A stretch of 64,000 nucleotides of DNA, from positions 1 through 64,000 of the forward strand of contig JAJPIQ010000083.1 of NCBI GenBank assembly GCA_021324685.1, written 5' to 3'. Made by a program: the position numbers and the translations under genes. The DNA comes from Bacteroidota bacterium (GTDB taxonomy: Bacteria > Bacteroidota > Ignavibacteria > Palsa-1295). Under the pieces are notes generated by a model, which did not search any database, had not been told where the DNA came from, and worked only from the letters and a program-made list of their open reading frames with translations. Numbering within the stretch: position 1 is the stretch's first letter; each line of letters begins with the position of its first letter. Below, piece after piece: positions 1 to 64,000 of the stretch.

Positions 1-378
1 AGCGAAGAAGAAGCCGATGCGATGGCAAAAAAGCTCTCCGAACGCCCGGAGGAATTTTTGGAAGTGATGGGAGCAGAGGAACTGGGACTTTCAGAAAAAT
101 CCTTTCCTAGCCCTGTTCGCTCGTTGGCGTCCGGCGGACTCTCGACGCTGGTGGGAGCGTTCATCCCGCTCATTCCTTTCTTCTTTTTGACCGGCCTTCC
201 GGCGGTCCTTACCAGTTTTGCGGTCTCGCTCGTCGCGCACTTCCTCGTCGGCGCGGCAAAGAGCATTGTCACGGTCCGCTCCTGGTGGCGGTCCGGAATG
301 GAGATGATGATCGTCGGCATTATCGTTGCGGTCGTCACGTATGGCCTGGGAGTCCTCTTTCAGGTGAACGTGGGATAA
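1..378 (+). CDS. VIT1/CCC1-family transporter, C-terminal part (5' truncated)
   Basis: The reading frame is open to the first base of the window, so the true start lies outside it; an ATG at 22 is internal. What remains is a short acidic/basic stretch ending in an amphipathic helix (around 'EELGLSE'), then three hydrophobic segments. These include a Pro-rich 'GAFIPLIPFFF' helix and a 'LGVLFQ' terminal helix. This matches the C-terminal half of VIT1/CCC1 iron/manganese transporters, which move divalent metal across membranes and are often fused to a ferritin-like domain in bacteria. Whether this copy has such a domain cannot be seen. The family call is fairly secure; the substrate is inferred. 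Confidence 0.75.
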   Translation, partial: SEEEADAMAKKLSERPEEFLEVMGAEELGLSEKSFPSPVRSLASGGLSTLVGAFIPLIPFFFLTGLPAVLTSFAVSLVAHFLVGAAKSIVTVRSWWRSGMEMMIVGIIVAVVTYGLGVLFQVNVG

Positions 379-511
379 TCGATCCCGCGAACTCGGCTGA
401 CCCCGCTCTTCTCTGCCCTATTTCTTTTTTCTCATGGTAGCCAAAGGGTGCCTATGGCATAGGCTTTGAGCCAAGGTGTTTCAATGGGCCTCCGAAGCGC
501 CCCTTTCTCCA

Positions 512-2452
512 ATGAAAAACCTTTTTCTGCAGCTTATCGGCACGCTGGTGCTGATGAGCATGGTCATCCTTTGCTCCGGCCGCGCTACGGCACAGCGGCT
601 GATCTATCGTGTCGATCTGAGTCATATCGCCGATCATTTTATCGACGTCACCGTTCAGCCCATCGAACTTCGGCCCGACACCATGATCTTTCAAATGCCG
701 GTCTGGACGCCCGGCATTTATAGCGAAGTCCATTACGGCCGTTTCGTCCAGGACCTGCAGGCCTTCGATTCCAGCGGGAATGAACTTAGGATCCTGCACA
801 CAAAACCCGATCGCTGGAAGATCATCAACCCGAATACGATCGCGAAAATAACGTATCGTGTCAAGGATTCGCATTCCGACGCGTCATCCCCGGAACTCGG
901 ACTCGCGCGGATCGACGCAAACGGCGTTTTTGCAAATGTCGAAGCGCTCTTCGGCTATTTCGACGATGACAAAAGTATCCCCGGCACGCTGGTGCTGACG
1001 AACCTTCCGAAAGATTGGATGGTCGCCACCACCCTCGATCCTGCAACCGACGGCAATACCGACGGGGACGCACAGTTCCATCAATCGGTCTTTAATATCG
1101 ACGACTATGAATCGTTCGCGGATGCGCCACTCGTGATCGCGCCCAATTTTCAGACGGCAAGTTTTTCACAGAATGGCGTACAATACGAAATTGTCGCGGC
1201 GGGGCTTTCGGAGTTCCCGATCGACTCCTTCGCGGATGCCGCCAGTCACATCGTTCGCGCGGAAACCTCCTTTTACGGGAATGTCCCGTTCGAAAAGTAT
1301 ATGTTCGTCATCTATCCGAATGAGAACCGTTCCCCATTCGGGCTGGCGCACGATGCTTCGAGCGTCTATGCGCTCGATGGAGAAGATTGGTCGGTCCGGG
1401 AATCCGCGACCCGGCAATTGATCGCGGCGACATTCTTTAAGACCTGGAACGGAAAACAATTTCACATTCCACAGTTAGGCCCGGTCGATTTCACTGCGCC
1501 GGTCTCGGCCCATTCGCTGTGGTTTAGCGAAGGCGTGTCCGAATATTATGCGGAGCTCTTGCGGGTGCGGTATGGCCTCGAAACGCCCGCCGAATTCTTC
1601 CTCGCGATCGAAAACTGGGAACGCGAGGCCGACCATACGTCGACGATATCGCTCGACGGTCTTTCCGAAAAAATGGGAAATTACGATCGCGGCCGCGTCG
1701 AAGCGCTGCGCGCGCGGGGCGCGTTGGCGGCCCTCATCATGGACATTGAAATTCGCGATAAAACGCAGGGCCGTTCGTCGCTCGATAAAGTACTGCTGCG
1801 CATGGAGCGCGAGGCGCCCTCCGGCAAAACGTACGACGACAACGAATTTATCAAAACGCTCTCCGGGTATTCAGGGATCGATCTACAGGACGTGTATGCC
1901 CACTACATTGCGAACGCCGAGCCCATCCCGGTGCAAGCGTACCTCGAAAAAATGGGGGCCGGACGTGAAGTTCCCGAAAGTATGACGGGCGGCGAAATGG
2001 GACTGAATGTGGCGCTCAATGCAGCGGGAACCGCGATCATCACGGCAACGTCCGCGGATTCCGTTACCGAGACCGCGGCGCTCACCTGTGGAGATACGGT
2101 CTGCGCGATCGACGGCGAAGCGCCGAGCGAGCGTTCGGTCGCGGAAGCCAAGTCCTCCATTGCGAGCGGCCAGCCGGTGATCTTTACACTACTACGGAAT
2201 GCACAGCCGGTGGCGGTTACGCTCCGAGCAAAAAAAGCGACTCGAAAACCGGAACATTTCACCGCGCTTCCCAATGCTTCCCGTTCCGAACTTACCATGC
2301 GCCGAGCACTCCTTGGCCGGCGCCGGTTCCGAAGCGTGAAAAGTCCGGCGCTCGCCATGCGCCAGGCCCGTTCCTCAGGTCATCACGCAAGTTCCTCAAC
2401 TCGACGCGCAAGTTCCTCAGGTCGCCAGGCCAGTTCCCGAAAGAGCCGGTAA
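512..2452 (+). CDS. M61 glycyl-aminopeptidase-like protein with lost zinc site (pseudopeptidase)
   Basis: I chose the ATG at 512 because it opens a clean signal peptide (MKNLFLQL...RATAQ); a longer frame from 476 adds no conserved sequence. The order is: an N-terminal beta domain, an M61 catalytic-like domain (about residues 240-450) and a PDZ-like region near the end. M61 enzymes carry HExxH followed by 'LWN', then 'LWFxEG'. Here 'LWFSEGVSEYY' is intact, but the HExxH position reads 'ATFFK' before 'TWN', so both zinc histidines and the catalytic Glu are missing. The protein is probably a periplasmic or surface binding protein rather than a protease. The extreme C-terminus is a basic Ser-rich tail built from 7-residue repeats. 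Confidence 0.8.
   Translation: MKNLFLQLIGTLVLMSMVILCSGRATAQRLIYRVDLSHIADHFIDVTVQPIELRPDTMIFQMPVWTPGIYSEVHYGRFVQDLQAFDSSGNELRILHTKPDRWKIINPNTIAKITYRVKDSHSDASSPELGLARIDANGVFANVEALFGYFDDDKSIPGTLVLTNLPKDWMVATTLDPATDGNTDGDAQFHQSVFNIDDYESFADAPLVIAPNFQTASFSQNGVQYEIVAAGLSEFPIDSFADAASHIVRAETSFYGNVPFEKYMFVIYPNENRSPFGLAHDASSVYALDGEDWSVRESATRQLIAATFFKTWNGKQFHIPQLGPVDFTAPVSAHSLWFSEGVSEYYAELLRVRYGLETPAEFFLAIENWEREADHTSTISLDGLSEKMGNYDRGRVEALRARGALAALIMDIEIRDKTQGRSSLDKVLLRMEREAPSGKTYDDNEFIKTLSGYSGIDLQDVYAHYIANAEPIPVQAYLEKMGAGREVPESMTGGEMGLNVALNAAGTAIITATSADSVTETAALTCGDTVCAIDGEAPSERSVAEAKSSIASGQPVIFTLLRNAQPVAVTLRAKKATRKPEHFTALPNASRSELTMRRALLGRRRFRSVKSPALAMRQARSSGHHASSSTRRASSSGRQASSRKSR
2366..2449 (+). repeat. 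21-bp tandem repeat coding for the basic tail of the M61-like protein
   Basis: About four copies of a 21-bp unit with the core 'AGTTCCTCA' lie directly before the stop codon. In frame they encode heptads of the type A-[RS]-S-S-x-x-x (ARSSGHH, ASSSTRR, ASSSGRQ, ASSRKSR). Because the unit is a multiple of three the frame is kept; copy number may vary between strains. Confidence 0.85.
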
Positions 2453-2592
2453 GATCCGCACAGGAAAAATGAAGGCGGGGAAGAAACGAGCTTTAACAAA
2501 TCGAGTAGCGTTCTCCTGGTTCGGATTCTTGATGAAAAGATTTTCGTCCCCGGAACGGCACTATGGCCGTATTAGACTGTTTGTGAAACGGT

Positions 2593-4278
2593 ATGCTGAG
2601 GCTGCGGCTCATCTTATGGTATTCGCTCCTCGTCGTCCTGACGATCGGCGCGATCGGGCTGTTTCAGTACTATAAAATTCGGCAGTCCCTTTTCGAGGCG
2701 TTGGACGCGTCGCTCATCGGAGATGCGCGAACGACGCTGACGCTGATCTCTACGCTGCCGGCCACCGCAAACCCGCGAGAGATGGTGCTGCATGGAGAAG
2801 TCCATGCCTCGAGCTCGCTCCGAGACCTGATCGACCGGGCCATCACAGAAGTTCCCGATACGCTCAAAGGTCCGGCCCTCGCCGATCGCGTAGTCAGCGA
2901 GATCATCGACCAGGTGTTCACCGAACTCTCGTTCGAGGACTCGGCCGGGAAATCCGTCGACCCCCTGGACGCGATCGTCGAGCGGACGGTTTCGAGCCGG
3001 CGTAACAACCTCGTCGAAATCTATGCGGTCACTTCGGATTCCCAGGGATATCGGCATGACGTCGGATTTTTTCGCACGCCGAATTTAGGTCCCGATACCA
3101 TGATGCGATTGGTCCGCGTCGCCCGGATGCGCATGGAAACCGATACGACCTCTTCCTATCACACGATCGACATCAGGAACGAACATGTTCGCGTGGCACG
3201 AGCGCATAACGCCCGCTTCGACGTCTATGTAGGCTATCCGGTGACGGACATCGAACAAAGCCTGCGGAGCGTTCGATCTTCGTTCTATATTGGAGTTCCC
3301 CTTGCGCTCGCGATCTCGATTTTCGGAGGCCTGTGGCTGGCCCGGAAAGCGCTCCGCCCGATCGAACAAATCGCCGATATGGCACGCGAGATCAGCGCCA
3401 AAAACCTTTCCCGCCGCATCGACCTTCCCGGCAAGACCGATCGGGAACTCGTGACCCTCACCGAAACGCTCAACTCGATGTTCGGCCGGTTGGAAAGTTC
3501 CTTCCAGCAGATCACACAGTTTACCTCGGACGCGTCGCACGAACTCAAAACACCGCTCGCCATTATGAAAGGCGAGATCGAACAGACCGAACGCCATATG
3601 GATGCGGCCCACACGCTCGCTCCCGAAGAGGCGCGGCAGGTCCTTACGAGCGTGATGGAAGAGGTCGAGCGCATGCAGCGGATCGTCGAAGGCCTCCTCA
3701 TGCTCTCGCGCGCGGACGACCGGCGGCTCCCGCTCCACCGCGAGACCATCAACCTGTATCATTATCTGGAGTCGCTCTGTGAAGACGGCGAGATATTGGC
3801 CGAAGAGCGCGGCCTGCGGCTCGAAAGCCGCCTCGATCAATCGGCCCGCGATCTGTGCGTATCGGTCGATACCACGCGGCTTTATCAGGTGGTGATGAAC
3901 CTGCTCGATAACTCGCTCAAATACACTCCGGCCGGCGGTAAAGTCTTTATCTTCCTCTATCGCTCGGACCATGAGGCGCGTTTTGGCGTTGCCGATACCG
4001 GAATAGGAATTTCGAAGGAAGACCTTCCCAAAGTCTTTCGCCGTTTTTATCGTACCGACGATGCCCGCACCGGTCCGCATGGGGACGCCGAACGCTCGCT
4101 CGGCCTCGGGCTCGCGATCGTGAAGTCCATCGTCGAAGCGCACGGCGGCACCATCGGCGTTGAAAGTGAGCTCGGCAAAGGTTCTCGATTTACGATCACC
4201 CTGCCCGAAATCGTCGTTGCAACAAACGGCCGTGGGGAACATAAAGAGCGAAAAACAAGCGATATTAATTCTGCTTAA
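2593..4278 (+). CDS. Sensor histidine kinase (two-TM, HAMP)
   Basis: This is a membrane sensor kinase. A first TM helix lies at about residues 8-28, followed by a ~200-residue periplasmic region and a second TM near 236-257. Then come a HAMP segment, a dimerisation helix with the phospho-acceptor motif 'SHELKTPL', and an ATPase domain with N box '[11 protein letters not shown]', G1 'DTGIGI' and G2 'GLGLAI'. All catalytic motifs are intact. No response regulator flanks it within the window, so it is an orphan here; its partner would normally be an OmpR-type regulator. The signal is unknown. The periplasmic region shows no domain I can name. Confidence 0.93.
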
Positions 4279-4330
4279 GAATCCGCCGAAAACGGAATTC
4301 TTGGAACTACCGACAAGTTAGCGATACCAC

Positions 4331-4376
4331 GAATTTCAGTGCTGGTTAGAATTGAATTTCAGTGCTGGTTAGAATT
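4331..4376. repeat. Exact 23-bp tandem duplication
   Basis: Two adjacent identical copies (4331-4353 and 4354-4376) of a unit starting GAATTTCAGTGCTGG lie between the kinase and the next gene. A weaker third partial copy follows ('TTGGAATTTTACG'). The tract is AT-rich and non-coding. Confidence 0.9.
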
Positions 4377-4538
4377 TTACATTACTTGGAATTTTACGTT
4401 TCTTAGAATTCACCGCTGCTTATGTGCTACTGCTTCTTCTTCGCCGGCACGTCTCGATCGAACGGTTCTTAACTACATGACCATTTTTACGATACTTCCG
4501 TGTTACACCGGACATTCGTGGGGCCTTTGAAACCCCAT

Positions 4539-4919
4539 ATGAGATTCGAAAAACCTCATTCGCAACGAGCTTTAACCTTCACCATTCTAAGCGCCCTTTG
4601 GATTGCCTCGTACGCAGTCTCTGGCGGAACGGCTTACGCAAAGCCATCGCAGGTCCCCGCATTTCCCGGGGGACTTACACAAGTCGGCGGGCAACACCCG
4701 GCGCCGCGGGCACCGATCGTGGTCGCGCCGGTGCCCGCACCCGCACCGCTCGTATCGGCTCCGGCCGCGCCGCAGCGAATTATTCGGATCGACCCGAGCC
4801 AGCGCCAGGAGATCATCGAGCGGCAAACCGAACAGGTACGCAGCCAGCAACTCTGCCAAAAGCTCGAAGAGCGCCGCGCCCAACTTCGCCAACAGCGCCA
4901 CCGGCGGCAAAATAGATAG
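4539..4919 (+). CDS. Small secreted proline-rich protein of unknown function
   Basis: The ATG at 4539 starts a plausible signal peptide (positive N-terminus, hydrophobic core, 'GGTAYA' cleavage region). The mature part has a Pro/Ala-rich segment (about residues 35-75) and then a charged Gln/Arg-rich helix likely to form a coiled coil. There is one Cys and no recognisable domain. Other frames here are also open because the DNA is GC-rich, so the gene itself is only moderately supported; the signal peptide is the main argument. A strong hairpin terminator candidate follows at 5109-5161. Confidence 0.5.
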   Translation: MRFEKPHSQRALTFTILSALWIASYAVSGGTAYAKPSQVPAFPGGLTQVGGQHPAPRAPIVVAPVPAPAPLVSAPAAPQRIIRIDPSQRQEIIERQTEQVRSQQLCQKLEERRAQLRQQRHRRQNR

Positions 4920-5108
4920 GCCCGGTCCGCGGTACGGCACGATTTCTGACGATAAAATAATCACCGGACGGTGGAACTTGGCCCCGGGGTGCTCCGTTGT
5001 ACATATCCGCATGGATAAAACGAAAGAAACCATGCAAAATAAAGTGTGAGACTTATAGATGTAGGCGGGTTCCATTTAGGCCGTTTGTATCTAAAGTCAA
5101 GGTGAGAG

Positions 5109-5161
5109 AAAAGACACTGTTGGCCTCATTAGCGCAAGCTGGTGGGGCCGCAGTGTTTTTT
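5109..5161 (+). terminator. Extended GNRA-loop hairpin followed by a T tract
   Basis: A 12-bp uninterrupted stem (5122-5133 GGCCTCATTAGC with 5138-5149 GCTGGTGGGGCC, including three G-T pairs) is closed by a GCAA tetraloop. It sits on a second stem ACACTG (5114-5119)/CAGTGT (5151-5156) and is followed by T residues. Wobble pairs inside the long stem suggest selection at the RNA level. It could terminate transcripts from 4539-4919 or be the 3' end of an unannotated small RNA. Confidence 0.6.
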
Positions 5162-5218
5162 ATGCGGTCCCGTAACTGTAGCTCTGGACTCTGAGAGTTA
5201 AAAACCTGCAAATAATAT

Positions 5219-5248
5219 GGGGCCTGCCTTTTCAGAAAGACAAGCCCC
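5219..5248 (-). terminator. Minus-strand hairpin behind the MNT-like gene
   Basis: Read on the minus strand, GGGGCTTGTCTTT pairs with AAAGGCAGGCCCC around a CTGA loop: 13 pairs, two of them G-U. The same DNA read as plus-strand RNA would have C-A mismatches, so the structure belongs to a minus-strand transcript. It lies 56 bp past the stop of the minus-strand gene at 5305 and is followed by T-rich sequence. Confidence 0.55.
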
Positions 5249-5249
5249 A

Positions 5250-5281
5250 GGGAAAAGTCCGAATAGGGAAAAGTCCGAATA
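5250..5281. repeat. Exact 16-bp tandem duplication
   Basis: Two adjacent copies of GGGAAAAGTCCGAATA (5250-5265 and 5266-5281) lie in the non-coding DNA between the minus-strand hairpin and the end of the MNT-like gene. Confidence 0.9.
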
Positions 5282-5304
5282 AACTTTTGCCGGTCTCCCA
5301 GGCC

Positions 5305-5592
5305 TCAGCCGTTATAAACCACTTGCATTCTCGGGCACCTATGCAATGCCGGTTTCCATGAGTCGAACCGAATATCGCGTCCCGAAAGAGACCGAAATTC
5401 CCGGCGCATTTGCATTCTGTCCGAAAGGGACCACTCCGCCTCGGGCGCGAACTTCACCCGCATGTCGGCATCTTTCGCCGGAGAATGGGGACGGTCGAGC
5501 ATCAATTCTTCGATCCTCCAGCGGCGGCAGAATTCCTTTACATGGTCCATCGAAAAGTCGAGTTCGCGTTGCATAGTGAGTTCGCGTTGCAT
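5305..5592 (-). CDS. Degenerate MNT-type nucleotidyltransferase-fold protein
   Basis: The core starts at an internal Met (minus strand, 5550) with 'MDHVKEFCRRWRIEEL', typical of the short minimal nucleotidyltransferases that act as antitoxins of HEPN toxins. 'FAPEAEWSLSDRMQMRREF' also fits. The family's active site is G-S followed by D-x-D. Here the G-S loop is replaced by 'LDRPHSP' with a deletion, while 'DAD' remains, so AMP transfer is unlikely. No HEPN partner lies next to it. The first 14 residues (MQRELT-MQRELDF) come from an 18-bp DNA duplication, so the true start may be 5592, 5574 or 5550. It may be an inactive remnant. Confidence 0.6.
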   Translation of the reverse strand: MQRELTMQRELDFSMDHVKEFCRRWRIEELMLDRPHSPAKDADMRVKFAPEAEWSLSDRMQMRREFRSLSGRDIRFDSWKPALHRCPRMQVVYNG

Positions 5593-5595
5593 AGT
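5560..5595. repeat. 18-bp tandem duplication at the start of the MNT-like gene
   Basis: GAGTTCGCGTTGCATAGT occurs twice in tandem (5560-5577, 5578-5595). On the minus strand this duplicates the region holding the start codon, giving two in-frame Met-Gln-Arg-Glu-Leu stretches. Confidence 0.9.
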
Positions 5596-5715
5596 GTAAT
5601 CCTAAAATCAAGAGTTGGAAATAACAGTCATAAAATTTTGCGTTTTGGGGAAAGGAATCGAACGCCGCTCCCTCCTCCGGAAGGCGAGCGGATTATTACA
5701 ATTTCCATTCCGTTC

Positions 5716-5883
5716 TTAAAAATATTTCACGCCTCGTTTTTCAAGCGCGCGCTGTGAAGTTTTTTCTCGAACTTGTTTCGCAATGTTTTCCCAGATCGAT
5801 GTCATCCAGACAATTCCGACGAACGTCATGATAAGGAGTCCGGCAGCAAAGACGATCAGGAAGATCAGGATATTTTGTATCAT
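5716..5883 (-). CDS. 55-residue single-TM membrane protein
   Basis: This small gene has the ATG at 5883 (minus strand) directly behind a good Shine-Dalgarno sequence (GGAGGAGTAAGAAGGT). The product begins MIQNILIFLIVFAAGLLIM, one membrane helix of about 25 residues running to 'GIVWM'. An amphipathic charged tail (about residues 30-55, 'ENIAKQVREKTSQRALEKRG') follows. There is no known domain. The combination of strong ribosome site, hydrophobic helix and clean stop makes it likely real. It sits upstream of the MNT-like gene on the same strand, about 120 bp apart. Confidence 0.7.
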   Translation of the reverse strand: MIQNILIFLIVFAAGLLIMTFVGIVWMTSIWENIAKQVREKTSQRALEKRGVKYF

Positions 5884-6035
5884 ACCTTCTTACTCCTCCA
5901 AGATCGTCCCGGTCCGCCCGTTTTCAAAAGCGAGAAAGCGTTGCCTGAGTAAGAAGTAAGACTGTGATTTTTTCTTTGAATACTTGTTCCTAAGACAGAT
6001 ACTCAAAAATCCCTAAGACCGAAATACGAAGCTCC

Positions 6036-7448
6036 ATGAAGCGATTTATTTTCCTTCTGCTTTTCTGCGCAAGTCCCGTACTCGCAAAAACGTGGCTGGT
6101 CGGCCCGACCCGCTCGTACACCGCTCCGAGCAAAGTCGCAAACCTGGTCGCCGATGGGGACACGGTCCTCGTCGATTCCGGTCTGTACACGGGCGACGTG
6201 GCAACGTGGAATGCCAACGATCTCGTCCTTCGCTGCCCGAACGGCATGGCGCGGTTCAATGCCAATGGCAATATCGCCGGCCTGAAGGGGATCTGGTTGT
6301 TTTACGGCAAAAATGCCTATGTCGAAGGTTTTGAATTTTACGGCGCACAAATTTCCGCCGCCGATGGCGATAACGGGGCCGGCATTCGCGTGCAGGGAAA
6401 TAATTTCACCTGCCGCCGCTGCTATTTTCACGATAACCAGGAAGGCATCCTGACTGGGAACGATACGAACAGCAACAATATCCTGATCGAGGCCTGCGCC
6501 TTCGATCATAACGGCGTCGAGACCGGCGGCGCGGCGGGATACGAACATAATATTTATATCGGGCTCTGCAGCCGATGCACGATAACGTTCTGCTATTTTC
6601 ATGCTTCGATCGTCGGGCACGAGGTAAAATGCCGCGCCAACCGAAGTTATATCCTCTATAATTACATCGTCGATGGACCGACGGGCGATGGAAGCTATTC
6701 GGTCGATATTCCGCAGGGCGGACGGGCCTTTGTGATTGGGAACATTATCGAGAAAGGCCCGATGGCGCAAAACTCGACCGCCATTATCTATGGCGAGGAA
6801 GGGTTCAAAAACCCCGACACCGGTTTTTATTTCGTGAATAATACGCTCGTCAGCGACCGCAACCCGACGACGTTCTTCTCGATCGCCTCGGGAACGCCCG
6901 TCGCCCTCATCGCGAATAATATTATTGCCGGCAACGGCCATCCCATCGCCGGATTTACGGACACGGTCGGGAACGTTATAAATCCCGATACTTCGTTCTT
7001 CCATTTCGCCGACCCGCAACACTACGATTATCACGTCAAAAATTTTCCGGGCTTTACCAATGCCGCCACCCTTCCACCGGTGGACGGATTTTCATTGATG
7101 CCGGCAAGCGAGTATGTGGACCCTGAGGACAGTATGCCGCGAATTGCTGTCCCGCAGGTCGGAGCGTTCGACTATAGTGCTGGAAGTCAATCGGTCACCG
7201 GAATAAATGCACTTCCCACCGTTCATAATTTTCCCAATCCGTTCTCGATCCAAACGGTCTTTCCGAATAGTATGGGTTCACTGAAATTATTCAATGCGTG
7301 CGGAACGGAAATACCGGTGCGATATTCCGAAACGAAAGAAGGGATCGTGCTCGAACGCAGCGATCTCGCAGACGGTATTTATTTTTATCGCATTTCGGAC
7401 GTGGAGCATGGGACGATCGCCCAGGGTTCCGTCGTTATTACGAATTGA
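6036..7448 (+). CDS. Secreted right-handed beta-helix protein with T9SS sorting domain
   Basis: A signal peptide (MKRFIFLLLFCASPVLA) is followed by a parallel beta-helix region (about residues 25-350). It has repeated N-x-[IVL]-[IVL]-[ED]-x-C/N rungs such as 'NNILIEACAFDHNGV' and 'GNIIEKG'. Such folds bind or cleave polysaccharides, but I see no clear catalytic triad for a named lyase family. The C-terminus (about 395-470) is a type A T9SS sorting domain starting 'HNFPNPFS' and ending in short beta strands ('GIYFYRI'). The stop codon overlaps the ATG of the next gene (TGATG), implying coupled translation. Confidence 0.85.
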   Translation: MKRFIFLLLFCASPVLAKTWLVGPTRSYTAPSKVANLVADGDTVLVDSGLYTGDVATWNANDLVLRCPNGMARFNANGNIAGLKGIWLFYGKNAYVEGFEFYGAQISAADGDNGAGIRVQGNNFTCRRCYFHDNQEGILTGNDTNSNNILIEACAFDHNGVETGGAAGYEHNIYIGLCSRCTITFCYFHASIVGHEVKCRANRSYILYNYIVDGPTGDGSYSVDIPQGGRAFVIGNIIEKGPMAQNSTAIIYGEEGFKNPDTGFYFVNNTLVSDRNPTTFFSIASGTPVALIANNIIAGNGHPIAGFTDTVGNVINPDTSFFHFADPQHYDYHVKNFPGFTNAATLPPVDGFSLMPASEYVDPEDSMPRIAVPQVGAFDYSAGSQSVTGINALPTVHNFPNPFSIQTVFPNSMGSLKLFNACGTEIPVRYSETKEGIVLERSDLADGIYFYRISDVEHGTIAQGSVVITN

Positions 7449-8314
7449 TGCGTAGGTTTTTTCTCACCGCTCTCGCTATTATTCTACAGGTCTCTTCCGC
7501 GCGCGGTCAAAGCGATAAAAAAGATTCCGCAACGGTCCTTTCGGTCGCTGGAGCATCGGCGGTGCCGACGGTCGCGATCGGGGCGATCATTGTATTGAAC
7601 CAGGAAGCATTCTGGAAATATTCGCGTGAAGTTTCATTCCACGTTTCGAACGACCCGCCGTATGCGATGCACATCGACAAGTTCTCGCATTTTTACGGCT
7701 CTGCGATGGGGTCGGACCTGATCGGATATGGATATCGAGTTGCCGGCCTGCCCTCGGAAACCTCCCGCTGGCTGGGCTCCGGTCTCACGTTTGCCGCCGG
7801 GCTGGCCATCGAAATGGAAGATGCTCGGCACGGCCAGGACCCGGAATATGGCTTTTCCTTTGGCGATCTTGGCGGCGATCTCCTGGGCGCATCGCTCCCG
7901 CTTTTGCGATATTACTTCCCCGTTTTAAACCGCATTCAAACGCGGCTTAGCCTGTGGCCCTCGACCGCGTATCAAACCGGAATTTACAAGACGATTGCCG
8001 ACGACTACGAGAGCCAGTTTTATTGGCTCTCGTTCGATTTGAGTGGCGCGACACCGCTTCCCGCGTGGCTCGATCTCGCCTTCGGTTTCAGCGCCGAAAA
8101 TCTCCTGCGTCCCGCAAATGGCCTTGGCTACCAAACGTCTTCGCCGAATGGGACCCCGTACACCGACATTTTTTTCGGTCCCGATATCGATCTTAAAGGG
8201 ATCCCGATCTCTGGAAGCCTCTGGCAGACGATAACGAGCGTTCTAAGCTACGTCCGGATTCCGCTTCCCACGCTTCAAATTTATCCCAGGGCAAAATTCT
8301 GGTGGCTGCGTTGA
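7448..8314 (+). CDS. DUF2279-like outer-membrane/periplasmic protein
   Basis: The ATG overlaps the TGA of the cargo gene before it and opens a signal peptide (MRRFFLTALAIILQVSSARG). The mature protein has a 'HIDKFSHFYGSAMGSDLIGYGYRVAGL' region characteristic of DUF2279/YfiM-like proteins. A 'GFSFGDLGGDLLGASL' segment and amphipathic strands follow to the end. Function is unknown for the family; an envelope location is supported by the signal peptide and aromatic strand pattern. It is probably co-transcribed with the beta-helix protein and ends before a terminator hairpin. Confidence 0.75.
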   Translation: MRRFFLTALAIILQVSSARGQSDKKDSATVLSVAGASAVPTVAIGAIIVLNQEAFWKYSREVSFHVSNDPPYAMHIDKFSHFYGSAMGSDLIGYGYRVAGLPSETSRWLGSGLTFAAGLAIEMEDARHGQDPEYGFSFGDLGGDLLGASLPLLRYYFPVLNRIQTRLSLWPSTAYQTGIYKTIADDYESQFYWLSFDLSGATPLPAWLDLAFGFSAENLLRPANGLGYQTSSPNGTPYTDIFFGPDIDLKGIPISGSLWQTITSVLSYVRIPLPTLQIYPRAKFWWLR

Positions 8315-8341
8315 TCGGTGTCAACCACGAGGACGAATTTC

Positions 8342-8379
8342 GAGGGATAAATTAATCCTGTCTCAGATCCCTCTTTTTT
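8342..8379 (+). terminator. Rho-independent terminator candidate after the DUF2279-like gene
   Basis: A 7-bp stem GAGGGAT (8342-8348)/ATCCCTC (8367-8373) with an 18-base loop is followed at once by six T residues (8374-8379). It lies 28 bp past the stop codon of the preceding gene. Confidence 0.65.
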
Positions 8380-8557
8380 CTGTGACAGAGCGACTACTTT
8401 CGCGTTATACCTAAAAGGATGTTGCAACAGCAAATTGCTTTCTCGCCGCAACACTGTTTCTGAGGAAAGATTAATGCCCGAATTTGTAACTGGGCATGCC
8501 TTTTCCGCGTCCTTATTCATGTTGGTGACACTTATATTACAAGAAAGATCAATTTCG

Positions 8558-9235
8558 ATGATAATGCTGAGATTTCGTTCAATTGCGATGTTTGCCTTGG
8601 TCCTCGTTCTTGGGTCAACGGTCGGTTTTCAAGCAGCAAGCGCCCAGCGGCTTTCGGTCCCCGCTGGCGGCGAGAAACTCGTCACGCTGACCGACAAGGT
8701 CAATAAAAACCAGTTTATTTGGGTAAGTGACGCCCCGCTCGAAAGCATTAAAGGCACCAGCGAAGGCGTCGGTGGAACGCTCACGATGGACCCCCAGGAC
8801 CTTTCGACGATCCGCGGGACGGTCACGACGCAGGTCTCGACGATGCGCACCGGAAACGAGACGCGCGACCATCACCTGGTGAGCGCCGAATGGCTCGATG
8901 CTTCGCGCTATCCGCTGATCACGTTCACGATCACTTCGGTCGATAATATAAAGACCAATGGCACGACCGCGACCGGATATGCGACTGGGAACTTCACGCT
9001 GCATGGCGTGACCAAGCGGATCACGATCCCCTTCAGCCTTTCCTACGTGCCCGAAAATGCGCAAACGCGCCAGCGCGCACCCGGAGACCTCGTGATGTTC
9101 TCGGCCGATTTCACGATCGCGCTCAAGGACTTTAACGTCACCGGGACCGACGGCGTCGTGGGAAGCAAAGTTGGCGACCAGATCAAGATCACCGCGCATC
9201 TCTTCGGAAACGCGGTCCCCCGAAGCACGACCTGA
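8558..9235 (+). CDS. YceI-family periplasmic protein
   Basis: I start at the ATG at 8558, which gives a signal peptide (MIMLRFRSIAMFALVLVLGS...ASAQ). The mature part is a YceI lipocalin-like beta barrel with 'GTVTTQVSTMRTGNETRDHHL', 'YPLITFTITSV' and 'GNFTLHGVTKRITIPF', all hallmarks of the family. YceI proteins bind long isoprenoid or amide lipids in the periplasm and are often base- or stress-induced. Length (~225 residues) is typical. It stands alone, with a separate upstream region of about 240 bp. Confidence 0.92.
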   Translation: MIMLRFRSIAMFALVLVLGSTVGFQAASAQRLSVPAGGEKLVTLTDKVNKNQFIWVSDAPLESIKGTSEGVGGTLTMDPQDLSTIRGTVTTQVSTMRTGNETRDHHLVSAEWLDASRYPLITFTITSVDNIKTNGTTATGYATGNFTLHGVTKRITIPFSLSYVPENAQTRQRAPGDLVMFSADFTIALKDFNVTGTDGVVGSKVGDQIKITAHLFGNAVPRSTT

Positions 9236-9260
9236 ACGAGTATTTTTTTTCACTATTAAG

Positions 9261-9282
9261 GCCGTGACCGCAAGGTCACGGC
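9261..9282 (+). repeat. Perfect GNRA hairpin just before a start codon
   Basis: GCCGTGACC (9261-9269) and GGTCACGGC (9274-9282) form a 9-bp stem with a GCAA loop. It ends 7 bp before the ATG at 9290, where a ribosome site would be expected. It could end the YceI transcript, mask translation of the next gene, or be a REP-like palindrome lacking the GTAG tag seen elsewhere in this window. Confidence 0.7.
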
Positions 9283-9289
9283 TTCCAGT

Positions 9290-9565
9290 ATGAAAGCGAA
9301 GCAAACGATCGCCCTCCTTCTTTTTCTTCTTGCCGCCGGACTTCTCGGATGGTGGATTGCGGCGGGCATGCATCCGTTCACAACGACGAAGCAAATGGTC
9401 CCTGTGACCGATCCGCTGTTCGGAACGGTGACTCAAACCTGGGTCGATAAATTTACACCGGGCCTTGAATTGATCGGCCCCATCGCGGCGGTCTTTGGCA
9501 TTATCGGCTTCTTTCTCCTGCGTAGCGGAAGAAAAAAGAGGACCGCAGGAACTCCGAACGTGTAA
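9290..9565 (+). CDS. Small two-TM membrane protein
   Basis: This 91-residue product has an N-terminal helix (about residues 7-25, 'IALLLFLLAAGLLGWWIAAG'), a ~35-residue loop with several Thr/Val/Pro, and a second helix (about 60-78, 'IGPIAAVFGIIGFFLLRSG'). A basic tail follows. No family is recognised. There is no obvious Shine-Dalgarno sequence; a strong hairpin occupies the position upstream of the start, so translation may be controlled by that structure. Confidence 0.6.
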   Translation: MKAKQTIALLLFLLAAGLLGWWIAAGMHPFTTTKQMVPVTDPLFGTVTQTWVDKFTPGLELIGPIAAVFGIIGFFLLRSGRKKRTAGTPNV

Positions 9566-9666
9566 GGTCCTTCCGCATTCTGTCATGGTACGGAGTGCCC
9601 GTTCTTCCTCCACGACAAAAACCGCGAACCCGCAAACTAAAGTGTGCGCGGGATTGCTTTTGTGTC

Positions 9667-10701
9667 ATGCTCGAGCTTAACCCGACCCGGATCGAAGCCC
9701 TCTCCAAAGCGTTTTGCAACGCGAGAATCGCCGTCATTGGCGATCTCATGCTCGACCGGTATACCTTTGGCTCCGTCTCGCGGATCTCTCCGGAAGCGCC
9801 GGTGCCCGTACTCGAAATCGAGGACGAGCAGGCGCGGCTCGGCGGGGCGGCGAACGTCGGCCATAATATCCTGGGCCTGGGCGCGCAGCCGCTCATGCTC
9901 GGCGTCGTGGGCGACGATACTTCGGGCCTCATCCTCAAGGGAATTTTCAGCGACCTGGGGTTCCCCCTCGATGGCGTTGTGACCGATCCCGCGCGCCCGA
10001 CCACGGTCAAAACGCGGGTCATCGCCGGCAGCCAGCAGATGCTCCGCATGGACCATGAAATGAAGCGCGAGATCGCTGCGGAGACCGAGGACCGGCTGAT
10101 CGGCCTGCTCGAGGACCATATCCGTTCCCTCGACGGGATCATCCTCGAGGACTATAACAAAGGCGTGATGACGCGCGGGATCATCCAGCGCGCCACCGAA
10201 CTCGGGAACAAGCATGGCGTACCGGTGCTCGTCGATCCGAAATCGCATAACTTTTTCGAATACCAGCACGCGACGGTCTTCAAACCGAACCGCAAGGAGG
10301 TCGAAGACGCGCTCGGAATGAAAATGCACACGGCGCCGGAGCGCGTGGCCGCCGGGCTCAAGCTCATGGAAATGCTCCATGCCGAGAACGTGCTGCTGAC
10401 GCTCGGGGAACTTGGCATGATGCTCTTCGAGCGCATCCCGAACGACGGCATTGCGCCGGAACCGTTCCAGATCCCGACGCGCGCCCGCGACGTGGCGGAC
10501 GTCTCCGGCGCGGGGGATACCGTCATCGCCACGCTCGCGGTCTGCATGGCCTGCGGGATGAGCGTGCGGGAATCGGCCGTGATCGCGAACCGCGCCGCCG
10601 GCCTCGTGATCGAAGAAGTCGGGATTGTTCCCATCTATCGCGAGCAGCTCGCCGCCGCGCTATTGGAGGACGTCGAGAACCGGGTAACGACGAACGAGTA
10701 A
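9667..10701 (+). CDS. hldA: D-glycero-beta-D-manno-heptose-7-phosphate kinase (HldA type)
   Basis: This is a PfkB/ribokinase-fold enzyme that phosphorylates heptose-7-phosphate at C1 in the ADP-heptose pathway for lipopolysaccharide core. Visible motifs are 'GDLMLDRYTFGSVSRISPEAPVP', 'GGAANVGHN' and the PfkB signature 'DVSGAGDTVIATL' with the catalytic Asp. I chose the ATG at 9667; an upstream GTG only adds non-conserved residues. The adenylyltransferase half of the bifunctional HldE is absent and is encoded by the next gene, three bases downstream, so this is the split kinase/transferase arrangement. Confidence 0.92.
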   Translation: MLELNPTRIEALSKAFCNARIAVIGDLMLDRYTFGSVSRISPEAPVPVLEIEDEQARLGGAANVGHNILGLGAQPLMLGVVGDDTSGLILKGIFSDLGFPLDGVVTDPARPTTVKTRVIAGSQQMLRMDHEMKREIAAETEDRLIGLLEDHIRSLDGIILEDYNKGVMTRGIIQRATELGNKHGVPVLVDPKSHNFFEYQHATVFKPNRKEVEDALGMKMHTAPERVAAGLKLMEMLHAENVLLTLGELGMMLFERIPNDGIAPEPFQIPTRARDVADVSGAGDTVIATLAVCMACGMSVRESAVIANRAAGLVIEEVGIVPIYREQLAAALLEDVENRVTTNE

Positions 10702-10704
10702 CGA

Positions 10705-11211
10705 GTGGCTACCGTACCCATCGCTCCCATTTTTTATTTTCGCGACGCGGCGAGCCGCCCAGCGCTCCGTGAATGGCGAGAACGCCTTCGAGCGGAGAAA
10801 CAAAAGCTGGTCTTTACCAACGGCGTCTTCGATCTGCTCCATGCCGGCCACGTCAGCTATCTTCGGGAAGCCCGCAATGCGGGCGATGCGCTCATTATCG
10901 GGCTGAATTCCGATGCTTCCGTCCGCGCGATCAAAGGACCGAAACGGCCGATCCAATCGGAAGCGGACCGCGCACTCGTCCTCGCAAGCCTGAAAGCGTG
11001 CGATGCCGTGCTCGTCTTCGACGAAGAGACGCCGCTCGAAATTATCCGCTCGGTACTACCGGACGTGCTCATCAAAGGCGCCGACTACACCCGCGCGACG
11101 ATCGTCGGCGCCGACGTCGTGGAAGCACATGGCGGCCAGGTGCTCACAATTCCGCTCGCTGAAGGACGCTCGACGACCGGCATTGTCGAAAAAATCCTTG
11201 CGGCCCACTAA
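10705..11211 (+). CDS. hldC: D-glycero-beta-D-manno-heptose 1-phosphate adenylyltransferase (HldC type)
   Basis: This cytidylyltransferase-fold enzyme uses ATP to convert heptose-1-phosphate into ADP-heptose. The nucleotide-binding HxGH motif is in 'FTNGVFDLLHAGHVSYL', followed by 'GLNSDASVRAIKGPKRPI' and the C-terminal 'STTGIVEKI' typical of RfaE domain II. It starts with GTG three bases after the hldA stop, so both are translated from one message. Together with hldA it replaces the fused HldE and implies heptose in the outer-membrane glycolipid. Confidence 0.93.
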   Translation: MATVPIAPIFYFRDAASRPALREWRERLRAEKQKLVFTNGVFDLLHAGHVSYLREARNAGDALIIGLNSDASVRAIKGPKRPIQSEADRALVLASLKACDAVLVFDEETPLEIIRSVLPDVLIKGADYTRATIVGADVVEAHGGQVLTIPLAEGRSTTGIVEKILAAH

Positions 11212-11337
11212 AGAAATTCCACCGTTCACGAAAGAAATTTTTTTGCGGCTCGTTCCAAAAAATCCGGACGTCGCCCAGCGATGTCGCCCATCGAAAATGC
11301 TCGAACCGAGCGCCAAAAACTACCGTTTATTACGGCC

Positions 11338-12066
11338 ATGATCTCTACGTCCATCCGTTTCGCTTTTTTGCTTTCGTTTCTATTCGTTAGCGCGGCTACG
11401 CGCGCGCAGACTCCGCTCCCGATCGCTTCGGACGAAGGAACGCTTTCCTTCGAGCGGAGCGACCTCTCGTTCGCACCGCAGAGCACGGGGATCCAGAACT
11501 GCGTCAACATCGGGCTCAATAACACGACCGATCGCCCACGGCTGCTCACCCAGCTCCGCTCGCTCGATCCGAAGCATTTTACGATCACGTCCCCGGCCGC
11601 CGAAATGCTGCCGCTTACCATCGGCGCGAACACGACGTTCTACATCAATCTCTGCTTTAAAGCGGATGAAGTGAAGACCTATTCCTCGGAACTGCTCGCG
11701 ATCTTCCAGGGCGACACCGTGCGGCTGAAGTTGAACGGCCGCGGCGTGGCACCGCCGGAAGTGCTGCCGGTTCCGACCGAGACCTCGATCACGGAGGTCC
11801 GGCACAAAGGCCATCAGTGGATCTTTCAATTCGGCCTCAAGACCCGCACGACCGTCCGGCTCGTGCTCGAAGATATGCTCGGCAAAGTCGTACGGAACTT
11901 TCCGTTCCAGGAGGTCAAAACGCCCGGGTATTACGAAGTGAGCTTCGATGAAAAGTCGGACATTGGAAAGAAGCTCGCAAAAGGGACCTATATCCTTCGG
12001 CTGGAAGCGATCGATTCGCAGGCGCACACCTCCGTGCATTCCTCGAAGATGATCACGATCAAATAG
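11338..12066 (+). CDS. Secreted protein with ASPM/SPD-2/Hydin-like Ig domain and FlgD-like C-terminal domain
   Basis: The ATG at 11338 starts a signal peptide (MISTSIRFAFLLSFLFVSAATRAQ). Residues about 30-125 form an Ig-like domain of the 'choice-of-anchor/ASH' kind ('TGIQNCVNIGLNN...FYINLCFKADEVKTYSSELLAI'). The last ~85 residues ('VLEDMLGKVVRNFPF...GTYILRLEA') look like the FlgD/T9SS sorting fold, although the usual N-P motif is missing. It is probably surface-attached or exported by T9SS; the second Ig-like domain could also be non-sorting. Confidence 0.65.
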   Translation: MISTSIRFAFLLSFLFVSAATRAQTPLPIASDEGTLSFERSDLSFAPQSTGIQNCVNIGLNNTTDRPRLLTQLRSLDPKHFTITSPAAEMLPLTIGANTTFYINLCFKADEVKTYSSELLAIFQGDTVRLKLNGRGVAPPEVLPVPTETSITEVRHKGHQWIFQFGLKTRTTVRLVLEDMLGKVVRNFPFQEVKTPGYYEVSFDEKSDIGKKLAKGTYILRLEAIDSQAHTSVHSSKMITIK

Positions 12067-12095
12067 CGACAGCGCTACGGTCTGCCGCTACACGC

Positions 12096-12737
12096 TTACG
12101 GCGCCGAAAACGGCGCGCCACTCTTCCTCTCGTCATTCTTGACGGCCGGCTTCGGCGGTTCCCGGTCCGGCAAGCCCGCCCAATCGGGACGGATCACATC
12201 GACCTGGCTTCCTTCGAGCGCCTGGACGACGACGTCGTCCGACTCCTTGAGGCGCGTCCATCCGCGATAGACGGTATCGCACTCGAAGACGATCTGCGTA
12301 TAGTGATCGTCCGAAAGCAGCGCCACATGGACGACCTGGCCGGTGGGAATTAAAATGTCGGGCCGCGAGAGCACCCGGTGCCCCGCGCTATCGATCCATA
12401 CGCCGGAACGCGTCGCCGTAACGACCAGGCCGGAATCCTTTACATCGCGATGTTCCACCACGGGCCGGAGCATCACCCGGAACCCTTCGCCGTGGTCGAG
12501 CCGGGCCGCCATCGTGAGATAATATTGCGTGGCGCCGTAATAATTGAGGTCGATCGCCGCCGTATCGCGGAGCGTCGCCATCGTTTCGTCGTGGTCGACC
12601 CCGCCGAGCGAAGTCAGGATTTCGCAACTGACGATATGCGGCCCTCCCATTTTAAATTCATAGGGATTGCAGCCCGCAAGCGACGCCCCGAGCACCGCCG
12701 CAACGCACGCGATCGATATGTGCCGAAGGTAGTTCAC
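12096..12737 (-). CDS. Lipoprotein of unknown function, third gene of the PorE-like operon
   Basis: The start is a GTG (minus strand, 12737) that overlaps the TGA of the upstream gene as GTGA, a coupled start. It opens a lipoprotein signal 'VNYLRHISIACVAAVLGASLAGC' with the lipobox Cys at residue 23. The mature part is rich in beta-type sequence ('SGVWIDSAGHRVLSRPDILIPTGQVVHVALL') and has no domain I recognise. Genomic position after an OmpA-like and a barrel-like lipoprotein suggests an outer-membrane location in the same complex or pathway. Confidence 0.72.
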   Translation of the reverse strand: MNYLRHISIACVAAVLGASLAGCNPYEFKMGGPHIVSCEILTSLGGVDHDETMATLRDTAAIDLNYYGATQYYLTMAARLDHGEGFRVMLRPVVEHRDVKDSGLVVTATRSGVWIDSAGHRVLSRPDILIPTGQVVHVALLSDDHYTQIVFECDTVYRGWTRLKESDDVVVQALEGSQVDVIRPDWAGLPDREPPKPAVKNDERKSGAPFSAP

Positions 12738-14182
12738 GAGTGGGGGCTCCAGGCATCGGACGTCCTCGCGTGTTCGGCCCGGACCGTTTCGGGGGAAACG
12801 TTCCAATCGCCGAGATAGAGCGACACGCCGAGGTAAAACGAACTGAACGTAGTCGATTGCTGAACGCCGGCCGTATTAAAAAGCTGCGGAGAAAAATCGC
12901 CCGGGGAACCCGTGGCGTATCCGAGCGTCACGCCGACATTTTCATTCGTGTGCGTATCCAATTTGAGCCGCGCGCCGATGTTCAGGACCGTGGAGGGATA
13001 ATAATTCATCTCCACGAACGGCTCGAGCATGAGGTCCTCGCCGAAAAGATACGCCCGGTATCCGGCGCGGACGGGCAGCACGCCAAGGCCCTGCTTGTCG
13101 AAGCCGAACGCCATCCAGTTGATGAGCGACGTCCCGACCCAGAAATGATAATTCCCAAACGGCAGCGGCACTTCGGCCGTTGCGAACTTCAGTTGGACGG
13201 CATTGAACGGGATGGAGGAGTCCTGCCAGATACTGAGGTAGGGCTGCGCGGTCCAGAGGAGCGATCCCTCGAAAATATTGACGTCGATGCCCGTATGAAC
13301 GTACTGCTTCCATTCTTTCTCGGTTTCTTCGACTTTGTTCGTAAAATCGAGCGCGCTCACCCCCAGGCCGAGATACGGGAACACTTCGTTCGTGACCGGA
13401 GGCGACCACGAATTGAACCCCGCCGCCAGGCCGGCATAGGCCCGCAGATTGAACCCCGCCAGCGAACCGATCTGCAATTCGCCGCCCAGATTCACGTAGC
13501 CGGACGGGAACACGCCCACGCCCAGGAACGGATCGAAAATAATGTACGGGATCTGATCGCTCAGGAATATCCGGCGGCGTAGATAGATATTCGTTCCGAG
13601 GCTCCAGAGCCATTTCGACCGGTTCTCGTCCGGCGCGAGGAGTTCGAAGGCGCTCCATCCGACGGTCCAGTTGGGCGCATCGTTGAACCACCGCAGGCGA
13701 TATTCGTAGGGCATCAGCCGGAGCAGCTCGCCTTTGAAGACCTGGGGCGATGGGTTCGTCCCGGGCATGAAGAGCGTTCCGGGAGTCGTGATTTGCGCGG
13801 CCGTCGGCAGCGAAAAGATCCCGAAGAGTCCCGGGCCGAGGCCGTTCGCGGAAGAACTCCCGAGCAGGCCCGCAAATTCGATCCCACCCGCGCGAAGGAA
13901 ATTAGGATACGTCCGGTCGTGCGTCGAATCGTGCGAGAGCGTGTGCCGGTTGACAAAAATATCTCGCGAGGAGGGAAACACGACGCCGTTATCGGCGGCG
14001 GAGCCGGGTACGTTGCGCGCCGTCTCCCGCACCGTCGTGTCCCGATCGGTGATCGTGTAGTAGTCGGTCTCGGTCCGCGTGATCGGATTTTCGACATGCG
14101 AAAAGAAACACCCTCCAAGCGCAAGGCTCGCGGCCGCGAGCAGGAGCCCGCGTGCCAGGCGGAAAACAGTAGGAGTGGACAT
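12734..14182 (-). CDS. Outer-membrane lipoprotein, beta-barrel-like
   Basis: The ATG at 14182 (minus strand) is followed by a lipoprotein signal ending 'LALGGC'. The rest (about residues 100-465) alternates hydrophobic and polar residues with many aromatic girdles ('YLRRRIFLSDQIPYIIFDPFLGVGVFP', 'NLRAYAGLAAGFNSW', 'FSSFYLGVSLYLGDW'). This is the pattern of an outer-membrane beta barrel. No named family is certain. It starts three bases after the stop of the PorE-like gene and is coupled to the next gene by a GTGA overlap. Confidence 0.7.
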   Translation of the reverse strand: MSTPTVFRLARGLLLAAASLALGGCFFSHVENPITRTETDYYTITDRDTTVRETARNVPGSAADNGVVFPSSRDIFVNRHTLSHDSTHDRTYPNFLRAGGIEFAGLLGSSSANGLGPGLFGIFSLPTAAQITTPGTLFMPGTNPSPQVFKGELLRLMPYEYRLRWFNDAPNWTVGWSAFELLAPDENRSKWLWSLGTNIYLRRRIFLSDQIPYIIFDPFLGVGVFPSGYVNLGGELQIGSLAGFNLRAYAGLAAGFNSWSPPVTNEVFPYLGLGVSALDFTNKVEETEKEWKQYVHTGIDVNIFEGSLLWTAQPYLSIWQDSSIPFNAVQLKFATAEVPLPFGNYHFWVGTSLINWMAFGFDKQGLGVLPVRAGYRAYLFGEDLMLEPFVEMNYYPSTVLNIGARLKLDTHTNENVGVTLGYATGSPGDFSPQLFNTAGVQQSTTFSSFYLGVSLYLGDWNVSPETVRAEHARTSDAWSPHS

Positions 14183-14185
14183 CGT

Positions 14186-15982
14186 TTATTTGAACACTTT
14201 GATAAATTCGACGCGCCGGGAACGAAGCCGGAAGATCTCGTCCGACTCGCCCGGCCGCCGCGCGACAGGTTCCCTTCTTCCGCTCGAGACGACGTGGATG
14301 AGATCGCTCGGCACGCCGCGTTTTTCGAGTTCGCTGGCGACAAAGAGCGCCCGCTGGAGCCCGAGATGATCGTTATACGCGTCCGAGCCGAGCGAATCGG
14401 TATGCCCGATGAGGACCAGCTCTTTCAGTTTACTTTCCGAGCGGAGCGCCGAATGCGCCGTCAGGTCGAGCGCCTGCGTCCACGTCATGGACGAAGGCTG
14501 GCCATTCTCATCGATCGTAAATTCATACGGGTGTTCGTGGTCGTCAAACGGAAAATTGATACGGATCACGAGCGTGTCCGGCAGGTGCAAATAGACATGG
14601 AGCACGGAGTCCTTGAAGCCGTGCAGATCGACGTGCCGCACATCGAAGAACGCTTCTTCCGTCTCCGCGCCGACGTCGTAATCGGCTTCCCGGTTCACTT
14701 TAAAGCCCATGATGCCGCTGGCTGGAATGATTCCCCGATAGATCTCCTGCGAGTCCTGCCGCACGTAGATATCGGCGCCGGCCGCGGGCCGGTTATCGCC
14801 GCCGCGGGAAACATGCGCGATGATCTCGACCGGGCCCAATGGTTTCGGGGCGACCTCCCGGGTTGTATCCATTTGCAGCTCGCCGATCTGCGGCCGCTCC
14901 TGCGGAACCTGGCCCTTCGCCGTGATCTGCGGAATGAAGGTGCGGGTGATCGTATAAAGGTTCATTCCCGACTCGCTGGCCGCCACATTCGAGGACCAGA
15001 AAAAGGCCGTATCGTTCAGCGCGAATGGGAACACTTCATCGGCGGCGGTATTGATCGGCTTTCCCAGATTTTCGGGTTCCGAAAAACGGCCGTTGGAAAT
15101 ACGCGTCTTGAACAGGTCGTATCCGCCGACCGTCGCGTGCCCGTTCGATGCAAAATAGAGCGTGTTCGGATCGTACGACGGGATGAACGGCGAGATCTCG
15201 TCGCAGGCCGTGTTGACCGGGTCGGGCAGCGGCTGCGGGGCGGACCACTCGGCGGACGTCGCGGAGGGCCGTTCCGAGTACCAGATGTCGGTGCCGCCGT
15301 TGCCGCCGGGACGGTCGCTCACAAAATAGATATGCGTTCCCGCCGGATCGAGCGTCGGCTGGCTGTCGAAATATCGTTCCGAATTCAGCGCGGAAAGCGG
15401 ATGGATATCGGTCATCGTGACGTCCTCTCCCTGCACGGAAAGACGGGCGGTATAGAGATCGTAATCGTCGGGATCGGTATTGTTCGCTTTCGCGGAAAAA
15501 TAGAAGAGGCCGTCGGCCTTCGAATAAAATCCCGCGCCGAGCGGCTGCGGCGCTTCGCCGCTTGCTACCGTTTTAAACGGTCCGTATTGCGTCGTCCGAA
15601 TGAACTTCGCAGAATACAATTGCTGCATTCCATGGGAGGTAACGTCGGGGTCTTCGTTGACGCGGTCGCTCGTGAAGAGTGCAATGTAGCCGCTTGCCGA
15701 TGGGATGAACGCAATGGCGTAGTCATTGGCCGCGCTGTTTTCGGGTTTGGGCAGCATCGTAATATGGTTCTGCTCGTGCCCAACGCCATGGAAGAGCGTG
15801 TCGAGCGTCGTCTTATCGTATCCGCCCGGCGTGCAGACGGGCTGTGGCGGCGGCGGGCATACGAGCGGTTTTACCTCGACACCCTCGCGGCATCCCACCG
15901 CAGCAACCAGCAGGCATACGCCCACAACGGCAGCGAGGCCATTCGAAAAAAGACGACAGAAAAAGATAGAAGGACGAATCAC
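14186..15982 (-). CDS. PorE-like OmpA-family lipoprotein with PD40 propeller
   Basis: It has a lipoprotein-type N-terminus ('VCLLVAAVGC'). WD40-like PD40 repeats follow (about residues 80-340, e.g. 'GTHIYFVSDRPGGNGGTDIWYSE', 'NTLYFASNGHATVGGYDLFKT'), then a carboxypeptidase-regulatory-like segment (about 385-440). The C-terminal OmpA domain has 'IGHTDSLGSDAYNDHLGLQRA', which binds peptidoglycan. This propeller-CRD-OmpA order matches T9SS component PorE except that no N-terminal TPR is visible. It leads a three-gene operon with two further lipoproteins, so it may anchor an envelope complex to the cell wall. Confidence 0.82.
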   Translation of the reverse strand: MIRPSIFFCRLFSNGLAAVVGVCLLVAAVGCREGVEVKPLVCPPPPQPVCTPGGYDKTTLDTLFHGVGHEQNHITMLPKPENSAANDYAIAFIPSASGYIALFTSDRVNEDPDVTSHGMQQLYSAKFIRTTQYGPFKTVASGEAPQPLGAGFYSKADGLFYFSAKANNTDPDDYDLYTARLSVQGEDVTMTDIHPLSALNSERYFDSQPTLDPAGTHIYFVSDRPGGNGGTDIWYSERPSATSAEWSAPQPLPDPVNTACDEISPFIPSYDPNTLYFASNGHATVGGYDLFKTRISNGRFSEPENLGKPINTAADEVFPFALNDTAFFWSSNVAASESGMNLYTITRTFIPQITAKGQVPQERPQIGELQMDTTREVAPKPLGPVEIIAHVSRGGDNRPAAGADIYVRQDSQEIYRGIIPASGIMGFKVNREADYDVGAETEEAFFDVRHVDLHGFKDSVLHVYLHLPDTLVIRINFPFDDHEHPYEFTIDENGQPSSMTWTQALDLTAHSALRSESKLKELVLIGHTDSLGSDAYNDHLGLQRALFVASELEKRGVPSDLIHVVSSGRREPVARRPGESDEIFRLRSRRVEFIKVFK

Positions 15983-16018
15983 GCGACACTCGCCACCATT
16001 TCGAACTACACTGCGAAA

Positions 16019-16759
16019 TTACGCAATTGTTTTCGTGACAAGACTAAACAGGTCCTGCGTGCCCGGCGGTTCATGGGACCAAAAGGGCTCCGCGTACTGC
16101 ACGCCGATCCTCATGCCGTACGCACTGGCCCGGGCTTTCAGCCAATCGAAAAAATGCGCATGGGAAAGGAACGTCTCTTTTTGCCCGGTGTCGGCCGCCT
16201 GATGGAATTGGGAACCGAAAGCCTGCATCGCCCGCAGGCGGTCCTCGAAGACGGGGGTAATATCGACGATCACAGTCGGTTCGAACGTGTAGGACTGCAT
16301 GTAGTGCAGCACCATCCGCGGGCGGTACGGCTCCTGAAGGTTCCCATCCGCGTCCTTCGTTTCCATGTTCACCAGTCCGGCATAAAACGAGGCGCGGTGC
16401 GCGAGCTCCGCCGCGGCCTCGTGATCGGGATGGCGCTCGTGTTTGCTCGGAATGAGTAAAATTGTCGGCCGGGTGGTTCGAAGTTCGCGGACCACCTTCA
16501 AAAGATTTTCCCGCGAGAGCTCGATATTCCCGTCCGGCATGCCAAGGTTCGCGCGGTAATCGAGCTTCAGGATCTTCGTCGCGTCTTCGGTTTCGCGGGC
16601 CCGCGTTTCGAGCGTGCCGCGCGTCGAAAGCTCAGCCCGCGTGAGATCGACAATACCCGTGCGCCGGCCCGAGCGCTTGGCCAGGAGCATCGTGCCCGCA
16701 CACGCAAGTTCTACATCGTCCGGGTGCGCCGCAATAGCGAGAAGATCGATAGGTTGCAT
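16019..16759 (-). CDS. bshB1: Bacillithiol biosynthesis deacetylase BshB1 (PIG-L family)
   Basis: This zinc deacetylase removes the acetyl group from N-acetylglucosaminyl malate on the way to bacillithiol. The PIG-L zinc motifs are present: 'AHPDDVELACAGTMLL' at the N-terminus and 'HERHPDHEAAAEL' in the middle. 'RGTLETRARETEDATKIL' and 'NLGMPDGNI' are typical of the BshB1 subgroup seen in Bacteroidota. Length (246) fits. It lies just upstream of the PorE-like operon on the same strand, with a 36-bp gap. Confidence 0.9.
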   Translation of the reverse strand: MQPIDLLAIAAHPDDVELACAGTMLLAKRSGRRTGIVDLTRAELSTRGTLETRARETEDATKILKLDYRANLGMPDGNIELSRENLLKVVRELRTTRPTILLIPSKHERHPDHEAAAELAHRASFYAGLVNMETKDADGNLQEPYRPRMVLHYMQSYTFEPTVIVDITPVFEDRLRAMQAFGSQFHQAADTGQKETFLSHAHFFDWLKARASAYGMRIGVQYAEPFWSHEPPGTQDLFSLVTKTIA

Positions 16760-16822
16760 CTATTCAGCAACATAATTTCGGCGTTTGTTTCTCCATAAAA
16801 ATAAAACGGCCGGATGAGCGGT

Positions 16823-16848
16823 GTAGCACCGGACCTTCAGGTCCGGTG
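16823..16848 (+). repeat. REP element, GTAG-tagged hairpin (RAYT1 type, left copy)
   Basis: GTAG (16823-16826) is followed by CACCGGACC-TTCA-GGTCCGGTG, a perfect 9-bp stem. The GTAG tetranucleotide beside a palindrome is the mark recognised by REP-associated tyrosine transposases. It lies 41 bp before the RAYT at 16890; a second copy in inverted orientation lies behind that gene. Confidence 0.88.
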
Positions 16849-16889
16849 TAATTTTACTGTACGGAGGCCGGTTTGATCTCAAACAGTGT

Positions 16890-17531
16890 ATGAAAATAAT
16901 ACACGGCGATACCGAGTTACGAAGGCGCAATCTCCCACACCTTGAGCGGCGTGGTGCCTCGTACTTTATTACATGGCGTCTCGCCGGAACGATTCCAACG
17001 GAACTTCTCGACAAACTAAGATTTCAAACCCGCGCGCTGGCAGGCCGTGCAGAAGATTCGAGAAACGATTCCAAAAAACGGGAACAGGCTGCAGCGGAAC
17101 ACAAGCGACTATTCGCGCAATTCGATCGATTTCTCGATGCAGGGAATACCGGTCCCAAATTCTTAGCCGACCCACGGATGGCAGAAATTGTTTTGAATGT
17201 CGTTAAAGACCAAACGTCCATCGCCTCAATCGACTGCTTTACGGTCATGCCAAATCACGCCCACATCTTGTTTACACCCATTGCACCTCACACCGCTCGG
17301 GATGTGATGAAGCGTATTAAGCAAATTTCTGCTTATCGTTGCTTAAAAATAGATCGATCAGCCTCTCCGTTCTGGGAAGAAGAAAATTACGATCATATTG
17401 TTCGGGAAGGCGAATGGGCTCGCATTCTCATATACATACTTCAAAATCCGGTAGTCGCCGGGCTTTGTAAACATTGGCGGGATTGGCCATGGACGTATTT
17501 GGCAGAAGAATTTCCCGGCTTGCCCGAATAA
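16890..17531 (+). CDS. REP-associated tyrosine transposase (RAYT), copy 1
   Basis: This is a Y1 transposase of the RAYT group, thought to nick and move REP palindromes. The HUH metal-binding motif is in 'VMPNHAHILFTP', and the region with the nucleophilic Tyr is 'WEEENYDHIVREGEW', followed by 'YILQNPVVAGL'. The N-terminus 'RRRNLPHLERRGASYFITWRL' is shared with copy 3 at 43780. The gene is bracketed by inverted GTAG-CACCGGACC hairpins at 16823 and 17588-17613, presumably its own substrates. It appears intact. Confidence 0.92.
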   Translation: MKIIHGDTELRRRNLPHLERRGASYFITWRLAGTIPTELLDKLRFQTRALAGRAEDSRNDSKKREQAAAEHKRLFAQFDRFLDAGNTGPKFLADPRMAEIVLNVVKDQTSIASIDCFTVMPNHAHILFTPIAPHTARDVMKRIKQISAYRCLKIDRSASPFWEEENYDHIVREGEWARILIYILQNPVVAGLCKHWRDWPWTYLAEEFPGLPE

Positions 17532-17587
17532 AGAACCTGCGGCATAGAGACATTGCCTGTCTTGAAAATTTAAGAATGGGTTTTATT

Positions 17588-17645
17588 CACCGGACCTAAA
17601 GGTCCGGTGCTACACCCCTGTTCGCGCCTAACGCTCCGGAGCTAC
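17588..17645 (-). repeat. Two REP elements in minus orientation (RAYT1 right flank)
   Basis: The first hairpin, CACCGGACC (17588-17596)/GGTCCGGTG (17601-17609), is followed by CTAC (17610-17613), so it is the inverted partner of 16823-16848. A second palindrome GCTCCGGAGC (17633-17642) runs directly into CTAC (17642-17645). That second one overlaps the last codons of the permease gene, whose product ends '...VAPER'. Confidence 0.85.
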
Positions 17646-19100
17646 CCGCGTTTTGCTTCTTCTCCATCTCCAATAATAATAAAACGGCAGGCCGGTGAGG
17701 ACGAGGGCGATGCCGGTGGCGCTTTTGATGAGCGGTTGCGTTCCGGCCTGATACTGCTGAATGTCGGCGACCAGCGTAATGACCACATACGCACTCGCAA
17801 AGAGTACGAAAATAATGGGAACCCAGGGATATCCCGGCACCGAAAACGGCCGCTCGGCATTCGGATCGCGTTTTCGTAATACGAAGACCGCGATCGCCAT
17901 GAGATCGTACAGCACCCAATTGACGAAAACGTACATGCTCGTGATAAGGTCGAACGAACCGGTGACGAGCAGGATGATGGACCATGCCCCCTGCAGGAGC
18001 AGGGCGATGTGCGGTGTTTGGAATTTTTTGTGAACGCTCGCGCCCTGCCGCACGAAGAGCCCGTTCCGCGCCATGGCGTAATACACGCGTGCATTCGTGA
18101 GGACGGTGGAGTTCGTCGTATCGAAGGCCGAGAGCATGAGGATGGCCGCGATAATTCCCGCGCCGCCGGAACCGACCACGGCGAAGATCATCTGCGACGC
18201 TACACGGTCGCCGGGCGCATTTGCGACTCCCGCGACCGAAAGAATATAAAAATAGGCCAGGTTGACGACGAGATAGAGCGCGATAAAGATCACCGTTCCC
18301 ATGACGATCGCGCGCGGGATCGTTTGTTTCGGTTCGCGGACTTCGCCGGCAATATACGCGACGTTCCCCCATCCATCGTAGGACCAGAAGGCCCCGGACA
18401 TCGCGAGCGCGATCGCGCCGATGAGCGGCCATCCGACCAGCGTCGAACCCGGGGTCCCCACCCGGCTCCAGTTGGCCGCGTGGCCAACGTGCGAACCGGC
18501 AATAAACGCGACGGCCACAATGGCGACGATCGCGAGCAGCTTCATCGTGGTGGAAATACTTTGGAGCGTTCCACCCAATTTTACGCCGCGCACGTTCAGC
18601 GCCGTCAGAAAAAGGACGAGTCCGGAGGCCACCAATTTCCTTCCCAGGAACTGGTACGGGAAGATCGCGCCGAGCGCCGGGATATTCCACGGCGTGTTCT
18701 CGCTGACGCCGAGCCACGCGAGGGCGTGCGTAAAATGCGGCAGCGGCGTAAAATTCTCGAAATACTGCGCAAAGAAAAAGCTGATGGCCGCGATCGCGCC
18801 GGAACCCGCGATCATAAAGTTCGCCCAGCCATACAAAAATCCGATGCCTTCGCCATAGACTTCCCGGAAGTATTCGTAGAGGCCGCCGGTCTTCGGCATT
18901 TGTCCGACGAGTTCGCACTGGGTAAAGGCGCCGAAGAGCGTGAGCATGCCGGTCAGGACCCACACGCCGAGCAGGTACGGCGCGCTCGGGAGGTCGCGCG
19001 CCATCTGCGAGGGCGAAGAAAAGATTCCCGACCCCACGACGGACCCGATGACGATCGCCGTCGTAGCATAAAGTCCAAGCGCGCGTTTAAGTGTAGTCAT
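17628..19100 (-). CDS. APC-superfamily amino-acid permease
   Basis: This is a 490-residue membrane transporter with about 12 hydrophobic segments. The APC signature in TM1 is 'IVIGSVVGSGIF', followed by the conserved 'GGLYEYFREVYGEGIGFLYGW' and 'ALNVRGVKLGG'. Substrate-facing residues of LAT/SteT-like exchangers are in 'FWSYDGWGNVAYIAGEV'. The substrate is inferred to be a neutral amino acid. The C-terminal residues and stop codon lie in a REP-like palindrome. RAYT2 lies 6 bp upstream on the same strand, so the two could share a transcript. Confidence 0.9.
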   Translation of the reverse strand: MTTLKRALGLYATTAIVIGSVVGSGIFSSPSQMARDLPSAPYLLGVWVLTGMLTLFGAFTQCELVGQMPKTGGLYEYFREVYGEGIGFLYGWANFMIAGSGAIAAISFFFAQYFENFTPLPHFTHALAWLGVSENTPWNIPALGAIFPYQFLGRKLVASGLVLFLTALNVRGVKLGGTLQSISTTMKLLAIVAIVAVAFIAGSHVGHAANWSRVGTPGSTLVGWPLIGAIALAMSGAFWSYDGWGNVAYIAGEVREPKQTIPRAIVMGTVIFIALYLVVNLAYFYILSVAGVANAPGDRVASQMIFAVVGSGGAGIIAAILMLSAFDTTNSTVLTNARVYYAMARNGLFVRQGASVHKKFQTPHIALLLQGAWSIILLVTGSFDLITSMYVFVNWVLYDLMAIAVFVLRKRDPNAERPFSVPGYPWVPIIFVLFASAYVVITLVADIQQYQAGTQPLIKSATGIALVLTGLPFYYYWRWRRSKTRVAPER

Positions 19101-19106
19101 CCGTGT

Positions 19107-19646
19107 TCAAAATCTGCGTGGCGCAGCGCTTCCAGCCTGCGCCCGCGCAGTTATAGGTAAATCAAAAGGTCGAAGATACAGGAATGGATACTCTTCCGGT
19201 CGCTCTACGAGCCCGGCGGCGACGGGATTCTCTAACAGGTAGACCAATTTTTCGTAGTAATCCTGTTCATTCCGAATGATGTGGTCATAATTCTCGTCCT
19301 GCCAGACACGCACGCCGATCTTATTACTTGTAAAACTTTTGATACTATGAAAAATTTCGGATAAGGAGTAGAACACTCCCGGACTTTTTTCCAGGGGATG
19401 AAGGATAAGATGGAAATGGTCCGGCATAACGACCGCCGCGAGCAAATCGTATTTCCGTCGATCGAGAAACCTGATCGCTGAGAACACGATATCCCGCTCT
19501 TCCGCGGAGAGCACCCGTCGGTCACGTGTATTGGAATCCGTGAAGTACCACCCACCCGGCGCCTGCCAGTGCGGAAGATACCGCCGGTGCTTGTGGAACT
19601 CCTCGATCGGCAGGATCCAGGAATTGTGTGGCGTGATCGGTTTCAT
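19107..19646 (-). CDS. REP-associated tyrosine transposase (RAYT), copy 2
   Basis: This is a second, shorter RAYT from a different group. It has a 'LPHWQAPGGWYFTDSNT' N-terminus, HUH motif in 'VMPDHFHLILHP' and catalytic Tyr region 'VWQDENYDHIIRNEQDYYEKLVYLLENPVAAGL'. Its last ~14 residues ('TARAQAGSAAPRRF') are encoded by a REP-type palindrome (19120-19143), so the element supplies the C-terminus and possibly the stop. Matching palindromes lie upstream at 19804 and 19879. The gene seems intact and lies directly before the permease on the same strand. Confidence 0.9.
   Translation of the reverse strand: MKPITPHNSWILPIEEFHKHRRYLPHWQAPGGWYFTDSNTRDRRVLSAEERDIVFSAIRFLDRRKYDLLAAVVMPDHFHLILHPLEKSPGVFYSLSEIFHSIKSFTSNKIGVRVWQDENYDHIIRNEQDYYEKLVYLLENPVAAGLVERPEEYPFLYLRPFDLPITARAQAGSAAPRRF
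19120..19143 (-). repeat. REP palindrome inside the RAYT2 3' end
   Basis: GGCGCAG-N10-CTGCGCC with loop CGCTTCCAGC. The same arms and a near-identical loop recur at 19804-19827 and 19879-19902. This copy is translated as part of RAYT2. Confidence 0.85.
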
Positions 19647-19669
19647 CTCTCAAAAATACATTAGAATTA

Positions 19670-19697
19670 TTGCGGGGATGGAAAAAATATATCTTTG
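19670..19697 (+). promoter_or_regulatory. Bacteroidota-type promoter pointing into a repeat array
   Basis: TTG (19670-19672), a 17-base spacer and TATCTTTG (19690-19697) match the Bacteroidota primary sigma consensus (-33 TTG, -7 TAnnTTTG). It is on the plus strand, opposite to RAYT2, and the next sequence downstream is a degenerate repeat array, not a gene. Confidence 0.6.
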
Positions 19698-19722
19698 CAT
19701 AGAAGGCTCGAACTGGAAATAC

Positions 19723-19822
19723 CCGGTGCAGTGAAATAATCCAGTGCAGTAGGAAGTACACCAGTGCTCTGGGAAATAAATCCGGTGCAGTGGGAAGTGA
19801 CCCGGCGCAGGCTGGTAGCACT
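19723..19822 (+). repeat. Degenerate ~20-bp tandem array running into a REP
   Basis: Five imperfect units start at about 19723, 19741, 19761, 19782 and 19802, with a shared pattern near CCRGTGCAGTGGGAARTRA. The last one merges into the REP palindrome at 19804. Spacing is 18-21 bp. No reading frame is conserved through it. Confidence 0.7.
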
Positions 19823-19902
19823 GCGCCACGCGGGGATTGTATACACTAATGGAATGGGCCACCCTCCGTCAAACGCGTGGCGCAGTGCTTCCAGCCTGCG
19901 CA
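19804..19902. repeat. Inverted pair of RAYT2-type REP palindromes
   Basis: GGCGCAG-GCTGGTAGCA-CTGCGCC at 19804-19827 (plus orientation, containing GTAG in its loop) faces GGCGCAG-TGCTTCCAGC-CTGCGCA at 19879-19902 (minus orientation, one arm mismatch). They are about 50 bp apart, a REP-doublet layout. Confidence 0.85.
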
Positions 19903-19927
19903 CCCAGTCGCTGCTTCCGGCCGGACC

Positions 19928-21733
19928 TTATTTCACTTCAAAATCGATATTGGCGATGGTCCAGCGGGGTCGGGCATCGAAGTCCTTCGGGTATTCCCCG
20001 GTGGGAACTCCGAACCGCCAGGGTCGGACGGAACCCGGATCGTACCGCGCGCTGCCATCGCGCGAGAGGTACGCCCGCACGCGGTAGGTAGCCGCCGGTA
20101 CGCGGTCGAACGAGAACGCTTTCGTTCCATGCGGCAGGACGGATTCGAAGACGACCGTCCCGCCCTGAATCACCTGCACCACGAGCGCGCTCTGCGGACC
20201 CTCCGCAAAAAAAGAGTCCGCGATGGCGATCGTTCCCGATATCGTTCCGAAATCGTGCGCGTTCGCCGTTTGGAAATGGAGGTGTAGCACGGTATCTTTT
20301 TCGTTCCGGCCGATGGAGGCGACCGGGGACTGGATCCCACCCGTCCGAATGGTTACCGTATAGAAAACCTGCGAAAGCAAGCTGTCGTGGGGGCGCAGAT
20401 AGACTTTGGCATCGTCATACCACTCGAACACGACGGGGACCGGTCGATGTCCCGTATCCGAAAGGACGATCGCGCGCTCGGCGGAATCGTGCCGCACGGC
20501 ATCGCTAAATGAGATCCCGAGCGAAGGCATCGCGGAAATATCGCGGATGCTGTCCCGCATGCCCATGGTAACGAATTTTGGCGCGGCGGGCGCGCGGAGC
20601 GTGGCCGGAGTCGTAAACGTAATCTTATACGCCGAATCGCTGAGCGGATTGTGCGGAAGATCGTGGACGCTGTCGCGGACGGCTTCGAGCGAGTACTCGT
20701 GGTCCATCGCGAGCGGCGCGGAGGTAACGAGCGTAATTTGAGAGGGCCGTTTCTCCGGACTTTCCCGATAGGCCGCGACCGGCCGGGCGCCGGAGAGTAT
20801 AAAATTCCCGGCCCGCACATCGTTGCTATCGATCGCTTCCGAAAAATGGGCGCGGACGTGGAACGAATCGACCACTTCCACGTCCTGCAGTTCCGGTTCG
20901 ATCGTGTCCGTGGGCGGCGCCATCCGAATATAAACGCCGCTCTTCGCGGCGGAGTCGAGCAATGCATCGGCGGCGGGAACTCCAAAGGCATCGACGCCCG
21001 GATCGTACACCTTGTTCCGATAGACATCGGCGAGCGCAAACACGCGGTAGCGGTGCCCGACCTTCATCGACCGAAATTCCCAGAGTCCCTGATCGTTGGG
21101 CTGCGTCAGTTGGTCGGGCGGCGTGTGCGTGAAATCGAGCGTATCGGCGCGAGCAGAACTGATGTCATAGGCGAAGATGAAGAGGTCGGAGGGCTTCATC
21201 GGCGGCGCGTGGATCGGCGTCAGCAAAAATCCCGAGAGCGAGCCGGTATCGATGAACGGGCCGGTCGAAAAGGTCAGGAAATAGGGCGTGGAAAGCTGGT
21301 TCCCAACGCCCGAGCGGAGCATCGTTTTCAGGTCGCGGGTAAGCTGGACGGTGTACGTCGTCGAATCGCGGAGCGGCTCCGGAAGTTCGACGGTCACTTC
21401 GCGGTGCCCGGACCAGCGATACTTCGGGGTCCCGTTGATATAGGGCATGATCGAGAACGCCGTCATGAACGAGGACTGGTCCACGTCCCGATCGAACCGG
21501 AAAAAGAGTTTGGTATGGGTGGGAACGTTCGTCGAGCGGTTCCGGGGCAGGACGGAGTCGATGGCGGGCCGCGTCGAATCGACCGGCCCGCCCGGCGGCG
21601 GCTGCTGCGAGGCACAGGAGCCTAACAACAACACGGCGAGAACGGGAACGAAAAAACGAACACCGAAAGACAAATTGCGACGCCGACCGGATGCTCTCTT
21701 CGTAATTCGCAATTCGTACTTCGTAATGTTCAC
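19928..21733 (-). CDS. Ig-like domain lipoprotein (large, surface)
   Basis: This ~600-residue lipoprotein has the lipobox Cys in 'VLAVLLLGSC', followed by a Pro-rich spacer 'ASQQPPPGGPVDSTRP'. A bacterial Ig-like (SbsA-type) domain comes next: 'PAIDSVLPRNRSTNVPTHTKLFFRFDRDVD'. Later Ig-like units and a prealbumin-like end ('SFDRVPAATYRVRAYLSRDGSARYDPG') follow. This architecture is common in Bacteroidota but uncharacterised. The GTG start at 21733 overlaps the TGA of the epimerase gene (GTGA). The first ~12 codons derive from a simple repeat (TACGAATT-type), so a later TTG start is possible. Confidence 0.78.
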   Translation of the reverse strand: MNITKYELRITKRASGRRRNLSFGVRFFVPVLAVLLLGSCASQQPPPGGPVDSTRPAIDSVLPRNRSTNVPTHTKLFFRFDRDVDQSSFMTAFSIMPYINGTPKYRWSGHREVTVELPEPLRDSTTYTVQLTRDLKTMLRSGVGNQLSTPYFLTFSTGPFIDTGSLSGFLLTPIHAPPMKPSDLFIFAYDISSARADTLDFTHTPPDQLTQPNDQGLWEFRSMKVGHRYRVFALADVYRNKVYDPGVDAFGVPAADALLDSAAKSGVYIRMAPPTDTIEPELQDVEVVDSFHVRAHFSEAIDSNDVRAGNFILSGARPVAAYRESPEKRPSQITLVTSAPLAMDHEYSLEAVRDSVHDLPHNPLSDSAYKITFTTPATLRAPAAPKFVTMGMRDSIRDISAMPSLGISFSDAVRHDSAERAIVLSDTGHRPVPVVFEWYDDAKVYLRPHDSLLSQVFYTVTIRTGGIQSPVASIGRNEKDTVLHLHFQTANAHDFGTISGTIAIADSFFAEGPQSALVVQVIQGGTVVFESVLPHGTKAFSFDRVPAATYRVRAYLSRDGSARYDPGSVRPWRFGVPTGEYPKDFDARPRWTIANIDFEVK

Positions 21734-22671
21734 GTCTCCACGGCTTTACGCTGAAAGAAGTCCACCGTTTCGCGAAGTCCTTCGATGAGCGTCATCTCCG
21801 GCTCCCATCCCAGGACGTCGGTCGCATGTTCAAAGCTGCAAACACTGCGTTGCTGTTCCCCGGTTTTAGCGGGGCCGTGCTCGGCGTGGGATTCGCCATT
21901 GGTCGTGAGCTGGCTCAGGACCTCGAAAATTTCGTTCACATCGGTTTCCGTAGCCGTCGAAATGTTGAAGATATCGGAGCCCTGAAGTTTGTCGAGCGCC
22001 AGCATATGCGCCCGCGCCACGTCGCCGACATAAACATAATCGCGCGTCTGGGTCCCATCTCCGTTGATCACGCACGGGTCGCCATCGAGCAGCTTTTCGG
22101 TAAAGATCGCGACCACGCCGGCCTCGCCATGCGGACTTTGCCGCGGACCGTAGACATTCGTATAGCGAAATGCGACATACGGAATTCCCTGCTCCTGCTC
22201 GTAATAATGGAGGTAGAGTTCGATGCTCCGCTTTGCGACGCCATAGGGCGAAATCGGGCGCGTCGGGTGTTTTTCATCGGCCGGAAAATAGTCCTGTTCC
22301 CCATAGATCGCGCCGCCGGTCGAAGCGAACATAAAACGTTTGAGGCCGCCCGCTTCGCGTGCCGCTTCGAGCAAATTGAGCGACCCGATAATATTTTGCT
22401 GGCAATCGAAGACGGGGTCGCGGACGCTTTTTCGAACGTCCAACTGGGCGGCATGATGGTTCACGATATCGAACTTGTGCTCCTGGAATATCCGCCGGAC
22501 GAGCGAAGCATCGGTGATGTCGCCCTCGATAAACTCGGCTTTGGGATTAAGATTTTGTTTCGAACCCGAACTTAAATTATCGATCACGACGACCTCCGCG
22601 CCCCGTTCGATAAAAGCGTCGGCCACATGCGACGCGATAAAACCGGCTCCGCCGGTGATTAAAACTTTCAC
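21730..22671 (-). CDS. NAD-dependent sugar-nucleotide epimerase (UDP-glucose 4-epimerase-like)
   Basis: This extended short-chain dehydrogenase has an N-terminal NAD-binding 'VLITGGAGFIASHVADAF' and 'GDITDASLVR'. The catalytic Ser region is 'FASTGGAIYGE', and the Tyr-Lys pair is in 'SPYGVAKRSIE'. 'FRYTNVYGPRQSPHGEAGVVAIF' and 'RDYVYVGDVARA' are typical of GalE/WbpP-like enzymes acting on UDP-hexoses. Exact substrate cannot be told from sequence. The stop overlaps the start of the Ig-like lipoprotein gene, which suggests one operon for surface material. Confidence 0.88.
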   Translation of the reverse strand: MKVLITGGAGFIASHVADAFIERGAEVVVIDNLSSGSKQNLNPKAEFIEGDITDASLVRRIFQEHKFDIVNHHAAQLDVRKSVRDPVFDCQQNIIGSLNLLEAAREAGGLKRFMFASTGGAIYGEQDYFPADEKHPTRPISPYGVAKRSIELYLHYYEQEQGIPYVAFRYTNVYGPRQSPHGEAGVVAIFTEKLLDGDPCVINGDGTQTRDYVYVGDVARAHMLALDKLQGSDIFNISTATETDVNEIFEVLSQLTTNGESHAEHGPAKTGEQQRSVCSFEHATDVLGWEPEMTLIEGLRETVDFFQRKAVET

Positions 22672-23108
22672 TTGGTCTGCTCCTTCTAATAGAAACGTAA
22701 TTCGATGAACGAAAGGATTCGGAGCAAAAACCGGGCAATCGAAAATGGGGACGAAAGCAAGCGGTTATAAAAGCCGAGAGGTTGATGCCCGAAGGCGAGT
22801 GTTTGGCTGGTCAAAAAAGTCTTTAAAAGAAATATAGACATTTTTGGATTTTCGGGAACTCGCCTGCATAAATTCATGAATAAATTCATCGACTTCATGA
22901 AAAATAATCCCCGCGCAAAAAATTTCTCCGGCTGAATTGAGAATTCGGGCAAATTTCGAAGATTCGTTGAGTACGCGACCTGAATTCCGGTGCGCGGGCA
23001 GCGACGAGACTGCATAAAATTTCTCTCTCAAAAAATATCTCGCCCGGAAGGGTCTCGTTTTCATAGTCGGAGCTGTAACTTCGGTAGCTGAAGTGTGTTT
23101 TTCCAGCA
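22672..23108. other. 437-bp divergent intergenic region, no gene supported
   Basis: This lies between the minus-strand epimerase gene and the plus-strand sigma factor gene. It is AT-richer than its neighbours. I see short inverted repeats (ATTCATGAAT near 22873; ACTTC/GAAGT near 23070-23090) and no convincing coding frame, so it probably holds both divergent promoters, including a sigma-dependent one. Confidence 0.5.
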
Positions 23109-23885
23109 ATGGCTTCGCGAACGATCGCTCCGCGGACGATGCAGCGGCATTCGACGACGATGTCGCCCGGGCTCGGGCGCGCATTGTCTTCGAATGGCGA
23201 TGGTGGTCCTGCGAGCGGGTCGGAGCCCCTTCCTTTGTTGCGCTCGCGGCCGCCGGAACCGGCGGCCGGCGTGGCGCCGCAATCGGTCGTGTCCCAGGTG
23301 GGTGGACCGCAGGACGGAGCGGTAACGACGCTCGCGAGTTTAGCGGACGTCGAGCTGCTCGAAGCGTTCCGGGCGCGGCATGACGAAGCGGCCTTTGCGG
23401 AGTTATATCGGAGGCACAAGGCCGAAATTTATACCTATTGCCTGCGCATGATGGCGGGCGATCGCGACAAGGCAAGCGACGTATTTCAGGAGGTCTTTAT
23501 CAAGGCCTTTGAGAAATCGTCGCAGTTCCGGGAAGGAACGAATGTCGTCGGCTGGATCTATATGATCGCGCGGAACCTGTGCCTGAATACGATCCGGAAC
23601 GAACGGCCGACCGAATCGCTCGACAGCCAGGAGACACTCGTCTCGATCGACCGGAGCCTCGCGCCGGAATACGACGAAGAGCAGCATTTTCTTCGCCGAA
23701 AGCTCGAGGAAGCGCTTGCCACGCTGCCCGTCGAGTTTCGAGAACCTTTTATCCTTCGCGAATTCGATGGATTTACCTACCGGGAGATTGCGGAAATGAC
23801 GGGCACGACGCTCGGCATGACGAAGGTCCGGATCTATCGGGCAAAACAGCGAATGCGCGAGTTGCTATCGCCGATGTTCGGATGA
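23109..23885 (+). CDS. ECF RNA polymerase sigma factor
   Basis: Sigma region 2 is at about residues 80-150 ('DEAAFAELYRRHKAEIYTYCLRMMAGDRDKASDVFQEVFIKAFE'), with 'GWIYMIARNLCLNTIRNER'. Sigma region 4 is at about 195-250 ('LATLPVEFREPFILREFDGFTYREIAEMTGTTLGMTKVRIYRAKQRMRELL'). The ~75 residues before region 2 are low-complexity Gly/Pro/Ser and unusual for ECF factors, so translation may begin further in, at a GTG near residue 64. It is followed 25 bp later by its likely anti-sigma partner. It should direct polymerase to envelope-stress or surface genes. Confidence 0.92.
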   Translation: MASRTIAPRTMQRHSTTMSPGLGRALSSNGDGGPASGSEPLPLLRSRPPEPAAGVAPQSVVSQVGGPQDGAVTTLASLADVELLEAFRARHDEAAFAELYRRHKAEIYTYCLRMMAGDRDKASDVFQEVFIKAFEKSSQFREGTNVVGWIYMIARNLCLNTIRNERPTESLDSQETLVSIDRSLAPEYDEEQHFLRRKLEEALATLPVEFREPFILREFDGFTYREIAEMTGTTLGMTKVRIYRAKQRMRELLSPMFG

Positions 23886-23910
23886 ACCTGCATTTGGAAC
23901 GGAGAAGTTT

Positions 23911-25308
23911 ATGATCGTGGAAGATAAAATTCTGGAATATCTGGACGGCTCGCTCGGCGAGCGTGAGAGCGCGGAACTGCTCGAAACGCTCGCGGCGAAC
24001 CCCGAAAAACGGGCGCTGCTCGAAGAGCACCTGCGCCTGAAGGACCTGCTCACGCTGGGAAGGAAACCGTTCCAGGTGCCGCTCGCCACCGAGCAGGCCC
24101 TGGCCGAACGGATCCCCATCTTAGGCCGTGCAAACCGCTTTTCGCCGTTCGGCATTGCCCGCGGCATGCGCGATTGGATCGGCGCGCGAATGATCGGCGC
24201 CCGCGCCATCGGCGCCGCCATGGGAGCCGGTGCGCTCGTCGTCCTGATCGGACTCGGGTGGTATGGCCATGCCACGCAGGAGACGACACCGGCGAAAACG
24301 TCGACCCTCGCTCCTTCGAACGTGGCTCCTTCGGCCGTTTCTCCTTCGAACGTGGCTCCTTCGGCCGTTTCTCCTTCGAACGTGGCCTCGACCCCTTCCA
24401 ATGTTGCCTCGGCTCCTTCGAATGTTGGCATGGCCCCTGCGAATATTACAAACGTTCCTTCTGCGAACGGTTTCGCTGGCGGCCGTGCAGGCGTTGGCAC
24501 TCAGGCGAGGGAACGTGTTTCGATCGCGGGAAATGCAGGGCATGCCGTGCGGGAAGCGTCGGTGCCGTTGGATGAGGCGTCAGCAACGAGCGGAACCGTT
24601 CCCAAGGCTCCGGCCGAGGCGGCGTATTCGATTTCATCGGTGCCGGAGGGCAGCCTTCGAACGCCTGCGATGGAAATTCCGAACGGGCATATTGCGCAGA
24701 CCATGCGCGAAATTGCGATGGGACCGCCGCGCGAAATGAGCCGGTTCTCCGCGGGCGCCTCTCTCATTCTCGATGAATCGTTCGCACCTTCCGTTTCGAC
24801 CGGCCCCTCGGGTGCGTTTTCGAAACCGATCGGCGATGCGACGCTCGATTACGATCTTAGTTCCAGCTTTGCCATCGGACTCGATCTGGGCGAAGCCAGT
24901 TCGGCCACGATCACGAATTCGCTCTCGAGGATGAATGCGCAGAACGATCTGACGCGCATTGCCGAGTCTTCGGTCATCACGTCGCAGACGATCGTCGATA
25001 TTCTTGCCACGGCCCATTTCACCCTCTTTGCGGAGAGCGAGCTTCCGGTGCGCTTCGGCATTGGCGCGGGCGAAGCGTTCGGTGCGGGACCCGTCGTCGA
25101 TGCGACGGCCGGAATTTCTCCCACGATCGCACCGGACCTCACGCTCGATCTTTCGGCCATCGCAAGCCGCGTCTGGACGAATGGGAACCCGCAGGTGCTG
25201 ACGCCCGCCGCCTCCGGCATCACCGGAATTGTAGGTGGCCAGAGCAGTGCGCGCTCGCTTTACACGACCGCCTTTGGCATCCGCGCCGGCCTTCGCATGC
25301 GCTTATGA
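23911..25308 (+). CDS. Anti-sigma factor with inner-membrane helix and C-terminal beta-barrel-like domain (dual-membrane type)
   Basis: The start has a ribosome site (GGAG) 8 bp upstream. Residues 1-75 resemble anti-sigma domains ('ILEYLDGSLGERESAELLETLAANPEKRALLEEHL') but lack zinc Cys/His. One TM helix lies at about 107-127 ('GAGALVVLIGLGWYGHA'). A long disordered linker with 'APSNV/SPSNV' repeats follows to about 270. The last ~190 residues alternate as beta strands ('VRFGIGAGEAFGAGPVVDATAGISPTI...AFGIRAGLRMRL'), like an outer-membrane barrel. This matches the dual-membrane-spanning anti-sigma architecture described in Bacteroides. Its start follows the ECF gene, and its stop overlaps the next gene (ATGA). 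Confidence 0.78.
   Translation: MIVEDKILEYLDGSLGERESAELLETLAANPEKRALLEEHLRLKDLLTLGRKPFQVPLATEQALAERIPILGRANRFSPFGIARGMRDWIGARMIGARAIGAAMGAGALVVLIGLGWYGHATQETTPAKTSTLAPSNVAPSAVSPSNVAPSAVSPSNVASTPSNVASAPSNVGMAPANITNVPSANGFAGGRAGVGTQARERVSIAGNAGHAVREASVPLDEASATSGTVPKAPAEAAYSISSVPEGSLRTPAMEIPNGHIAQTMREIAMGPPREMSRFSAGASLILDESFAPSVSTGPSGAFSKPIGDATLDYDLSSSFAIGLDLGEASSATITNSLSRMNAQNDLTRIAESSVITSQTIVDILATAHFTLFAESELPVRFGIGAGEAFGAGPVVDATAGISPTIAPDLTLDLSAIASRVWTNGNPQVLTPAASGITGIVGGQSSARSLYTTAFGIRAGLRMRL
24311..24430 (+). repeat. 15/30-bp tandem repeat coding for the anti-sigma linker
   Basis: Units of the form CTCCTTCGAACGTGG and CTCCTTCGGCCGTTT alternate as a 30-bp higher-order repeat, then degrade toward 24430. 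They encode the A/S-P-S-N-V and A-P-S-A-V steps of the periplasmic linker, so linker length could change by slippage without loss of frame. Confidence 0.85.
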
Positions 25309-26180
25309 AGCATGCGCTCTTGGAGCAGCCGCTTCGGAGGCGACCGCTTCCGAAGCGGCGTGAACGCCTGCGTTTTGCCATCGCCCTGATGTGCGGCGCA
25401 TTGCTCGCGGGATGTTCGCAGACCATCGGCGTTACCCCCCCGCCGCCGGCGGTCCCCAGCGATTTTTTCTGGCAGGCGCCGGCGCTCGCTTCGGGAATTA
25501 ATTATAGTATCCTGCGTAACGGCTCGGCGAGCGACCACCGGCTGACGTCCCAGGACGGCTCGCATATTCGCGATGCGGCGCTCGGGAATGCCGTCTCGAT
25601 GGTCGCCTTCGTGGGCCCGGATTCGGTCCTGCTCGACAGTATGGGAACGAACGCTCTCTTCAGCCTTCCGGCCGGATATTTTTTCGGTTCCATCGCGACG
25701 CAAACGCATTCGAGCGTTTTCCTTCGGGACTCGATCGTGCTGGACGTCCACATGGACAGCGTGAAACCCGATAGCGTCGTCTACGATACCGTGCGGGACA
25801 CGATAAGCCGCGATACGGTGACGGTCGTTCAGCAAGATACGAATACCGTGGAGGGCGGGCTCTTGCTGCTCTATGGATCGCATCTCGATTCCGGCGCGAC
25901 CTGGCTCGCCGGCAATCTCCTGGGCCCGGGCCTTGGAAGCGGCATTCCGATCTATGCCACCGTGCTCGACCGCATAGACTCACTGCTGATCCCACCGGCC
26001 GCCGCGGGCGCCGACAGCACGTTTGGGGAATCGTTCCGAATCCGTTATGCGGCGCCGACCGGAGCCCTGCTCCCCGTCTATTGGATCGCCTATTATAGTA
26101 AGGACGTCGGGCCGGTCCTGGTCCAGCAATATACGTCGGATTCGGTGATGGAGCGGGCCCAGATCCTCGGCCCTCCGTAA
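25305..26180 (+). CDS. Lipoprotein of unknown function, third gene of the sigma operon
   Basis: The ATG overlaps the anti-sigma stop (ATGA), so translation is coupled. The signal peptide has an extended basic N-region and lipobox 'GALLAGC' with Cys at about residue 36, followed by a Pro-rich spacer. The mature part has a hydrophilic stretch of Asp/Val repeats ('VLDVHMDSVKPDSVVYDTVRDTISRDTVTVVQQDT') and an Ig-like C-terminal region. No named domain is seen. Its place suggests it belongs to the envelope function sensed by the sigma/anti-sigma pair. Confidence 0.7.
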   Translation: MKHALLEQPLRRRPLPKRRERLRFAIALMCGALLAGCSQTIGVTPPPPAVPSDFFWQAPALASGINYSILRNGSASDHRLTSQDGSHIRDAALGNAVSMVAFVGPDSVLLDSMGTNALFSLPAGYFFGSIATQTHSSVFLRDSIVLDVHMDSVKPDSVVYDTVRDTISRDTVTVVQQDTNTVEGGLLLLYGSHLDSGATWLAGNLLGPGLGSGIPIYATVLDRIDSLLIPPAAAGADSTFGESFRIRYAAPTGALLPVYWIAYYSKDVGPVLVQQYTSDSVMERAQILGPP

Positions 26181-26208
26181 TTGGTCGGAATCGGAATAGA
26201 ATTGCGCG

Positions 26209-27012
26209 ATGTTTTTCCTCCTCGCTTATTCTACTTCCTTGCTCCATTCCCGTTTTTTTCCATCGATCTCACGGACCGAACATTTCGTCCTCCTGCTCCA
26301 TGCATTCCCGCTTTCCTCCGCGATGTGGGAACCCATGGCGGCCGAGCTCGAATCGTTTCGGGACGATACCGCGCTCGTCGCGATCGACTTTCCGGGCTTT
26401 GGCGCATCGTCGCTTCGGCCGGCCTGGAGTTTGGCCGCGATATCTACTGAAATTCGGACGGAAGCCGAACGGTACACGAAACAGCCGGTGACCGTCGCCG
26501 GCCTCAGCATGGGCGGCTATGCGGCATTCGAATTTCTTCGAGCAAATCCGGGACTGACGCGCGCGCTTGTGCTCTCGAACACGCGCGCGGAGGCCGATTC
26601 CGAGGAAGAAAAGCAACACCGCAACGTCTTCGCCGAGGACGCGCGGCGCCGCGGACCGGACGCAGCGATGGACCGGCTTTACTCGAACTTCGTCACGCCG
26701 GAGACCGCGCCAGCGATCGCGATCGAAATTCGTTCCTGGATCATGGAGGCGGACCCCGAAGCCATCGCAGCGGCCCTCGACGCGATGGCGCAAAGGAACG
26801 ATTCTCGTGACCTGCTGCCGCTCGTGACGGTCCCCTCGCTCGTTATTTCGGGTGGCCGGGACGTTATGATGCGGACGACGTCGATGCGCGCGATGGCCGC
26901 CAGGCTCGAAGACGCGTCCTTCGTCGAGATTCCGACCGCAGCCCACCTCACCGCGGTGGAAGAACCGCGCGCCTGGGCGCAGGCCCTCGCGAGTTTTTTA
27001 GAACGCCTATAG
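26209..27012 (+). CDS. Alpha/beta-hydrolase
   Basis: This is an alpha/beta-hydrolase-fold enzyme. The oxyanion 'LLLHAFPLSS' is near residue 27, the nucleophile elbow is 'GLSMGGYAAFEF', the acid is in 'VISGGRDVMM' and the catalytic His is in 'IPTAAHLTAVEEP'. Overall it resembles BioH/pimeloyl-ester hydrolase-like and 3-oxoadipate-enol-lactonase-like proteins, but the substrate cannot be assigned. All triad residues are present. It lies only 4 bp before trmH and is probably in one transcript with it. Confidence 0.88.
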   Translation: MFFLLAYSTSLLHSRFFPSISRTEHFVLLLHAFPLSSAMWEPMAAELESFRDDTALVAIDFPGFGASSLRPAWSLAAISTEIRTEAERYTKQPVTVAGLSMGGYAAFEFLRANPGLTRALVLSNTRAEADSEEEKQHRNVFAEDARRRGPDAAMDRLYSNFVTPETAPAIAIEIRSWIMEADPEAIAAALDAMAQRNDSRDLLPLVTVPSLVISGGRDVMMRTTSMRAMAARLEDASFVEIPTAAHLTAVEEPRAWAQALASFLERL

Positions 27013-27016
27013 TTCC

Positions 27017-27607
27017 ATGCCCGACCTCGCCTCCCCCGAACGGACCGAAAAGATCGAGCGCGCACTCGCGTCGCGACAGCCCACGCTTACGGTCGTGCTC
27101 GAAAACATTCACGATCCGCATAACGTGAGCGCCATCCTTCGTTCCTGCGATGCGGTCGGCGTGCTGTGCGTCCATCTGCTCTATACCGTCGAACCCTTCC
27201 CGAGCCTGGGGCATACGCCGTCTTCCGGTGCGCATAAGTGGCTCGATTACGAGCGGCATGATTCGGTCGCGTCCTGTTTCGAGAAATTGCACCGCGATGG
27301 ATTTCAGGTGCTGGCGACGAAGATCGACCCTGCTGCACGTTCGCTCTATGCGAACGACCTCACCCGGCCGACCGCGCTGGTGCTCGGGAACGAACATCGT
27401 GGGATCTCCGAGGAAGCCGCGCGTCTGGCCGACCGCTGTATTTATATCCCGATGATGGGCATGGCCGAAAGCCTGAACGTTTCGGTCGCCTCCGCGGTCT
27501 CGCTCTTCGAAGCCCTTCGGCAGCGAACGGAAGCCGGAATGTATGCACAGCCGCAACTAACGCCCGACGCGCTCCGTTCGAAAACGTTCGAATGGCTGCT
27601 CCGGTAG
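27017..27607 (+). CDS. trmH: TrmH-family tRNA (guanosine-2'-O)-methyltransferase
   Basis: This SPOUT methyltransferase has the three SpoU motifs: 'ENIHDPHNVSAILRSCDAVG', 'ALVLGNEHRGISEEAA' and 'IPMMGMAESLNVSVASAVSLF'. Length and the lack of an N-terminal substrate-binding extension fit TrmH, which methylates the ribose of G18 in tRNA; a related rRNA enzyme is possible. The stop codon TAG lies inside a small direct duplication (CGGTAGCATGA twice). Confidence 0.85.
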   Translation: MPDLASPERTEKIERALASRQPTLTVVLENIHDPHNVSAILRSCDAVGVLCVHLLYTVEPFPSLGHTPSSGAHKWLDYERHDSVASCFEKLHRDGFQVLATKIDPAARSLYANDLTRPTALVLGNEHRGISEEAARLADRCIYIPMMGMAESLNVSVASAVSLFEALRQRTEAGMYAQPQLTPDALRSKTFEWLLR

Positions 27608-27625
27608 CATGATACGGTAGCATGA
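27602..27625. repeat. 13-bp micro-duplication across the trmH stop codon
   Basis: CGGTAGCATGATA (27602-27614) is followed directly by CGGTAGCATGA (27615-27625). The first copy contains the trmH TAG stop. Confidence 0.85.
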
Positions 27626-27703
27626 CAAAAGAGTCATTGCAATTATGCCGTGGGGCGCTGTTGGTGTAATCCGGAATTTCATTTAAGGTCACTTTATTTT
27701 CTC

Positions 27704-29977
27704 TTGAGCGCGGCTATTTCCCGATTTTTACTTTTACGTCTTTCGCTCGAACTGGCGGCCGGGCCGGTGTGGATGTACGTCGGAATTCTTTTGGCGAGCG
27801 TTCTCCTCGCGGTGTGGTCGTACCGGCATACGGTCCCCCGCACGACCCAAGCCCGGCGAACGACGCTCATCGCGCTCCGCTCGATCGGCCTGGCAGCGCT
27901 GCTGCTGGCCATTTTTCAGCCGATCGTGAGTTCCACGACGACACAAACGATCACGCCTTCGATCGCGGTCGTCATGGATAATTCCCAGTCGATGACCCTG
28001 CCGGAAAAAGGCTTTGTTCCTGCTCCCGGTACCGAAACGCGTGCCGCGGCGATGCTCGCAAGTATTAAAGATGCGATCCCGGCGGACCGTATAAAAAATC
28101 GCGAGCAAACACAACTTTTCACGGTCGGCGATCGCACCCTTCCCTTTCCGAACCGGACACCGATCGACAGCCTGCGCGCAACTTCGGGCGCAACAGACCT
28201 GGCAAGCGTTTTTCGCACGGTCGGCGAAGCTCGGAAAAGCTCGAACATCGAGGCCATCGTTCTTTATAGCGATGGCGCGTTTACTTCGGGCGAAAATCCG
28301 GTCTTTCCCGCTCAGGAATTGGGCGTACCGGTCTACGCGGTGGGGCTCGGAGATTCCACGGAACCGCGCGACATCGCACTTACGGAACTATTCACGAACG
28401 AAGTGGCGAGCGTCGGTACGCCGCAGCCCGTCGATATTACACTCCATTACGGCGGCGTGAAGCCGGGCGAGCACGTCACGGTCGAGCTCTTCGAGGAGTC
28501 CCAGAAGCTCGCCGATCAAACGATCGAGCTTTCGCAGCCGACCGGAGACGAAGCCGTGAGTTTTCAATATACGCCGCAGTCCGAAGGGACCAAAAAACTG
28601 ACCGCGCGCGTATCGGTGCTCTCCGGGGAAGCGACCGATAAAAATAATCTTCGGATCACGTATGTCAAGGTCTTGAAGAATAAGTTCCACGTCGTGCTGT
28701 TCGCCGGCGCGCCCTCGCCAGACGTGAGTTTTTTGCGTCAGTTCTTTTCCGAACATCCATCGCTCGATTTTTCGACCTATATCCAAAAGCAGGGCGCAGA
28801 ATTTTACGAAGGGACCCCGACGCGCGAAAAGTTAGGGACGGTCGATCTGGTGGTGCTCGCCGGGTTCCCTATCGCTTCGACCCCGGACGAGACGATCGCG
28901 CTCGTACGCGAGCTCCTGATGCGCGAAAACCGCCCGGTACTCTTTATTCCGTCGCGCACGCTCGACCTTGCAAAGTTCGCGGAATTGGGCGATGCACTGC
29001 CGGTTCGCGCCAGCGCTCGCGGAGGGTCGACGGTGGAACTAAAATCGGGGCTCGCGCTCACGCCTCAGGCCGCGGACGATCCGGTCCTGCAGGTCCCCCC
29101 CCAGGAACGCGGCAAAATTGCGTGGGAAGGCCTTGCGCCGCTCTTTAAGACCGAAACCCATTTCGAAGCGCTGCCCGAAAGCAAGACGCTTGCAACCGCC
29201 GAAGTCCAGGGCGTAAAACTCGATGAGCCGATGCTCGTCGAACGGACCATCGCGGGCTCGCGGCAACTGGCGCTCACGGGATACGGCCTCTGGCAATGGA
29301 GACTCACCTCGTTCGGCCGCGAGGAAGCGTATGCATCGAAGGATACGGCCCATCCGGCCGTCGATGCGCTCGACCTGTTCCTCGCGAATTCGCTACGATG
29401 GCTGACGACCCAGCAGGAAAACAAACGCGTCAGCATTGCGCCAGACCGGAAATTTTATCAGGCCGGTGAGCGGATCGAATTCCTGGGACAGGTCTATGAC
29501 GAGAGCATGGAACCGATCGAGCGCGCCGACGTGACGGTCAAAATTTCGGGTGCTCCGGACTCGCAGTCCATGCCGCTCGTGCTCGAATCGGCGGGGAACG
29601 GAAGATATACCGCGGCTATTCCGCAGGGACTTCCCAAAGGAGATTACACCTTTACCGGCACTGCCGCGATGGACGGCCGTACCATTGGCTCGGACGACGG
29701 CCGGTTCAACGTCGGCGATTTCAATATCGAGCTTTCGGAACCTCGGATGCGAAACGATATTTTGCGCGCCATGGCCGAACGCACCGGCGGAAAGTTCTAC
29801 ACTCCGGCGACGGCCGGCCAGCTCCTCAAAGATATTCTGGCGAGCGCGCAATTTACGCCTCGTACGCTGGTCCACTCCCACGATTTCGAACTATGGGATA
29901 GCTGGCCATTGCTCGCGATCGCCATCCTTTGCTTTGGGACCGAATGGTTTCTCCGGAAGCGACTCGGAATGCTGTAA
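27704..29977 (+). CDS. Von Willebrand factor A-domain membrane protein
   Basis: This large protein has two N-terminal TM helices (about residues 15-35 and 45-70) and a VWA domain with the metal-site motif 'MDNSQSM' (DxSxS) and 'VLYSDGAFTSGEN'. A long periplasmic portion with Ig-like and glutamine-amidotransferase-like parts follows ('RGKIAWEGLAPL', 'LALTGYGLWQW'). One C-terminal TM ends 'CFGTEWFLRKRLGML'. The start is unclear: TTG at 27704 is my choice, with GTG at 27650 and an ATG near 27773 as alternatives. The family is common in Bacteroidota and of unknown role. Confidence 0.85.
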   Translation: MSAAISRFLLLRLSLELAAGPVWMYVGILLASVLLAVWSYRHTVPRTTQARRTTLIALRSIGLAALLLAIFQPIVSSTTTQTITPSIAVVMDNSQSMTLPEKGFVPAPGTETRAAAMLASIKDAIPADRIKNREQTQLFTVGDRTLPFPNRTPIDSLRATSGATDLASVFRTVGEARKSSNIEAIVLYSDGAFTSGENPVFPAQELGVPVYAVGLGDSTEPRDIALTELFTNEVASVGTPQPVDITLHYGGVKPGEHVTVELFEESQKLADQTIELSQPTGDEAVSFQYTPQSEGTKKLTARVSVLSGEATDKNNLRITYVKVLKNKFHVVLFAGAPSPDVSFLRQFFSEHPSLDFSTYIQKQGAEFYEGTPTREKLGTVDLVVLAGFPIASTPDETIALVRELLMRENRPVLFIPSRTLDLAKFAELGDALPVRASARGGSTVELKSGLALTPQAADDPVLQVPPQERGKIAWEGLAPLFKTETHFEALPESKTLATAEVQGVKLDEPMLVERTIAGSRQLALTGYGLWQWRLTSFGREEAYASKDTAHPAVDALDLFLANSLRWLTTQQENKRVSIAPDRKFYQAGERIEFLGQVYDESMEPIERADVTVKISGAPDSQSMPLVLESAGNGRYTAAIPQGLPKGDYTFTGTAAMDGRTIGSDDGRFNVGDFNIELSEPRMRNDILRAMAERTGGKFYTPATAGQLLKDILASAQFTPRTLVHSHDFELWDSWPLLAIAILCFGTEWFLRKRLGML

Positions 29978-29990
29978 CTTTGCACTCGCG

Positions 29991-30725
29991 ATGCACCGAC
30001 TCTTTCTTCTTTCGCTCGTCCTCGCCGGCCTTCTGGGTGCCGAGGTTCCCGACGTCCGGGCAACGCCGGAGGACTCCGTCGTCGATGGCTACCGGCATTT
30101 CATCATGCCGACGGGCAAACCGATCGAGGGCGGCTATTTCGGGTTCTGGGAACTTGCATTCCTGCAGGCCGGCTATGGCTTCGGCGATGTGCTCTCGGTG
30201 AGCGGGGGCTTTACGATCATGCCGACCGTTGCCTTCCGTTCCCAGTTCGGTTTTTTACAAGGAAAACTCACCCTGTTCGACGACCAGGGCCTTTCGCTCG
30301 CCGCGGGACTCAATTACCTTCGCCTCACGAGCGACAACACGCTGCTGCACCTCTTTGGCGCGCTCACCTACGAGGCGCCGAATAATTCCCGCTTTACCGG
30401 ACTGATCTTTTACAAGGTCTACGGGGCTACGCCGCTCGGCTCGAATACCACGCTGATAACGGTGAACGTCGTCCCCTACGGCGCATTCACCTTCAATTAT
30501 ACAGGGGGCCTTGGAGCGGGCTTAGGCTTCGACACGCCGCTGGCTGGGAACTCGAACATGCGCATCGTCGCGGAGATCTGGAACCACGATCTCTCGGAGC
30601 CTTCGGCGCTCGGGATCCTCGGCGCGCTCCGCCTCGAAAGCCAGAGTTTTTCGTCCGATTTCGGATTCATGTTCTTCACGCTCCCGCTGATCGCTCCGGT
30701 CGCGAATTTCGTCTGGCGATTTTAA
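29991..30725 (+). CDS. Putative outer-membrane beta-barrel protein
   Basis: The ATG at 29991 begins a signal peptide (MHRLFLLSLVLAGLLGAEVPDVRA). The mature ~220 residues show alternating aliphatic/aromatic strands ('GGYFGFWELAFLQAGYGFGDVLSVSGGFTIMP', 'LSLAAGLNYLRL', 'GGLGAGLGFDTPL') and end in a terminal Phe ('VANFVWRF'), as outer-membrane barrels do. No named family is evident. It lies 13 bp after the VWA gene and is probably co-expressed. A TAACTTTG near 29975 resembles a -7 box but has no -33 partner. Confidence 0.68.
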   Translation: MHRLFLLSLVLAGLLGAEVPDVRATPEDSVVDGYRHFIMPTGKPIEGGYFGFWELAFLQAGYGFGDVLSVSGGFTIMPTVAFRSQFGFLQGKLTLFDDQGLSLAAGLNYLRLTSDNTLLHLFGALTYEAPNNSRFTGLIFYKVYGATPLGSNTTLITVNVVPYGAFTFNYTGGLGAGLGFDTPLAGNSNMRIVAEIWNHDLSEPSALGILGALRLESQSFSSDFGFMFFTLPLIAPVANFVWRF

Positions 30726-30743
30726 GCGCCGTAATTTTGCCAC

Positions 30744-31463
30744 GTGACGCCCTTTACGATCGAATCCCGCCACGGACCAGAAACGATCTCGCTTGCGTTC
30801 GAAGCGGGACCGGAGCGGCTCGTCGCGGTGGCAGAAGGCAATAGCACGGCAAGCGCGGCGGTCTATGGCTTTAATCCTCGCCGCGATATTTTTTATCGCT
30901 CCCCGGAACCGCTGCACCCGCAGGAACTCGCCGAAGAGATAAAAATTCATGTGCCAGCCTCCTTCCACCCTCTCAGCCGTCGAACGCTTGCTGGAACGGC
31001 GGGCACGCTCGTGCTTCTCCAGCAGGCCGACGTTGTGACGCCTGCGATATCGCCGCTTGCCGCTCTTGGGGAAATTCTTCGAGCAACGGGCGATGTAAAT
31101 TCGGCCATTCTGCATGCCGAGCAGGGTGGCGTCCTGTTCCTGCACCGCGCCGGAAGCGAAGTGTTCGCATTCGCGAGCGCCCGATCCCTCAAAGAAATAC
31201 TCGAGTTGCCGGTCGATGAGCGAGAGGCGATCTTCCCGGCCATCCATGCGAACGAAATCATTCTCTCCGGTCACGATCTCGACCATTTCGAACGCTTCGA
31301 TTTCGGCCCGACGGTGGAAGCACGAACCATTTCGATGAACGATTTCCTCGCCGTATGTGAATTTAATTCAGCGGCCGCAGAACATGTGGAATTATTACCG
31401 CATCGATACACCCTGGCGATCGGCGCGGCCGCCGTGGTCCACGCCGTGCGTTCCGCCGTATGA
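30744..31463 (+). CDS. DUF3822-like protein
   Basis: This 239-residue soluble protein starts at GTG (30744). The N-terminal part 'ISLAFEAGPERLVAVAEGN' and later 'GVLFLHRAGSEVFAFASARSLKE' suggest a two-lobed actin-like fold, as predicted for DUF3822. In Bacteroidota such a gene typically precedes rsmD and coaD, as it does here. Its ATGA overlap with rsmD indicates coupling. Function is unknown; the family call rests mainly on position and weak sequence pattern. Confidence 0.6.
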   Translation: MTPFTIESRHGPETISLAFEAGPERLVAVAEGNSTASAAVYGFNPRRDIFYRSPEPLHPQELAEEIKIHVPASFHPLSRRTLAGTAGTLVLLQQADVVTPAISPLAALGEILRATGDVNSAILHAEQGGVLFLHRAGSEVFAFASARSLKEILELPVDEREAIFPAIHANEIILSGHDLDHFERFDFGPTVEARTISMNDFLAVCEFNSAAAEHVELLPHRYTLAIGAAAVVHAVRSAV

Positions 31464-32023
31464 GGATCATTGCAGGCGCATTCAAAAGCCGCTTGCTCGC
31501 CGCCCCGAAGGGCACCCAGACGCGGCCGACGACCGACCGTGCGCGTGAATCGGTCTTCAATGTCCTTCAGAATAGCTTCGATCTCGAGGGCGCACGGGCC
31601 CTCGACCTCTTTGCGGGTTCCGGAGCGTTCGGGCTGGAAGCGCTAAGCCGCGGCGCCGGCCACGCGACCTTCGTGGAACGAAATAAAAATGCGCTCGCGG
31701 CGGTCCGCAACAATATCGCCTCGCTCGGCGTCGAAGGCCGCGCCACCATACACGCAACAGACGTCTATTCTTTTTTAAAGACGAACCGGTCCGCGCCCTT
31801 CGATCTTATTTTTTCGGACGCGCCTTATGAGGACGCCCGAGCGCTCACGGAACTTCCCTCGCTCCTATTCGAGGGGGGCTGGCTTTCGAATTCCGGGATC
31901 GCGCTCCTCGAGCACCGCGCGGGAACAAGCATTGCGGTGCCGGAAACGGCCTTTTGGAAGAGGGAACTAAAAGCGGGCGAGGCCGCGTTTAGCCTGCTCA
32001 CGCATAAAAACCTGTCCGCATGA
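31460..32023 (+). CDS. rsmD: 16S rRNA (guanine966-N2)-methyltransferase RsmD
   Basis: This enzyme uses S-adenosylmethionine to methylate G966 of 16S rRNA. Motifs are the N-terminal 'MRIIAGAFKSRLL', 'TRPTTDRARESVFNVL', SAM-binding 'ALDLFAGSGAFGLEALSRGA' and motif IV, here 'FSDAPYED'. The usual motif IV is D-P-P-Y, so this copy has Ala at the second position. Start and stop both overlap neighbours by ATGA, making a tight DUF3822-rsmD-coaD unit. Confidence 0.92.
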   Translation: MRIIAGAFKSRLLAAPKGTQTRPTTDRARESVFNVLQNSFDLEGARALDLFAGSGAFGLEALSRGAGHATFVERNKNALAAVRNNIASLGVEGRATIHATDVYSFLKTNRSAPFDLIFSDAPYEDARALTELPSLLFEGGWLSNSGIALLEHRAGTSIAVPETAFWKRELKAGEAAFSLLTHKNLSA

Positions 32024-32520
32024 AGATCGCGATCTACCCCGGCACGTTCGACCCGATCACCAACGGCCATCTGGACATCATCGAGCGCGCAAGCGAGATG
32101 TTCGACGAAGTCATCGTCGCGCTGGCGCGCAACAGCCAGAAATCGCCGCTGTTCTCCGAGTCGGAACGGCAGGCCTTAGTCGAACAAAGCCTCGCCGAGT
32201 GCTGCCCGCACCGGAAGAATATCCGCACGGACGCATTCCAGGGCCTGCTGGTCGAATATGCAACGAAACGCGGGGCCACCGCGGTCGTTCGCGGACTGCG
32301 GGCCATGAGCGATTTCGAGTACGAGTTCCAAATGGCGCTCATGAACCGCAAGCTGGCGCCCGAGGTTACGACCGTTTTCCTCATGCCGCACGAAGAGTAC
32401 ACCTATCTTAATTCGACGATCATTCGCGAACTCGCATGGTATGGAAAAGATGTTTCGACCTTCGTTCCGAAGGCCGTCGCGAACGCCCTGCGGGAGAAAT
32501 TCGAGATCCGGTATCATTAA
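32020..32520 (+). CDS. coaD: Phosphopantetheine adenylyltransferase (CoaD)
   Basis: This makes dephospho-CoA from 4'-phosphopantetheine and ATP. The nucleotidyltransferase motif is 'YPGTFDPITNGHLDIIERA' (T-x-G-H), followed by 'ALARNSQKSPLFS', 'VVRGLRAMSDFEYEFQMA' and the C-terminal 'YLNSTIIRELA' that contacts the triphosphate. Length (166) is standard. The ATG overlaps the rsmD stop; nadE follows one base later. Confidence 0.96.
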   Translation: MKIAIYPGTFDPITNGHLDIIERASEMFDEVIVALARNSQKSPLFSESERQALVEQSLAECCPHRKNIRTDAFQGLLVEYATKRGATAVVRGLRAMSDFEYEFQMALMNRKLAPEVTTVFLMPHEEYTYLNSTIIRELAWYGKDVSTFVPKAVANALREKFEIRYH

Positions 32521-32521
32521 C

Positions 32522-33379
32522 GTGGAAACTCCGCCCCTCGTCCGTAAAAGCCCGCTGCTCCTGAACGAAGAGCACGTGACGCAGGTCCTTACCGTCTTTT
32601 TACAAGAGGAACTTTATCGCACCGGATTGACCAAAGCCGTCATCGGCCTTTCGGGCGGCGTCGATTCCGCACTTTCTACCTATCTGGCCGCGCGCGCGCT
32701 CGGCAGCGAGAACGTCCACGTCCTTCTGATGCCTTATCGGACGTCCTCCCCGGAAAGCATCGACGATGCCGAAGCGGTCGTGAACGACCTCGGTATTGCT
32801 TCGGAACGATTTTCGATCACCGCGGCGGCCGACGCGCTCTTTGCCGAGACCGAGCGATCGATCGGACCCATAGACAAAACGCGGCGCGGGAACATCATGG
32901 CGCGGCTCCGCATGATCGCGCTCTACGATCGTTCCCAGGCGTTGGGCGCGCTCGTGATCGGCACTTCGAACAAGACCGAATCGCTGCTCGGCTATACCAC
33001 CATTTTCGGCGATAACGCGAGCGCGATCAATCCCTTAGGCGATCTCTATAAAACACAGGTCTGGCAGATCGGGAGGTATGTTGGAGTCCCCGAGCGGATC
33101 CTGAACAAGCCGCCGAGCGCCGATCTCTGGCCCGGACAGACGGACGAAGGTGAATTAGGAATTTCCTACCGCGAAGTGGACGAACTGCTGTTCTATATGA
33201 TCGATCGACGCGAACACGACGCGAAGCTCGAAGCGCGTGGGTTTCAAGCGGCGTTTATTCGTTCCATTCGCGAAAAGATCCAGCAGGCGCAATACAAACG
33301 CCGCCCTCCGCTCGTCGCTAAAATTTCGAGCCGTACGATCAATGTCGATTTTCGGTATCCGAGGGACTGGGGAACGTAG
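32522..33379 (+). CDS. nadE: NAD+ synthetase, ammonia-type
   Basis: This ATP-pyrophosphatase makes NAD+ from deamido-NAD+. The P-loop is 'GLSGGVDSALSTYLAARALG'; substrate residues lie in 'GTSNKTESLLGYTTIFGDNASAINPLGDLYKTQV' and 'KPPSADLWPGQTDEGELGISY'. No glutaminase domain is present, so it should use free ammonia or a separate amidotransferase. The GTG start at 32522 lies one base after the coaD stop; a longer frame from 32441 would overlap coaD by 80 bp and adds no conserved sequence. Confidence 0.93.
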   Translation: METPPLVRKSPLLLNEEHVTQVLTVFLQEELYRTGLTKAVIGLSGGVDSALSTYLAARALGSENVHVLLMPYRTSSPESIDDAEAVVNDLGIASERFSITAAADALFAETERSIGPIDKTRRGNIMARLRMIALYDRSQALGALVIGTSNKTESLLGYTTIFGDNASAINPLGDLYKTQVWQIGRYVGVPERILNKPPSADLWPGQTDEGELGISYREVDELLFYMIDRREHDAKLEARGFQAAFIRSIREKIQQAQYKRRPPLVAKISSRTINVDFRYPRDWGT

Positions 33380-33393
33380 TCAGTGCTAAGCTT

Positions 33394-33864
33394 ATGATCG
33401 GTTTTGGTTATGATGTCCATCGTTTAGCGGCCGGCGAAACGCTCGTCCTGGGCGGTGTCACGCTCGAGTCGCGCTTGGGAACTGTCGCGCATTCCGACGG
33501 GGACGTCCTGGTCCACGCGATCATGGACGCGCTCCTGGGGGCGCTCGCGATGGGCGATATCGGGCTCCATTTCCCCGACACGCACCCCGAATGGCGCGGC
33601 GCCGATTCGATCGCGATGCTCAAGCGCGTCCACCACATGATCCGCCACGAAGGCGCGCATGTCGTGAATATCGATTCGACGGTCGCGCTCGAAGCCCCGC
33701 GCCTGCGCCCGCACATCGAAGCGATGCGGGAACGAATCGCCGGAGCTCTGGCGCTCGATGTGAAACGCGTCTCCGTCAAAGCCACGACGAGCGAACGCCT
33801 GGGGTTCGTCGGCCGCGAAGAAGGCGTCGCCGCGTATGCCGTCGTGCAGGTGGAGTGGGATTAG
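33394..33864 (+). CDS. ispF: 2-C-methyl-D-erythritol 2,4-cyclodiphosphate synthase
   Basis: This is the MEP-pathway enzyme that forms the cyclic diphosphate. Zinc ligands are in 'GYDVHRL' and 'VAHSDGDVLVHAIMDALLGA', with 'GDIGLHFPDT' and the C-terminal signature 'ATTSERLGFVGREEGVAAYAVVQVE'. Length (156) is normal. A diverged copy of its last ~25 codons lies 2.9 kb downstream at 36747-36838, beyond the minus-strand propeller gene. Confidence 0.96.
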   Translation: MIGFGYDVHRLAAGETLVLGGVTLESRLGTVAHSDGDVLVHAIMDALLGALAMGDIGLHFPDTHPEWRGADSIAMLKRVHHMIRHEGAHVVNIDSTVALEAPRLRPHIEAMRERIAGALALDVKRVSVKATTSERLGFVGREEGVAAYAVVQVEWD

Positions 33865-33873
33865 GAACCGTTC

Positions 33874-36645
33874 CTACCGCGCAATGACCAGTCGTCGCGT
33901 TTCGGTCGCTTCCGGCGTTCGTAGTTCGACCACATACGAACCGCTCGGCAAACTCGAGCAGTCGATGGAGGTCATGGTCCGACCGACGGGCCACGTTCCC
34001 TTCCCATCGGTTTCAAACACCCTTCGGCCTGCGGCATCCGTCATAGACAAGACCACCCCTTCCTGCACGGGCAACGAGAATGTGAGGAGGACCGTATTCG
34101 AAGCAGGGTTTGGCGAAACAGAAAAATCGAGCGAAGCGCTATTCGTTTGCGCGATGGAGTTCGACACCGCGACGACATGTGTTGTAAAAACACCGGAACC
34201 CTGCGTCGCAACGGCGACGAATCCATCGGACGGTCGAGCGTCGATCTCTTCCACGATCGCGTTCCCGATGGTCTGAGTTCCCTCCGGGCTCCAGGTTACA
34301 TTCGGGCCAGAGAGATCGGTGGTCGAAAAAAGTCCTATGCTCGTCCCACACAGATACAGCGTCTGGCCGCCTTGATCGACGATCCTGACCCATCGAACGG
34401 ACGGCCCGTCGCCGGAGCCATCGGGATTTTGTTCCAAATTGCCGCTCGCGTTATGCCACGTTACACCACCGTCGTTCGAAGCAAAAATGCTAAGGACATG
34501 ATAGTTCGAAAAACAAACGACGATGCTATCGGGATTGTGGGGATCGACCGCGATACAGGAGACGAACGCATTGGCAGGAAACATCGCACCGGTAATCTCC
34601 AGGGGCGCGGGAGCCGAGCCATTCGCTTGATCGAGCCGAAAGACATGCCCGTCGCTGGTGCCATAATATAACGTGTGCACCCCACCGAAGGACATTCCCA
34701 GCGCCGTAATAAATGTTCCCTGCGGGACCGTACAATTTTTTAGTAATTCCCAATTACCGGTTCCCGGGGAAAGATTCGTATTTCGCCAGAGAGAGTCATT
34801 GGCCGCGAAATACAACTGGTTCGTATTCGCAGGGTCCAACATCCACGGAGTCACGAACTGGGGGTTATCGATTCCAGTCGGACGGCGTGAGAAAGAGTCT
34901 GTGACATTCAGGTTCGCATCCAACTTATACTGCCGGATATTCCCGAATTGGGAAGAAACATAATAAAATGTTTTATGGTCGGCGATCGCGCAATAGCATC
35001 CATCGCCCCCTCCATGCTGGGTCCAGAAGTGGTCGCTCCCACTTTTCCAACTTCCCTGGTCCTGCAAGCCCCCGACGATCATCGAATCGGAGGGACTCCC
35101 GGCATGGTCCATCGCCACCACATAAACAATGCTGGCCACATCGTTCCGATTCAAATTTTGCCATTCAACCGGGCGGTGAGGATCGTTTGCCGCAAGGCAA
35201 TTCGATGTGACAAAGATCCCACCGTCGGTGGAGGAATACATTTTTTGCGGGTTGGACGGCAGGAATGCGAGGTCGTGATTATCGGGATGATGATTGGGAT
35301 AGGACTGCGTACTATCGCTCGTGTAATCGTTCCAATAGTAATACCCGCCGATCCAATCGATCGCGGTGGAAGTCGCAAAGCCGTCGCTGGAACGAAAAAG
35401 ATTCGTCGCTCCGAAAAAAACGTGGTTGGTATCCGTCGGATACACTCTCAGCAACACGTTATAGCCCCCCTGGGTATTGGTCCCGTCGAAGCCGCCGCTG
35501 ATGGTGTTGACCGGCAAATTTGCCGAACGGTCCTGCCAGACACCTCCCGACCCCGCGCCATTTCCGCTTACATAATCGTATTTCCACAACGCATTGCTGG
35601 TGCTCGTGACACCCGCGATATATAAAATATTCTCGTCCGAGGGCGCAATCGCGATTTTCATCCTTCCCGTTTCGGGCCAATTAGCAGGAGTAATATTCGT
35701 CCAATGGACTCCATCGGTCGAACGCCATACGCCGGCAGTCGATGGCGCGGTGGAACCGAGGGACTGCCAACTCAACTGCGCGTAGAGGACTCCGGCAGAA
35801 GTAATCCGGACATCGCTGCAATACGAAAGGTGTTTGGAATCCCCGAGGACATGCGTCCAGGAACCGCCGCCATCCGTTGAACGCATGATCCCGCCGATAC
35901 AGGCGGCGTACACGATATCGCTCGAAGGGTTCGAATTATCGACCGCGATATTCCATACGCCCTGGAATGCACTATCGAGCACGGTCCCATCGGAATTCAA
36001 TGTCGACGAAAGAAGCTGCCACGAGTTCCCGTTGTCGGTCGATTTATATATTCCATCTCCAATATCGACCGTATGGCCGCCTCCGGCGGGCAGGACCTGA
36101 TCTCTTCGGAAGGTCGTGCTTATCAATTCTCCTGTTCCGGCATACCAGGAATTCGTTTTTCCTGAGCGCTGGTCCTGGACGAGACAGGTGAAGTCTTTCG
36201 CTTGCCCCGGCAAGGTGGTCCGTGTCCATGACATTCCGCTATCGGTCGAATTCCAGAGCCCTCCCTGCGCGGTCGCAATGAGAAGATGGCGTTCGTTTGC
36301 AATATCGATCCCAATGGTCCGCGTTCGCCCGCCGACGTTCGCCGGCCCGAGGGAGTTCCAACCCGTCGTGTGGATCGCCGAAGACTGAGGCGAGAAGTTC
36401 CCTTTTCGTTCGGTACGCTCCGAAGCGATCCGCCGAGCAAAGGCCAGCTCTCGCGTGTGAATGCCATATGGTATTTCTCCCGTCGCGGGATCGCGCAGAC
36501 GAAGATAATCCCAACATTGCCGGGCATCGAGGTTCTCGTCCAATGCTTCTCGCGATTGTTTTATTGAACATTGGTATTGGAAATCGATCCGGACCATGAC
36601 GCCAAGCAGCGCCCCAAAAGCGAACAACAGACACAATTTAATCAT
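33874..36645 (-). CDS. T9SS-exported BNR/sialidase-type propeller protein
   Basis: This 923-residue exported protein begins with a short hydrophobic segment ('IKLCLLFAFGALLGVMVRI'). It contains many BNR-like Asp-box repeats ('STDSGMSWTR', 'STDNGNSWQLL', 'STDGGGSWTHV', 'SNDGGVTWHN'), forming one or two beta propellers of the sortilin/exo-sialidase kind. No sialidase active-site set is obvious. The C-terminus (about residues 840-923) is a type A sorting domain starting 'SVSPNPASNTVLLTF' and ending 'SGSYVVELRTPEA', for export through T9SS. It lies tail-to-tail with ispF. Confidence 0.88.
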   Translation of the reverse strand: MIKLCLLFAFGALLGVMVRIDFQYQCSIKQSREALDENLDARQCWDYLRLRDPATGEIPYGIHTRELAFARRIASERTERKGNFSPQSSAIHTTGWNSLGPANVGGRTRTIGIDIANERHLLIATAQGGLWNSTDSGMSWTRTTLPGQAKDFTCLVQDQRSGKTNSWYAGTGELISTTFRRDQVLPAGGGHTVDIGDGIYKSTDNGNSWQLLSSTLNSDGTVLDSAFQGVWNIAVDNSNPSSDIVYAACIGGIMRSTDGGGSWTHVLGDSKHLSYCSDVRITSAGVLYAQLSWQSLGSTAPSTAGVWRSTDGVHWTNITPANWPETGRMKIAIAPSDENILYIAGVTSTSNALWKYDYVSGNGAGSGGVWQDRSANLPVNTISGGFDGTNTQGGYNVLLRVYPTDTNHVFFGATNLFRSSDGFATSTAIDWIGGYYYWNDYTSDSTQSYPNHHPDNHDLAFLPSNPQKMYSSTDGGIFVTSNCLAANDPHRPVEWQNLNRNDVASIVYVVAMDHAGSPSDSMIVGGLQDQGSWKSGSDHFWTQHGGGDGCYCAIADHKTFYYVSSQFGNIRQYKLDANLNVTDSFSRRPTGIDNPQFVTPWMLDPANTNQLYFAANDSLWRNTNLSPGTGNWELLKNCTVPQGTFITALGMSFGGVHTLYYGTSDGHVFRLDQANGSAPAPLEITGAMFPANAFVSCIAVDPHNPDSIVVCFSNYHVLSIFASNDGGVTWHNASGNLEQNPDGSGDGPSVRWVRIVDQGGQTLYLCGTSIGLFSTTDLSGPNVTWSPEGTQTIGNAIVEEIDARPSDGFVAVATQGSGVFTTHVVAVSNSIAQTNSASLDFSVSPNPASNTVLLTFSLPVQEGVVLSMTDAAGRRVFETDGKGTWPVGRTMTSIDCSSLPSGSYVVELRTPEATETRRLVIAR

Positions 36646-36746
36646 GGAAGATACTCGAAAAAGGAAATAATCTATGCAAGAAGCGTTTCTCCTAAAACAA
36701 TTTTTTCTATAGGCTTAGGTTCCTGTTCCAGGACGATCCCTGCAGG

Positions 36747-36838
36747 CCCAAACTCCCGAGGACCAGCGAATGCCCGGGCTTCGGCGGCCGCGAAGAAGGC
36801 GTGGCGGCGTATGCGGTCGCGTGGGTGGAATACGATTG
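36747..36838 (+). pseudogene. 3' remnant of a second ispF
   Basis: Read on the plus strand, the last 24 codons are S-E-C-P-G-F-G-G-R-E-E-G-V-A-A-Y-A-V-A-W-V-E-Y-D then TGA. The end of ispF at 33864 reads S-E-R-L-G-F-V-G-R-E-E-G-V-A-A-Y-A-V-V-Q-V-E-W-D. About 60 of 75 bases agree by eye, many differences being at third positions. Nothing of the first 130 codons is present, so it cannot be functional. Confidence 0.85.
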
Positions 36839-36885
36839 ATCGAACTATTCAGGAGCAAGTCTCAAAATAAAATATTCCCTTGTAA

Positions 36886-38070
36886 TCACGTTCGCGGCGC
36901 AAGTTCGTGGCTGTCGCGGTGGAGGCGAAATGCGAGCAGGACCGCTACGGCCGCCATGGCGCCGCCGGCATAACCGATCCAGTTGGGATGAAGACCGCCG
37001 ATGAGCCAGCCGCCTAAGATGGGCGAGATCGAGCGGGAAAAACTTTCGAGCGAGGACGAGACTCCCAGCACTCCGCCTTTTCGTTCTCGCGGCGCGAGTT
37101 GCGTCAGCAGGCTCGTCAGCGTGGGCCGCGTCAGGCCGGTGCCAAACGAGAAGAAGATGGCGAGCACCCCGAGTTCGGGAACCGTTCTTGCGACCGCAAG
37201 GCCCGCGAGGCCCAGCGTCATGGAGATGAGCGCCAGCCGAAGCGCCCAGAGTTCGCCCAGCTTCTTTACCAGCGGACGGATGACCACGCCCTGCCAGAGC
37301 ACCCCGAGCAGCCCAACGAACATCAGGAACCAACCGACGTCCTCGGCGGAAAAATCGAGCTCGATCTTTGCAAACAGCGAGAACATCGAAACATAGAGCG
37401 AAAAAGGGAGCGCGAAAAAGAGAAAGATCGTCAGCAGGGTCCGCAGGCTGCGGTCACGAAGGTATTCAAAAACGCGGGTGTAATACCGAAGCCCCGTTTT
37501 CGCATTTTCATCGCGGACATGCTGGTGTTCCTTCAAATAAAACGTCGTGAGCGACGTGCTGCTGAGCGCAAAGAACGCGGCCACGAACGCCGGCGCGGCA
37601 TAGCCGAACTGCGTGGCCAGGAATCCGCCGATCGGCGGACCGACGATAAATCCGAGGCCGAACGCGATCCCAATGATCGCCAGCGCACCGGACCGCTCCT
37701 TAGGCGGCGTCACGTCCGCAATGTACGCCTGCGCGATCGTCAGGTTCCCACCGCTAATGCCATCGATGATGCGCGAAAGAAAAAGGATTGGGAGCGAATT
37801 GGCAACGCCGAGCAAAATAAATCCCGCCATGGAACCTAATTGCGAATAGATCAGGAGCGGCCGCCGGCCGAACCGGTCGCTCATTCCGCCCAGGATCGGG
37901 CCGGCAAAGAATTGGCAGATCGAATAGCTCGCAACCAGGTAGCCGATCGTTTCGGCCGAAGCATGAAATGTGCTTGCGTAATAGGGCAGGAGCGGGAGGA
38001 TGATCGAAAAGCCGAGCAGATCGACAAAAACGACGATCGCAATCGGAATGAGCGCCTTGTTCTTGAACAT
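36886..38070 (-). CDS. MFS transporter, TetA-like
   Basis: This 394-residue major facilitator has 12 predicted TM segments. Motif A is 'GGMSDRFGRRPLLIYSQ', and the antiporter motif C region is 'GLGFIVGPPIGGFLA'. 'GISGGNLTIAQAYIADVTPPKERSGALAIIG' is typical of the TetA/MdtG drug-proton antiporter group. The exported compound is unknown. Its start lies 295 bp from hsp20, with which it shares a divergent regulatory region holding CTGACA/TGTCAG-type palindromes. Confidence 0.9.
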   Translation of the reverse strand: MFKNKALIPIAIVVFVDLLGFSIILPLLPYYASTFHASAETIGYLVASYSICQFFAGPILGGMSDRFGRRPLLIYSQLGSMAGFILLGVANSLPILFLSRIIDGISGGNLTIAQAYIADVTPPKERSGALAIIGIAFGLGFIVGPPIGGFLATQFGYAAPAFVAAFFALSSTSLTTFYLKEHQHVRDENAKTGLRYYTRVFEYLRDRSLRTLLTIFLFFALPFSLYVSMFSLFAKIELDFSAEDVGWFLMFVGLLGVLWQGVVIRPLVKKLGELWALRLALISMTLGLAGLAVARTVPELGVLAIFFSFGTGLTRPTLTSLLTQLAPRERKGGVLGVSSSLESFSRSISPILGGWLIGGLHPNWIGYAGGAMAAVAVLLAFRLHRDSHELAPRT

Positions 38071-38113
38071 TGCGCCCCAAAACAGCCACCGTGCCGCTTT
38101 TTATCCGCTACCG

Positions 38114-38158
38114 ACTGACAAAACAGTCAGTAACTTTTTCTTGCTGTCAAAATGGCAG
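38114..38158. promoter_or_regulatory. Two palindromes in the MFS/hsp20 divergent region
   Basis: ACTGAC-AAAACA-GTCAGT (38114-38131) is a 6-bp inverted repeat. CTGTCAAAATGGCAG (38144-38158) agrees at 13 of 15 positions with the exact palindrome CTGACAAAATGTCAG found before dnaK (41620-41634). They lie 44-88 bp before the MFS start and about 210-250 bp before hsp20. They are candidate operators for either gene. Confidence 0.55.
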
Positions 38159-38365
38159 GCGATTCCGATAAGCAGAGACTTCATTCCAGCGCTTTTCGCA
38201 TGCTTTTGTGGAGTGGCACAATACTTCTGTTCGGAAAACGTCCATATAAGCAAGCGGCATTCGCCGCCACGGACGAAAGCGCAACGGGCGTGAACCGCTC
38301 AGGGCGTGATCAGGAACGGGCGACGGCCGCCGCAGAGATACTCATTAATTTATCAGAGGACCAAG

Positions 38366-38827
38366 ATGACGGTTTACCGATGGGAGCCGCGGCGCGATTT
38401 CGAAGCCGCATCACGAAAGCTCCGCAGATTCTATAGCGATGTCGAAGGCGCGATCGCGTGCGGCCTTCAGAATGGGATCCATGTCGAGCTCGGCACCTTC
38501 TCGCCGCGTGTCGATATTTCCGAGACGAAGGAACATGTCTTCGTCCGTGCCGAGCTGCCGGGAATGAAAGCCGAGGATGTCAAGATCACGCTTTCGGAAG
38601 GCTTGCTCACGCTGCGCGGAAAGAAAGAACGTTCCGAAGCGTCGAAGCAGGAGGCGTTCGTTCGCCTGGAGCGCTCGCACGGCGAGTTCGTTCGCCAGTT
38701 TGCGCTGCCCGAGAATTTAAACGAGGATGCCGTGGACGCGACGTTCACCGATGGCGTGCTCGAAATTAAAATTCCGAAGCAGGCGCCCGAAAAACCGAAA
38801 GAGCGCGAAATTTCCATCAAAGGCTAA
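38366..38827 (+). CDS. Small heat-shock protein (Hsp20/alpha-crystallin)
   Basis: This is an ATP-independent holdase chaperone. I start at the ATG at 38366, which follows a GAGGA ribosome site. The alpha-crystallin domain spans about residues 45-140: 'FSPRVDISETKEHVFVRAELPGMKAEDVKITLSEGLLTLRGKKE', the 'LPENLNEDAVDATFTDGVLEIKIPK' end with the G-V-L motif, and a short C-terminal extension 'EREISIKG' holding an I-x-I anchor. Its 3' end is marked by a strong terminator. Upstream palindromes similar to those before dnaK suggest shared stress control. Confidence 0.95.
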   Translation: MTVYRWEPRRDFEAASRKLRRFYSDVEGAIACGLQNGIHVELGTFSPRVDISETKEHVFVRAELPGMKAEDVKITLSEGLLTLRGKKERSEASKQEAFVRLERSHGEFVRQFALPENLNEDAVDATFTDGVLEIKIPKQAPEKPKEREISIKG

Positions 38828-38828
38828 C

Positions 38829-38860
38829 GAAGGGGCGTGCGGCGCACGCCCCTTCTCTTT
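38829..38860 (+). terminator. Rho-independent terminator of hsp20
   Basis: GAAGGGGCGTGC (38829-38840), a GGC loop and GCACGCCCCTTC (38844-38855) form a perfect 12-bp stem followed by TCTTT, two bases after the hsp20 stop. Confidence 0.85.
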
Positions 38861-38862
38861 GT

Positions 38863-38956
38863 CATGGCGAGGAGCAATCTCTTTCCCGGAGGGGATGTTC
38901 TTTTGGTACCAGATTGCAACGCCGAAGAAAACGCCCGTTTTCTTCTCCTCGCAATG
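38863..38956. repeat. ~94-bp element with imperfect terminal inverted repeats (MITE-like)
   Basis: CATGGCGAGGAG (38863-38874) is inverted at CTCCTCGCAATG (38945-38956), with one mismatch. Inside, GCAATCT (38874-38880) pairs with AGATTGC (38911-38917). There is no coding capacity. It resembles non-autonomous palindromic repeats that start with a 'GCGAGGAG..AATCT' pattern. Confidence 0.6.
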
Positions 38957-39005
38957 CATCATTCATTTTTCACTTTTTTCTGTCCATCCATTTTCCTGTC
39001 TATCC

Positions 39006-39518
39006 ATGATCAAAGATTCCCTTCTCAAAAGCTGCCTGCTCGACCTTAATATCTGCCAGCATTTATTTACGAAGCTGGACCCGGCGCTTTCCGAGTGGCG
39101 CCCGCGCGACAATATGCGGACGACGCTGGAACTGATGCAATACCTTACCTTCATCGGCGGTACGATGACGAACCATTTCGTCCATACGTCGGAAGACCGC
39201 GAACAAGCCCGGAACCGATACCGCGAGCAATCGAAAGCTTCGAAAGAAATGAAATTCGATGAGTTCCCAGCGCGGATCGAGCGCGAAAAAGAGCATTTGC
39301 ACTCGATCTACGATAGCATCACCGATCACGACCTCACGCGGCCGACGTACCATCCCTTCAGCGGCGACGAAACAACGCTCTTCGAGGCCTTACATACGGT
39401 CTCGAAATATCTCTGTGCCTATCGGCATCAACTCTTCCTTTATGCGAAGATGTGCGGCGCGGAGATCAACACGCGTAATAATTGGTACGGGCTCGACCCC
39501 GTAAAAGCTACCGCCTAG
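39006..39518 (+). CDS. DinB/DUF1993-like four-helix protein
   Basis: This 171-residue protein starts at the ATG at 39006. Helical sequence with 'MRTTLELMQYLTFIGGTMTNHF', 'FSGDETTLFEALHTVSKYLCAYRHQLFLYAKMCG' fits the DinB four-helix bundle, in which scattered His residues bind a metal (candidates in 'TNHF' and 'AYRHQLF'). DinB-fold proteins act as thiol transferases or hydrolases; no substrate can be named. The stop codon is inside a 19-bp partial duplication (TAAAAGCTACCGC twice). Confidence 0.75.
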   Translation: MIKDSLLKSCLLDLNICQHLFTKLDPALSEWRPRDNMRTTLELMQYLTFIGGTMTNHFVHTSEDREQARNRYREQSKASKEMKFDEFPARIEREKEHLHSIYDSITDHDLTRPTYHPFSGDETTLFEALHTVSKYLCAYRHQLFLYAKMCGAEINTRNNWYGLDPVKATA

Positions 39519-39533
39519 CCTAAAAGCTACCGC
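39502..39533. repeat. Micro-duplication across the DinB-like stop codon
   Basis: TAAAAGCTACCGC occurs at 39502-39514 and 39521-39533 with a 19-bp period. The stop codon of the DinB-like gene (39516-39518) lies between them. Confidence 0.85.
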
Positions 39534-39536
39534 ATA

Positions 39537-39709
39537 ATTGGAAGCTTCTGGGTGCCGCAAGGACTTCGTTAAAGAAGTCCTGAGGCGCTCGATCCGAGCG
39601 CGGGCATCGGCGGTGGGAAATCGCCGGGATCGAATCCTTTCGCAACTTTTTTCCACGTGACCGGCATGGAGACCGTTGCACCCCCTCGTTCGCGAACGCA
39701 GTTGGGCGC
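39537..39709 (-). pseudogene. Frameshifted remnant of a LigD-type primase/polymerase domain
   Basis: On the minus strand the frame reads 'NCVRERGGATVSMPVTWKKVAKGFDPGDF' (to about 39620), very like the end of LigD polymerase domains. The match continues in a second frame as 'PTADARARIERL' (39617-39582) and then in a third as 'QDFFNEVLAAPRSF' (39582-39541). Two frameshifts therefore break one ancestral sequence, and no upstream catalytic part is present. LigD acts in non-homologous end joining; no Ku or ligase gene is in this window. Confidence 0.6.
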
Positions 39710-39797
39710 GGGACCGACTTGCCGTATGAATTTATAGGTGGCATCGTCCACCGAATCTGCGGGCGTAGCGGCACTTCCCTTGTGGTAAATCCCAGCC

Positions 39798-40604
39798 ATG
39801 CCAAAACTAAGCCCACCGGAAAAAGCCGAGCTCGAAAACCAGCGCGAAGATCTCCTGTTTAAGATCGAGAAGGCCTTGCGCGGCCCGATGATCGTCCTCG
39901 GTTTTGTCTGGATCGTGCTCATCGTCATTGAATTTCTCGAGGGACTTTCGCGGGCATTAAAAGTCGCGACGACCGCGATCTGGATCGCATTCATTCTCGA
40001 TTTCATCCTGCGCTTTTCGATCGCGCCGAAGAAAAAACAGTTCCTAAAACATAATTGGCTGACCTCGCTCGCACTGATCGTTCCGGCGCTGCGGGTCTTT
40101 CAATTCGTCGGCATTTTGCGACTGCTTACGGCGAGCGGCGGCCTCAGTATCGTGCAGATCATGGGGACGCTGAACCGGGGTATGAACGATCTCGGAGCGA
40201 CGCTCGGCCGGCGAGGCTTTCAATATGTTTCCCTGCTGACACTCATTGTGGTCTTTGTCGGTGCCGCCGGGATCTACGGATTCGAACACAAAGTCTCCGC
40301 TTCGAACGGCATTCACAACTATGGAACCGCAATTTATTGGACGTTGATGATGATCTCGACGATCGGCTCGGATTACTGGCCGCAAACGCCGGGCGGAAAG
40401 ATCCTCACGGTCCTGCTTTCCTTCTATGCGGTCGCGATCTTAGGCTATATCGCCGCCTCGCTTGCAACGTTCTTCATCGACCGCGATGCCGACGACCCCA
40501 AAGCCGCCGTCGCCAGCGATAAATCGGTCCAGAAAGTGTTGGAAGAAATTCAGGCGCTGAGGGAAGAGATTGCGAAGCTGAAACTGCGGGAAGTAAATTC
40601 TTAA
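39798..40604 (+). CDS. Voltage-gated-type ion channel with non-canonical filter
   Basis: This membrane protein has about six TM segments: S1-S4-like helices (residues 28-140, with a modest Arg/Lys-bearing S4 'LRVFQFVGILRLL'), then pore helices around 'TAIYWTLMMISTIGSDYWPQTPGGK'. Canonical K+ channels have T-V-G-Y-G-D at the filter; here it is T-I-G-S-D-Y. A C-terminal coiled coil ('SVQKVLEEIQALREEIAKLKL') probably makes it tetrameric. Ion selectivity cannot be assumed. It stands alone, after the ligD remnant. Confidence 0.85.
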   Translation: MPKLSPPEKAELENQREDLLFKIEKALRGPMIVLGFVWIVLIVIEFLEGLSRALKVATTAIWIAFILDFILRFSIAPKKKQFLKHNWLTSLALIVPALRVFQFVGILRLLTASGGLSIVQIMGTLNRGMNDLGATLGRRGFQYVSLLTLIVVFVGAAGIYGFEHKVSASNGIHNYGTAIYWTLMMISTIGSDYWPQTPGGKILTVLLSFYAVAILGYIAASLATFFIDRDADDPKAAVASDKSVQKVLEEIQALREEIAKLKLREVNS

Positions 40605-40610
40605 GAATAG

Positions 40611-41198
40611 TTATTCCGCTGGAACTCCGTTCTGCTTCATGGCGAGATTCGTTCCGGTGATCTTCACGTGCGCCATCTTGGCACCGTCCATCCTGGCATT
40701 CTTCATATTCGAGAGACTGAAATCCGCGTGTTCGAGATCGGCGTTCGTGAAATCGGCATTCTCCAGGTTGCACATGCTGAAGTTCGCTCCGGTCAGATCG
40801 CAGCCCGAAAAATTCGCGTTCGCCAGGTTCGATGCACGGAATACCGCACCGAGTAATTCGCAACCGCTGAGATCGAGATTCGGCAGATTTACGCCGCGCA
40901 GCTTGATACCCGGCTTCCCGAGCGGTTTCATGTTCAGGTTCTTCGCGTCCTTGAGGTTCGAGTAGCTTAAGTCAGCGCCGGTGAGGTCGGCATCGGCGAA
41001 ATTCACGCCGGCGAGATTGCATTTGCTAAGGTTCGTTCCGACGAGCTTTGCACCTTCGAAATTAACGTTCCGAAAATTGGACATGCTCAGGTCCACGCCG
41101 GAGAAATCCTTGCCGCTCAGGTCCTGGCCATCGAAATTCGATCCCCCGCCGATCCAACTGAGCGCGCCGGATACTAAATCGAGTACTTCGTCTATCAT
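40611..41198 (-). CDS. Pentapeptide-repeat protein
   Basis: About 30 A(D/N)LxX-type pentapeptides ('FDGQDLSGKDFSGVDLSMSNF', 'NLAGVNFADADLTGADLSYSNL', 'NLENADFTNADLEHADFSLSNM') form a right-handed quadrilateral beta helix. Only a short lead 'MIDEVLDLVSGALSWIGGG' precedes it. Such proteins range from DNA-gyrase mimics to structural factors; nothing here specifies one. No signal peptide is visible, so it is probably cytoplasmic. It lies convergent to the ion channel with a 6-bp gap. Confidence 0.9.
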   Translation of the reverse strand: MIDEVLDLVSGALSWIGGGSNFDGQDLSGKDFSGVDLSMSNFRNVNFEGAKLVGTNLSKCNLAGVNFADADLTGADLSYSNLKDAKNLNMKPLGKPGIKLRGVNLPNLDLSGCELLGAVFRASNLANANFSGCDLTGANFSMCNLENADFTNADLEHADFSLSNMKNARMDGAKMAHVKITGTNLAMKQNGVPAE

Positions 41199-41323
41199 TG
41201 TCGTGTTGAAAATTTTCGGTAGTGTTCAAAAAAAATGTGCCTGTGGTAATTTCCTTTGCGGCAGATATAACTTTAAGGACGAACAAAGGCCCCGAATATT
41301 GCAAGGAGCAGTTTGGCGACAAT

Positions 41324-41338
41324 CTGACATTTTGTCAG
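41324..41338. promoter_or_regulatory. 15-bp palindrome CTGACA-TTT-TGTCAG (distal site before dnaK)
   Basis: This exact inverted repeat lies 126 bp before the pentapeptide gene start and 426 bp before dnaK. It is identical in both arms to 41620-41634. Confidence 0.6.
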
Positions 41339-41339
41339 C

Positions 41340-41619
41340 CTTGCGAAAATAATAAGATGGCTAAATTTGATTGATTTCGACGTTTTTTCTTTTGGCATAC
41401 TCCTTTTACTTCTTTTTTGTGAATTTGAAATTTGACTAAAAAATAGCTTTCTCGATTTTTTCAAAAGGCCCTGTAAAAGCGACCAAATATTCTAAGATAA
41501 ATTTCAAAATTGCTGTTTTTAGTCAGAAGGAAGGACATTCGGAGCGGTACGAGCATAAAGCAGTTTTCTGGACTTTTCCGAACTCATGCGCAAGACGACT
41601 CATCGTTTATGGGCTCGGG
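41340..41619. other. AT-rich intergenic tract between the two palindromes
   Basis: No coding frame is supported. Poly-T/A runs at 41383-41470 (for example GTTTTTTCTTTTGG) stand out from the GC-rich surroundings. This is compatible with a promoter or UP-type region for dnaK. Confidence 0.45.
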
Positions 41620-41634
41620 CTGACAAAATGTCAG
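41620..41634. promoter_or_regulatory. 15-bp palindrome CTGACA-AAA-TGTCAG (proximal site before dnaK)
   Basis: This perfect inverted repeat ends 129 bp before the dnaK start codon. The arms are the same as at 41324. No CIRCE (TTAGCACTC-N9-GAGTGCTAA) or HAIR sequence is present in this region, so this may be the heat-shock operator used instead. Confidence 0.6.
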
Positions 41635-41667
41635 GAGATTTGAATATCATCGCGATTCGTCGCCAAT

Positions 41668-41732
41668 GTAGCGCATGCTTAGCTTGCGCTTCCTGACGAT
41701 ACGCGAGCAGAGCGAGCGAAAGCATGCTCGAC
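41668..41732. repeat. REP doublet before dnaK (RAYT3 type)
   Basis: GTAG (41668-41671) followed by CGCATGCTTAGCTTGCGC and, inverted, GAGCGAGCGAAAGCATGC then CGAC (41729-41732, a decayed CTAC). The same doublet occurs at 43710-43774 and 44397-44461. Confidence 0.85.
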
Positions 41733-41763
41733 ATTTTTAACGAATTTTTCAACACACATCACA

Positions 41764-43701
41764 ATGAGCAAAATAATCGGTATTGACTTAGGAACGACCA
41801 ACAGTTGCGTCGCCGTCATGGAGGGCACGCAGCCGGTAGTCATCGCAAATTCGGAAGGCTCGCGCACGACGCCTTCGATCGTAGGATTCACAAAATCGGG
41901 CGAGCGGCTCGTCGGTCAGGCGGCCAAGCGGCAGGCCGTGACGAATCCGCAGAACACGATCTTTTCCATCAAGCGCTTCATGGGCCGCAAGTATGGCGAG
42001 GTGAACGAGGAGATGAAACTCGTTCCCTACAAAGTCATTCGCGGCGATGGCGATTCGGCCCGCGTCGAGATCAACGGGACGATCTATTCGCCGCCCGAAA
42101 TTTCGGCGATGATCCTCACCAAAATGAAGCAGACCGCGGAGGACTACCTCGGACAAAAAGTTACCGAGGCCGTCATTACGGTTCCCGCTTATTTCAACGA
42201 TACGCAGCGCCAGGCAACGAAAGACGCCGGCGAGATCGCGGGACTTTCGGTCCGCCGTATCATCAACGAGCCGACGGCCGCGGCGCTCGCCTACGGACTC
42301 GATAAGAAAGGCAAGAACGAGAAGATCGCCGTCTATGATTTTGGCGGCGGAACGTTCGACGTTTCCATTCTGGAACTCGGCGAAGGCGTGTTCGAAGTAA
42401 AATCGACCGACGGCGATACGCACCTTGGCGGCGATAATATCGACGCCCGGCTTGTCGATTATCTGGCCGATGAATTCAAATCGCAGGAGAATATCGATCT
42501 TAGAAAAGATCCGATGGCGCTCCAACGCTTGAAGGAAGCAGCCGAAAAAGCGAAGATGGAACTTTCGTCGCTCATGCAGACCGACGTGAACCTCCCCTTC
42601 ATCACTGCGACGGCCGAAGGTCCGAAGCACATGAACATCACGCTCACACGCGCGAAGTTCGAGCAGTTGGTGAACGATATTCTGCAGAAGACGGTGGAAC
42701 CCTGCAAGCGGGCCATGCAAAACGCGAAGGTCACGCCGAACGACATCGACGAAGTGATCCTGGTCGGCGGGTCGACGCGCATTCCGAAAGTACAGGAGAT
42801 CGTCCGCAACATGTTCGGAAAGGAACCGCACAAAGGGGTGAACCCCGATGAAGTGGTTGCGGTCGGAGCGGCGATCCAGGGCGCGGTCCTTACCGGCGAA
42901 GTGAAGGACGTGCTGCTGCTCGACGTGACGCCGCTCACGCTCTCGATCGAAACGATGGGCGGAGTTGCGACACCAATGATTCCCTCGAACACCACGATCC
43001 CGACGCGCAAATCGGAGACGTTTTCGACGGCCAGCGATTCGCAGCCATCGGTGGAAATTCACATTCTGCAGGGCGAGCGTCCGATGGCGATCGATAATAA
43101 ATCGCTTGGAAAGTTCCATCTCGATGGAATTCCACCGGCGCCGCGCGGCGTGCCGCAGATCGAAGTGACATTCGATATCGACGCGAATGGAATCCTTCAC
43201 GTCTCGGCGAAAGACAAAGCGACGAACAAGGAGCAGTCGATCCGCATCACCTCCTCTTCAGGACTTTCGAAAGAAGAGATCGAAAAAATGAAGCGCGATG
43301 CCGACGCCCACAAAGCCGAGGACACGCAGCGCAAGGAGCAGGTCGAGACGCGCAATCAGGCCGATCATCTTGTGTTCCAATCGAAGAAGCAGCTCGAGGA
43401 ACTGAAAGACAAGATGTCGCCCGAAGCACAGGGCAAGATCAACACGGCGATCTCGGACCTCGAGAACGCGCTGAAGGGAACCGATGCTGGAACGATTAAG
43501 TCAGCGGTGGACGTACTGAACCGCGCCTGGTCGGAAGTCTCGACGCAGATGTACCAGCAGGCCGGTCCGCCTCCGGGCGCCGACGGCCAACCGCCGCCGA
43601 ATGGACACGATGGCCAGGGTGCTGATCGATCATCCAACGGCGCCGGCCCCAAAGTCGAGAATGCCGACTTTGAGGTGGTTGATGAGGATGGGAAGAAGTA
43701 A
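41764..43701 (+). CDS. dnaK: Chaperone DnaK (Hsp70)
   Basis: This 645-residue ATP-dependent folding chaperone has all main motifs: '[17 protein letters not shown]', '[20 protein letters not shown]', '[15 protein letters not shown]', '[12 protein letters not shown]', the linker '[16 protein letters not shown]', and a substrate domain ('[31 protein letters not shown]'). The Gly/Pro-rich lid end '[15 protein letters not shown]' ends in acidic 'VVDEDGKK' rather than exact EEVD. No grpE or dnaJ adjoins it. It is bracketed by RAYT3-type REP doublets, and its upstream region holds two CTGACA-N3-TGTCAG palindromes. Confidence 0.98.
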
Positions 43702-43709
43702 AGGCGAAT

Positions 43710-43774
43710 GTAGCGCATGCTTTAGCTTGCGCTTTCCGACATTCGCAATAAGAGCAAGCTAAAGCATGCCCTAC
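43710..43774. repeat. REP doublet between dnaK and RAYT3
   Basis: GTAG (43710-43713) with CGCATGCTTTAGCTTGCGC faces GAGCAAGCTAAAGCATGCC-CTAC (43771-43774) about 13 bp apart. It ends five bases before the RAYT3 ATG. Confidence 0.9.
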
Positions 43775-43779
43775 ATTGT

Positions 43780-44400
43780 ATGGAACTCAACTCTTTCTAT
43801 CGCCGCAACCTTCCGCACTTCACGCCGGAGAATGTGGTCTATTTTGTGACAACGAGGCTGGCAGGTTCGCTGCCAGCCTCTGTCGCTAATAAATTCCGCC
43901 AGGAGCATTTGGAAGCAGAGAGTCTCAAAAGACGCGATCCTAATTTAAATCCCGAAATGCTTCGATATTTATCGAAGCAATTTATCGCGAAACTTGACAA
44001 GGTTCTCGATCAATGTGCATCGGGGCCAAAATGGCTATCGCAATCGGAAATTTGCAGTCTTGTCCGTAATGAAATTCTTCGATTAGAGCAAGAGGAATCC
44101 ATCGACGTTTGGTGCTTTTCTATTATGCCGAATCATCTGCATATGCTTTTTACATTACGAGAAGGCGAGTTGAGCAGAATTATGCAGCTGCTGAAAGGTC
44201 GCACATCGTTCGAAGCAAATAAAATTCTTCAGCGAAAAGGAGCTTTTTGGCAGCATGAGAGTTACGATCACGTAGTACGGCAGAATGAATACGAGAGAGT
44301 CATTCGCTACATTCTTTTGAATCCGGTAAATGCCGCATTAGTCGATAATTGGACCAACTGGCCGGGAAATTACTTACGACCCGATTCTACCGTGATGTAG
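43780..44400 (+). CDS. REP-associated tyrosine transposase (RAYT), copy 3
   Basis: This is the third RAYT in the window: 'YRRNLPHFTPENVVYFVTTRLAGSLP' N-terminus, HUH motif 'IMPNHLHMLFTL', and catalytic Tyr region 'FWQHESYDHVVRQNEYERVIRYILLNPVNAAL'. It is closer to copy 1 than to copy 2. It is enclosed by identical REP doublets at 43710-43774 and 44397-44461; the TAG stop codon is part of the GTAG of the downstream element. It appears intact and may be active on these elements. Confidence 0.92.
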   Translation: MELNSFYRRNLPHFTPENVVYFVTTRLAGSLPASVANKFRQEHLEAESLKRRDPNLNPEMLRYLSKQFIAKLDKVLDQCASGPKWLSQSEICSLVRNEILRLEQEESIDVWCFSIMPNHLHMLFTLREGELSRIMQLLKGRTSFEANKILQRKGAFWQHESYDHVVRQNEYERVIRYILLNPVNAALVDNWTNWPGNYLRPDSTVM

Positions 44401-44461
44401 CGTATGCTTCTGCTTGCGTTCTACGGCAACCGGTGTAAGAGCAAGCTAAAGCATGCTCTAC
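44397..44461. repeat. REP doublet overlapping the RAYT3 stop codon
   Basis: GTAG (44397-44400; TAG is the RAYT3 stop) with CGTATGCTTCTGCTTGCG faces GAGCAAGCTAAAGCATGCT-CTAC (44458-44461). Same design as the doublets at 43710 and 41668. Confidence 0.9.
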
Positions 44462-44490
44462 ATTCTCCAATGCCGACTTCGAGGGGGGAT

Positions 44491-45177
44491 CTACTTAAGC
44501 GTGTAACTTACAAGGTGGAACTCCCAACCAGAATACTGCTGCGGATAAGGAGGTGCGAGCACCGTAATTCTTCGCACTTCTACACCAAGCGACGGTGCAA
44601 ACCAACAATCAGTTGTTACGTTTTGAAAACTCTCACGATTGCCAGCTCGGGCCAGGATATCGATAGCATAAATTTTTTGCCCTGCTTCAAAAATAGTGTC
44701 TTCGGTCTGATAACTGTTGACGAATTGTCGGAACCGGTTTATCTCTCTATCGGACACAGTGTCAATATACGCTGTATCCACCTGCACCCAAGATGAAGTG
44801 GTCTTACTGGCGATCGGATAAGTTCGCCATCCATGACGTACGCGAGGAATGTCGGAAAAATCATCGAGATCGCCATTGGCTTCATAATCAAAATAGCTCC
44901 GAAACCGCTCTACGTTTGCATGGATAGGACCCATCACAACAACATTGTTCTTTCCTTCGTAAGTGATTCCCGATTGATAGACTACTTCGGTATCCAATCT
45001 GTTTTCAATGACCGAGCCGAGCGTGTCAAAATATACTCTTCGATACACGAACATGCTCCCTGCTCCGGGCCGCGTAAGTTTGACGACTTGTCTGGCGGGA
45101 GCAGTTAGTTGACACCTGCATGTTGAGTGTGCAACAAACACGACAATGAATGCAACCCAAATGCCCGAGGATTTCAT
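44491..45177 (-). CDS. Secreted protein of unknown function
   Basis: A signal peptide (MKSSGIWVAFIVVFVAHSTCRC) is followed by a ~205-residue mature part. It contains 'VVKLTRPGAGSMFVYRRVYFDTLGSVIEN', 'YEANGDLDDFSDIPRV' and 'CWFAPSLGVEVRRITVLAPPY'. The pattern recalls Bacteroidota periplasmic proteins of about 230 residues with a Cys late in the chain. A Cys at residue ~20 could make it a lipoprotein, but the lipobox is not convincing. No domain is named. A small hairpin (45181-45197) lies just ahead of its start. It runs tail-to-tail with RAYT3. Confidence 0.65.
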   Translation of the reverse strand: MKSSGIWVAFIVVFVAHSTCRCQLTAPARQVVKLTRPGAGSMFVYRRVYFDTLGSVIENRLDTEVVYQSGITYEGKNNVVVMGPIHANVERFRSYFDYEANGDLDDFSDIPRVRHGWRTYPIASKTTSSWVQVDTAYIDTVSDREINRFRQFVNSYQTEDTIFEAGQKIYAIDILARAGNRESFQNVTTDCWFAPSLGVEVRRITVLAPPYPQQYSGWEFHLVSYTLK

Positions 45178-45180
45178 AAG

Positions 45181-45197
45181 CAGACCAATTCGGTCTG
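45181..45197 (-). promoter_or_regulatory. Short inverted repeat in the leader of the 44491-45177 gene
   Basis: CAGACC-AATTC-GGTCTG begins four bases before the minus-strand ATG at 45177. It could form a leader hairpin near the ribosome site or be a protein-binding site. Confidence 0.4.
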
Positions 45198-45266
45198 TGA
45201 ATAAATGGTTTCAAAAAGGGCGCTTGCCCCATCATCTTAAGCCGGCTGCACGATATTTTCGGGCCG

Positions 45267-45446
45267 GTGGTTAAAAACGGAACCCTTGGCGGCCCGCCCG
45301 CTGCTGAGGCACATGATTTAACCGAATATATCATCGCCGATTATGGTCCCGATGGTGCCGGGATCGAAATTCTCGAGGCTTTGAGGCTGCTGAAGCAGGA
45401 CGAGCTTCATCGGTTTATCGTTGAAATGGCATCGGCAATTCGCTAA
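45267..45446 (+). CDS. Possible short protein or gene fragment
   Basis: The frame is open from 45201 to a TAA at 45446 but has no ATG; the first usable start is GTG at 45267 (VVKNGTLGGPPAAEAHDL...). The end 'GIEILEALRLLKQDELHRFIVEMASAIR' looks like a genuine amphipathic helix pair, which random frames here seldom show. No family is recognised. It is either a small gene or the tail of a decayed larger one. Confidence 0.3.
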   Translation: MVKNGTLGGPPAAEAHDLTEYIIADYGPDGAGIEILEALRLLKQDELHRFIVEMASAIR

Positions 45447-45477
45447 CCTGGTTCTAAAGAAAGAAGATAGGATTTGA

Positions 45478-46479
45478 ATGACTTGGCGTATTGTAATCGT
45501 TTTATGCACGTTACTCACAGGCACGGAATTGCGAGCGCAATCGCAACGGCTTGGTATTCCACCGCCCGACATTTCGTTCCGTGCGTTCAAGGCAAGACTT
45601 CATTCAGGTTCAGAACCGATAATGGCGCCCAGGGACACATGGTCCACCTCCGATGATTACACCGATAGCAATTATTATCTCGACGGTCATCTCGGTCAAT
45701 TGAAGTTCGAAGTCAGCCGAGATGATTCCATGGTATGGGGTTTGGAATGGGAAATGCCAGAGGCGAACAGGACGACTTTTGCGAATCTGTTCGCGTTCCT
45801 TAATCAGCGTTTCGGGGAGCCTGAGGATACGGATCGATGGTACGATACGACCTATTATTTCGTTACGGACAGTGAGTCTGTTTATGCAAAATATTCCTCG
45901 TACTCGGACACTTCAGGGACAGGTGCGATCACGGTGCATATCTTCGCGAATTGGAATCATTCCGTGCCGATGAATGAGCCTGTGAAACGTATCTATAGTT
46001 GCAGAAAAGGATTTAGCATCGAGATCCCGACAGCATGGGTTGTCGATTCATGTAGCGATTCCGCTTTGTATGATGAAATCGGAGGTAGTTCATTGGACTC
46101 GTCTATGGGAGTGGGGTACGGCTGCGAGACCTTCGAACTTGCTCAGGAACCGAGTGCTGCTGAATTTGATACTCTTGCGAAACATTGGTTCGATACAATT
46201 ATTCATCCTCCACGACCCGAGGTTTTGTGCGGCGGAGATGAAGCTTATATACCACCGCCTTCTCCTATCTTCCAGCCGTATCACATTGGTAGCTGGAGGG
46301 GGTTTACTTTCAACGACTTCGGGCATCATAGCAAATATACTACCGTGAGACTATGGGGAATATTCGTGCGCGGGAGGCACATCTTTAGGATGGCACTTCT
46401 TCCTGGCCCGACGATGCTCAATCTTTACAAGCCATTCCTGTTCAATGTGCTCCGCTCCGTAAGATTCGAGTCTCGATAA
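45478..46479 (+). CDS. Secreted protein of unknown function
   Basis: The signal peptide (MTWRIVIVLCTLLTGTELRAQ) is clear. The mature ~310 residues include 'GHLGQLKFEVSRDDSMVWGLEWEMPEANR', several acidic/aromatic stretches ('RWYDTTYYFVTDSESVYAKYSSY') and 'IYSCRKGFSIEIPTAWVVDSC', the last resembling a PsbP/lipoprotein-like 'F.I..P..W' strand. Four Cys residues could form disulfides. No family is recognised. It and the opposite-strand gene at 44491 look AT-richer than the first 40 kb. Confidence 0.7.
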   Translation: MTWRIVIVLCTLLTGTELRAQSQRLGIPPPDISFRAFKARLHSGSEPIMAPRDTWSTSDDYTDSNYYLDGHLGQLKFEVSRDDSMVWGLEWEMPEANRTTFANLFAFLNQRFGEPEDTDRWYDTTYYFVTDSESVYAKYSSYSDTSGTGAITVHIFANWNHSVPMNEPVKRIYSCRKGFSIEIPTAWVVDSCSDSALYDEIGGSSLDSSMGVGYGCETFELAQEPSAAEFDTLAKHWFDTIIHPPRPEVLCGGDEAYIPPPSPIFQPYHIGSWRGFTFNDFGHHSKYTTVRLWGIFVRGRHIFRMALLPGPTMLNLYKPFLFNVLRSVRFESR

Positions 46480-46511
46480 CTCAGCGACCCGCTCAAAGCA
46501 CTGATTTCTTC

Positions 46512-47075
46512 ATGGAATCCTCCCAACTCTCCGCTCTCATCTCCGAATTCCGATCAGCAAGCGATCGCGTTGCGAACATGGAGCGGGAGTATTCCGAAAA
46601 GGATTGGCAGCGGAAACCGGCGCCGGAGCGGTGGTCGGCCATCGAATGTGTCTGGCATTTGAACTGGACGAGCGAGAAAATGATCGAGAATGTTCGCCGG
46701 GCATTGAATGGAATTAAATCCGAGTCAAAGCCAAATAGGAAGTATCGTCTCGATCTTTTTGGATGGTTCCTGGTAAAGAGTCTTTCGCCGAAGAACCGGA
46801 TCGCAAAATTCAAAACTACGGCTCCTTCCGCTTCGGAAAGTTCGCTGAATGTTCCAGAAGTGCTCGCCAAATTCCGGGAACTGCAAACAGAAATGATCGA
46901 TCTGATTCGCGAATCGGATGGTCTGAAACTTGGGAACGGGCGAGTCGAATCGCCGTTTCACTCGAAGGTACATTATAATATCTATTCCGCATTTCGAGTG
47001 ACGGCGGTTCATCAGCATCGCCATCTCGATCAGGCCGAGCGGACAGTCCACACGAGCATGACAAAATCGAATTAA
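46512..47075 (+). CDS. DinB-family protein
   Basis: This four-helix-bundle protein has the DinB_2 pattern 'DWQRKPAPERWSAIECVWHLNWT' (N-terminal metal His in 'VWHLNW') and 'AFRVTAVHQHRHLDQAERT', supplying two more His of the usual triad. Length (187) is typical. Its role is unknown; relatives include bacillithiol S-transferases, which would fit the bshB1 gene elsewhere in the window, but this is inference. Its stop overlaps the ATG of the VOC gene (TAATG). Confidence 0.87.
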   Translation: MESSQLSALISEFRSASDRVANMEREYSEKDWQRKPAPERWSAIECVWHLNWTSEKMIENVRRALNGIKSESKPNRKYRLDLFGWFLVKSLSPKNRIAKFKTTAPSASESSLNVPEVLAKFRELQTEMIDLIRESDGLKLGNGRVESPFHSKVHYNIYSAFRVTAVHQHRHLDQAERTVHTSMTKSN

Positions 47076-47482
47076 TGGCCATTCGCTTCGAAACGATACT
47101 GTACGTGGAAAACCAGGAACGAAGTCGCGATTTTTATCGCGCAGTGCTTGGGATCGATCCTTCACTCGATGTGCCGGGAATGACGGAGTTTCAGATCGGT
47201 GATGCTAAGCTGGGACTGATGCCAAACGCAGGAATTAAGAAACTGCTTGGAGAGGTAATACCAGATCCTGTTCAGGGAGCCGGAATTCCTCGCTGTGAAC
47301 TTTATCTTACCGTGAACGATCCAATGCCCTACCTCGAGCGCGCGATCTCGGCCGGAGCAACGCTGCTGAGTCCTTTCCAATCGAGAGATTGGGGAGATGA
47401 AGCGGTTTACCTTAGCGACCCGGATTCTCATGTGATCGCCATTGCGAGAACAGTTGACCACCTCCTCGATGCTGCCCACTGA
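47075..47482 (+). CDS. VOC-family protein (glyoxalase/bleomycin-resistance fold)
   Basis: This 135-residue product has two beta-alpha-beta-beta-beta units. 'FETILYVENQERSRDFYRAVLGIDPSLDVPGMTEFQIGDAKLGLMP' and 'SPFQSRDWGDEAVYLSDPDSHVIAIAR' show the VOC pattern, with candidate metal-binding Glu/His sites partly present. It could be a thiol-dependent lyase or a drug-binding protein. Translation is coupled to the DinB gene, and both may act on thiol adducts. Confidence 0.88.
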   Translation: MAIRFETILYVENQERSRDFYRAVLGIDPSLDVPGMTEFQIGDAKLGLMPNAGIKKLLGEVIPDPVQGAGIPRCELYLTVNDPMPYLERAISAGATLLSPFQSRDWGDEAVYLSDPDSHVIAIARTVDHLLDAAH

Positions 47483-47589
47483 CTACCGTTGACGCTCAGC
47501 TTAGCACAGGAAATGGGCTAAAATAATGGATTCCTAAGCGCCAACGCCCCTATTGCCTGTTGAAACAACTAATTTCATCCGCCGTAAGA

Positions 47590-48459
47590 ATGCGCATGGA
47601 GTCCTTAACCAGGCTAAGAAATATCACGGACGAATTGCCCCGGCAATCCACGAAAATCCCGGTACTTTTTACATCGCATGGGAACCCGATGGATATCGTC
47701 CGCACCACCGCCGAGCGGCCGCTCTGGCGAGCATTGAATGAGCTTGGGAATGACCTGAGACGCACGTATGAGATCAACGCCGTGCTGGTCGTATCGGCCC
47801 ATTGGTGCACGCAGGGAACATTTGTAAATATCGCGGCGGAACAGGAGCAGGTCTATGACTATTATGGGTTCCCTCCCGAGTATTATGCGGTGCCGTATCA
47901 TGCCCATGGCTCCCCGGAAGTGGCCCATGAGGTAAAAAAGATCGTTCCAACTGTTTCCGAGACGACGGAATGGGGCCTCGATCACGGCGCGTGGCCGATG
48001 ATGATGCACTTGTTTCCGAAGGCCGAGGTGCCCGTCTTTCAAATGAGCATCGATTACGACGCCGATCCACGCTATCATTTCGAATTAGGGAAGCAACTCA
48101 AATCGCTGCGCGAAAAAGGCGTGCTGATCATCGGAAGTGGCGCGCTCATTCACAATTTACGGCTTGCCGCTTCCAGAATGTTCCGCGGCGATACCACACT
48201 CTACGGCTGGGAACCGGAATATGATGCATGGATCAAGCGGCAGATCGAAGAGCGAAACATCGAGAATATCATCAACTATCGAACAAGCCATCCGCTCGGC
48301 ACGATGGCCGCACCGACCCCGGACCATTTCGTTCCGGTCCTCTATAGCCTGGGACTCATGGATAAAAACGAAGACCTCCGTTTCTTTTACGATCACCCGG
48401 CGGAACTTCCCGCCTTTTCGGAACGAAGTTTTGTGATCGGGGATAGCGGCGCTCTCTGA
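47590..48459 (+). CDS. 4,5-DOPA-extradiol-dioxygenase-like protein (LigB/YgiD family)
   Basis: This ring-opening dioxygenase of the class III type has metal ligands visible in 'LFTSHGNPMDIV' and 'VVSAHWCTQGTF', with 'WGLDHGAWPMMMHLFPKAEVPVFQMSID' and 'LIIGSGALIHNLR' completing the family pattern. I chose the ATG at 47590; a TTG at 47560 gives ten more residues and an ATG at 47596 is equally good. In E. coli the homologue YgiD cleaves DOPA in vitro; the natural substrate is unclear. Confidence 0.9.
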   Translation: MRMESLTRLRNITDELPRQSTKIPVLFTSHGNPMDIVRTTAERPLWRALNELGNDLRRTYEINAVLVVSAHWCTQGTFVNIAAEQEQVYDYYGFPPEYYAVPYHAHGSPEVAHEVKKIVPTVSETTEWGLDHGAWPMMMHLFPKAEVPVFQMSIDYDADPRYHFELGKQLKSLREKGVLIIGSGALIHNLRLAASRMFRGDTTLYGWEPEYDAWIKRQIEERNIENIINYRTSHPLGTMAAPTPDHFVPVLYSLGLMDKNEDLRFFYDHPAELPAFSERSFVIGDSGAL

Positions 48460-48505
48460 GCATGCGGTTATGTTACTTCCGCATAGCAGGGACCATCCAT
48501 AAGGT

Positions 48506-51430
48506 TTAATGGGCCTCAAACCAGGTCGGCCCAATTCCCGCTTCCACCTCGATAGGAACCGCCATAGGCATGGCGTTCGACATCAGATCTTTAACCAGAT
48601 CCATCAATGCTTTCTCTTCCCCGGCGACGACATCGAAGACGAGTTCATCATGGACCTGCATCATCATAATGGACTTCATCTTTTGTTTTTCCATTTCGCG
48701 ATGAATGTTTATCATTGCGAGCTTCATCATATCCGCCGCGGTTCCCTGGATGGGCGCATTGATCGCAGCACGTTCGTCAGCACTGCGCACAGCCTGGTTA
48801 GCTGCCGCGATGTTTCTCATGTAGCGCCGTCGTCCTAAGAGCGTTTCGACGTATCCGTTTGTTCGGGCAAAGGCGACCGTATCGTCCATATATTTTCGGA
48901 TGCTCGGGAACGCCGCAAAATATTTTTGAATAATGTCCGAAGCTTCTTTCTGAGGGATCCCGATATTCCGCGCGAGCCCAAACGCGCCGATCCCATACAT
49001 AATACCGTAGTTCACTCCTTTCGCTTTGCCCCGCATTTCGCGGGAAACTTCTTCGAGCGGCACCCCATAGACTCCGGCAGCGGTCCGGGTATGAATATCG
49101 ACGCCATGAGTAAAGGCTTCCACCAGTCCCGGATCGTTTGTCACATGCGCCATAATACGCAACTCGATCTGGGAATAATCGGCGGAAAGAATTTTGCCCT
49201 TTGGAAACCGCGAAACGAATGCCTTGCGAATATCACGTCCCAGTTCTGTTTTAATAGGAATGTTTTGCAAGTTCGGATCGGTCGAAGAAATCCTTCCCGT
49301 CGCTACCACGGCCTGATTATAACTCGTATGGACCATTCCGGTCTTGGGATTTACAAGCTTTGGCAGCGCATCGACATACGTTCCGCGAAGTTTTTGATAC
49401 TGCCGGTAGGCCAGCAGGCATTCGGCGATAGGATGCTCGTGCCGTAAGTCTTCAAGGACGGCCGCGTTCGTGGACAGTCCGGTCTTTGTTTTTCGCCCCG
49501 ATTTCAGGCCGAGCTTCACAAAGAGAATTTCCTGTAACTGCTTGGGCGAGTCGATGTTGAAGGGCCCGCCGGCGTGCTCGTAAATCTGCCGACAGAGATT
49601 ATCGGCTTCGCGCTCCATCTCTTTGCTCGCCCCGGCCAGACGTTCGGTATCGATCTTTACGCCATGATACTCCATCTTTGTGAGTACTTCGACCAATGGA
49701 AACTCTATGTCTTCGAGTAGTTTCCAGACTTTCGTGTCCTCCTGCAGTTTCGGCGCGAGCGCATGGCGGAGCCGGAGCGTTACATCTGCGTCCTCAGAAC
49801 CGTATTCCGCCAGTTTGATCGTGGAAGCGACGGCCATCGAACGGCGGACATCCCCGCCCTTGAGTGTTCCCGCAACATCGACGAGTGGGACCGGCCGGTA
49901 ATTCAAGTGCTCGAGCGCCAGTGCATCCATCGTGTGGGAACCATCGAACCGGTAAATATACGAAGCGATCATCGTATCGAATGTCATCGGCTTCAGGTCC
50001 ACACCACTATGCCGGAGCACAAGCGCATCGTATTTAATATTTTGTCCCAGCTTTGCAACCTTCGGGTGCTCGAGGATGGGCTTTAGCACCTCGATGACTT
50101 CACTCAATTCGAGCCCCATGGTCAGGGCGTTTTCCGTTGCAGCCGCTTGCGCAAAGAGCGAAGTCGCGTCGGCATCGGATCCAATATCCGGCAAGCGGAT
50201 CGGGATGTAGAACGCCTGAAACGGTTTGATGGCAAAAGAGATACCGATGATTTCAGCCGTATTCGGATCCTGTCCGGTCGTTTCGGTATCGATACAAATT
50301 TCTTTTGCTTTTGAAAGTAGTTTGGCAAGTTCCTTAACCCCTTCGATCGTCTTTACCATGACATAGGCATGGGGCGTCGAGTGAATGTCCTGCACGCTGT
50401 CCGGCATTTCAGGGGTGAAGTCGAACGATTCAAGTTCCTCCTCTTCAGTCCGCTCCCCTGCCGGTTTCGATTCCGGGGCAAGCGCGAGTTCGAGCGCCTC
50501 CGGGGACTCCGACTTTAAGGCCCGCTCCCGTTCTTTCAGGACGCGGTTCGCAAGCGATTTAAATCCAAGGTCAAGCGTCAGGCTCTCCAGAGCGTCGAAA
50601 TCGGGAAGGACGCCATAGGCAAGATCTTCGACGGTAATATCGAGCTTGACATGACAATCGATGGTCGCAAGTTCATAGGAAAGGAATGCATTATCGCGCT
50701 CGTTTATGAGCTTTTCTTTTATCCCTTTTTTATCGACTTCTTCCAGGCGTTTGTATAGTTCGTCGAGGGAACCGAATTTCTGGAGCAGTGGCGTCGCCGT
50801 TTTTTCCCCGATCCCGCGAACGCCCGGAATGTTATCGCTCGTGTCCCCGACCAGCGCAAGATAGTCAATAATCTGTTTTGGCTCCAAACCGTATTTCTGT
50901 TTCACCGCCTCGGTATCGAAAACTTCCATGGCGCTGCTATCTCGCGAGGGCCGGAGCAGCTTGATGCGGTCGGTGACAAGCTGGCAAAAATCTTTATCGG
51001 GCGTGACGATGAGGGATTCGATCCCATGTTCGGCCGCCGTGCAGGCGAGCGTGCCAATGATATCGTCCGCTTCGTACCCTGGCATTTCAATAAGAGGAAT
51101 TCTAAAAGCGCGGACTAAGTCCTTGATCTTCGCGAGCTGTGGAATGAGGTCGTCCGGGGGAGCTTCGCGCGTTGCTTTATAAGCCTCGAATTTTTCATGG
51201 CGGAAAGTCGGGTGCGGTGTGTCGAAGCAAACGGCGGCATGAGTCGGCGTATGATGGTCGAGAAACTGAAAGATGGAGGTCATGAAGCCATACACCGCAC
51301 TGGTATTTTCGCCGCGTGCATTGGTCAGCGGCCTCGATATAAAGGCAAAATACGACCGGTAGGCAAGCGCCATAGCATCGAATAACACGATGAGCGGTTT
51401 GCCGTTTTTATCGTACTGGGGTAGTTTCAT
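48506..51430 (-). CDS. polA: DNA polymerase I
   Basis: This 974-residue repair/replication polymerase has three domains. The 5'-3' exonuclease is at residues 1-~290 ('FDAMALAYRSYFAF', 'GVRGIGEKTATPLL'). The 3'-5' proofreading exonuclease is at about 360-560, with Exo I 'CIDTETTGQDP', Exo II 'LGQNIKYDALVL' and Exo III 'YGSEDADV', so proofreading is intact. The polymerase domain has motif A 'LSADYSQIELRIMAH', motif B 'RGKAKGVNYGIMYGIGAFGLA' and motif C 'MMQVHDELVFDV'. The gene is minus-strand and followed upstream by a SprT-like gene. Confidence 0.97.
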   Translation of the reverse strand: MKLPQYDKNGKPLIVLFDAMALAYRSYFAFISRPLTNARGENTSAVYGFMTSIFQFLDHHTPTHAAVCFDTPHPTFRHEKFEAYKATREAPPDDLIPQLAKIKDLVRAFRIPLIEMPGYEADDIIGTLACTAAEHGIESLIVTPDKDFCQLVTDRIKLLRPSRDSSAMEVFDTEAVKQKYGLEPKQIIDYLALVGDTSDNIPGVRGIGEKTATPLLQKFGSLDELYKRLEEVDKKGIKEKLINERDNAFLSYELATIDCHVKLDITVEDLAYGVLPDFDALESLTLDLGFKSLANRVLKERERALKSESPEALELALAPESKPAGERTEEEELESFDFTPEMPDSVQDIHSTPHAYVMVKTIEGVKELAKLLSKAKEICIDTETTGQDPNTAEIIGISFAIKPFQAFYIPIRLPDIGSDADATSLFAQAAATENALTMGLELSEVIEVLKPILEHPKVAKLGQNIKYDALVLRHSGVDLKPMTFDTMIASYIYRFDGSHTMDALALEHLNYRPVPLVDVAGTLKGGDVRRSMAVASTIKLAEYGSEDADVTLRLRHALAPKLQEDTKVWKLLEDIEFPLVEVLTKMEYHGVKIDTERLAGASKEMEREADNLCRQIYEHAGGPFNIDSPKQLQEILFVKLGLKSGRKTKTGLSTNAAVLEDLRHEHPIAECLLAYRQYQKLRGTYVDALPKLVNPKTGMVHTSYNQAVVATGRISSTDPNLQNIPIKTELGRDIRKAFVSRFPKGKILSADYSQIELRIMAHVTNDPGLVEAFTHGVDIHTRTAAGVYGVPLEEVSREMRGKAKGVNYGIMYGIGAFGLARNIGIPQKEASDIIQKYFAAFPSIRKYMDDTVAFARTNGYVETLLGRRRYMRNIAAANQAVRSADERAAINAPIQGTAADMMKLAMINIHREMEKQKMKSIMMMQVHDELVFDVVAGEEKALMDLVKDLMSNAMPMAVPIEVEAGIGPTWFEAH

Positions 51431-51454
51431 AGAAATGATAAAGCAACGTCACGG

Positions 51455-52108
51455 TCACCCTTCAGCCGGAACAAAGCGAAATCTTACATCGAACCTGCCA
51501 CCCGAGAATCTCTCACAACAGGGCCGGCAGGCATACGAGAGAGCTCGACGAGTGCGATAGCGATACTCCTTTTTGCATTCCGGGCAACGCACGCGAATGG
51601 GATAACGCTCCGTGAGAAAACGCTCACGTTTCCTTCGGAGTAACAAAGTCGTGGGCGCCTTTCTCCCACTTCCGCCGATGCGTCCCAAAATATTATAAAA
51701 GGCGGGTGAATGGGATTGAACCAGAATATGCGCGATCTCATGTAACAGGGTCTCCATAAATTCGGCTTCGCCATACTCTACCGTCATCGCAAGAGAAATA
51801 CCGATCGTATGCCGCGATTTATGGTAATAGCCTCCACTCGAGCGATTGCAAAAAATTATGGTAGGTCGGGAAAGAGAAGACTGAAAGTGTTCGCGGTTAA
51901 TCGAATCGAACGTGCGATACGCGAGTGCAATAAACCGATCGAGCCGAAAAAGCCAGAAAAACTCATTTTCGAGGTCGAACTCTGTCTCCTCGATTCCGAA
52001 CCGGGAAAGCGCCCGGCGGTAAGCAGCTATAAGTTCCAAAGTCGAACGTTCCGAGTACCGGCGGCCGGTAACGGATTTCTTTTTGCCCTGTTTTCGAGGA
52101 GCGTGCAA
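51455..52108 (-). CDS. SprT-like zinc metalloprotein
   Basis: The metal motif HExxH is in 'METLLHEIAHILVQSHSPAFYNILGRIGG', preceded by 'FDSINREHFQSSLSRPTIIF'. A C-terminal zinc-ribbon-like segment ('VRCPECKKEYRYRTRRALSYACRPCCERF') has two Cys pairs. This is the SprT-like/SPRTN-type fold; eukaryotic relatives cut DNA-protein crosslinks, while bacterial ones are little studied. Its place beside polA, 24 bp upstream on the same strand, is suggestive of a DNA-repair link but no more. Confidence 0.88.
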   Translation of the reverse strand: MHAPRKQGKKKSVTGRRYSERSTLELIAAYRRALSRFGIEETEFDLENEFFWLFRLDRFIALAYRTFDSINREHFQSSLSRPTIIFCNRSSGGYYHKSRHTIGISLAMTVEYGEAEFMETLLHEIAHILVQSHSPAFYNILGRIGGSGRKAPTTLLLRRKRERFLTERYPIRVRCPECKKEYRYRTRRALSYACRPCCERFSGGRFDVRFRFVPAEG

Positions 52109-52128
52109 TCTTTTAAGCGTGTTTTTAC

Positions 52129-53196
52129 TTGATAAACTACCCTTTTGAGAAGCTCGTGCGATTAATTTTCAGCACCGTTCTTTCGGTTGCAATTCTGAGT
52201 GCTTTCGCATTGCGAGGCAGCGCTCAGCAGGTACGCGACTATGCCGGCGAATTTCTCGAGCTGGGTGTCGGAGCTCGCTCCCTGGCTTTGGGCGGTGCTG
52301 GAGTCGCAACAAGTGACGATGCCACCGCCGGATATTGGAATCCCGCTGCTTTGAACGCGCTCAAGTTTCCCATGCTCGCCGCGATGCATGAATCGCGGTT
52401 CGATGGAACCGTGAACTATGACTATGGAGCATTGGCAATGCCGCTCGGCGCTCAGTCATCGGCCGCACTTTCCGTTCTGCATATCGGCGTAAGCAATATT
52501 CTGGACACAAGAAACGCCCTTGTGGATTTGAACAACAACGGTCAACTCGATCCCGATGAATATCTCGATTATTCAAAAGTTACGACATTCGGGAATTACG
52601 ATTGGGTTGCGATTTTATCGTATGCTCAGGTCGTAAGCCCGATGCTTTCCTGGGGTGTAAATGCAAAACTGATCGATCGCCGGCTCGATCCTGAAACCAC
52701 AGGTACCGGACTCGGCTTCGATGCGGGTGTCAGATATACTCCCAGTAATTCTATAACGTTAGGGGCGGTATTGCAGGATATTACAACAACCCTGCTTTCT
52801 TACAGCACTGGCACAAAAGAGCTTGTCTCACCGACATTGGTCCTGGGAGGTGGCTATATGTGGGATATCACTGCCGATGGAACTCACCGGATCATGCCCG
52901 TTCTCGACGCCGATATTCGTTTTGAAAACCGTGGACAGGACGCACAGCTCTACGTCGGGCCGCTCTCGATGGACCTTCACGAGGGTGTGGAATATCGCTA
53001 TAAGGACCTGTTTTCACTCCGTGCCGGATACAACGATATGCAAATGTGGAGCGTCGGCGCAGGTATCACGATTTCGAAACTGCATATCGACTATGCTTAT
53101 CTCGGTGCAAACTCCCAGGACCAATTAGGCGCCACCCATCGCATCAGTATTTCTTTTGATCTCGATAATCCGAAATGGAGACGGGCCGGGAATTAA
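52129..53196 (+). CDS. PorV/PorQ-family outer-membrane protein
   Basis: A signal peptide (to 'RGSAQQ') is followed by the family opening 'EFLELGVGARSLALGGAGVATSDDATAGYWNPAAL', which is diagnostic of the PorV/PorQ and UPF0164 barrels. The rest alternates as beta strands up to 'HRISISFDLDN'. PorV shuttles T9SS cargo from translocon to attachment complex, and PorQ serves the same pathway. Which of the two this is cannot be decided. It agrees with the several sorting-domain proteins in the window. Confidence 0.88.
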   Translation: MINYPFEKLVRLIFSTVLSVAILSAFALRGSAQQVRDYAGEFLELGVGARSLALGGAGVATSDDATAGYWNPAALNALKFPMLAAMHESRFDGTVNYDYGALAMPLGAQSSAALSVLHIGVSNILDTRNALVDLNNNGQLDPDEYLDYSKVTTFGNYDWVAILSYAQVVSPMLSWGVNAKLIDRRLDPETTGTGLGFDAGVRYTPSNSITLGAVLQDITTTLLSYSTGTKELVSPTLVLGGGYMWDITADGTHRIMPVLDADIRFENRGQDAQLYVGPLSMDLHEGVEYRYKDLFSLRAGYNDMQMWSVGAGITISKLHIDYAYLGANSQDQLGATHRISISFDLDNPKWRRAGN

Positions 53197-53300
53197 CGAT
53201 GAACAATTAAGAATTAAGAATGGGGAATGGGGCACGCTTCTTATTCCTTTATTTCTTAGTTCTGATTTGTTCTATATTCCGGTTCTGATTTCGGCATTCT

Positions 53301-54203
53301 GTGATCGATTATTTTGAAGTCTTCGGCGTAAAACGTACCGCCTCTGATCGTGAGATCAAAGAGGCATATCGGCGGCTTGCTAAAAAATATCATCCCGATC
53401 CTAATCCCGGAGACCCAGAAGCAGAACGCCACATGCAGGCGATTAACGAAGCGAAGGCCGTCTTGTTCGATCCCGTGCTACGCGAAGAGCACCGCGCGAC
53501 GCTACGCGTCCGAGAAGCGATGAGTGCCGAACGGCTTGAAGCACTTCGATCGAATTCGAGATTCAAAGGTACGACGACCTATACGCCGAAACCGCCCCGC
53601 CGCCCCGCCAGCAAATGGGATAAACTATGGAAAAAGTATGTGTATGCCTTTATTGCCCTCCTGATTCTGGGAATGGTCGGGATGGTCTCGTACGAACTCG
53701 TCAAGCGACCGAAATTAAGTTCCGATCCCATCGGGGATATTGTAGCTCGTTATCGAGCGTCCCATACACCGGTTTTGGACGACACCCTGGTCGAAACCCC
53801 GGATTCCCTTACATTTCCTGACGATACGGCTCCGAAGTTGCGGCGATTGGGCGATATTTTATTCGGGATTGGCGAATATCGGTCTGCGGCGAAGTATTAT
53901 GAGATGTACCTCAAAAAAGCGCCAGAAAACGATACGGTGATTGGGAATCTTTCATATGCCTATTTCAAACGCGGACAATATGCCAAAACCCTGGAAGTTC
54001 TTTCCCGCGAAATGCACGGCGATTCGAACCTGGTCACGGCATACTACAACATCGGTGAATTATTCCTTCGCGAGGAGAAGCCGTTCGATGCTCGGGATGC
54101 GTTCCGTGCCGCGACGCATATTGCCGATAGTATGACGGCATCCGGCCGGCGCCCGCCGGACGATGCTCGGCGCGCAAAGAACGAGCTCGCAAAACTCGAG
54201 TAA
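53301..54203 (+). CDS. DnaJ-domain membrane protein with TPR repeats
   Basis: The J domain at residues 1-65 has an intact H-P-D ('[21 protein letters not shown]'), so it should stimulate an Hsp70. One TM helix (about 113-133, '[22 protein letters not shown]') is followed by a periplasmic part with TPR-like helices ('[29 protein letters not shown]', '[14 protein letters not shown]', '[21 protein letters not shown]'). The arrangement places the J domain inside and the TPR outside. The start is GTG at 53301. The Hsp70 partner could be the dnaK at 41764, but that is inference. Confidence 0.88.
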
Positions 54204-54272
54204 CCGATGATCTCGGCACGTACCCGGTAAACTCGGCAATAAGAGTTCAATTGCCATTGTTGTTTGATCTAC

Positions 54273-55403
54273 ATGAGGCCCACACGCGCCGAAATTCATA
54301 TCGACCGATTTCTTTCCAATCTTCGGCTCGTTCGCAAACAGATCGGCGAGCGAGCTCGAATCATGCCGATCGTAAAAGCCAATGCGTATGGCCACGGACT
54401 CGACCTCATTGCGAAGGCGGCGATCAAAAGCGAGGAGATCGATGCATTCGGCGTCGCGACAGAGGAAGAAGGTGCGCGACTTCGCCGTTTTACTTCCCTT
54501 CCGGTCCTTGTCCTTACCGGCGTAACGCCCTCTGAAATCGACGGCTTTTTTGAGCATCAGCTCGATTTTACTGTTAGTGACCCAGAAACGCTTCGAGCGA
54601 TTGCAGCCCGCTCGCGAGCGCTTGGAACGCGTGCACGAATCCACTTGAAAGTCGATACCGGTATGCGTCGAATGGGAGTGGAGCCTACGGACGTGCTCCC
54701 CTTTCTTCGTGAGATCGAGTCGCTTCCGGAATCGATCGAACTCGTCGGCCTTTCCACCCATTTCGCTACGAGCGACGAGATAGAAGCGCCCGGCTCAAAA
54801 AAAACTTTTTTTGCAAAACAATTAGAAACGTTCGAATCGGTCATCCGGGAAGTAAAAACAGCGGGGATTCATATTCCATTAGTGCATGCCGCGAATAGCG
54901 GAGCCATCCTGCAATGCCCGAGAGCATCTGCCTTCGATATGGTCCGGCCGGGAATCATGCTCTATGGCTTTGCTCCCGGAGAGGAATTGCACGAACAATG
55001 GAAAACGAGGCTCAAGCCGTGTCTTACGCTTGCGAGTTCCGTGGTACTGGTAAAGCGGATCGAACACGGCGAAGGGGTTAGCTATAATCTGCGATGGCAT
55101 GCCGAGCGTTCTACAAAAATCGCAACCGTACCGATCGGGTATGGCGATGGATACCCGCGATTGCTCACCAATCGTGCCAAAGCATCGATCGGAAACTCGC
55201 TTTACCCCGTCGTTGGAACCATTTGTATGGACCAGGTCATGATCGATGTCGGGGATGCGGATGTTCGTATCGGTGACCGCGTAGCATTCATCTCCGAGAC
55301 GAACGAAGCAATCGACGCCTGGGCGCTCGCCAAAACAATTGGGACGATCCCTTACGAAATACTTACCGGAATAGCCGCTCGCGTGCCTCGAGTTGCCGTT
55401 TAG
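54273..55403 (+). CDS. alr: Alanine racemase
   Basis: This PLP enzyme makes D-alanine for peptidoglycan. The PLP Lys is in 'IMPIVKANAYGHG', the second catalytic base is the Tyr in 'EHGEGVSYNLRW', and 'HLKVDTGMRRMGV' and 'VGTICMDQVMIDVGD' are the usual substrate and cofactor contacts. Length (~377) is typical. I chose the ATG at 54273 over a TTG at 54264. Its stop overlaps the stop of the minus-strand gene that follows, so the two genes are convergent. Confidence 0.95.
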   Translation: MRPTRAEIHIDRFLSNLRLVRKQIGERARIMPIVKANAYGHGLDLIAKAAIKSEEIDAFGVATEEEGARLRRFTSLPVLVLTGVTPSEIDGFFEHQLDFTVSDPETLRAIAARSRALGTRARIHLKVDTGMRRMGVEPTDVLPFLREIESLPESIELVGLSTHFATSDEIEAPGSKKTFFAKQLETFESVIREVKTAGIHIPLVHAANSGAILQCPRASAFDMVRPGIMLYGFAPGEELHEQWKTRLKPCLTLASSVVLVKRIEHGEGVSYNLRWHAERSTKIATVPIGYGDGYPRLLTNRAKASIGNSLYPVVGTICMDQVMIDVGDADVRIGDRVAFISETNEAIDAWALAKTIGTIPYEILTGIAARVPRVAV

Positions 55404-56518
55404 CGCGCCACGACGATCTGCTGATGAAAAGAATGCCCGTCCTTTCGTTGGACGAACACCATGTAGGTGCCGCTCGCGAGCATCGAAAGATCCACTGGCG
55501 TTCCGTCTTCGACGGCGGTCGTCTTTTGAAATACAGTGCGGCCGGCGGCATCGGAGACACGGATCTCACCATCTTCGGAAATTCCGTCCGTATGGATCGT
55601 GAATCGACCGTTCGACGGATTCGGAAAAACCGTCCATTGGAACGCGGAAGCAGCTTTGCTTTGAACCGACGATACCGTTGCGAATCCAATCACCGCGATA
55701 GAAGTGGTTGGCGTAGAAATATCATTACTGAAAATGTGCAACGTATCTTTTGTCAGGCCCGGGCTGGACGGAATAAATTCGATTTTTATCGTCGCACTCT
55801 CTTTTTCAGGAATGGAATGAACGGAGCTGTCTATGATCCTGAAGGAAGTTCCAAAACTTAGCGAATAATGATCGATTAAAAGCGTTCCGACCCCAATGTT
55901 GCGAACAGATATTGAAGTAATAGCCGTATCGCCTTGCCGCGCGGTGTCACGAACCAACGAAGTGGCTAAGACCTGGGGTCCGGGCTGCGCGATGACGTTC
56001 ACCGTTTCAACCGCTGTATTCCAGTGATCGCCGGCATCGTTCGTGCCGTTGTCATTCACTGCATTTCCAGCCACATAAATGTGCGCAAGGCCTGCTTTTG
56101 CAGGTGCTGTATAATTAAAAAGCCAGACGGCACTATCGCCTGTAAATATGCGTGGAGAAGTATGCGTAAGTTCACCGACGAAATATTGAAGTCCCGAACT
56201 ATAACCATACGTCGATAATTTTGCGGCATTATCGATAGAAATATCGCAACCGGCGGCGGCTTCGGATGGATTCGAGACCGAGAGGTGAAATAAATACGTT
56301 TTGCCGGCCACGATTTGACTCGAGTCCGTATAAATCGATATTACCGTCGCTGTCGATTTGGTCCCATGGCAGCCGTATCCGCCGCAACCTGCTTTGGACT
56401 GCCCAACAATTCCGCCGGAACTCGCTATTGCCTCGTGAAGCGCGTACGAACCGAGAAGCACTAAGGGAATAATTAGTAAAATTCCTTTACGCAAAGAAAA
56501 AGGAGAAGAAAATTTCAT
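55400..56518 (-). CDS. T9SS cargo with choice-of-anchor-V-like domain and CX4CH motif
   Basis: A signal anchor (to about residue 30) is followed by 'SKAGCGGYGCHGTKS', a C-x4-C-H motif like those in choice-of-anchor V (reelin-like) domains. The classical heme site is C-x2-C-H, so heme attachment is not assured. An Ig-like domain (about 175-270) comes next, then a type A sorting domain (about 295-372, 'FQWTVFPNPSNGRF' ... 'SGTYMVFVQRKDGH'). The protein is exported through T9SS. The stop overlaps that of alr by four bases. Confidence 0.85.
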   Translation of the reverse strand: MKFSSPFSLRKGILLIIPLVLLGSYALHEAIASSGGIVGQSKAGCGGYGCHGTKSTATVISIYTDSSQIVAGKTYLFHLSVSNPSEAAAGCDISIDNAAKLSTYGYSSGLQYFVGELTHTSPRIFTGDSAVWLFNYTAPAKAGLAHIYVAGNAVNDNGTNDAGDHWNTAVETVNVIAQPGPQVLATSLVRDTARQGDTAITSISVRNIGVGTLLIDHYSLSFGTSFRIIDSSVHSIPEKESATIKIEFIPSSPGLTKDTLHIFSNDISTPTTSIAVIGFATVSSVQSKAASAFQWTVFPNPSNGRFTIHTDGISEDGEIRVSDAAGRTVFQKTTAVEDGTPVDLSMLASGTYMVFVQRKDGHSFHQQIVVAR

Positions 56519-56644
56519 CGTAATGGCAAAAATCCTATCTATAATGTCTAATCTCTAACGCTATTTTATTAAACCCATACCCCAAGCTTTGTAACAATGA
56601 AAACGCTTGTTCCATGCAATAAGACACTGCCTCGATTCATATAA

Positions 56645-56989
56645 TTACAGAATAGCGAGCAACTTAGCGAGCAAATAAATTCCGAAGCCAAGTAATGCAC
56701 CAGCAGCAATAATCGCAGCGACAATGGAATACGTGCGTACCGTTTCGACCTTGTTTAATTCAACCAGGTGATATTCGACATGCTGACTATCGGTCGTAAT
56801 ACCCTCGATCGTTCCAGCATTCTGGTTGAACCAACCGAAATCCTGGTTGAACGTAATGACCGTCCCATTTTTCAGCATGACACGAGAAATATCAGGCGCT
56901 GAAGCGCCATGGAGGTCGCGCGCCGGAACGATGGAGCGGCACCCAACCGTGAACAGGAAGAAAATAACGAGCGCTCGAAGCGTTCTCAC
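56645..56989 (-). CDS. Small lipoprotein with C-terminal membrane helix
   Basis: The signal 'MRTLRALVIFFLFTVGC' has a lipobox Cys at residue 17. The middle has a beta-like region ('VMLKNGTVITFNQDFGWFNQNAGTIEGIT') similar to lipoproteins of about 110 residues seen in Bacteroidota. It ends in one hydrophobic helix ('SIVAAIIAAGALLGFGIYLLAKLLAIL'). Function is unknown. The 126 bp before it toward the T9SS cargo gene hold no gene. Confidence 0.72.
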   Translation of the reverse strand: MRTLRALVIFFLFTVGCRSIVPARDLHGASAPDISRVMLKNGTVITFNQDFGWFNQNAGTIEGITTDSQHVEYHLVELNKVETVRTYSIVAAIIAAGALLGFGIYLLAKLLAIL

Positions 56990-57029
56990 AACGCTATTAA
57001 CGGCGGAGGGATGGCCTTAGTGTCGTACT

Positions 57030-58073
57030 TTAATCGAACAGGGTCATCGTGCTTGTTCTCCGAAAATGTTCGGTCGTGAGCCTCGACCGTTCCTGATTCA
57101 GGCCGAGACGTTTGCAGGTCTTATGGAAAAGATCTCGAACATATTCGGCATAACCGCCCGTGCCACGCATGCGCGTACCAAATTCGGGATCGTTCATCCG
57201 GCCATCCCTGACCATCTGAATGCGCGACATTACTTTCTTCGCTTCGAGTGGAACGTTTGTTTGGAGCCATTCTTCAAAAATGGGCCGAACCGCGAGTGGA
57301 AGACGGACCATGTTATATCCTGCCGATCTTGCACCTGCCTTTTTACCTGCTTCGAGAATGCGCGGCACTTCTTCATCATTAAGTCCGGGAATAACGGGAC
57401 CGATCATGACACCGGTTGGAATCCCCGCTTCCGATAATAGACGTAACGCTTCCAGGCGTCGCTCTGGAGTTGACGTTCGAGGTTCCAGCTTTCGCGCGAG
57501 ATTTCGATCGAGTGTGGTGATCGAAAAAAATACACTTACAATCTCCCACTTTGCCATCTCTGAAAGCAGATCGAGATCGCGCGCAATAAGGGCATTTTTG
57601 GTTATGATTCCAACCGGATTCCGGTATTCAAGAAAGACTTCGAGCATTCTTCTGGTGATGCCGAATCCTTTCTCGGCCGGTTGATAGCAGTCCGTATTTC
57701 CGCTCATCATGACGAATTGCGGCTGCCAGGATTGTTTTTCGAACGCTTCCCGTAAGAGTTCCGGAGCGTCGAATTTGACCATGATCTTCGACTCGAAGTC
57801 GATCCCCGCATTCATGCCGAGATATTCATGTGTCGGCCGTGCATAGCAATAGGCACAGCCATGTTCGCAACCGCGATAGACATTCACAGAATAGGTAAAG
57901 CCAAGGTCCGGGCTGTCATTCTTCGCGAGGATCGTCTTCGAATGATCGGCCAGGAATTCTGTCTGAACCACCGGCAATTCGAGCGATTCGGACGAATTCC
58001 AGCCGTCATCGAACGCTTCGAGCGATGTTTGCTCGAAACGGTTCTGTGTCCGAAGCGAAGTCCCACGTAACAT
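57030..58073 (-). CDS. Radical SAM protein (PA0069/SplB-like group)
   Basis: The Fe-S motif C-x3-C-x2-C is in 'NVYRGCEHGCAYCYARPTHEYLGM', followed by 'MMSGNTDCYQPAEKGFGITR', 'ITKNALIARDLDLL', 'VFFSITTLDRNLARKLEPRTSTPERRLEALRLL' and 'VMIGPVIPGLND', as in the PA0069 family. I start at the ATG at 58073, which gives the family-like 'MLRGTSLRTQNRFEQ'; a frame from 58229 adds only unrelated sequence. The reaction is unknown; spore photoproduct lyase and tRNA-modifying enzymes are distant relatives. Confidence 0.87.
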   Translation of the reverse strand: MLRGTSLRTQNRFEQTSLEAFDDGWNSSESLELPVVQTEFLADHSKTILAKNDSPDLGFTYSVNVYRGCEHGCAYCYARPTHEYLGMNAGIDFESKIMVKFDAPELLREAFEKQSWQPQFVMMSGNTDCYQPAEKGFGITRRMLEVFLEYRNPVGIITKNALIARDLDLLSEMAKWEIVSVFFSITTLDRNLARKLEPRTSTPERRLEALRLLSEAGIPTGVMIGPVIPGLNDEEVPRILEAGKKAGARSAGYNMVRLPLAVRPIFEEWLQTNVPLEAKKVMSRIQMVRDGRMNDPEFGTRMRGTGGYAEYVRDLFHKTCKRLGLNQERSRLTTEHFRRTSTMTLFD

Positions 58074-58179
58074 ACACGGATGGTGCCTAAAAAAGCAAGA
58101 AAAAGCCTCTGCAACAAGGCTGAAAACAACGAGAATGTTCCGCGGAATAAGAAATCGGAAATTCAAGTTTCCAATAATT

Positions 58180-58851
58180 ATGACGCCTCCGGAGCTTCGT
58201 TCAATCGCGTTCAATAACGGTCTTATCATTTTTGACGATCAGCTAACGCTGTTGGAAACATATGCGGCGCTGCTCAAAGAATGGAATTCAAAAATCAATC
58301 TTATCTCTCGTCAGGACGAAGAACACATTCTCGATCGTCATATTTTGCACTCGCTCGTTCTCCTTATGCCCGCCATATGTAATTACGAATTCTCAGGAAG
58401 GCGAATTGCGGACTTAGGTACGGGGGGCGGTTTGCCCGGAATTCCGCTCAAGATTATGATCCCGTCCGTTCAACTATCGCTCATGGACTCCATTCAAAAA
58501 AAGATAACGGTTTGCTCCGCTCTGATCCAATCGCTCGGCTTACGGGGCATTGAAGCTGTCCGAGGAAGAGCGGAAGAACTCGCTCAATTACCAGAATACG
58601 CTCGTGGGTTCGATGCCGTGATTTCGCGTGCCGTCGCCCCCATGGATGAACTTGCAAAATGGAGCAAGGGGCTATTAAAACCAAACGGAATGCTATTCTC
58701 GCTTAAAGGAGGTGACCTCACGGAGGAAATTGCTCGGACCAAACGACTTAAATATATTCTTGAAGTTGAAGAACGCCCTCTGAAAATGAAGACCTACGAC
58801 AATCTGGAAAAAGAAGAGAAAAAATTAGTAATCGCTTATTTTCGAGATTGA
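58180..58851 (+). CDS. rsmG: 16S rRNA (guanine527-N7)-methyltransferase RsmG
   Basis: This is a SAM-dependent rRNA methylase, also called GidB. Motifs are 'YAALLKEWNSKINLISRQDEEHILDRHILHSL', the SAM site 'RIADLGTGGGLPGIPLKI', 'LMDSIQKKITV' and 'FDAVISRAVAPMDELAKW'. The ATG at 58180 gives the normal length (~223); an ATG at 58135 would add a basic N-terminus of unknown value. Confidence 0.95.
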   Translation: MTPPELRSIAFNNGLIIFDDQLTLLETYAALLKEWNSKINLISRQDEEHILDRHILHSLVLLMPAICNYEFSGRRIADLGTGGGLPGIPLKIMIPSVQLSLMDSIQKKITVCSALIQSLGLRGIEAVRGRAEELAQLPEYARGFDAVISRAVAPMDELAKWSKGLLKPNGMLFSLKGGDLTEEIARTKRLKYILEVEERPLKMKTYDNLEKEEKKLVIAYFRD

Positions 58852-58895
58852 AACGAGGGGAAACCGCTTCTAAAGCATAGTGTTCTTTACAAGTC

Positions 58896-59963
58896 ATGAG
58901 TGTACCCGGTAAGCGGTCTACCGACCGCATCAATGTCCTCAACATCGTATTGATGCTGGTCTCGGCCGTCCTGGCGTTTCTTTCGCCTTTTTATTTATTT
59001 CTCGTGGCGTATGCGGTACTGGGTCCCCTTCACTACCTGACCGAAATTTCCTGGCTGCACGACCGCCAATACTATACTGGCCGTAAATACGACTACCTTT
59101 TCCTTGTCTTTGTTGCAATCTTAAATAGCCTGGGACTATTCGTCCATCGCGATATCACTCAAGTTCTTGCAAATGTGGTTTGGATTGCATTTATCGGTTC
59201 CATGGTCTTTGCCACGACGAAACAGTTCGCATGGAGAGCGGCCGTTGTCCTAATGGCCGTTGCGCTGACTTATCTAGTTCCCATTACGCTCACGACGATC
59301 GTGATCACAATGTTGCTGCTCACACTGCTGCACGTCTTTGTATTCACCGGTTTTTTCATCGCCTTCGGCGCACTCAAATCGAAAAGTGTTTCCGGGTACA
59401 TTTCACTCGGCGTTTTTTTTATCATCGCCATACTCTTGTTGTGGTACCAGCCGATGCCTTCCTCGGGATTGGCCGATGAATTTGTCATTCGGCACTACGG
59501 AAAATTTTTCGGGGACCTCAACATCTGGCTGCTTCGGACGCTCGGATTTTCTGCGTATGCACAAGACCCGTTCGAATTTTCCTCCGGTGCGGTCGCGGTC
59601 ATGCGATTTATTGCGTTCGCATACCTTTATCATTACCTGAATTGGTTTTCGAAAACGAAGATCATTCGTTGGCACGAAGTTTCAAAGGTTCGAATGGCCA
59701 CGGTGGTTTTCTGCTGGCTTGCAGCCGCCGTACTGTACGTTATCGACTACGATCTTGGATTTAAAGCGCTCTTCTTTTTGAGCGCACTACACGTCGTGCT
59801 CGAATTCCCACTCGACGTTCGAACCGTCCGGTATCGGAACAGTGCTCTCAAAACGCCTGAAGCAAAAAAAGCTTCCTCGCGTAAGCCTGGTCCGGTAACA
59901 GAATGCCAAATTTGGACACTCACTCCCCATGAAACGGGTCATCTTTTCTTTTGCCACCCATAA
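58896..59963 (+). CDS. Polytopic membrane protein with conserved-looking His clusters
   Basis: About eight or nine TM segments are predicted. Three His-bearing patches stand out: 'YAVLGPLHYLTEISWLHDRQYY' near residue 45, 'FAYLYHYLNWFSKTKIIRWHEVS' near 250 and 'FLSALHVVLEFPLDVRTV' near 300. Such spaced membrane His recall di-iron or carotenoid-cleaving (Blh-like) membrane enzymes, but no family is certain. The C-terminus overlaps the start of the GH57 gene by 35 bp, so the last ~30 residues may be non-essential. Its neighbours are envelope-glycan genes. Confidence 0.7.
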   Translation: MSVPGKRSTDRINVLNIVLMLVSAVLAFLSPFYLFLVAYAVLGPLHYLTEISWLHDRQYYTGRKYDYLFLVFVAILNSLGLFVHRDITQVLANVVWIAFIGSMVFATTKQFAWRAAVVLMAVALTYLVPITLTTIVITMLLLTLLHVFVFTGFFIAFGALKSKSVSGYISLGVFFIIAILLLWYQPMPSSGLADEFVIRHYGKFFGDLNIWLLRTLGFSAYAQDPFEFSSGAVAVMRFIAFAYLYHYLNWFSKTKIIRWHEVSKVRMATVVFCWLAAAVLYVIDYDLGFKALFFLSALHVVLEFPLDVRTVRYRNSALKTPEAKKASSRKPGPVTECQIWTLTPHETGHLFFCHP

Positions 59964-62037
59964 TCACCAACCGCTCGGGAACTTCGATCATGTCTTCGAA
60001 GAAGCGTACGAAAAGTCATATCGTCCGTTCTTCGAGCTTGCTTCCCACTTCCCCACGGTTCGATTCGCGACTCATTTTACCGGGATCCTTTTAGAATGGC
60101 TGGAACGCAAACATCCTAAGTATATTGCCATGCTAAAACAAATGGTCTTGAGGGGTCAGCTCGAGATCATTTCGGGCGGATATTACGAACCGATCCTTTC
60201 CGTCATTCCCGCACAAGACCAGCAGGCCCAGATCGCGCGGCTGACAAAAAAAATCGGATCGCTCTTCGATTTTCAAGCCCAGGGAATGTGGTTAGCCGAA
60301 CGAGTCTGGGAACAGCAACTCGCGTCCGTTCTTCATTCGGCGAATATTCGATATGTGCTTTTAGACGATACGCATTTTCTCCATGCCGGACTCAAGGAAG
60401 CAGATTTGAACGGATATTACCTCACGGAGGATGCTGGAAATACGCTTGCCGTTTTTCCTATCTCGAAGGCACTACGCTATACGATGCCGTTTGCAGCCGT
60501 CGACGAAACGATTCGCGTTCTGCGCGATGCCGCTACGGAAAAGGGCGATGTCATCGTCACGTTTGCGGACGACGGGGAAAAATTTGGCGTCTGGCCTCAG
60601 ACCTACGAACACGTTTATACCAATGGCTGGCTCGAAGAATTTTTCACAAAACTAACGGAGCATGCGAATTGGATTGAACTGCTTCCTCCCGGAGAATCTT
60701 TGAAACGAGTTGCACCACGAGGCCGCATCTATTTACCGAATGCCAGCTATGCCGAAATGATGCAGTGGGCGTTGCCCACCGCCGAGGCAAACATATTCTA
60801 TGAAGACTTCCTTCATTTACTCCACAAAGACGAACCGCAATGGGAACCGTATCTTTCGTTCGTTCGAGGCGGTTACTGGCGGAATTTTTTTGTAAAGTAC
60901 CCGGAATCGAATCAACTCCATAAGCACATGTTGCGAACCAGCGCCCGAGCGCGGGCACTTGCCGAACATGGATGTAATACTTCTGGCGCCGAGACCGAAA
61001 TTCTCCGCTCGCAGTGTAACGATCCCTACTGGCACGGTGTCTTCGGCGGAACGTATCTTTCCAATCTTCGCCACGCAAATTATTCTGCGCTTGTCAACGC
61101 CGATCGCCTGCTTGATGAGGCCGAACAGCGATCCGGAGTTCACGTCGACGTTTCCGATTTCGACTGCGACGGCAATGAAGAAGTCATTCTTGAATCTCGA
61201 GACCTCTCCCTCTTTATTAAGCCCTCGCTGGGAGGAATGATCGCGGAGATCGATTTCAAGCCGCGTGCATTTAATGCAACAAACATCATTTCGCGGCGGC
61301 CCGAGGCCTATCACAAACACATTCGTAATGCCGCGTACGAGGGAGATGCCGATCAGGCAACCTCGATCCATGAAAGTTTAAAAGCAAAAGAACCCGGACT
61401 CGAAAAACTCCTAGTCTATGACCGCTACCGACATGGCTGCATGATCGAGCATTGCTTGCCCATGGACGTCACGATCGATGAACTGCGCTCCATCCGTTGG
61501 AAAGAAAACGGAAATTTTGTGACTTCTCGCTTCGATTGGGGTTGGAATAGAGAGAACGATTTACTCAGTCAATCGACAAATGCGATCGTGGCCGCGGCGC
61601 CCGTTCATTTTAGGAAGACCATGCGTATCGTTCCGTCGGGCAGTGAACTTGAAGTGACCTATTCCATGACGAACGAATCGGAGGACGCGATTCGTTTTAA
61701 ATTCGCTTCCGAGTGGGCTTTTCATCTTCTGGCCGGCGATGCGCCGGACCGATATTATATGTCCGACGGCCACAGACTCCAATGGCCAGCGATGAATAGC
61801 TTCGGGACGCTCGAGACGAACAATCTTCGTCTTGTGGACGAATACCTGAAACTTGCGATTCAACTGGAGTCGGACGCCCGGCAGATCGCTCGCTTTCCGA
61901 TTGAATCGATCTCGATGAGCGAAGGGGGGGTCGAGCGGATTTTTCAGGGATCGATTATCATGGCACTGTGGGACGTTGACATTGCACCGCGCACCGGATG
62001 GAATTCTACTCTAACGATTCGATTTGAAGAGCTATGA
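59929..62037 (+). CDS. Glycoside hydrolase family 57 alpha-glucan enzyme
   Basis: The N-terminal GH57 domain starts 'VIFSFATHNHQPLGNFDHVFEEAYEKSYRPFFEL'. The nucleophile Glu is in 'GMWLAERVWEQQLA' and the acid Asp in 'VIVTFADDGEKFGVWP'. C-terminal beta-sandwich domains (from about residue 400: 'DRYRHGCMIEHCLP', 'ITFKF'-like strands to 'TLTIRFEEL') match DUF1925/DUF1926 of 4-alpha-glucanotransferases. So it is either an alpha-amylase or an amylomaltase-type transferase acting on glycogen or maltodextrin. The start overlaps the membrane protein gene; the stop overlaps the glycosyltransferase by ATGA. Confidence 0.92.
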   Translation: MKRVIFSFATHNHQPLGNFDHVFEEAYEKSYRPFFELASHFPTVRFATHFTGILLEWLERKHPKYIAMLKQMVLRGQLEIISGGYYEPILSVIPAQDQQAQIARLTKKIGSLFDFQAQGMWLAERVWEQQLASVLHSANIRYVLLDDTHFLHAGLKEADLNGYYLTEDAGNTLAVFPISKALRYTMPFAAVDETIRVLRDAATEKGDVIVTFADDGEKFGVWPQTYEHVYTNGWLEEFFTKLTEHANWIELLPPGESLKRVAPRGRIYLPNASYAEMMQWALPTAEANIFYEDFLHLLHKDEPQWEPYLSFVRGGYWRNFFVKYPESNQLHKHMLRTSARARALAEHGCNTSGAETEILRSQCNDPYWHGVFGGTYLSNLRHANYSALVNADRLLDEAEQRSGVHVDVSDFDCDGNEEVILESRDLSLFIKPSLGGMIAEIDFKPRAFNATNIISRRPEAYHKHIRNAAYEGDADQATSIHESLKAKEPGLEKLLVYDRYRHGCMIEHCLPMDVTIDELRSIRWKENGNFVTSRFDWGWNRENDLLSQSTNAIVAAAPVHFRKTMRIVPSGSELEVTYSMTNESEDAIRFKFASEWAFHLLAGDAPDRYYMSDGHRLQWPAMNSFGTLETNNLRLVDEYLKLAIQLESDARQIARFPIESISMSEGGVERIFQGSIIMALWDVDIAPRTGWNSTLTIRFEEL

Positions 62038-62834
62038 ACCATAAAAAGGCTTATTCTCGACCGTCGTCGAAATCTCCACTCGTTCAAATCGCACTTCCGG
62101 AACAGCCGTTCCTTTCCATTATCATTCCGACAAAGAACGAAGAAAAACTTTTGGAACAGTGCCTCGTTCAATTCGCCCCGCCGATCAAAAACCGGTTTGG
62201 AATCGAACTGATCGTAAGCGACGGCGGCTCGACCGATAATACGATCGGCATCGCAGCTGCCTATGCCGATTTTATTGCGACCCACGAATTGCCGCGCCGC
62301 CAAACCATTGCGGAAGGTCGGAACCGCGGCGCGGAACTGGCCCATGCAAACCTATTGATGTTCCTCAATGCGGACACGATCATTGCCGACGTAGGAACCT
62401 TTTTGGAGCGAGCCCTCCAGCGATTTGCCGTCGATGAATCGCTTGCGGCCGTCGCAACCCGCGTCGAAGTCGCTCCGGAAGAACGGAAATGGCGTGACGC
62501 CCTTTTTCATGGCTACTTTAATCGTTACGTAAAATTTGCGAACGTCCTCGGCCTCGGAATGGGCCGAGGCGAATGCCAGATTGTTCGACACAAGGCCTTC
62601 GAAGCGCTAAATGGATATAATCCCCGCATGGCCGCTGGCGAAGATTTCGATTTATTCCGCCGACTTCGATCGATCGGACGCGTAAAATACGATCCCAAAC
62701 TTCTTGTATTCGAATCGCCCCGACGCTATAGAAAATATGGCTATGCCCGCGTCTATTTCGATTGGATCATGAATGGCTTTGCGGTACTGTTCCGGCATCG
62801 TTCGTCTCATGAGATCTGGGAAGAAGTGCGGTGA
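62034..62834 (+). CDS. Family 2 glycosyltransferase
   Basis: This is a GT-A fold transferase with 'FLSIIIPTKNEEKLLEQCL' and 'ELIVSDGGSTDNTIGIAAAYA' for nucleotide-sugar binding. The D-x-D-type metal site is near 'LLMFLNADTIIADV', and the acceptor side has 'AAGEDFDLFRRLRSIGRVKYDPKLLVFESPRR'. It has no TM helix and resembles soluble enzymes that make surface or storage glycans. Its ATG overlaps the GH57 stop, so the two are translated together. Confidence 0.9.
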   Translation: MNHKKAYSRPSSKSPLVQIALPEQPFLSIIIPTKNEEKLLEQCLVQFAPPIKNRFGIELIVSDGGSTDNTIGIAAAYADFIATHELPRRQTIAEGRNRGAELAHANLLMFLNADTIIADVGTFLERALQRFAVDESLAAVATRVEVAPEERKWRDALFHGYFNRYVKFANVLGLGMGRGECQIVRHKAFEALNGYNPRMAAGEDFDLFRRLRSIGRVKYDPKLLVFESPRRYRKYGYARVYFDWIMNGFAVLFRHRSSHEIWEEVR

Positions 62835-62850
62835 GGTGTAATCCGATATC

Positions 62851-64000
62851 ATGAAATCGGCCGCTCTTTTTTTTATCGTCCCTTTTCTTTTTTTTATCGT
62901 ATCGCCAGCCGTTGCTCAATCAAACACTGCAAGTATTTTCGGCCAGGTTCGTGACACGGTAACGCGGGAAGCACTCACCGGCGCGCGTATTGAGTTGCAC
63001 AGTCTGCATAAAGGCGCCATCAGTGATTCGCTTGGAAATTATGTTATTAAGGGACTCCCTTCGGGCAGTTTCGAGATCGAGGTCCGCCTGCTTGGGTATG
63101 ACAGCATGAAACGAACGCTCACCCTCCGAGACGGTCAGGACCTGAGAGTAAATTTCGAGTTACATCCTGCTACGATGCAGGGTAAAGAAGTTACCGTCGA
63201 AAGTGAGCGTGAAAAAGAACTGGAACGTACAGAAGTAAGTCATATTACTCTTACTCCAAAGGTCATCGAGCAAGTACCTGCTGTTGGCGGCGAAAGCGAC
63301 CTTTTTCGAGTACTTCAAATGATGCCCGGCGTCAAAGCACTTTCCGAAGTTTCAAGCGGCCTTTATATTCGAGGTGGACCGCCGGACCAAAATCTTATTT
63401 TGCTCGACGATAATGTAATTTACAATCCAACGCACCTATTCGGTTTCTTTAGCACGTTCAACACCGATGCGATCAAGGACGTCGATCTGCTAAAAGGGGG
63501 CTATCCGCCCGAATATGGCGGCCGGCTTACCGGCGTTCTCAATGTCACCACGAGAGAAGGCGATCCAAACGAAGTTCATGGCAAGACGTCCGTAAGCTTT
63601 ATCAGCGCCCGACAAACACTCGAGTTCCCAATCCCGGGCGGTTCGATGCTCCTGAGCGGTCGCCGGACATACATCGATCAATTCCTGAGCGCCGTCGATG
63701 CCCAGCGAATATTAGGCGATTCGACTCCGCTGCCAAATTATTACTTTTATGACCTCAACGCAAAAATCGACGAACATCTGGGGCCTAACGATCATCTTAG
63801 TTTTTCAGGGTATTTGGGGGCCGACCATTTAGTCTATCCATCGAACGGTTTTGTGAATATTACGCTCACGTGGGGTAATAGACTTGCGAGCGCAGAATGG
63901 ACTCACATTTTTTCCGACGCCCTGTCGGCAAAAACATTCGCAGGTTATACGATGTATTCTTCGCAGTCCTCCGGAAACCTTGTCGAGAACCCGTTCGAAT
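62851..64000 (+). CDS. TonB-dependent receptor, N-terminal part (3' truncated)
   Basis: This gene runs off the window. It starts with a signal peptide (MKSAALFFIVPFLFFIVSPAVAQ), then a carboxypeptidase-regulatory-like domain (about residues 25-110, 'SIFGQVRDTVTREALTGARIEL', 'SGSFEIEVRLLGYDS') and a TonB plug ('GESDLFRVLQMMPGVKALSEVSSGLYIRGGPPDQNLILLDDNVIYNPTHLFGF'). The start of the barrel follows. No SusD gene is seen in the available part. The cargo is unknown. It lies 16 bp after the glycosyltransferase and may be co-transcribed with it. Confidence 0.93.
   Translation, partial: MKSAALFFIVPFLFFIVSPAVAQSNTASIFGQVRDTVTREALTGARIELHSLHKGAISDSLGNYVIKGLPSGSFEIEVRLLGYDSMKRTLTLRDGQDLRVNFELHPATMQGKEVTVESEREKELERTEVSHITLTPKVIEQVPAVGGESDLFRVLQMMPGVKALSEVSSGLYIRGGPPDQNLILLDDNVIYNPTHLFGFFSTFNTDAIKDVDLLKGGYPPEYGGRLTGVLNVTTREGDPNEVHGKTSVSFISARQTLEFPIPGGSMLLSGRRTYIDQFLSAVDAQRILGDSTPLPNYYFYDLNAKIDEHLGPNDHLSFSGYLGADHLVYPSNGFVNITLTWGNRLASAEWTHIFSDALSAKTFAGYTMYSSQSSGNLVENPFE

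Follow-up and report, generated by a model that had tools for sequence, protein, structure and literature searches.

The question raised by this locus is whether a single anti-sigma protein could physically join the cytoplasm to the outer membrane and, if so, whether it is one of the Dma proteins known from Bacteroides. One polypeptide linking the outer membrane directly to the machinery of transcription would be a very direct means of sensing the cell surface, and to our knowledge the only dual-membrane anti-sigma proteins to have been characterised are of the Bacteroides type. A sequence-only reading of the window (the whole 64,000-nucleotide stretch analysed, part of a 3.47-Mb draft genome) had proposed an operon of sigma factor, dual-membrane anti-sigma factor and lipoprotein, and all three open reading frames were found where it had placed them:

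23109-23885, + strand: ECF sigma factor gene, 258 aa, with Pfam regions r2 and r4 above cut-off
23911-25308, + strand: dual-membrane anti-sigma factor gene (predicted), 465 aa
25305-26180, + strand: lipoprotein gene, 291 aa, with lipobox LLAG-C

The ATG of the lipoprotein gene overlaps the stop codon of the anti-sigma gene as ATGA, which points to translational coupling. Four other species of the genus hold orthologues of all three genes (32-46% identity for the anti-sigma protein), and relatives adjoining a sigma gene were found in 23 of the 61 genomes searched, the own genome included, with one to seven matches per genome; the arrangement is therefore not a matter of chance. A sigma gene was adjacent to the anti-sigma homologue in essentially all loci. 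The named relatives are Kapabacterial, e.g. Candidatus Kapaibacterium, and the others are unclassified Bacteroidota or Ignavibacteriota metagenome-assembled genomes. The sigma factor itself matched Pfam Sigma70_r2 (3.7e-14) and r4_2 (4.8e-15), both above cut-off, after a poorly conserved N-terminal extension of ~75 residues; with regions 2 and 4 present and an anti-sigma gene adjoining, it was classed as an ECF sigma factor. The reading frames, the Pfam matches and the conservation in relatives thus bear out the proposed operon.

At least seven sigma/anti-sigma pairs are present in the own genome: the window pair, those on C44, C45, C75 and C42 (the last cut by the contig end), and two on C15, at 96-98 kb and at 90.5 kb. 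The anti-sigma protein of the 90.5-kb pair is a 251-residue form without a barrel. The barrel-less paralogue of 251 residues at L039:4384-5136 (- strand) has APSxVAPS-like tail repeats resembling those of the window linker.

The 465-residue protein was divided into the following parts:

23911-24126, + strand: cytoplasmic anti-sigma domain, residues 1-72, from conservation and profile matches
24205-24261, + strand: predicted single inner-membrane helix, residues 99-117, hydropathy 1.94, at the same position in homologues
24265-24741, + strand: predicted disordered periplasmic tether, ~159 residues (about 119-278), 51% P/S/T/A
24310-24444, + strand: in-frame 15/30-bp and 21-bp tandem repeats within the tether, from Tandem Repeats Finder
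24745-25305, + strand: predicted C-terminal eight-stranded outer-membrane beta-barrel, strands within residues 279-464, from AlphaFold2, Foldseek and strand alternation

Residues 1-72 are the most conserved part of the protein. Compared with the closest orthologue (L042), the anti-sigma domain is 82% identical, the linker 21% and the barrel 48%, as expected of two conserved ends joined by a spacer. When a profile of 41 such domains was compared with the PDB, six matches were obtained at E<=1, and anti-sigma factors were three of the best four: DdvA (0.063), RseA (0.091) and RsiW (0.43), individually weak values that are jointly consistent. The domain also matched the anti-sigma-E entry PRK13920 (E=3.8e-4), and among the 41 homologues zf-HC2 matched 23 (best 1.1e-5) and RseA_N six. 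The HxxxCxxC zinc motif is absent, there being no cysteine anywhere in the translated 465-residue protein. Domain similarity and gene pairing together suggest that the N-terminal domain holds the ECF sigma factor. An arginine-rich stretch precedes the helix at 99-117, favouring an orientation with the N-terminus inside.

The tether is the fastest-diverging part of the protein (12-21% identity between orthologues). In the homologues measured it has 112-274 residues, never fewer, with 36-51% P/S/T/A, and if extended would reach 38-93 nm. The sequence-only reading had described the linker as built of slippage-prone 15/30-bp repeats. The repeats are real: at 24310-24386 Tandem Repeats Finder gave a 30-bp unit in 2.5 copies with 100% matches. 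They are peculiar to the own genome, however, and are not conserved in orthologues, and all the units are multiples of 3 bp, so that a change in copy number would alter the length of the tether and not the reading frame. Phase variation by these repeats was ruled out on the same grounds.

For the C-terminal region the earlier reading had suggested a structure prediction, and AlphaFold2 was run on residues 238-465. Although the mean pLDDT was 69, lowered by loops and the N-terminal lead, and the alignment held six sequences, the model showed eight long strands (model positions 42-55, 65-78, 83-104, 113-135, 143-152, 157-165, 173-187 and 212-227), most at block pLDDT 85-93. In a Foldseek search of the PDB the leading matches were all outer-membrane barrels (OpcA, OmpA, NspA, Pla, OmpT, OprG, OmpW and FadL-type), the best nine having E-values of 1.5e-4 to 1e-3; TM-scores were modest (0.3-0.6, with NspA at 0.64 and OmpW at 0.53) and rmsd large. 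The C-terminal residue, counted on full proteins, was F, W or Y in 29 of the 41 full-length homologues, against a background of about 7%. Glycine stood at -6 in 68%, and position -3 was aromatic or large, which together make up an outer-membrane beta-signal. Residues of the strands alternated between apolar and polar more than in shuffled sequences (p=0.036). A second set of homologues, from other families of the class, has its parts in the same order and the same kind of C-terminal ending, and its barrel aligned with that of the window family at 99.5% in profile comparison; two sub-groups of the window family gave 99.8% for the anti-sigma domain and 98.5% for the barrel against each other. 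The suggestion that one polypeptide could join cytoplasm and outer membrane is thus well supported as a predicted architecture, by the helix, the tether, the barrel model, the beta-signal and the anti-sigma matches.

Other explanations of this protein had to be weighed. Anti-sigma factors most commonly take the form of an inner-membrane protein with a periplasmic sensor domain, and the window protein might be of this ordinary kind, with a soluble beta sandwich at its C-terminus; the window barrel indeed had no match in a Pfam search. This was the outcome that the earlier reading had set against its own proposal. The AlphaFold2 strands, the barrel matches in the PDB, the beta-signal and the strand alternation all disfavour it, and it is now very improbable. 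A second explanation accepts the barrel and holds that the chain is normally cut in the tether, so that barrel and anti-sigma domain act apart. FecR-type and other anti-sigma factors undergo processing, and proteases would be likely to attack a tether so long and disordered. On the other side, the tether is never shorter than 112 residues and the two ends stay fused in nearly all homologues, which suggests that their physical linkage matters; regular cleavage is considered quite unlikely.

It remains to ask whether the predicted membrane-bridging protein truly belongs to the Dma family of Bacteroides and has merely diverged from it, sharing an ancestor with it within the Bacteroidota. The order of the four parts and the three-gene layout are as in das2-dma2-DUF4943 (PMC13088901), and for comparison Dma2-like operons were retrieved via the DUF4943 gene of the dma2 operon, and then a wider Dma-like set. 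Whole-protein profile comparison of the window family with Dma (hhalign) gave 18% over 30 columns. The anti-sigma domains showed no similarity (profile probability 8.1%), and the barrels gave 37.9% over 30 columns. OMP_b-brl_2 was recognised in 16 of 18 Dma-like barrels, whereas an outer-membrane-protein model was found in one of 18 window-family members (OMP_b-brl, weak, 0.0041). A Dma2 search of the own genome and family gave no match, and direct homology to the retrieved Dma2-like operons was not detectable with the anti-sigma domain, barrel or whole-protein profiles. In an unrooted tree of 93 sigma factors, which has some long branches and in which ECF21 (Das) was represented by sigmas adjoining Dma-like genes, the Das sigmas and their Bacteroidia cousins formed one branch (SH-aLRT 100), and the window-family sigmas fell in the other, with some Bacteroidia sigmas of barrel-less pairs. 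Thus, although an ECF sigma gene is adjacent, the cognate sigma is not in the Das branch. A weak match between the barrel of the wider class set and that of Dma (48.7%, 126 columns, E 1.8e-4) would be compatible with remote common descent, but membership of the Dma family by descent is unlikely. The resemblance to the Dma-type architecture noted earlier therefore stands as analogy and fails as membership, since the profiles are dissimilar and the sigmas lie in separate, fully supported branches. Judged from sequence, the window protein is one that would work like Dma while differing from it in both homology and sigma factor.

The third gene of the operon encodes a protein with a signal peptide and a canonical lipobox, LLAG-C, at Cys 37. 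Of the 40 loci that could be assessed, 32 have a lipobox gene, recognised by pattern, at -23 to +79 nt after the anti-sigma gene, and inspection by eye added five (about 37/40); the loci that lack it belong mainly to one sub-group (L036, L072, L078). The claim that this operon adds a coupled lipoprotein is thus true and holds generally, but in Dma2-like operons too the third gene carries a lipobox-like sequence. Orthologues of the lipoprotein in sister genera and families are longer, about 500-560 residues, and the profile of the short form matched them as two separate blocks, interrupted near model position 120-125 by an insertion of ~300 residues. This insert gave sub-threshold matches to Vps10, BNR/Ycf48 and WD40 propeller models. 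It is absent from the window lipoprotein, and the genus lacks it in this orthologue. Long orthologues with the propeller-like insert were seen at L046:5436-7106, L048:5422-7065 and similar loci. The structure model of the lipoprotein was too poor to use (pLDDT 42).

A candidate promoter was found ahead of the sigma gene:

23074-23098, + strand: predicted ECF promoter TGTAACTTC-N12-GTGT, with TGTAAC at 23074-23079, GTGT at 23095-23098 and a spacer of 15

The upstream regions of five orthologous sigma genes align nowhere except at an invariant TGTAACTTC-N12-GTGTTTT, and each of the five sigma genes has its start codon 10-12 nt beyond GTGT (11 nt in the window). At the sequence level, therefore, the operon has an autoregulatory -35/-10 promoter. 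The exact motif occurs 4, 3, 2, 4 and 6 times in the five orthologue-bearing genomes (19 in all), in which the reversed motif, used as a control, has no sites. In 136 genomes of the class outside the family there were ten sites, or 0.07 per genome, about the number expected from base composition. Fourteen of the 19 sites are outside the operon itself, two of them without a sizeable reading frame nearby; most of the remainder lie upstream, usually by 10-40 nt, of a gene whose product is a lipoprotein, an outer-membrane protein or a secreted protein. One and the same lipoprotein has the motif in two species (L158 and L173), and an outer-membrane-protein-like gene has it in G003 and a one-mismatch version in the own genome. 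These counts are for the exact motif; a one-mismatch scan of the own genome added plausible sites, but the control rose to two. The one-mismatch site L178 is inside a primary sigma gene and was rejected as chance. The members of the predicted regulon mostly differ between genomes. The autoregulatory site and the co-occurrence suggest that TGTAACTTC-N12-GTGT is used by the window sigma factor.

The motif common to the operon and a few envelope genes was recorded at 23074-23098 of the window, with sites listed at G000:C24:6315, C44:71509 and C83:23054. Among the predicted targets, downstream of the motif at L161 and L156, are secreted proteins with C-termini that resemble type IX secretion sorting domains. 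The paralogous modules have variant promoters, CGCAACTT..GTGTTC, TTTGTAACCG..GCGTTT, CTGTGACTCTT..GTGTTA and TTGTAAC..GTGTC, each paralogous sigma sub-group (L035, L036, L054, L038 and relatives) having its own variant upstream. A natural reading is that these would be parallel channels, partly insulated from one another.

A mechanism can be proposed for the membrane-bridging protein. Its N-terminal domain would keep the ECF sigma factor at the inner membrane, which the single helix is predicted to cross, while the long disordered tether would cross the periplasm and the beta-signal would direct assembly of the eight-stranded barrel into the outer membrane. The lipoprotein, whose translation is coupled to that of the anti-sigma factor, is probably at the outer membrane and may be the sensor or gate of the barrel. 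Perturbation of the barrel, by a surface ligand or envelope damage, would then free the sigma factor. In the sigma-E system, unassembled outer-membrane proteins trigger cleavage of RseA; by analogy, the trigger might instead be failed assembly of the barrel, exposing the tether to a protease and so freeing the sigma factor. Once free, the sigma factor would act at TGTAACTTC-N12-GTGT promoters to transcribe the operon that encodes it and a few further genes, whose products are lipoproteins, outer-membrane proteins and secreted proteins. As the barrel has its own beta-signal, the idea that such a protein reports on outer-membrane assembly by its own fate becomes testable.

It is likely, therefore, that the operon is an envelope signalling module of three parts with a membrane-bridging anti-sigma factor. 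A literature search turned up nothing on anti-sigma factors of Kapabacteria, and the family, with its lipoprotein partner, looks like a second, apparently separate and undescribed lineage of anti-sigma factors of the dual-membrane kind. More tentatively, and with rather less than even confidence, dual-membrane anti-sigma factors may have arisen at least twice in the Bacteroidota. On this view they would form, in the Kapabacteria and related lineages, a large family of channels that run in parallel and whose promoters are partly insulated from one another. Each channel would typically consist of a sigma factor, a barrel-fused anti-sigma factor and a lipoprotein acting as sensor or gate of the barrel, and would control its own set of surface proteins. 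If there is indeed a second, unrelated-looking lineage in uncultured Kapabacteria, the design would be a favoured one and not a one-off; it would also be tied to a lipoprotein whose part as partner is open to experiment, and the promoter motifs would predict the targets of each channel.

Among known systems the closest in design are the Dma proteins of Bacteroides thetaiotaomicron, which combine an anti-sigma domain with a helix, a disordered tether and a barrel, and whose partners are ECF21 sigma factors (PMC13088901). Like them, the window protein is a single chain that is predicted to lead from an anti-sigma domain through one helix and a disordered tether to a C-terminal beta-barrel, and an ECF sigma gene lies adjacent upstream. 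It differs in its anti-sigma domain ('ILxYLDGSL..PEKR' in the window family against 'PDGLWEELEKEL' in Dma), in a barrel that is not recognisably homologous, in a sigma factor outside the Das branch and in its lineage, Kapabacteria; its genome has at least seven pairs, and its lipoprotein partner is near-universal and bears a propeller-like insert in sister genera. Among the Bacteroidia sequences, the protein at L147:1492-3132 (- strand) has a sigma factor fused ahead of its helix, its linker and its barrel, an arrangement described in Dma3. Four Bacteroidia relatives of Dma (L139, L143, L149, L150) keep the anti-sigma domain and helix and seem to lack the barrel, so barrels would have been gained or lost within that group.

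In Phocaeicola vulgatus the toxin BcpT induces the sigma/anti-sigma pair M0N98_03760-61 (PMC9308784), whose anti-sigma factor is likewise predicted to cross the periplasm and to have a barrel in the outer membrane; envelope stress induces the pair and its regulon alters the cell surface. It is of the Bacteroidales and is likened here by description, the sequence comparison having been made with the Dma-like set. In RseA-sigma E, RsiW-sigma W and DdvA an inner-membrane helix comes after the N-terminal domain that binds sigma, as is proposed for the window protein, but the periplasmic part of RseA is soluble and has no barrel; unlike zf-HC2-type domains, the window protein has no zinc ligands. 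In FecR/PupR and the TonB-dependent transducers an outer-membrane barrel likewise informs an ECF sigma factor through an anti-sigma factor, but there the barrel is a separate protein, whereas in the window it is fused to the anti-sigma factor.
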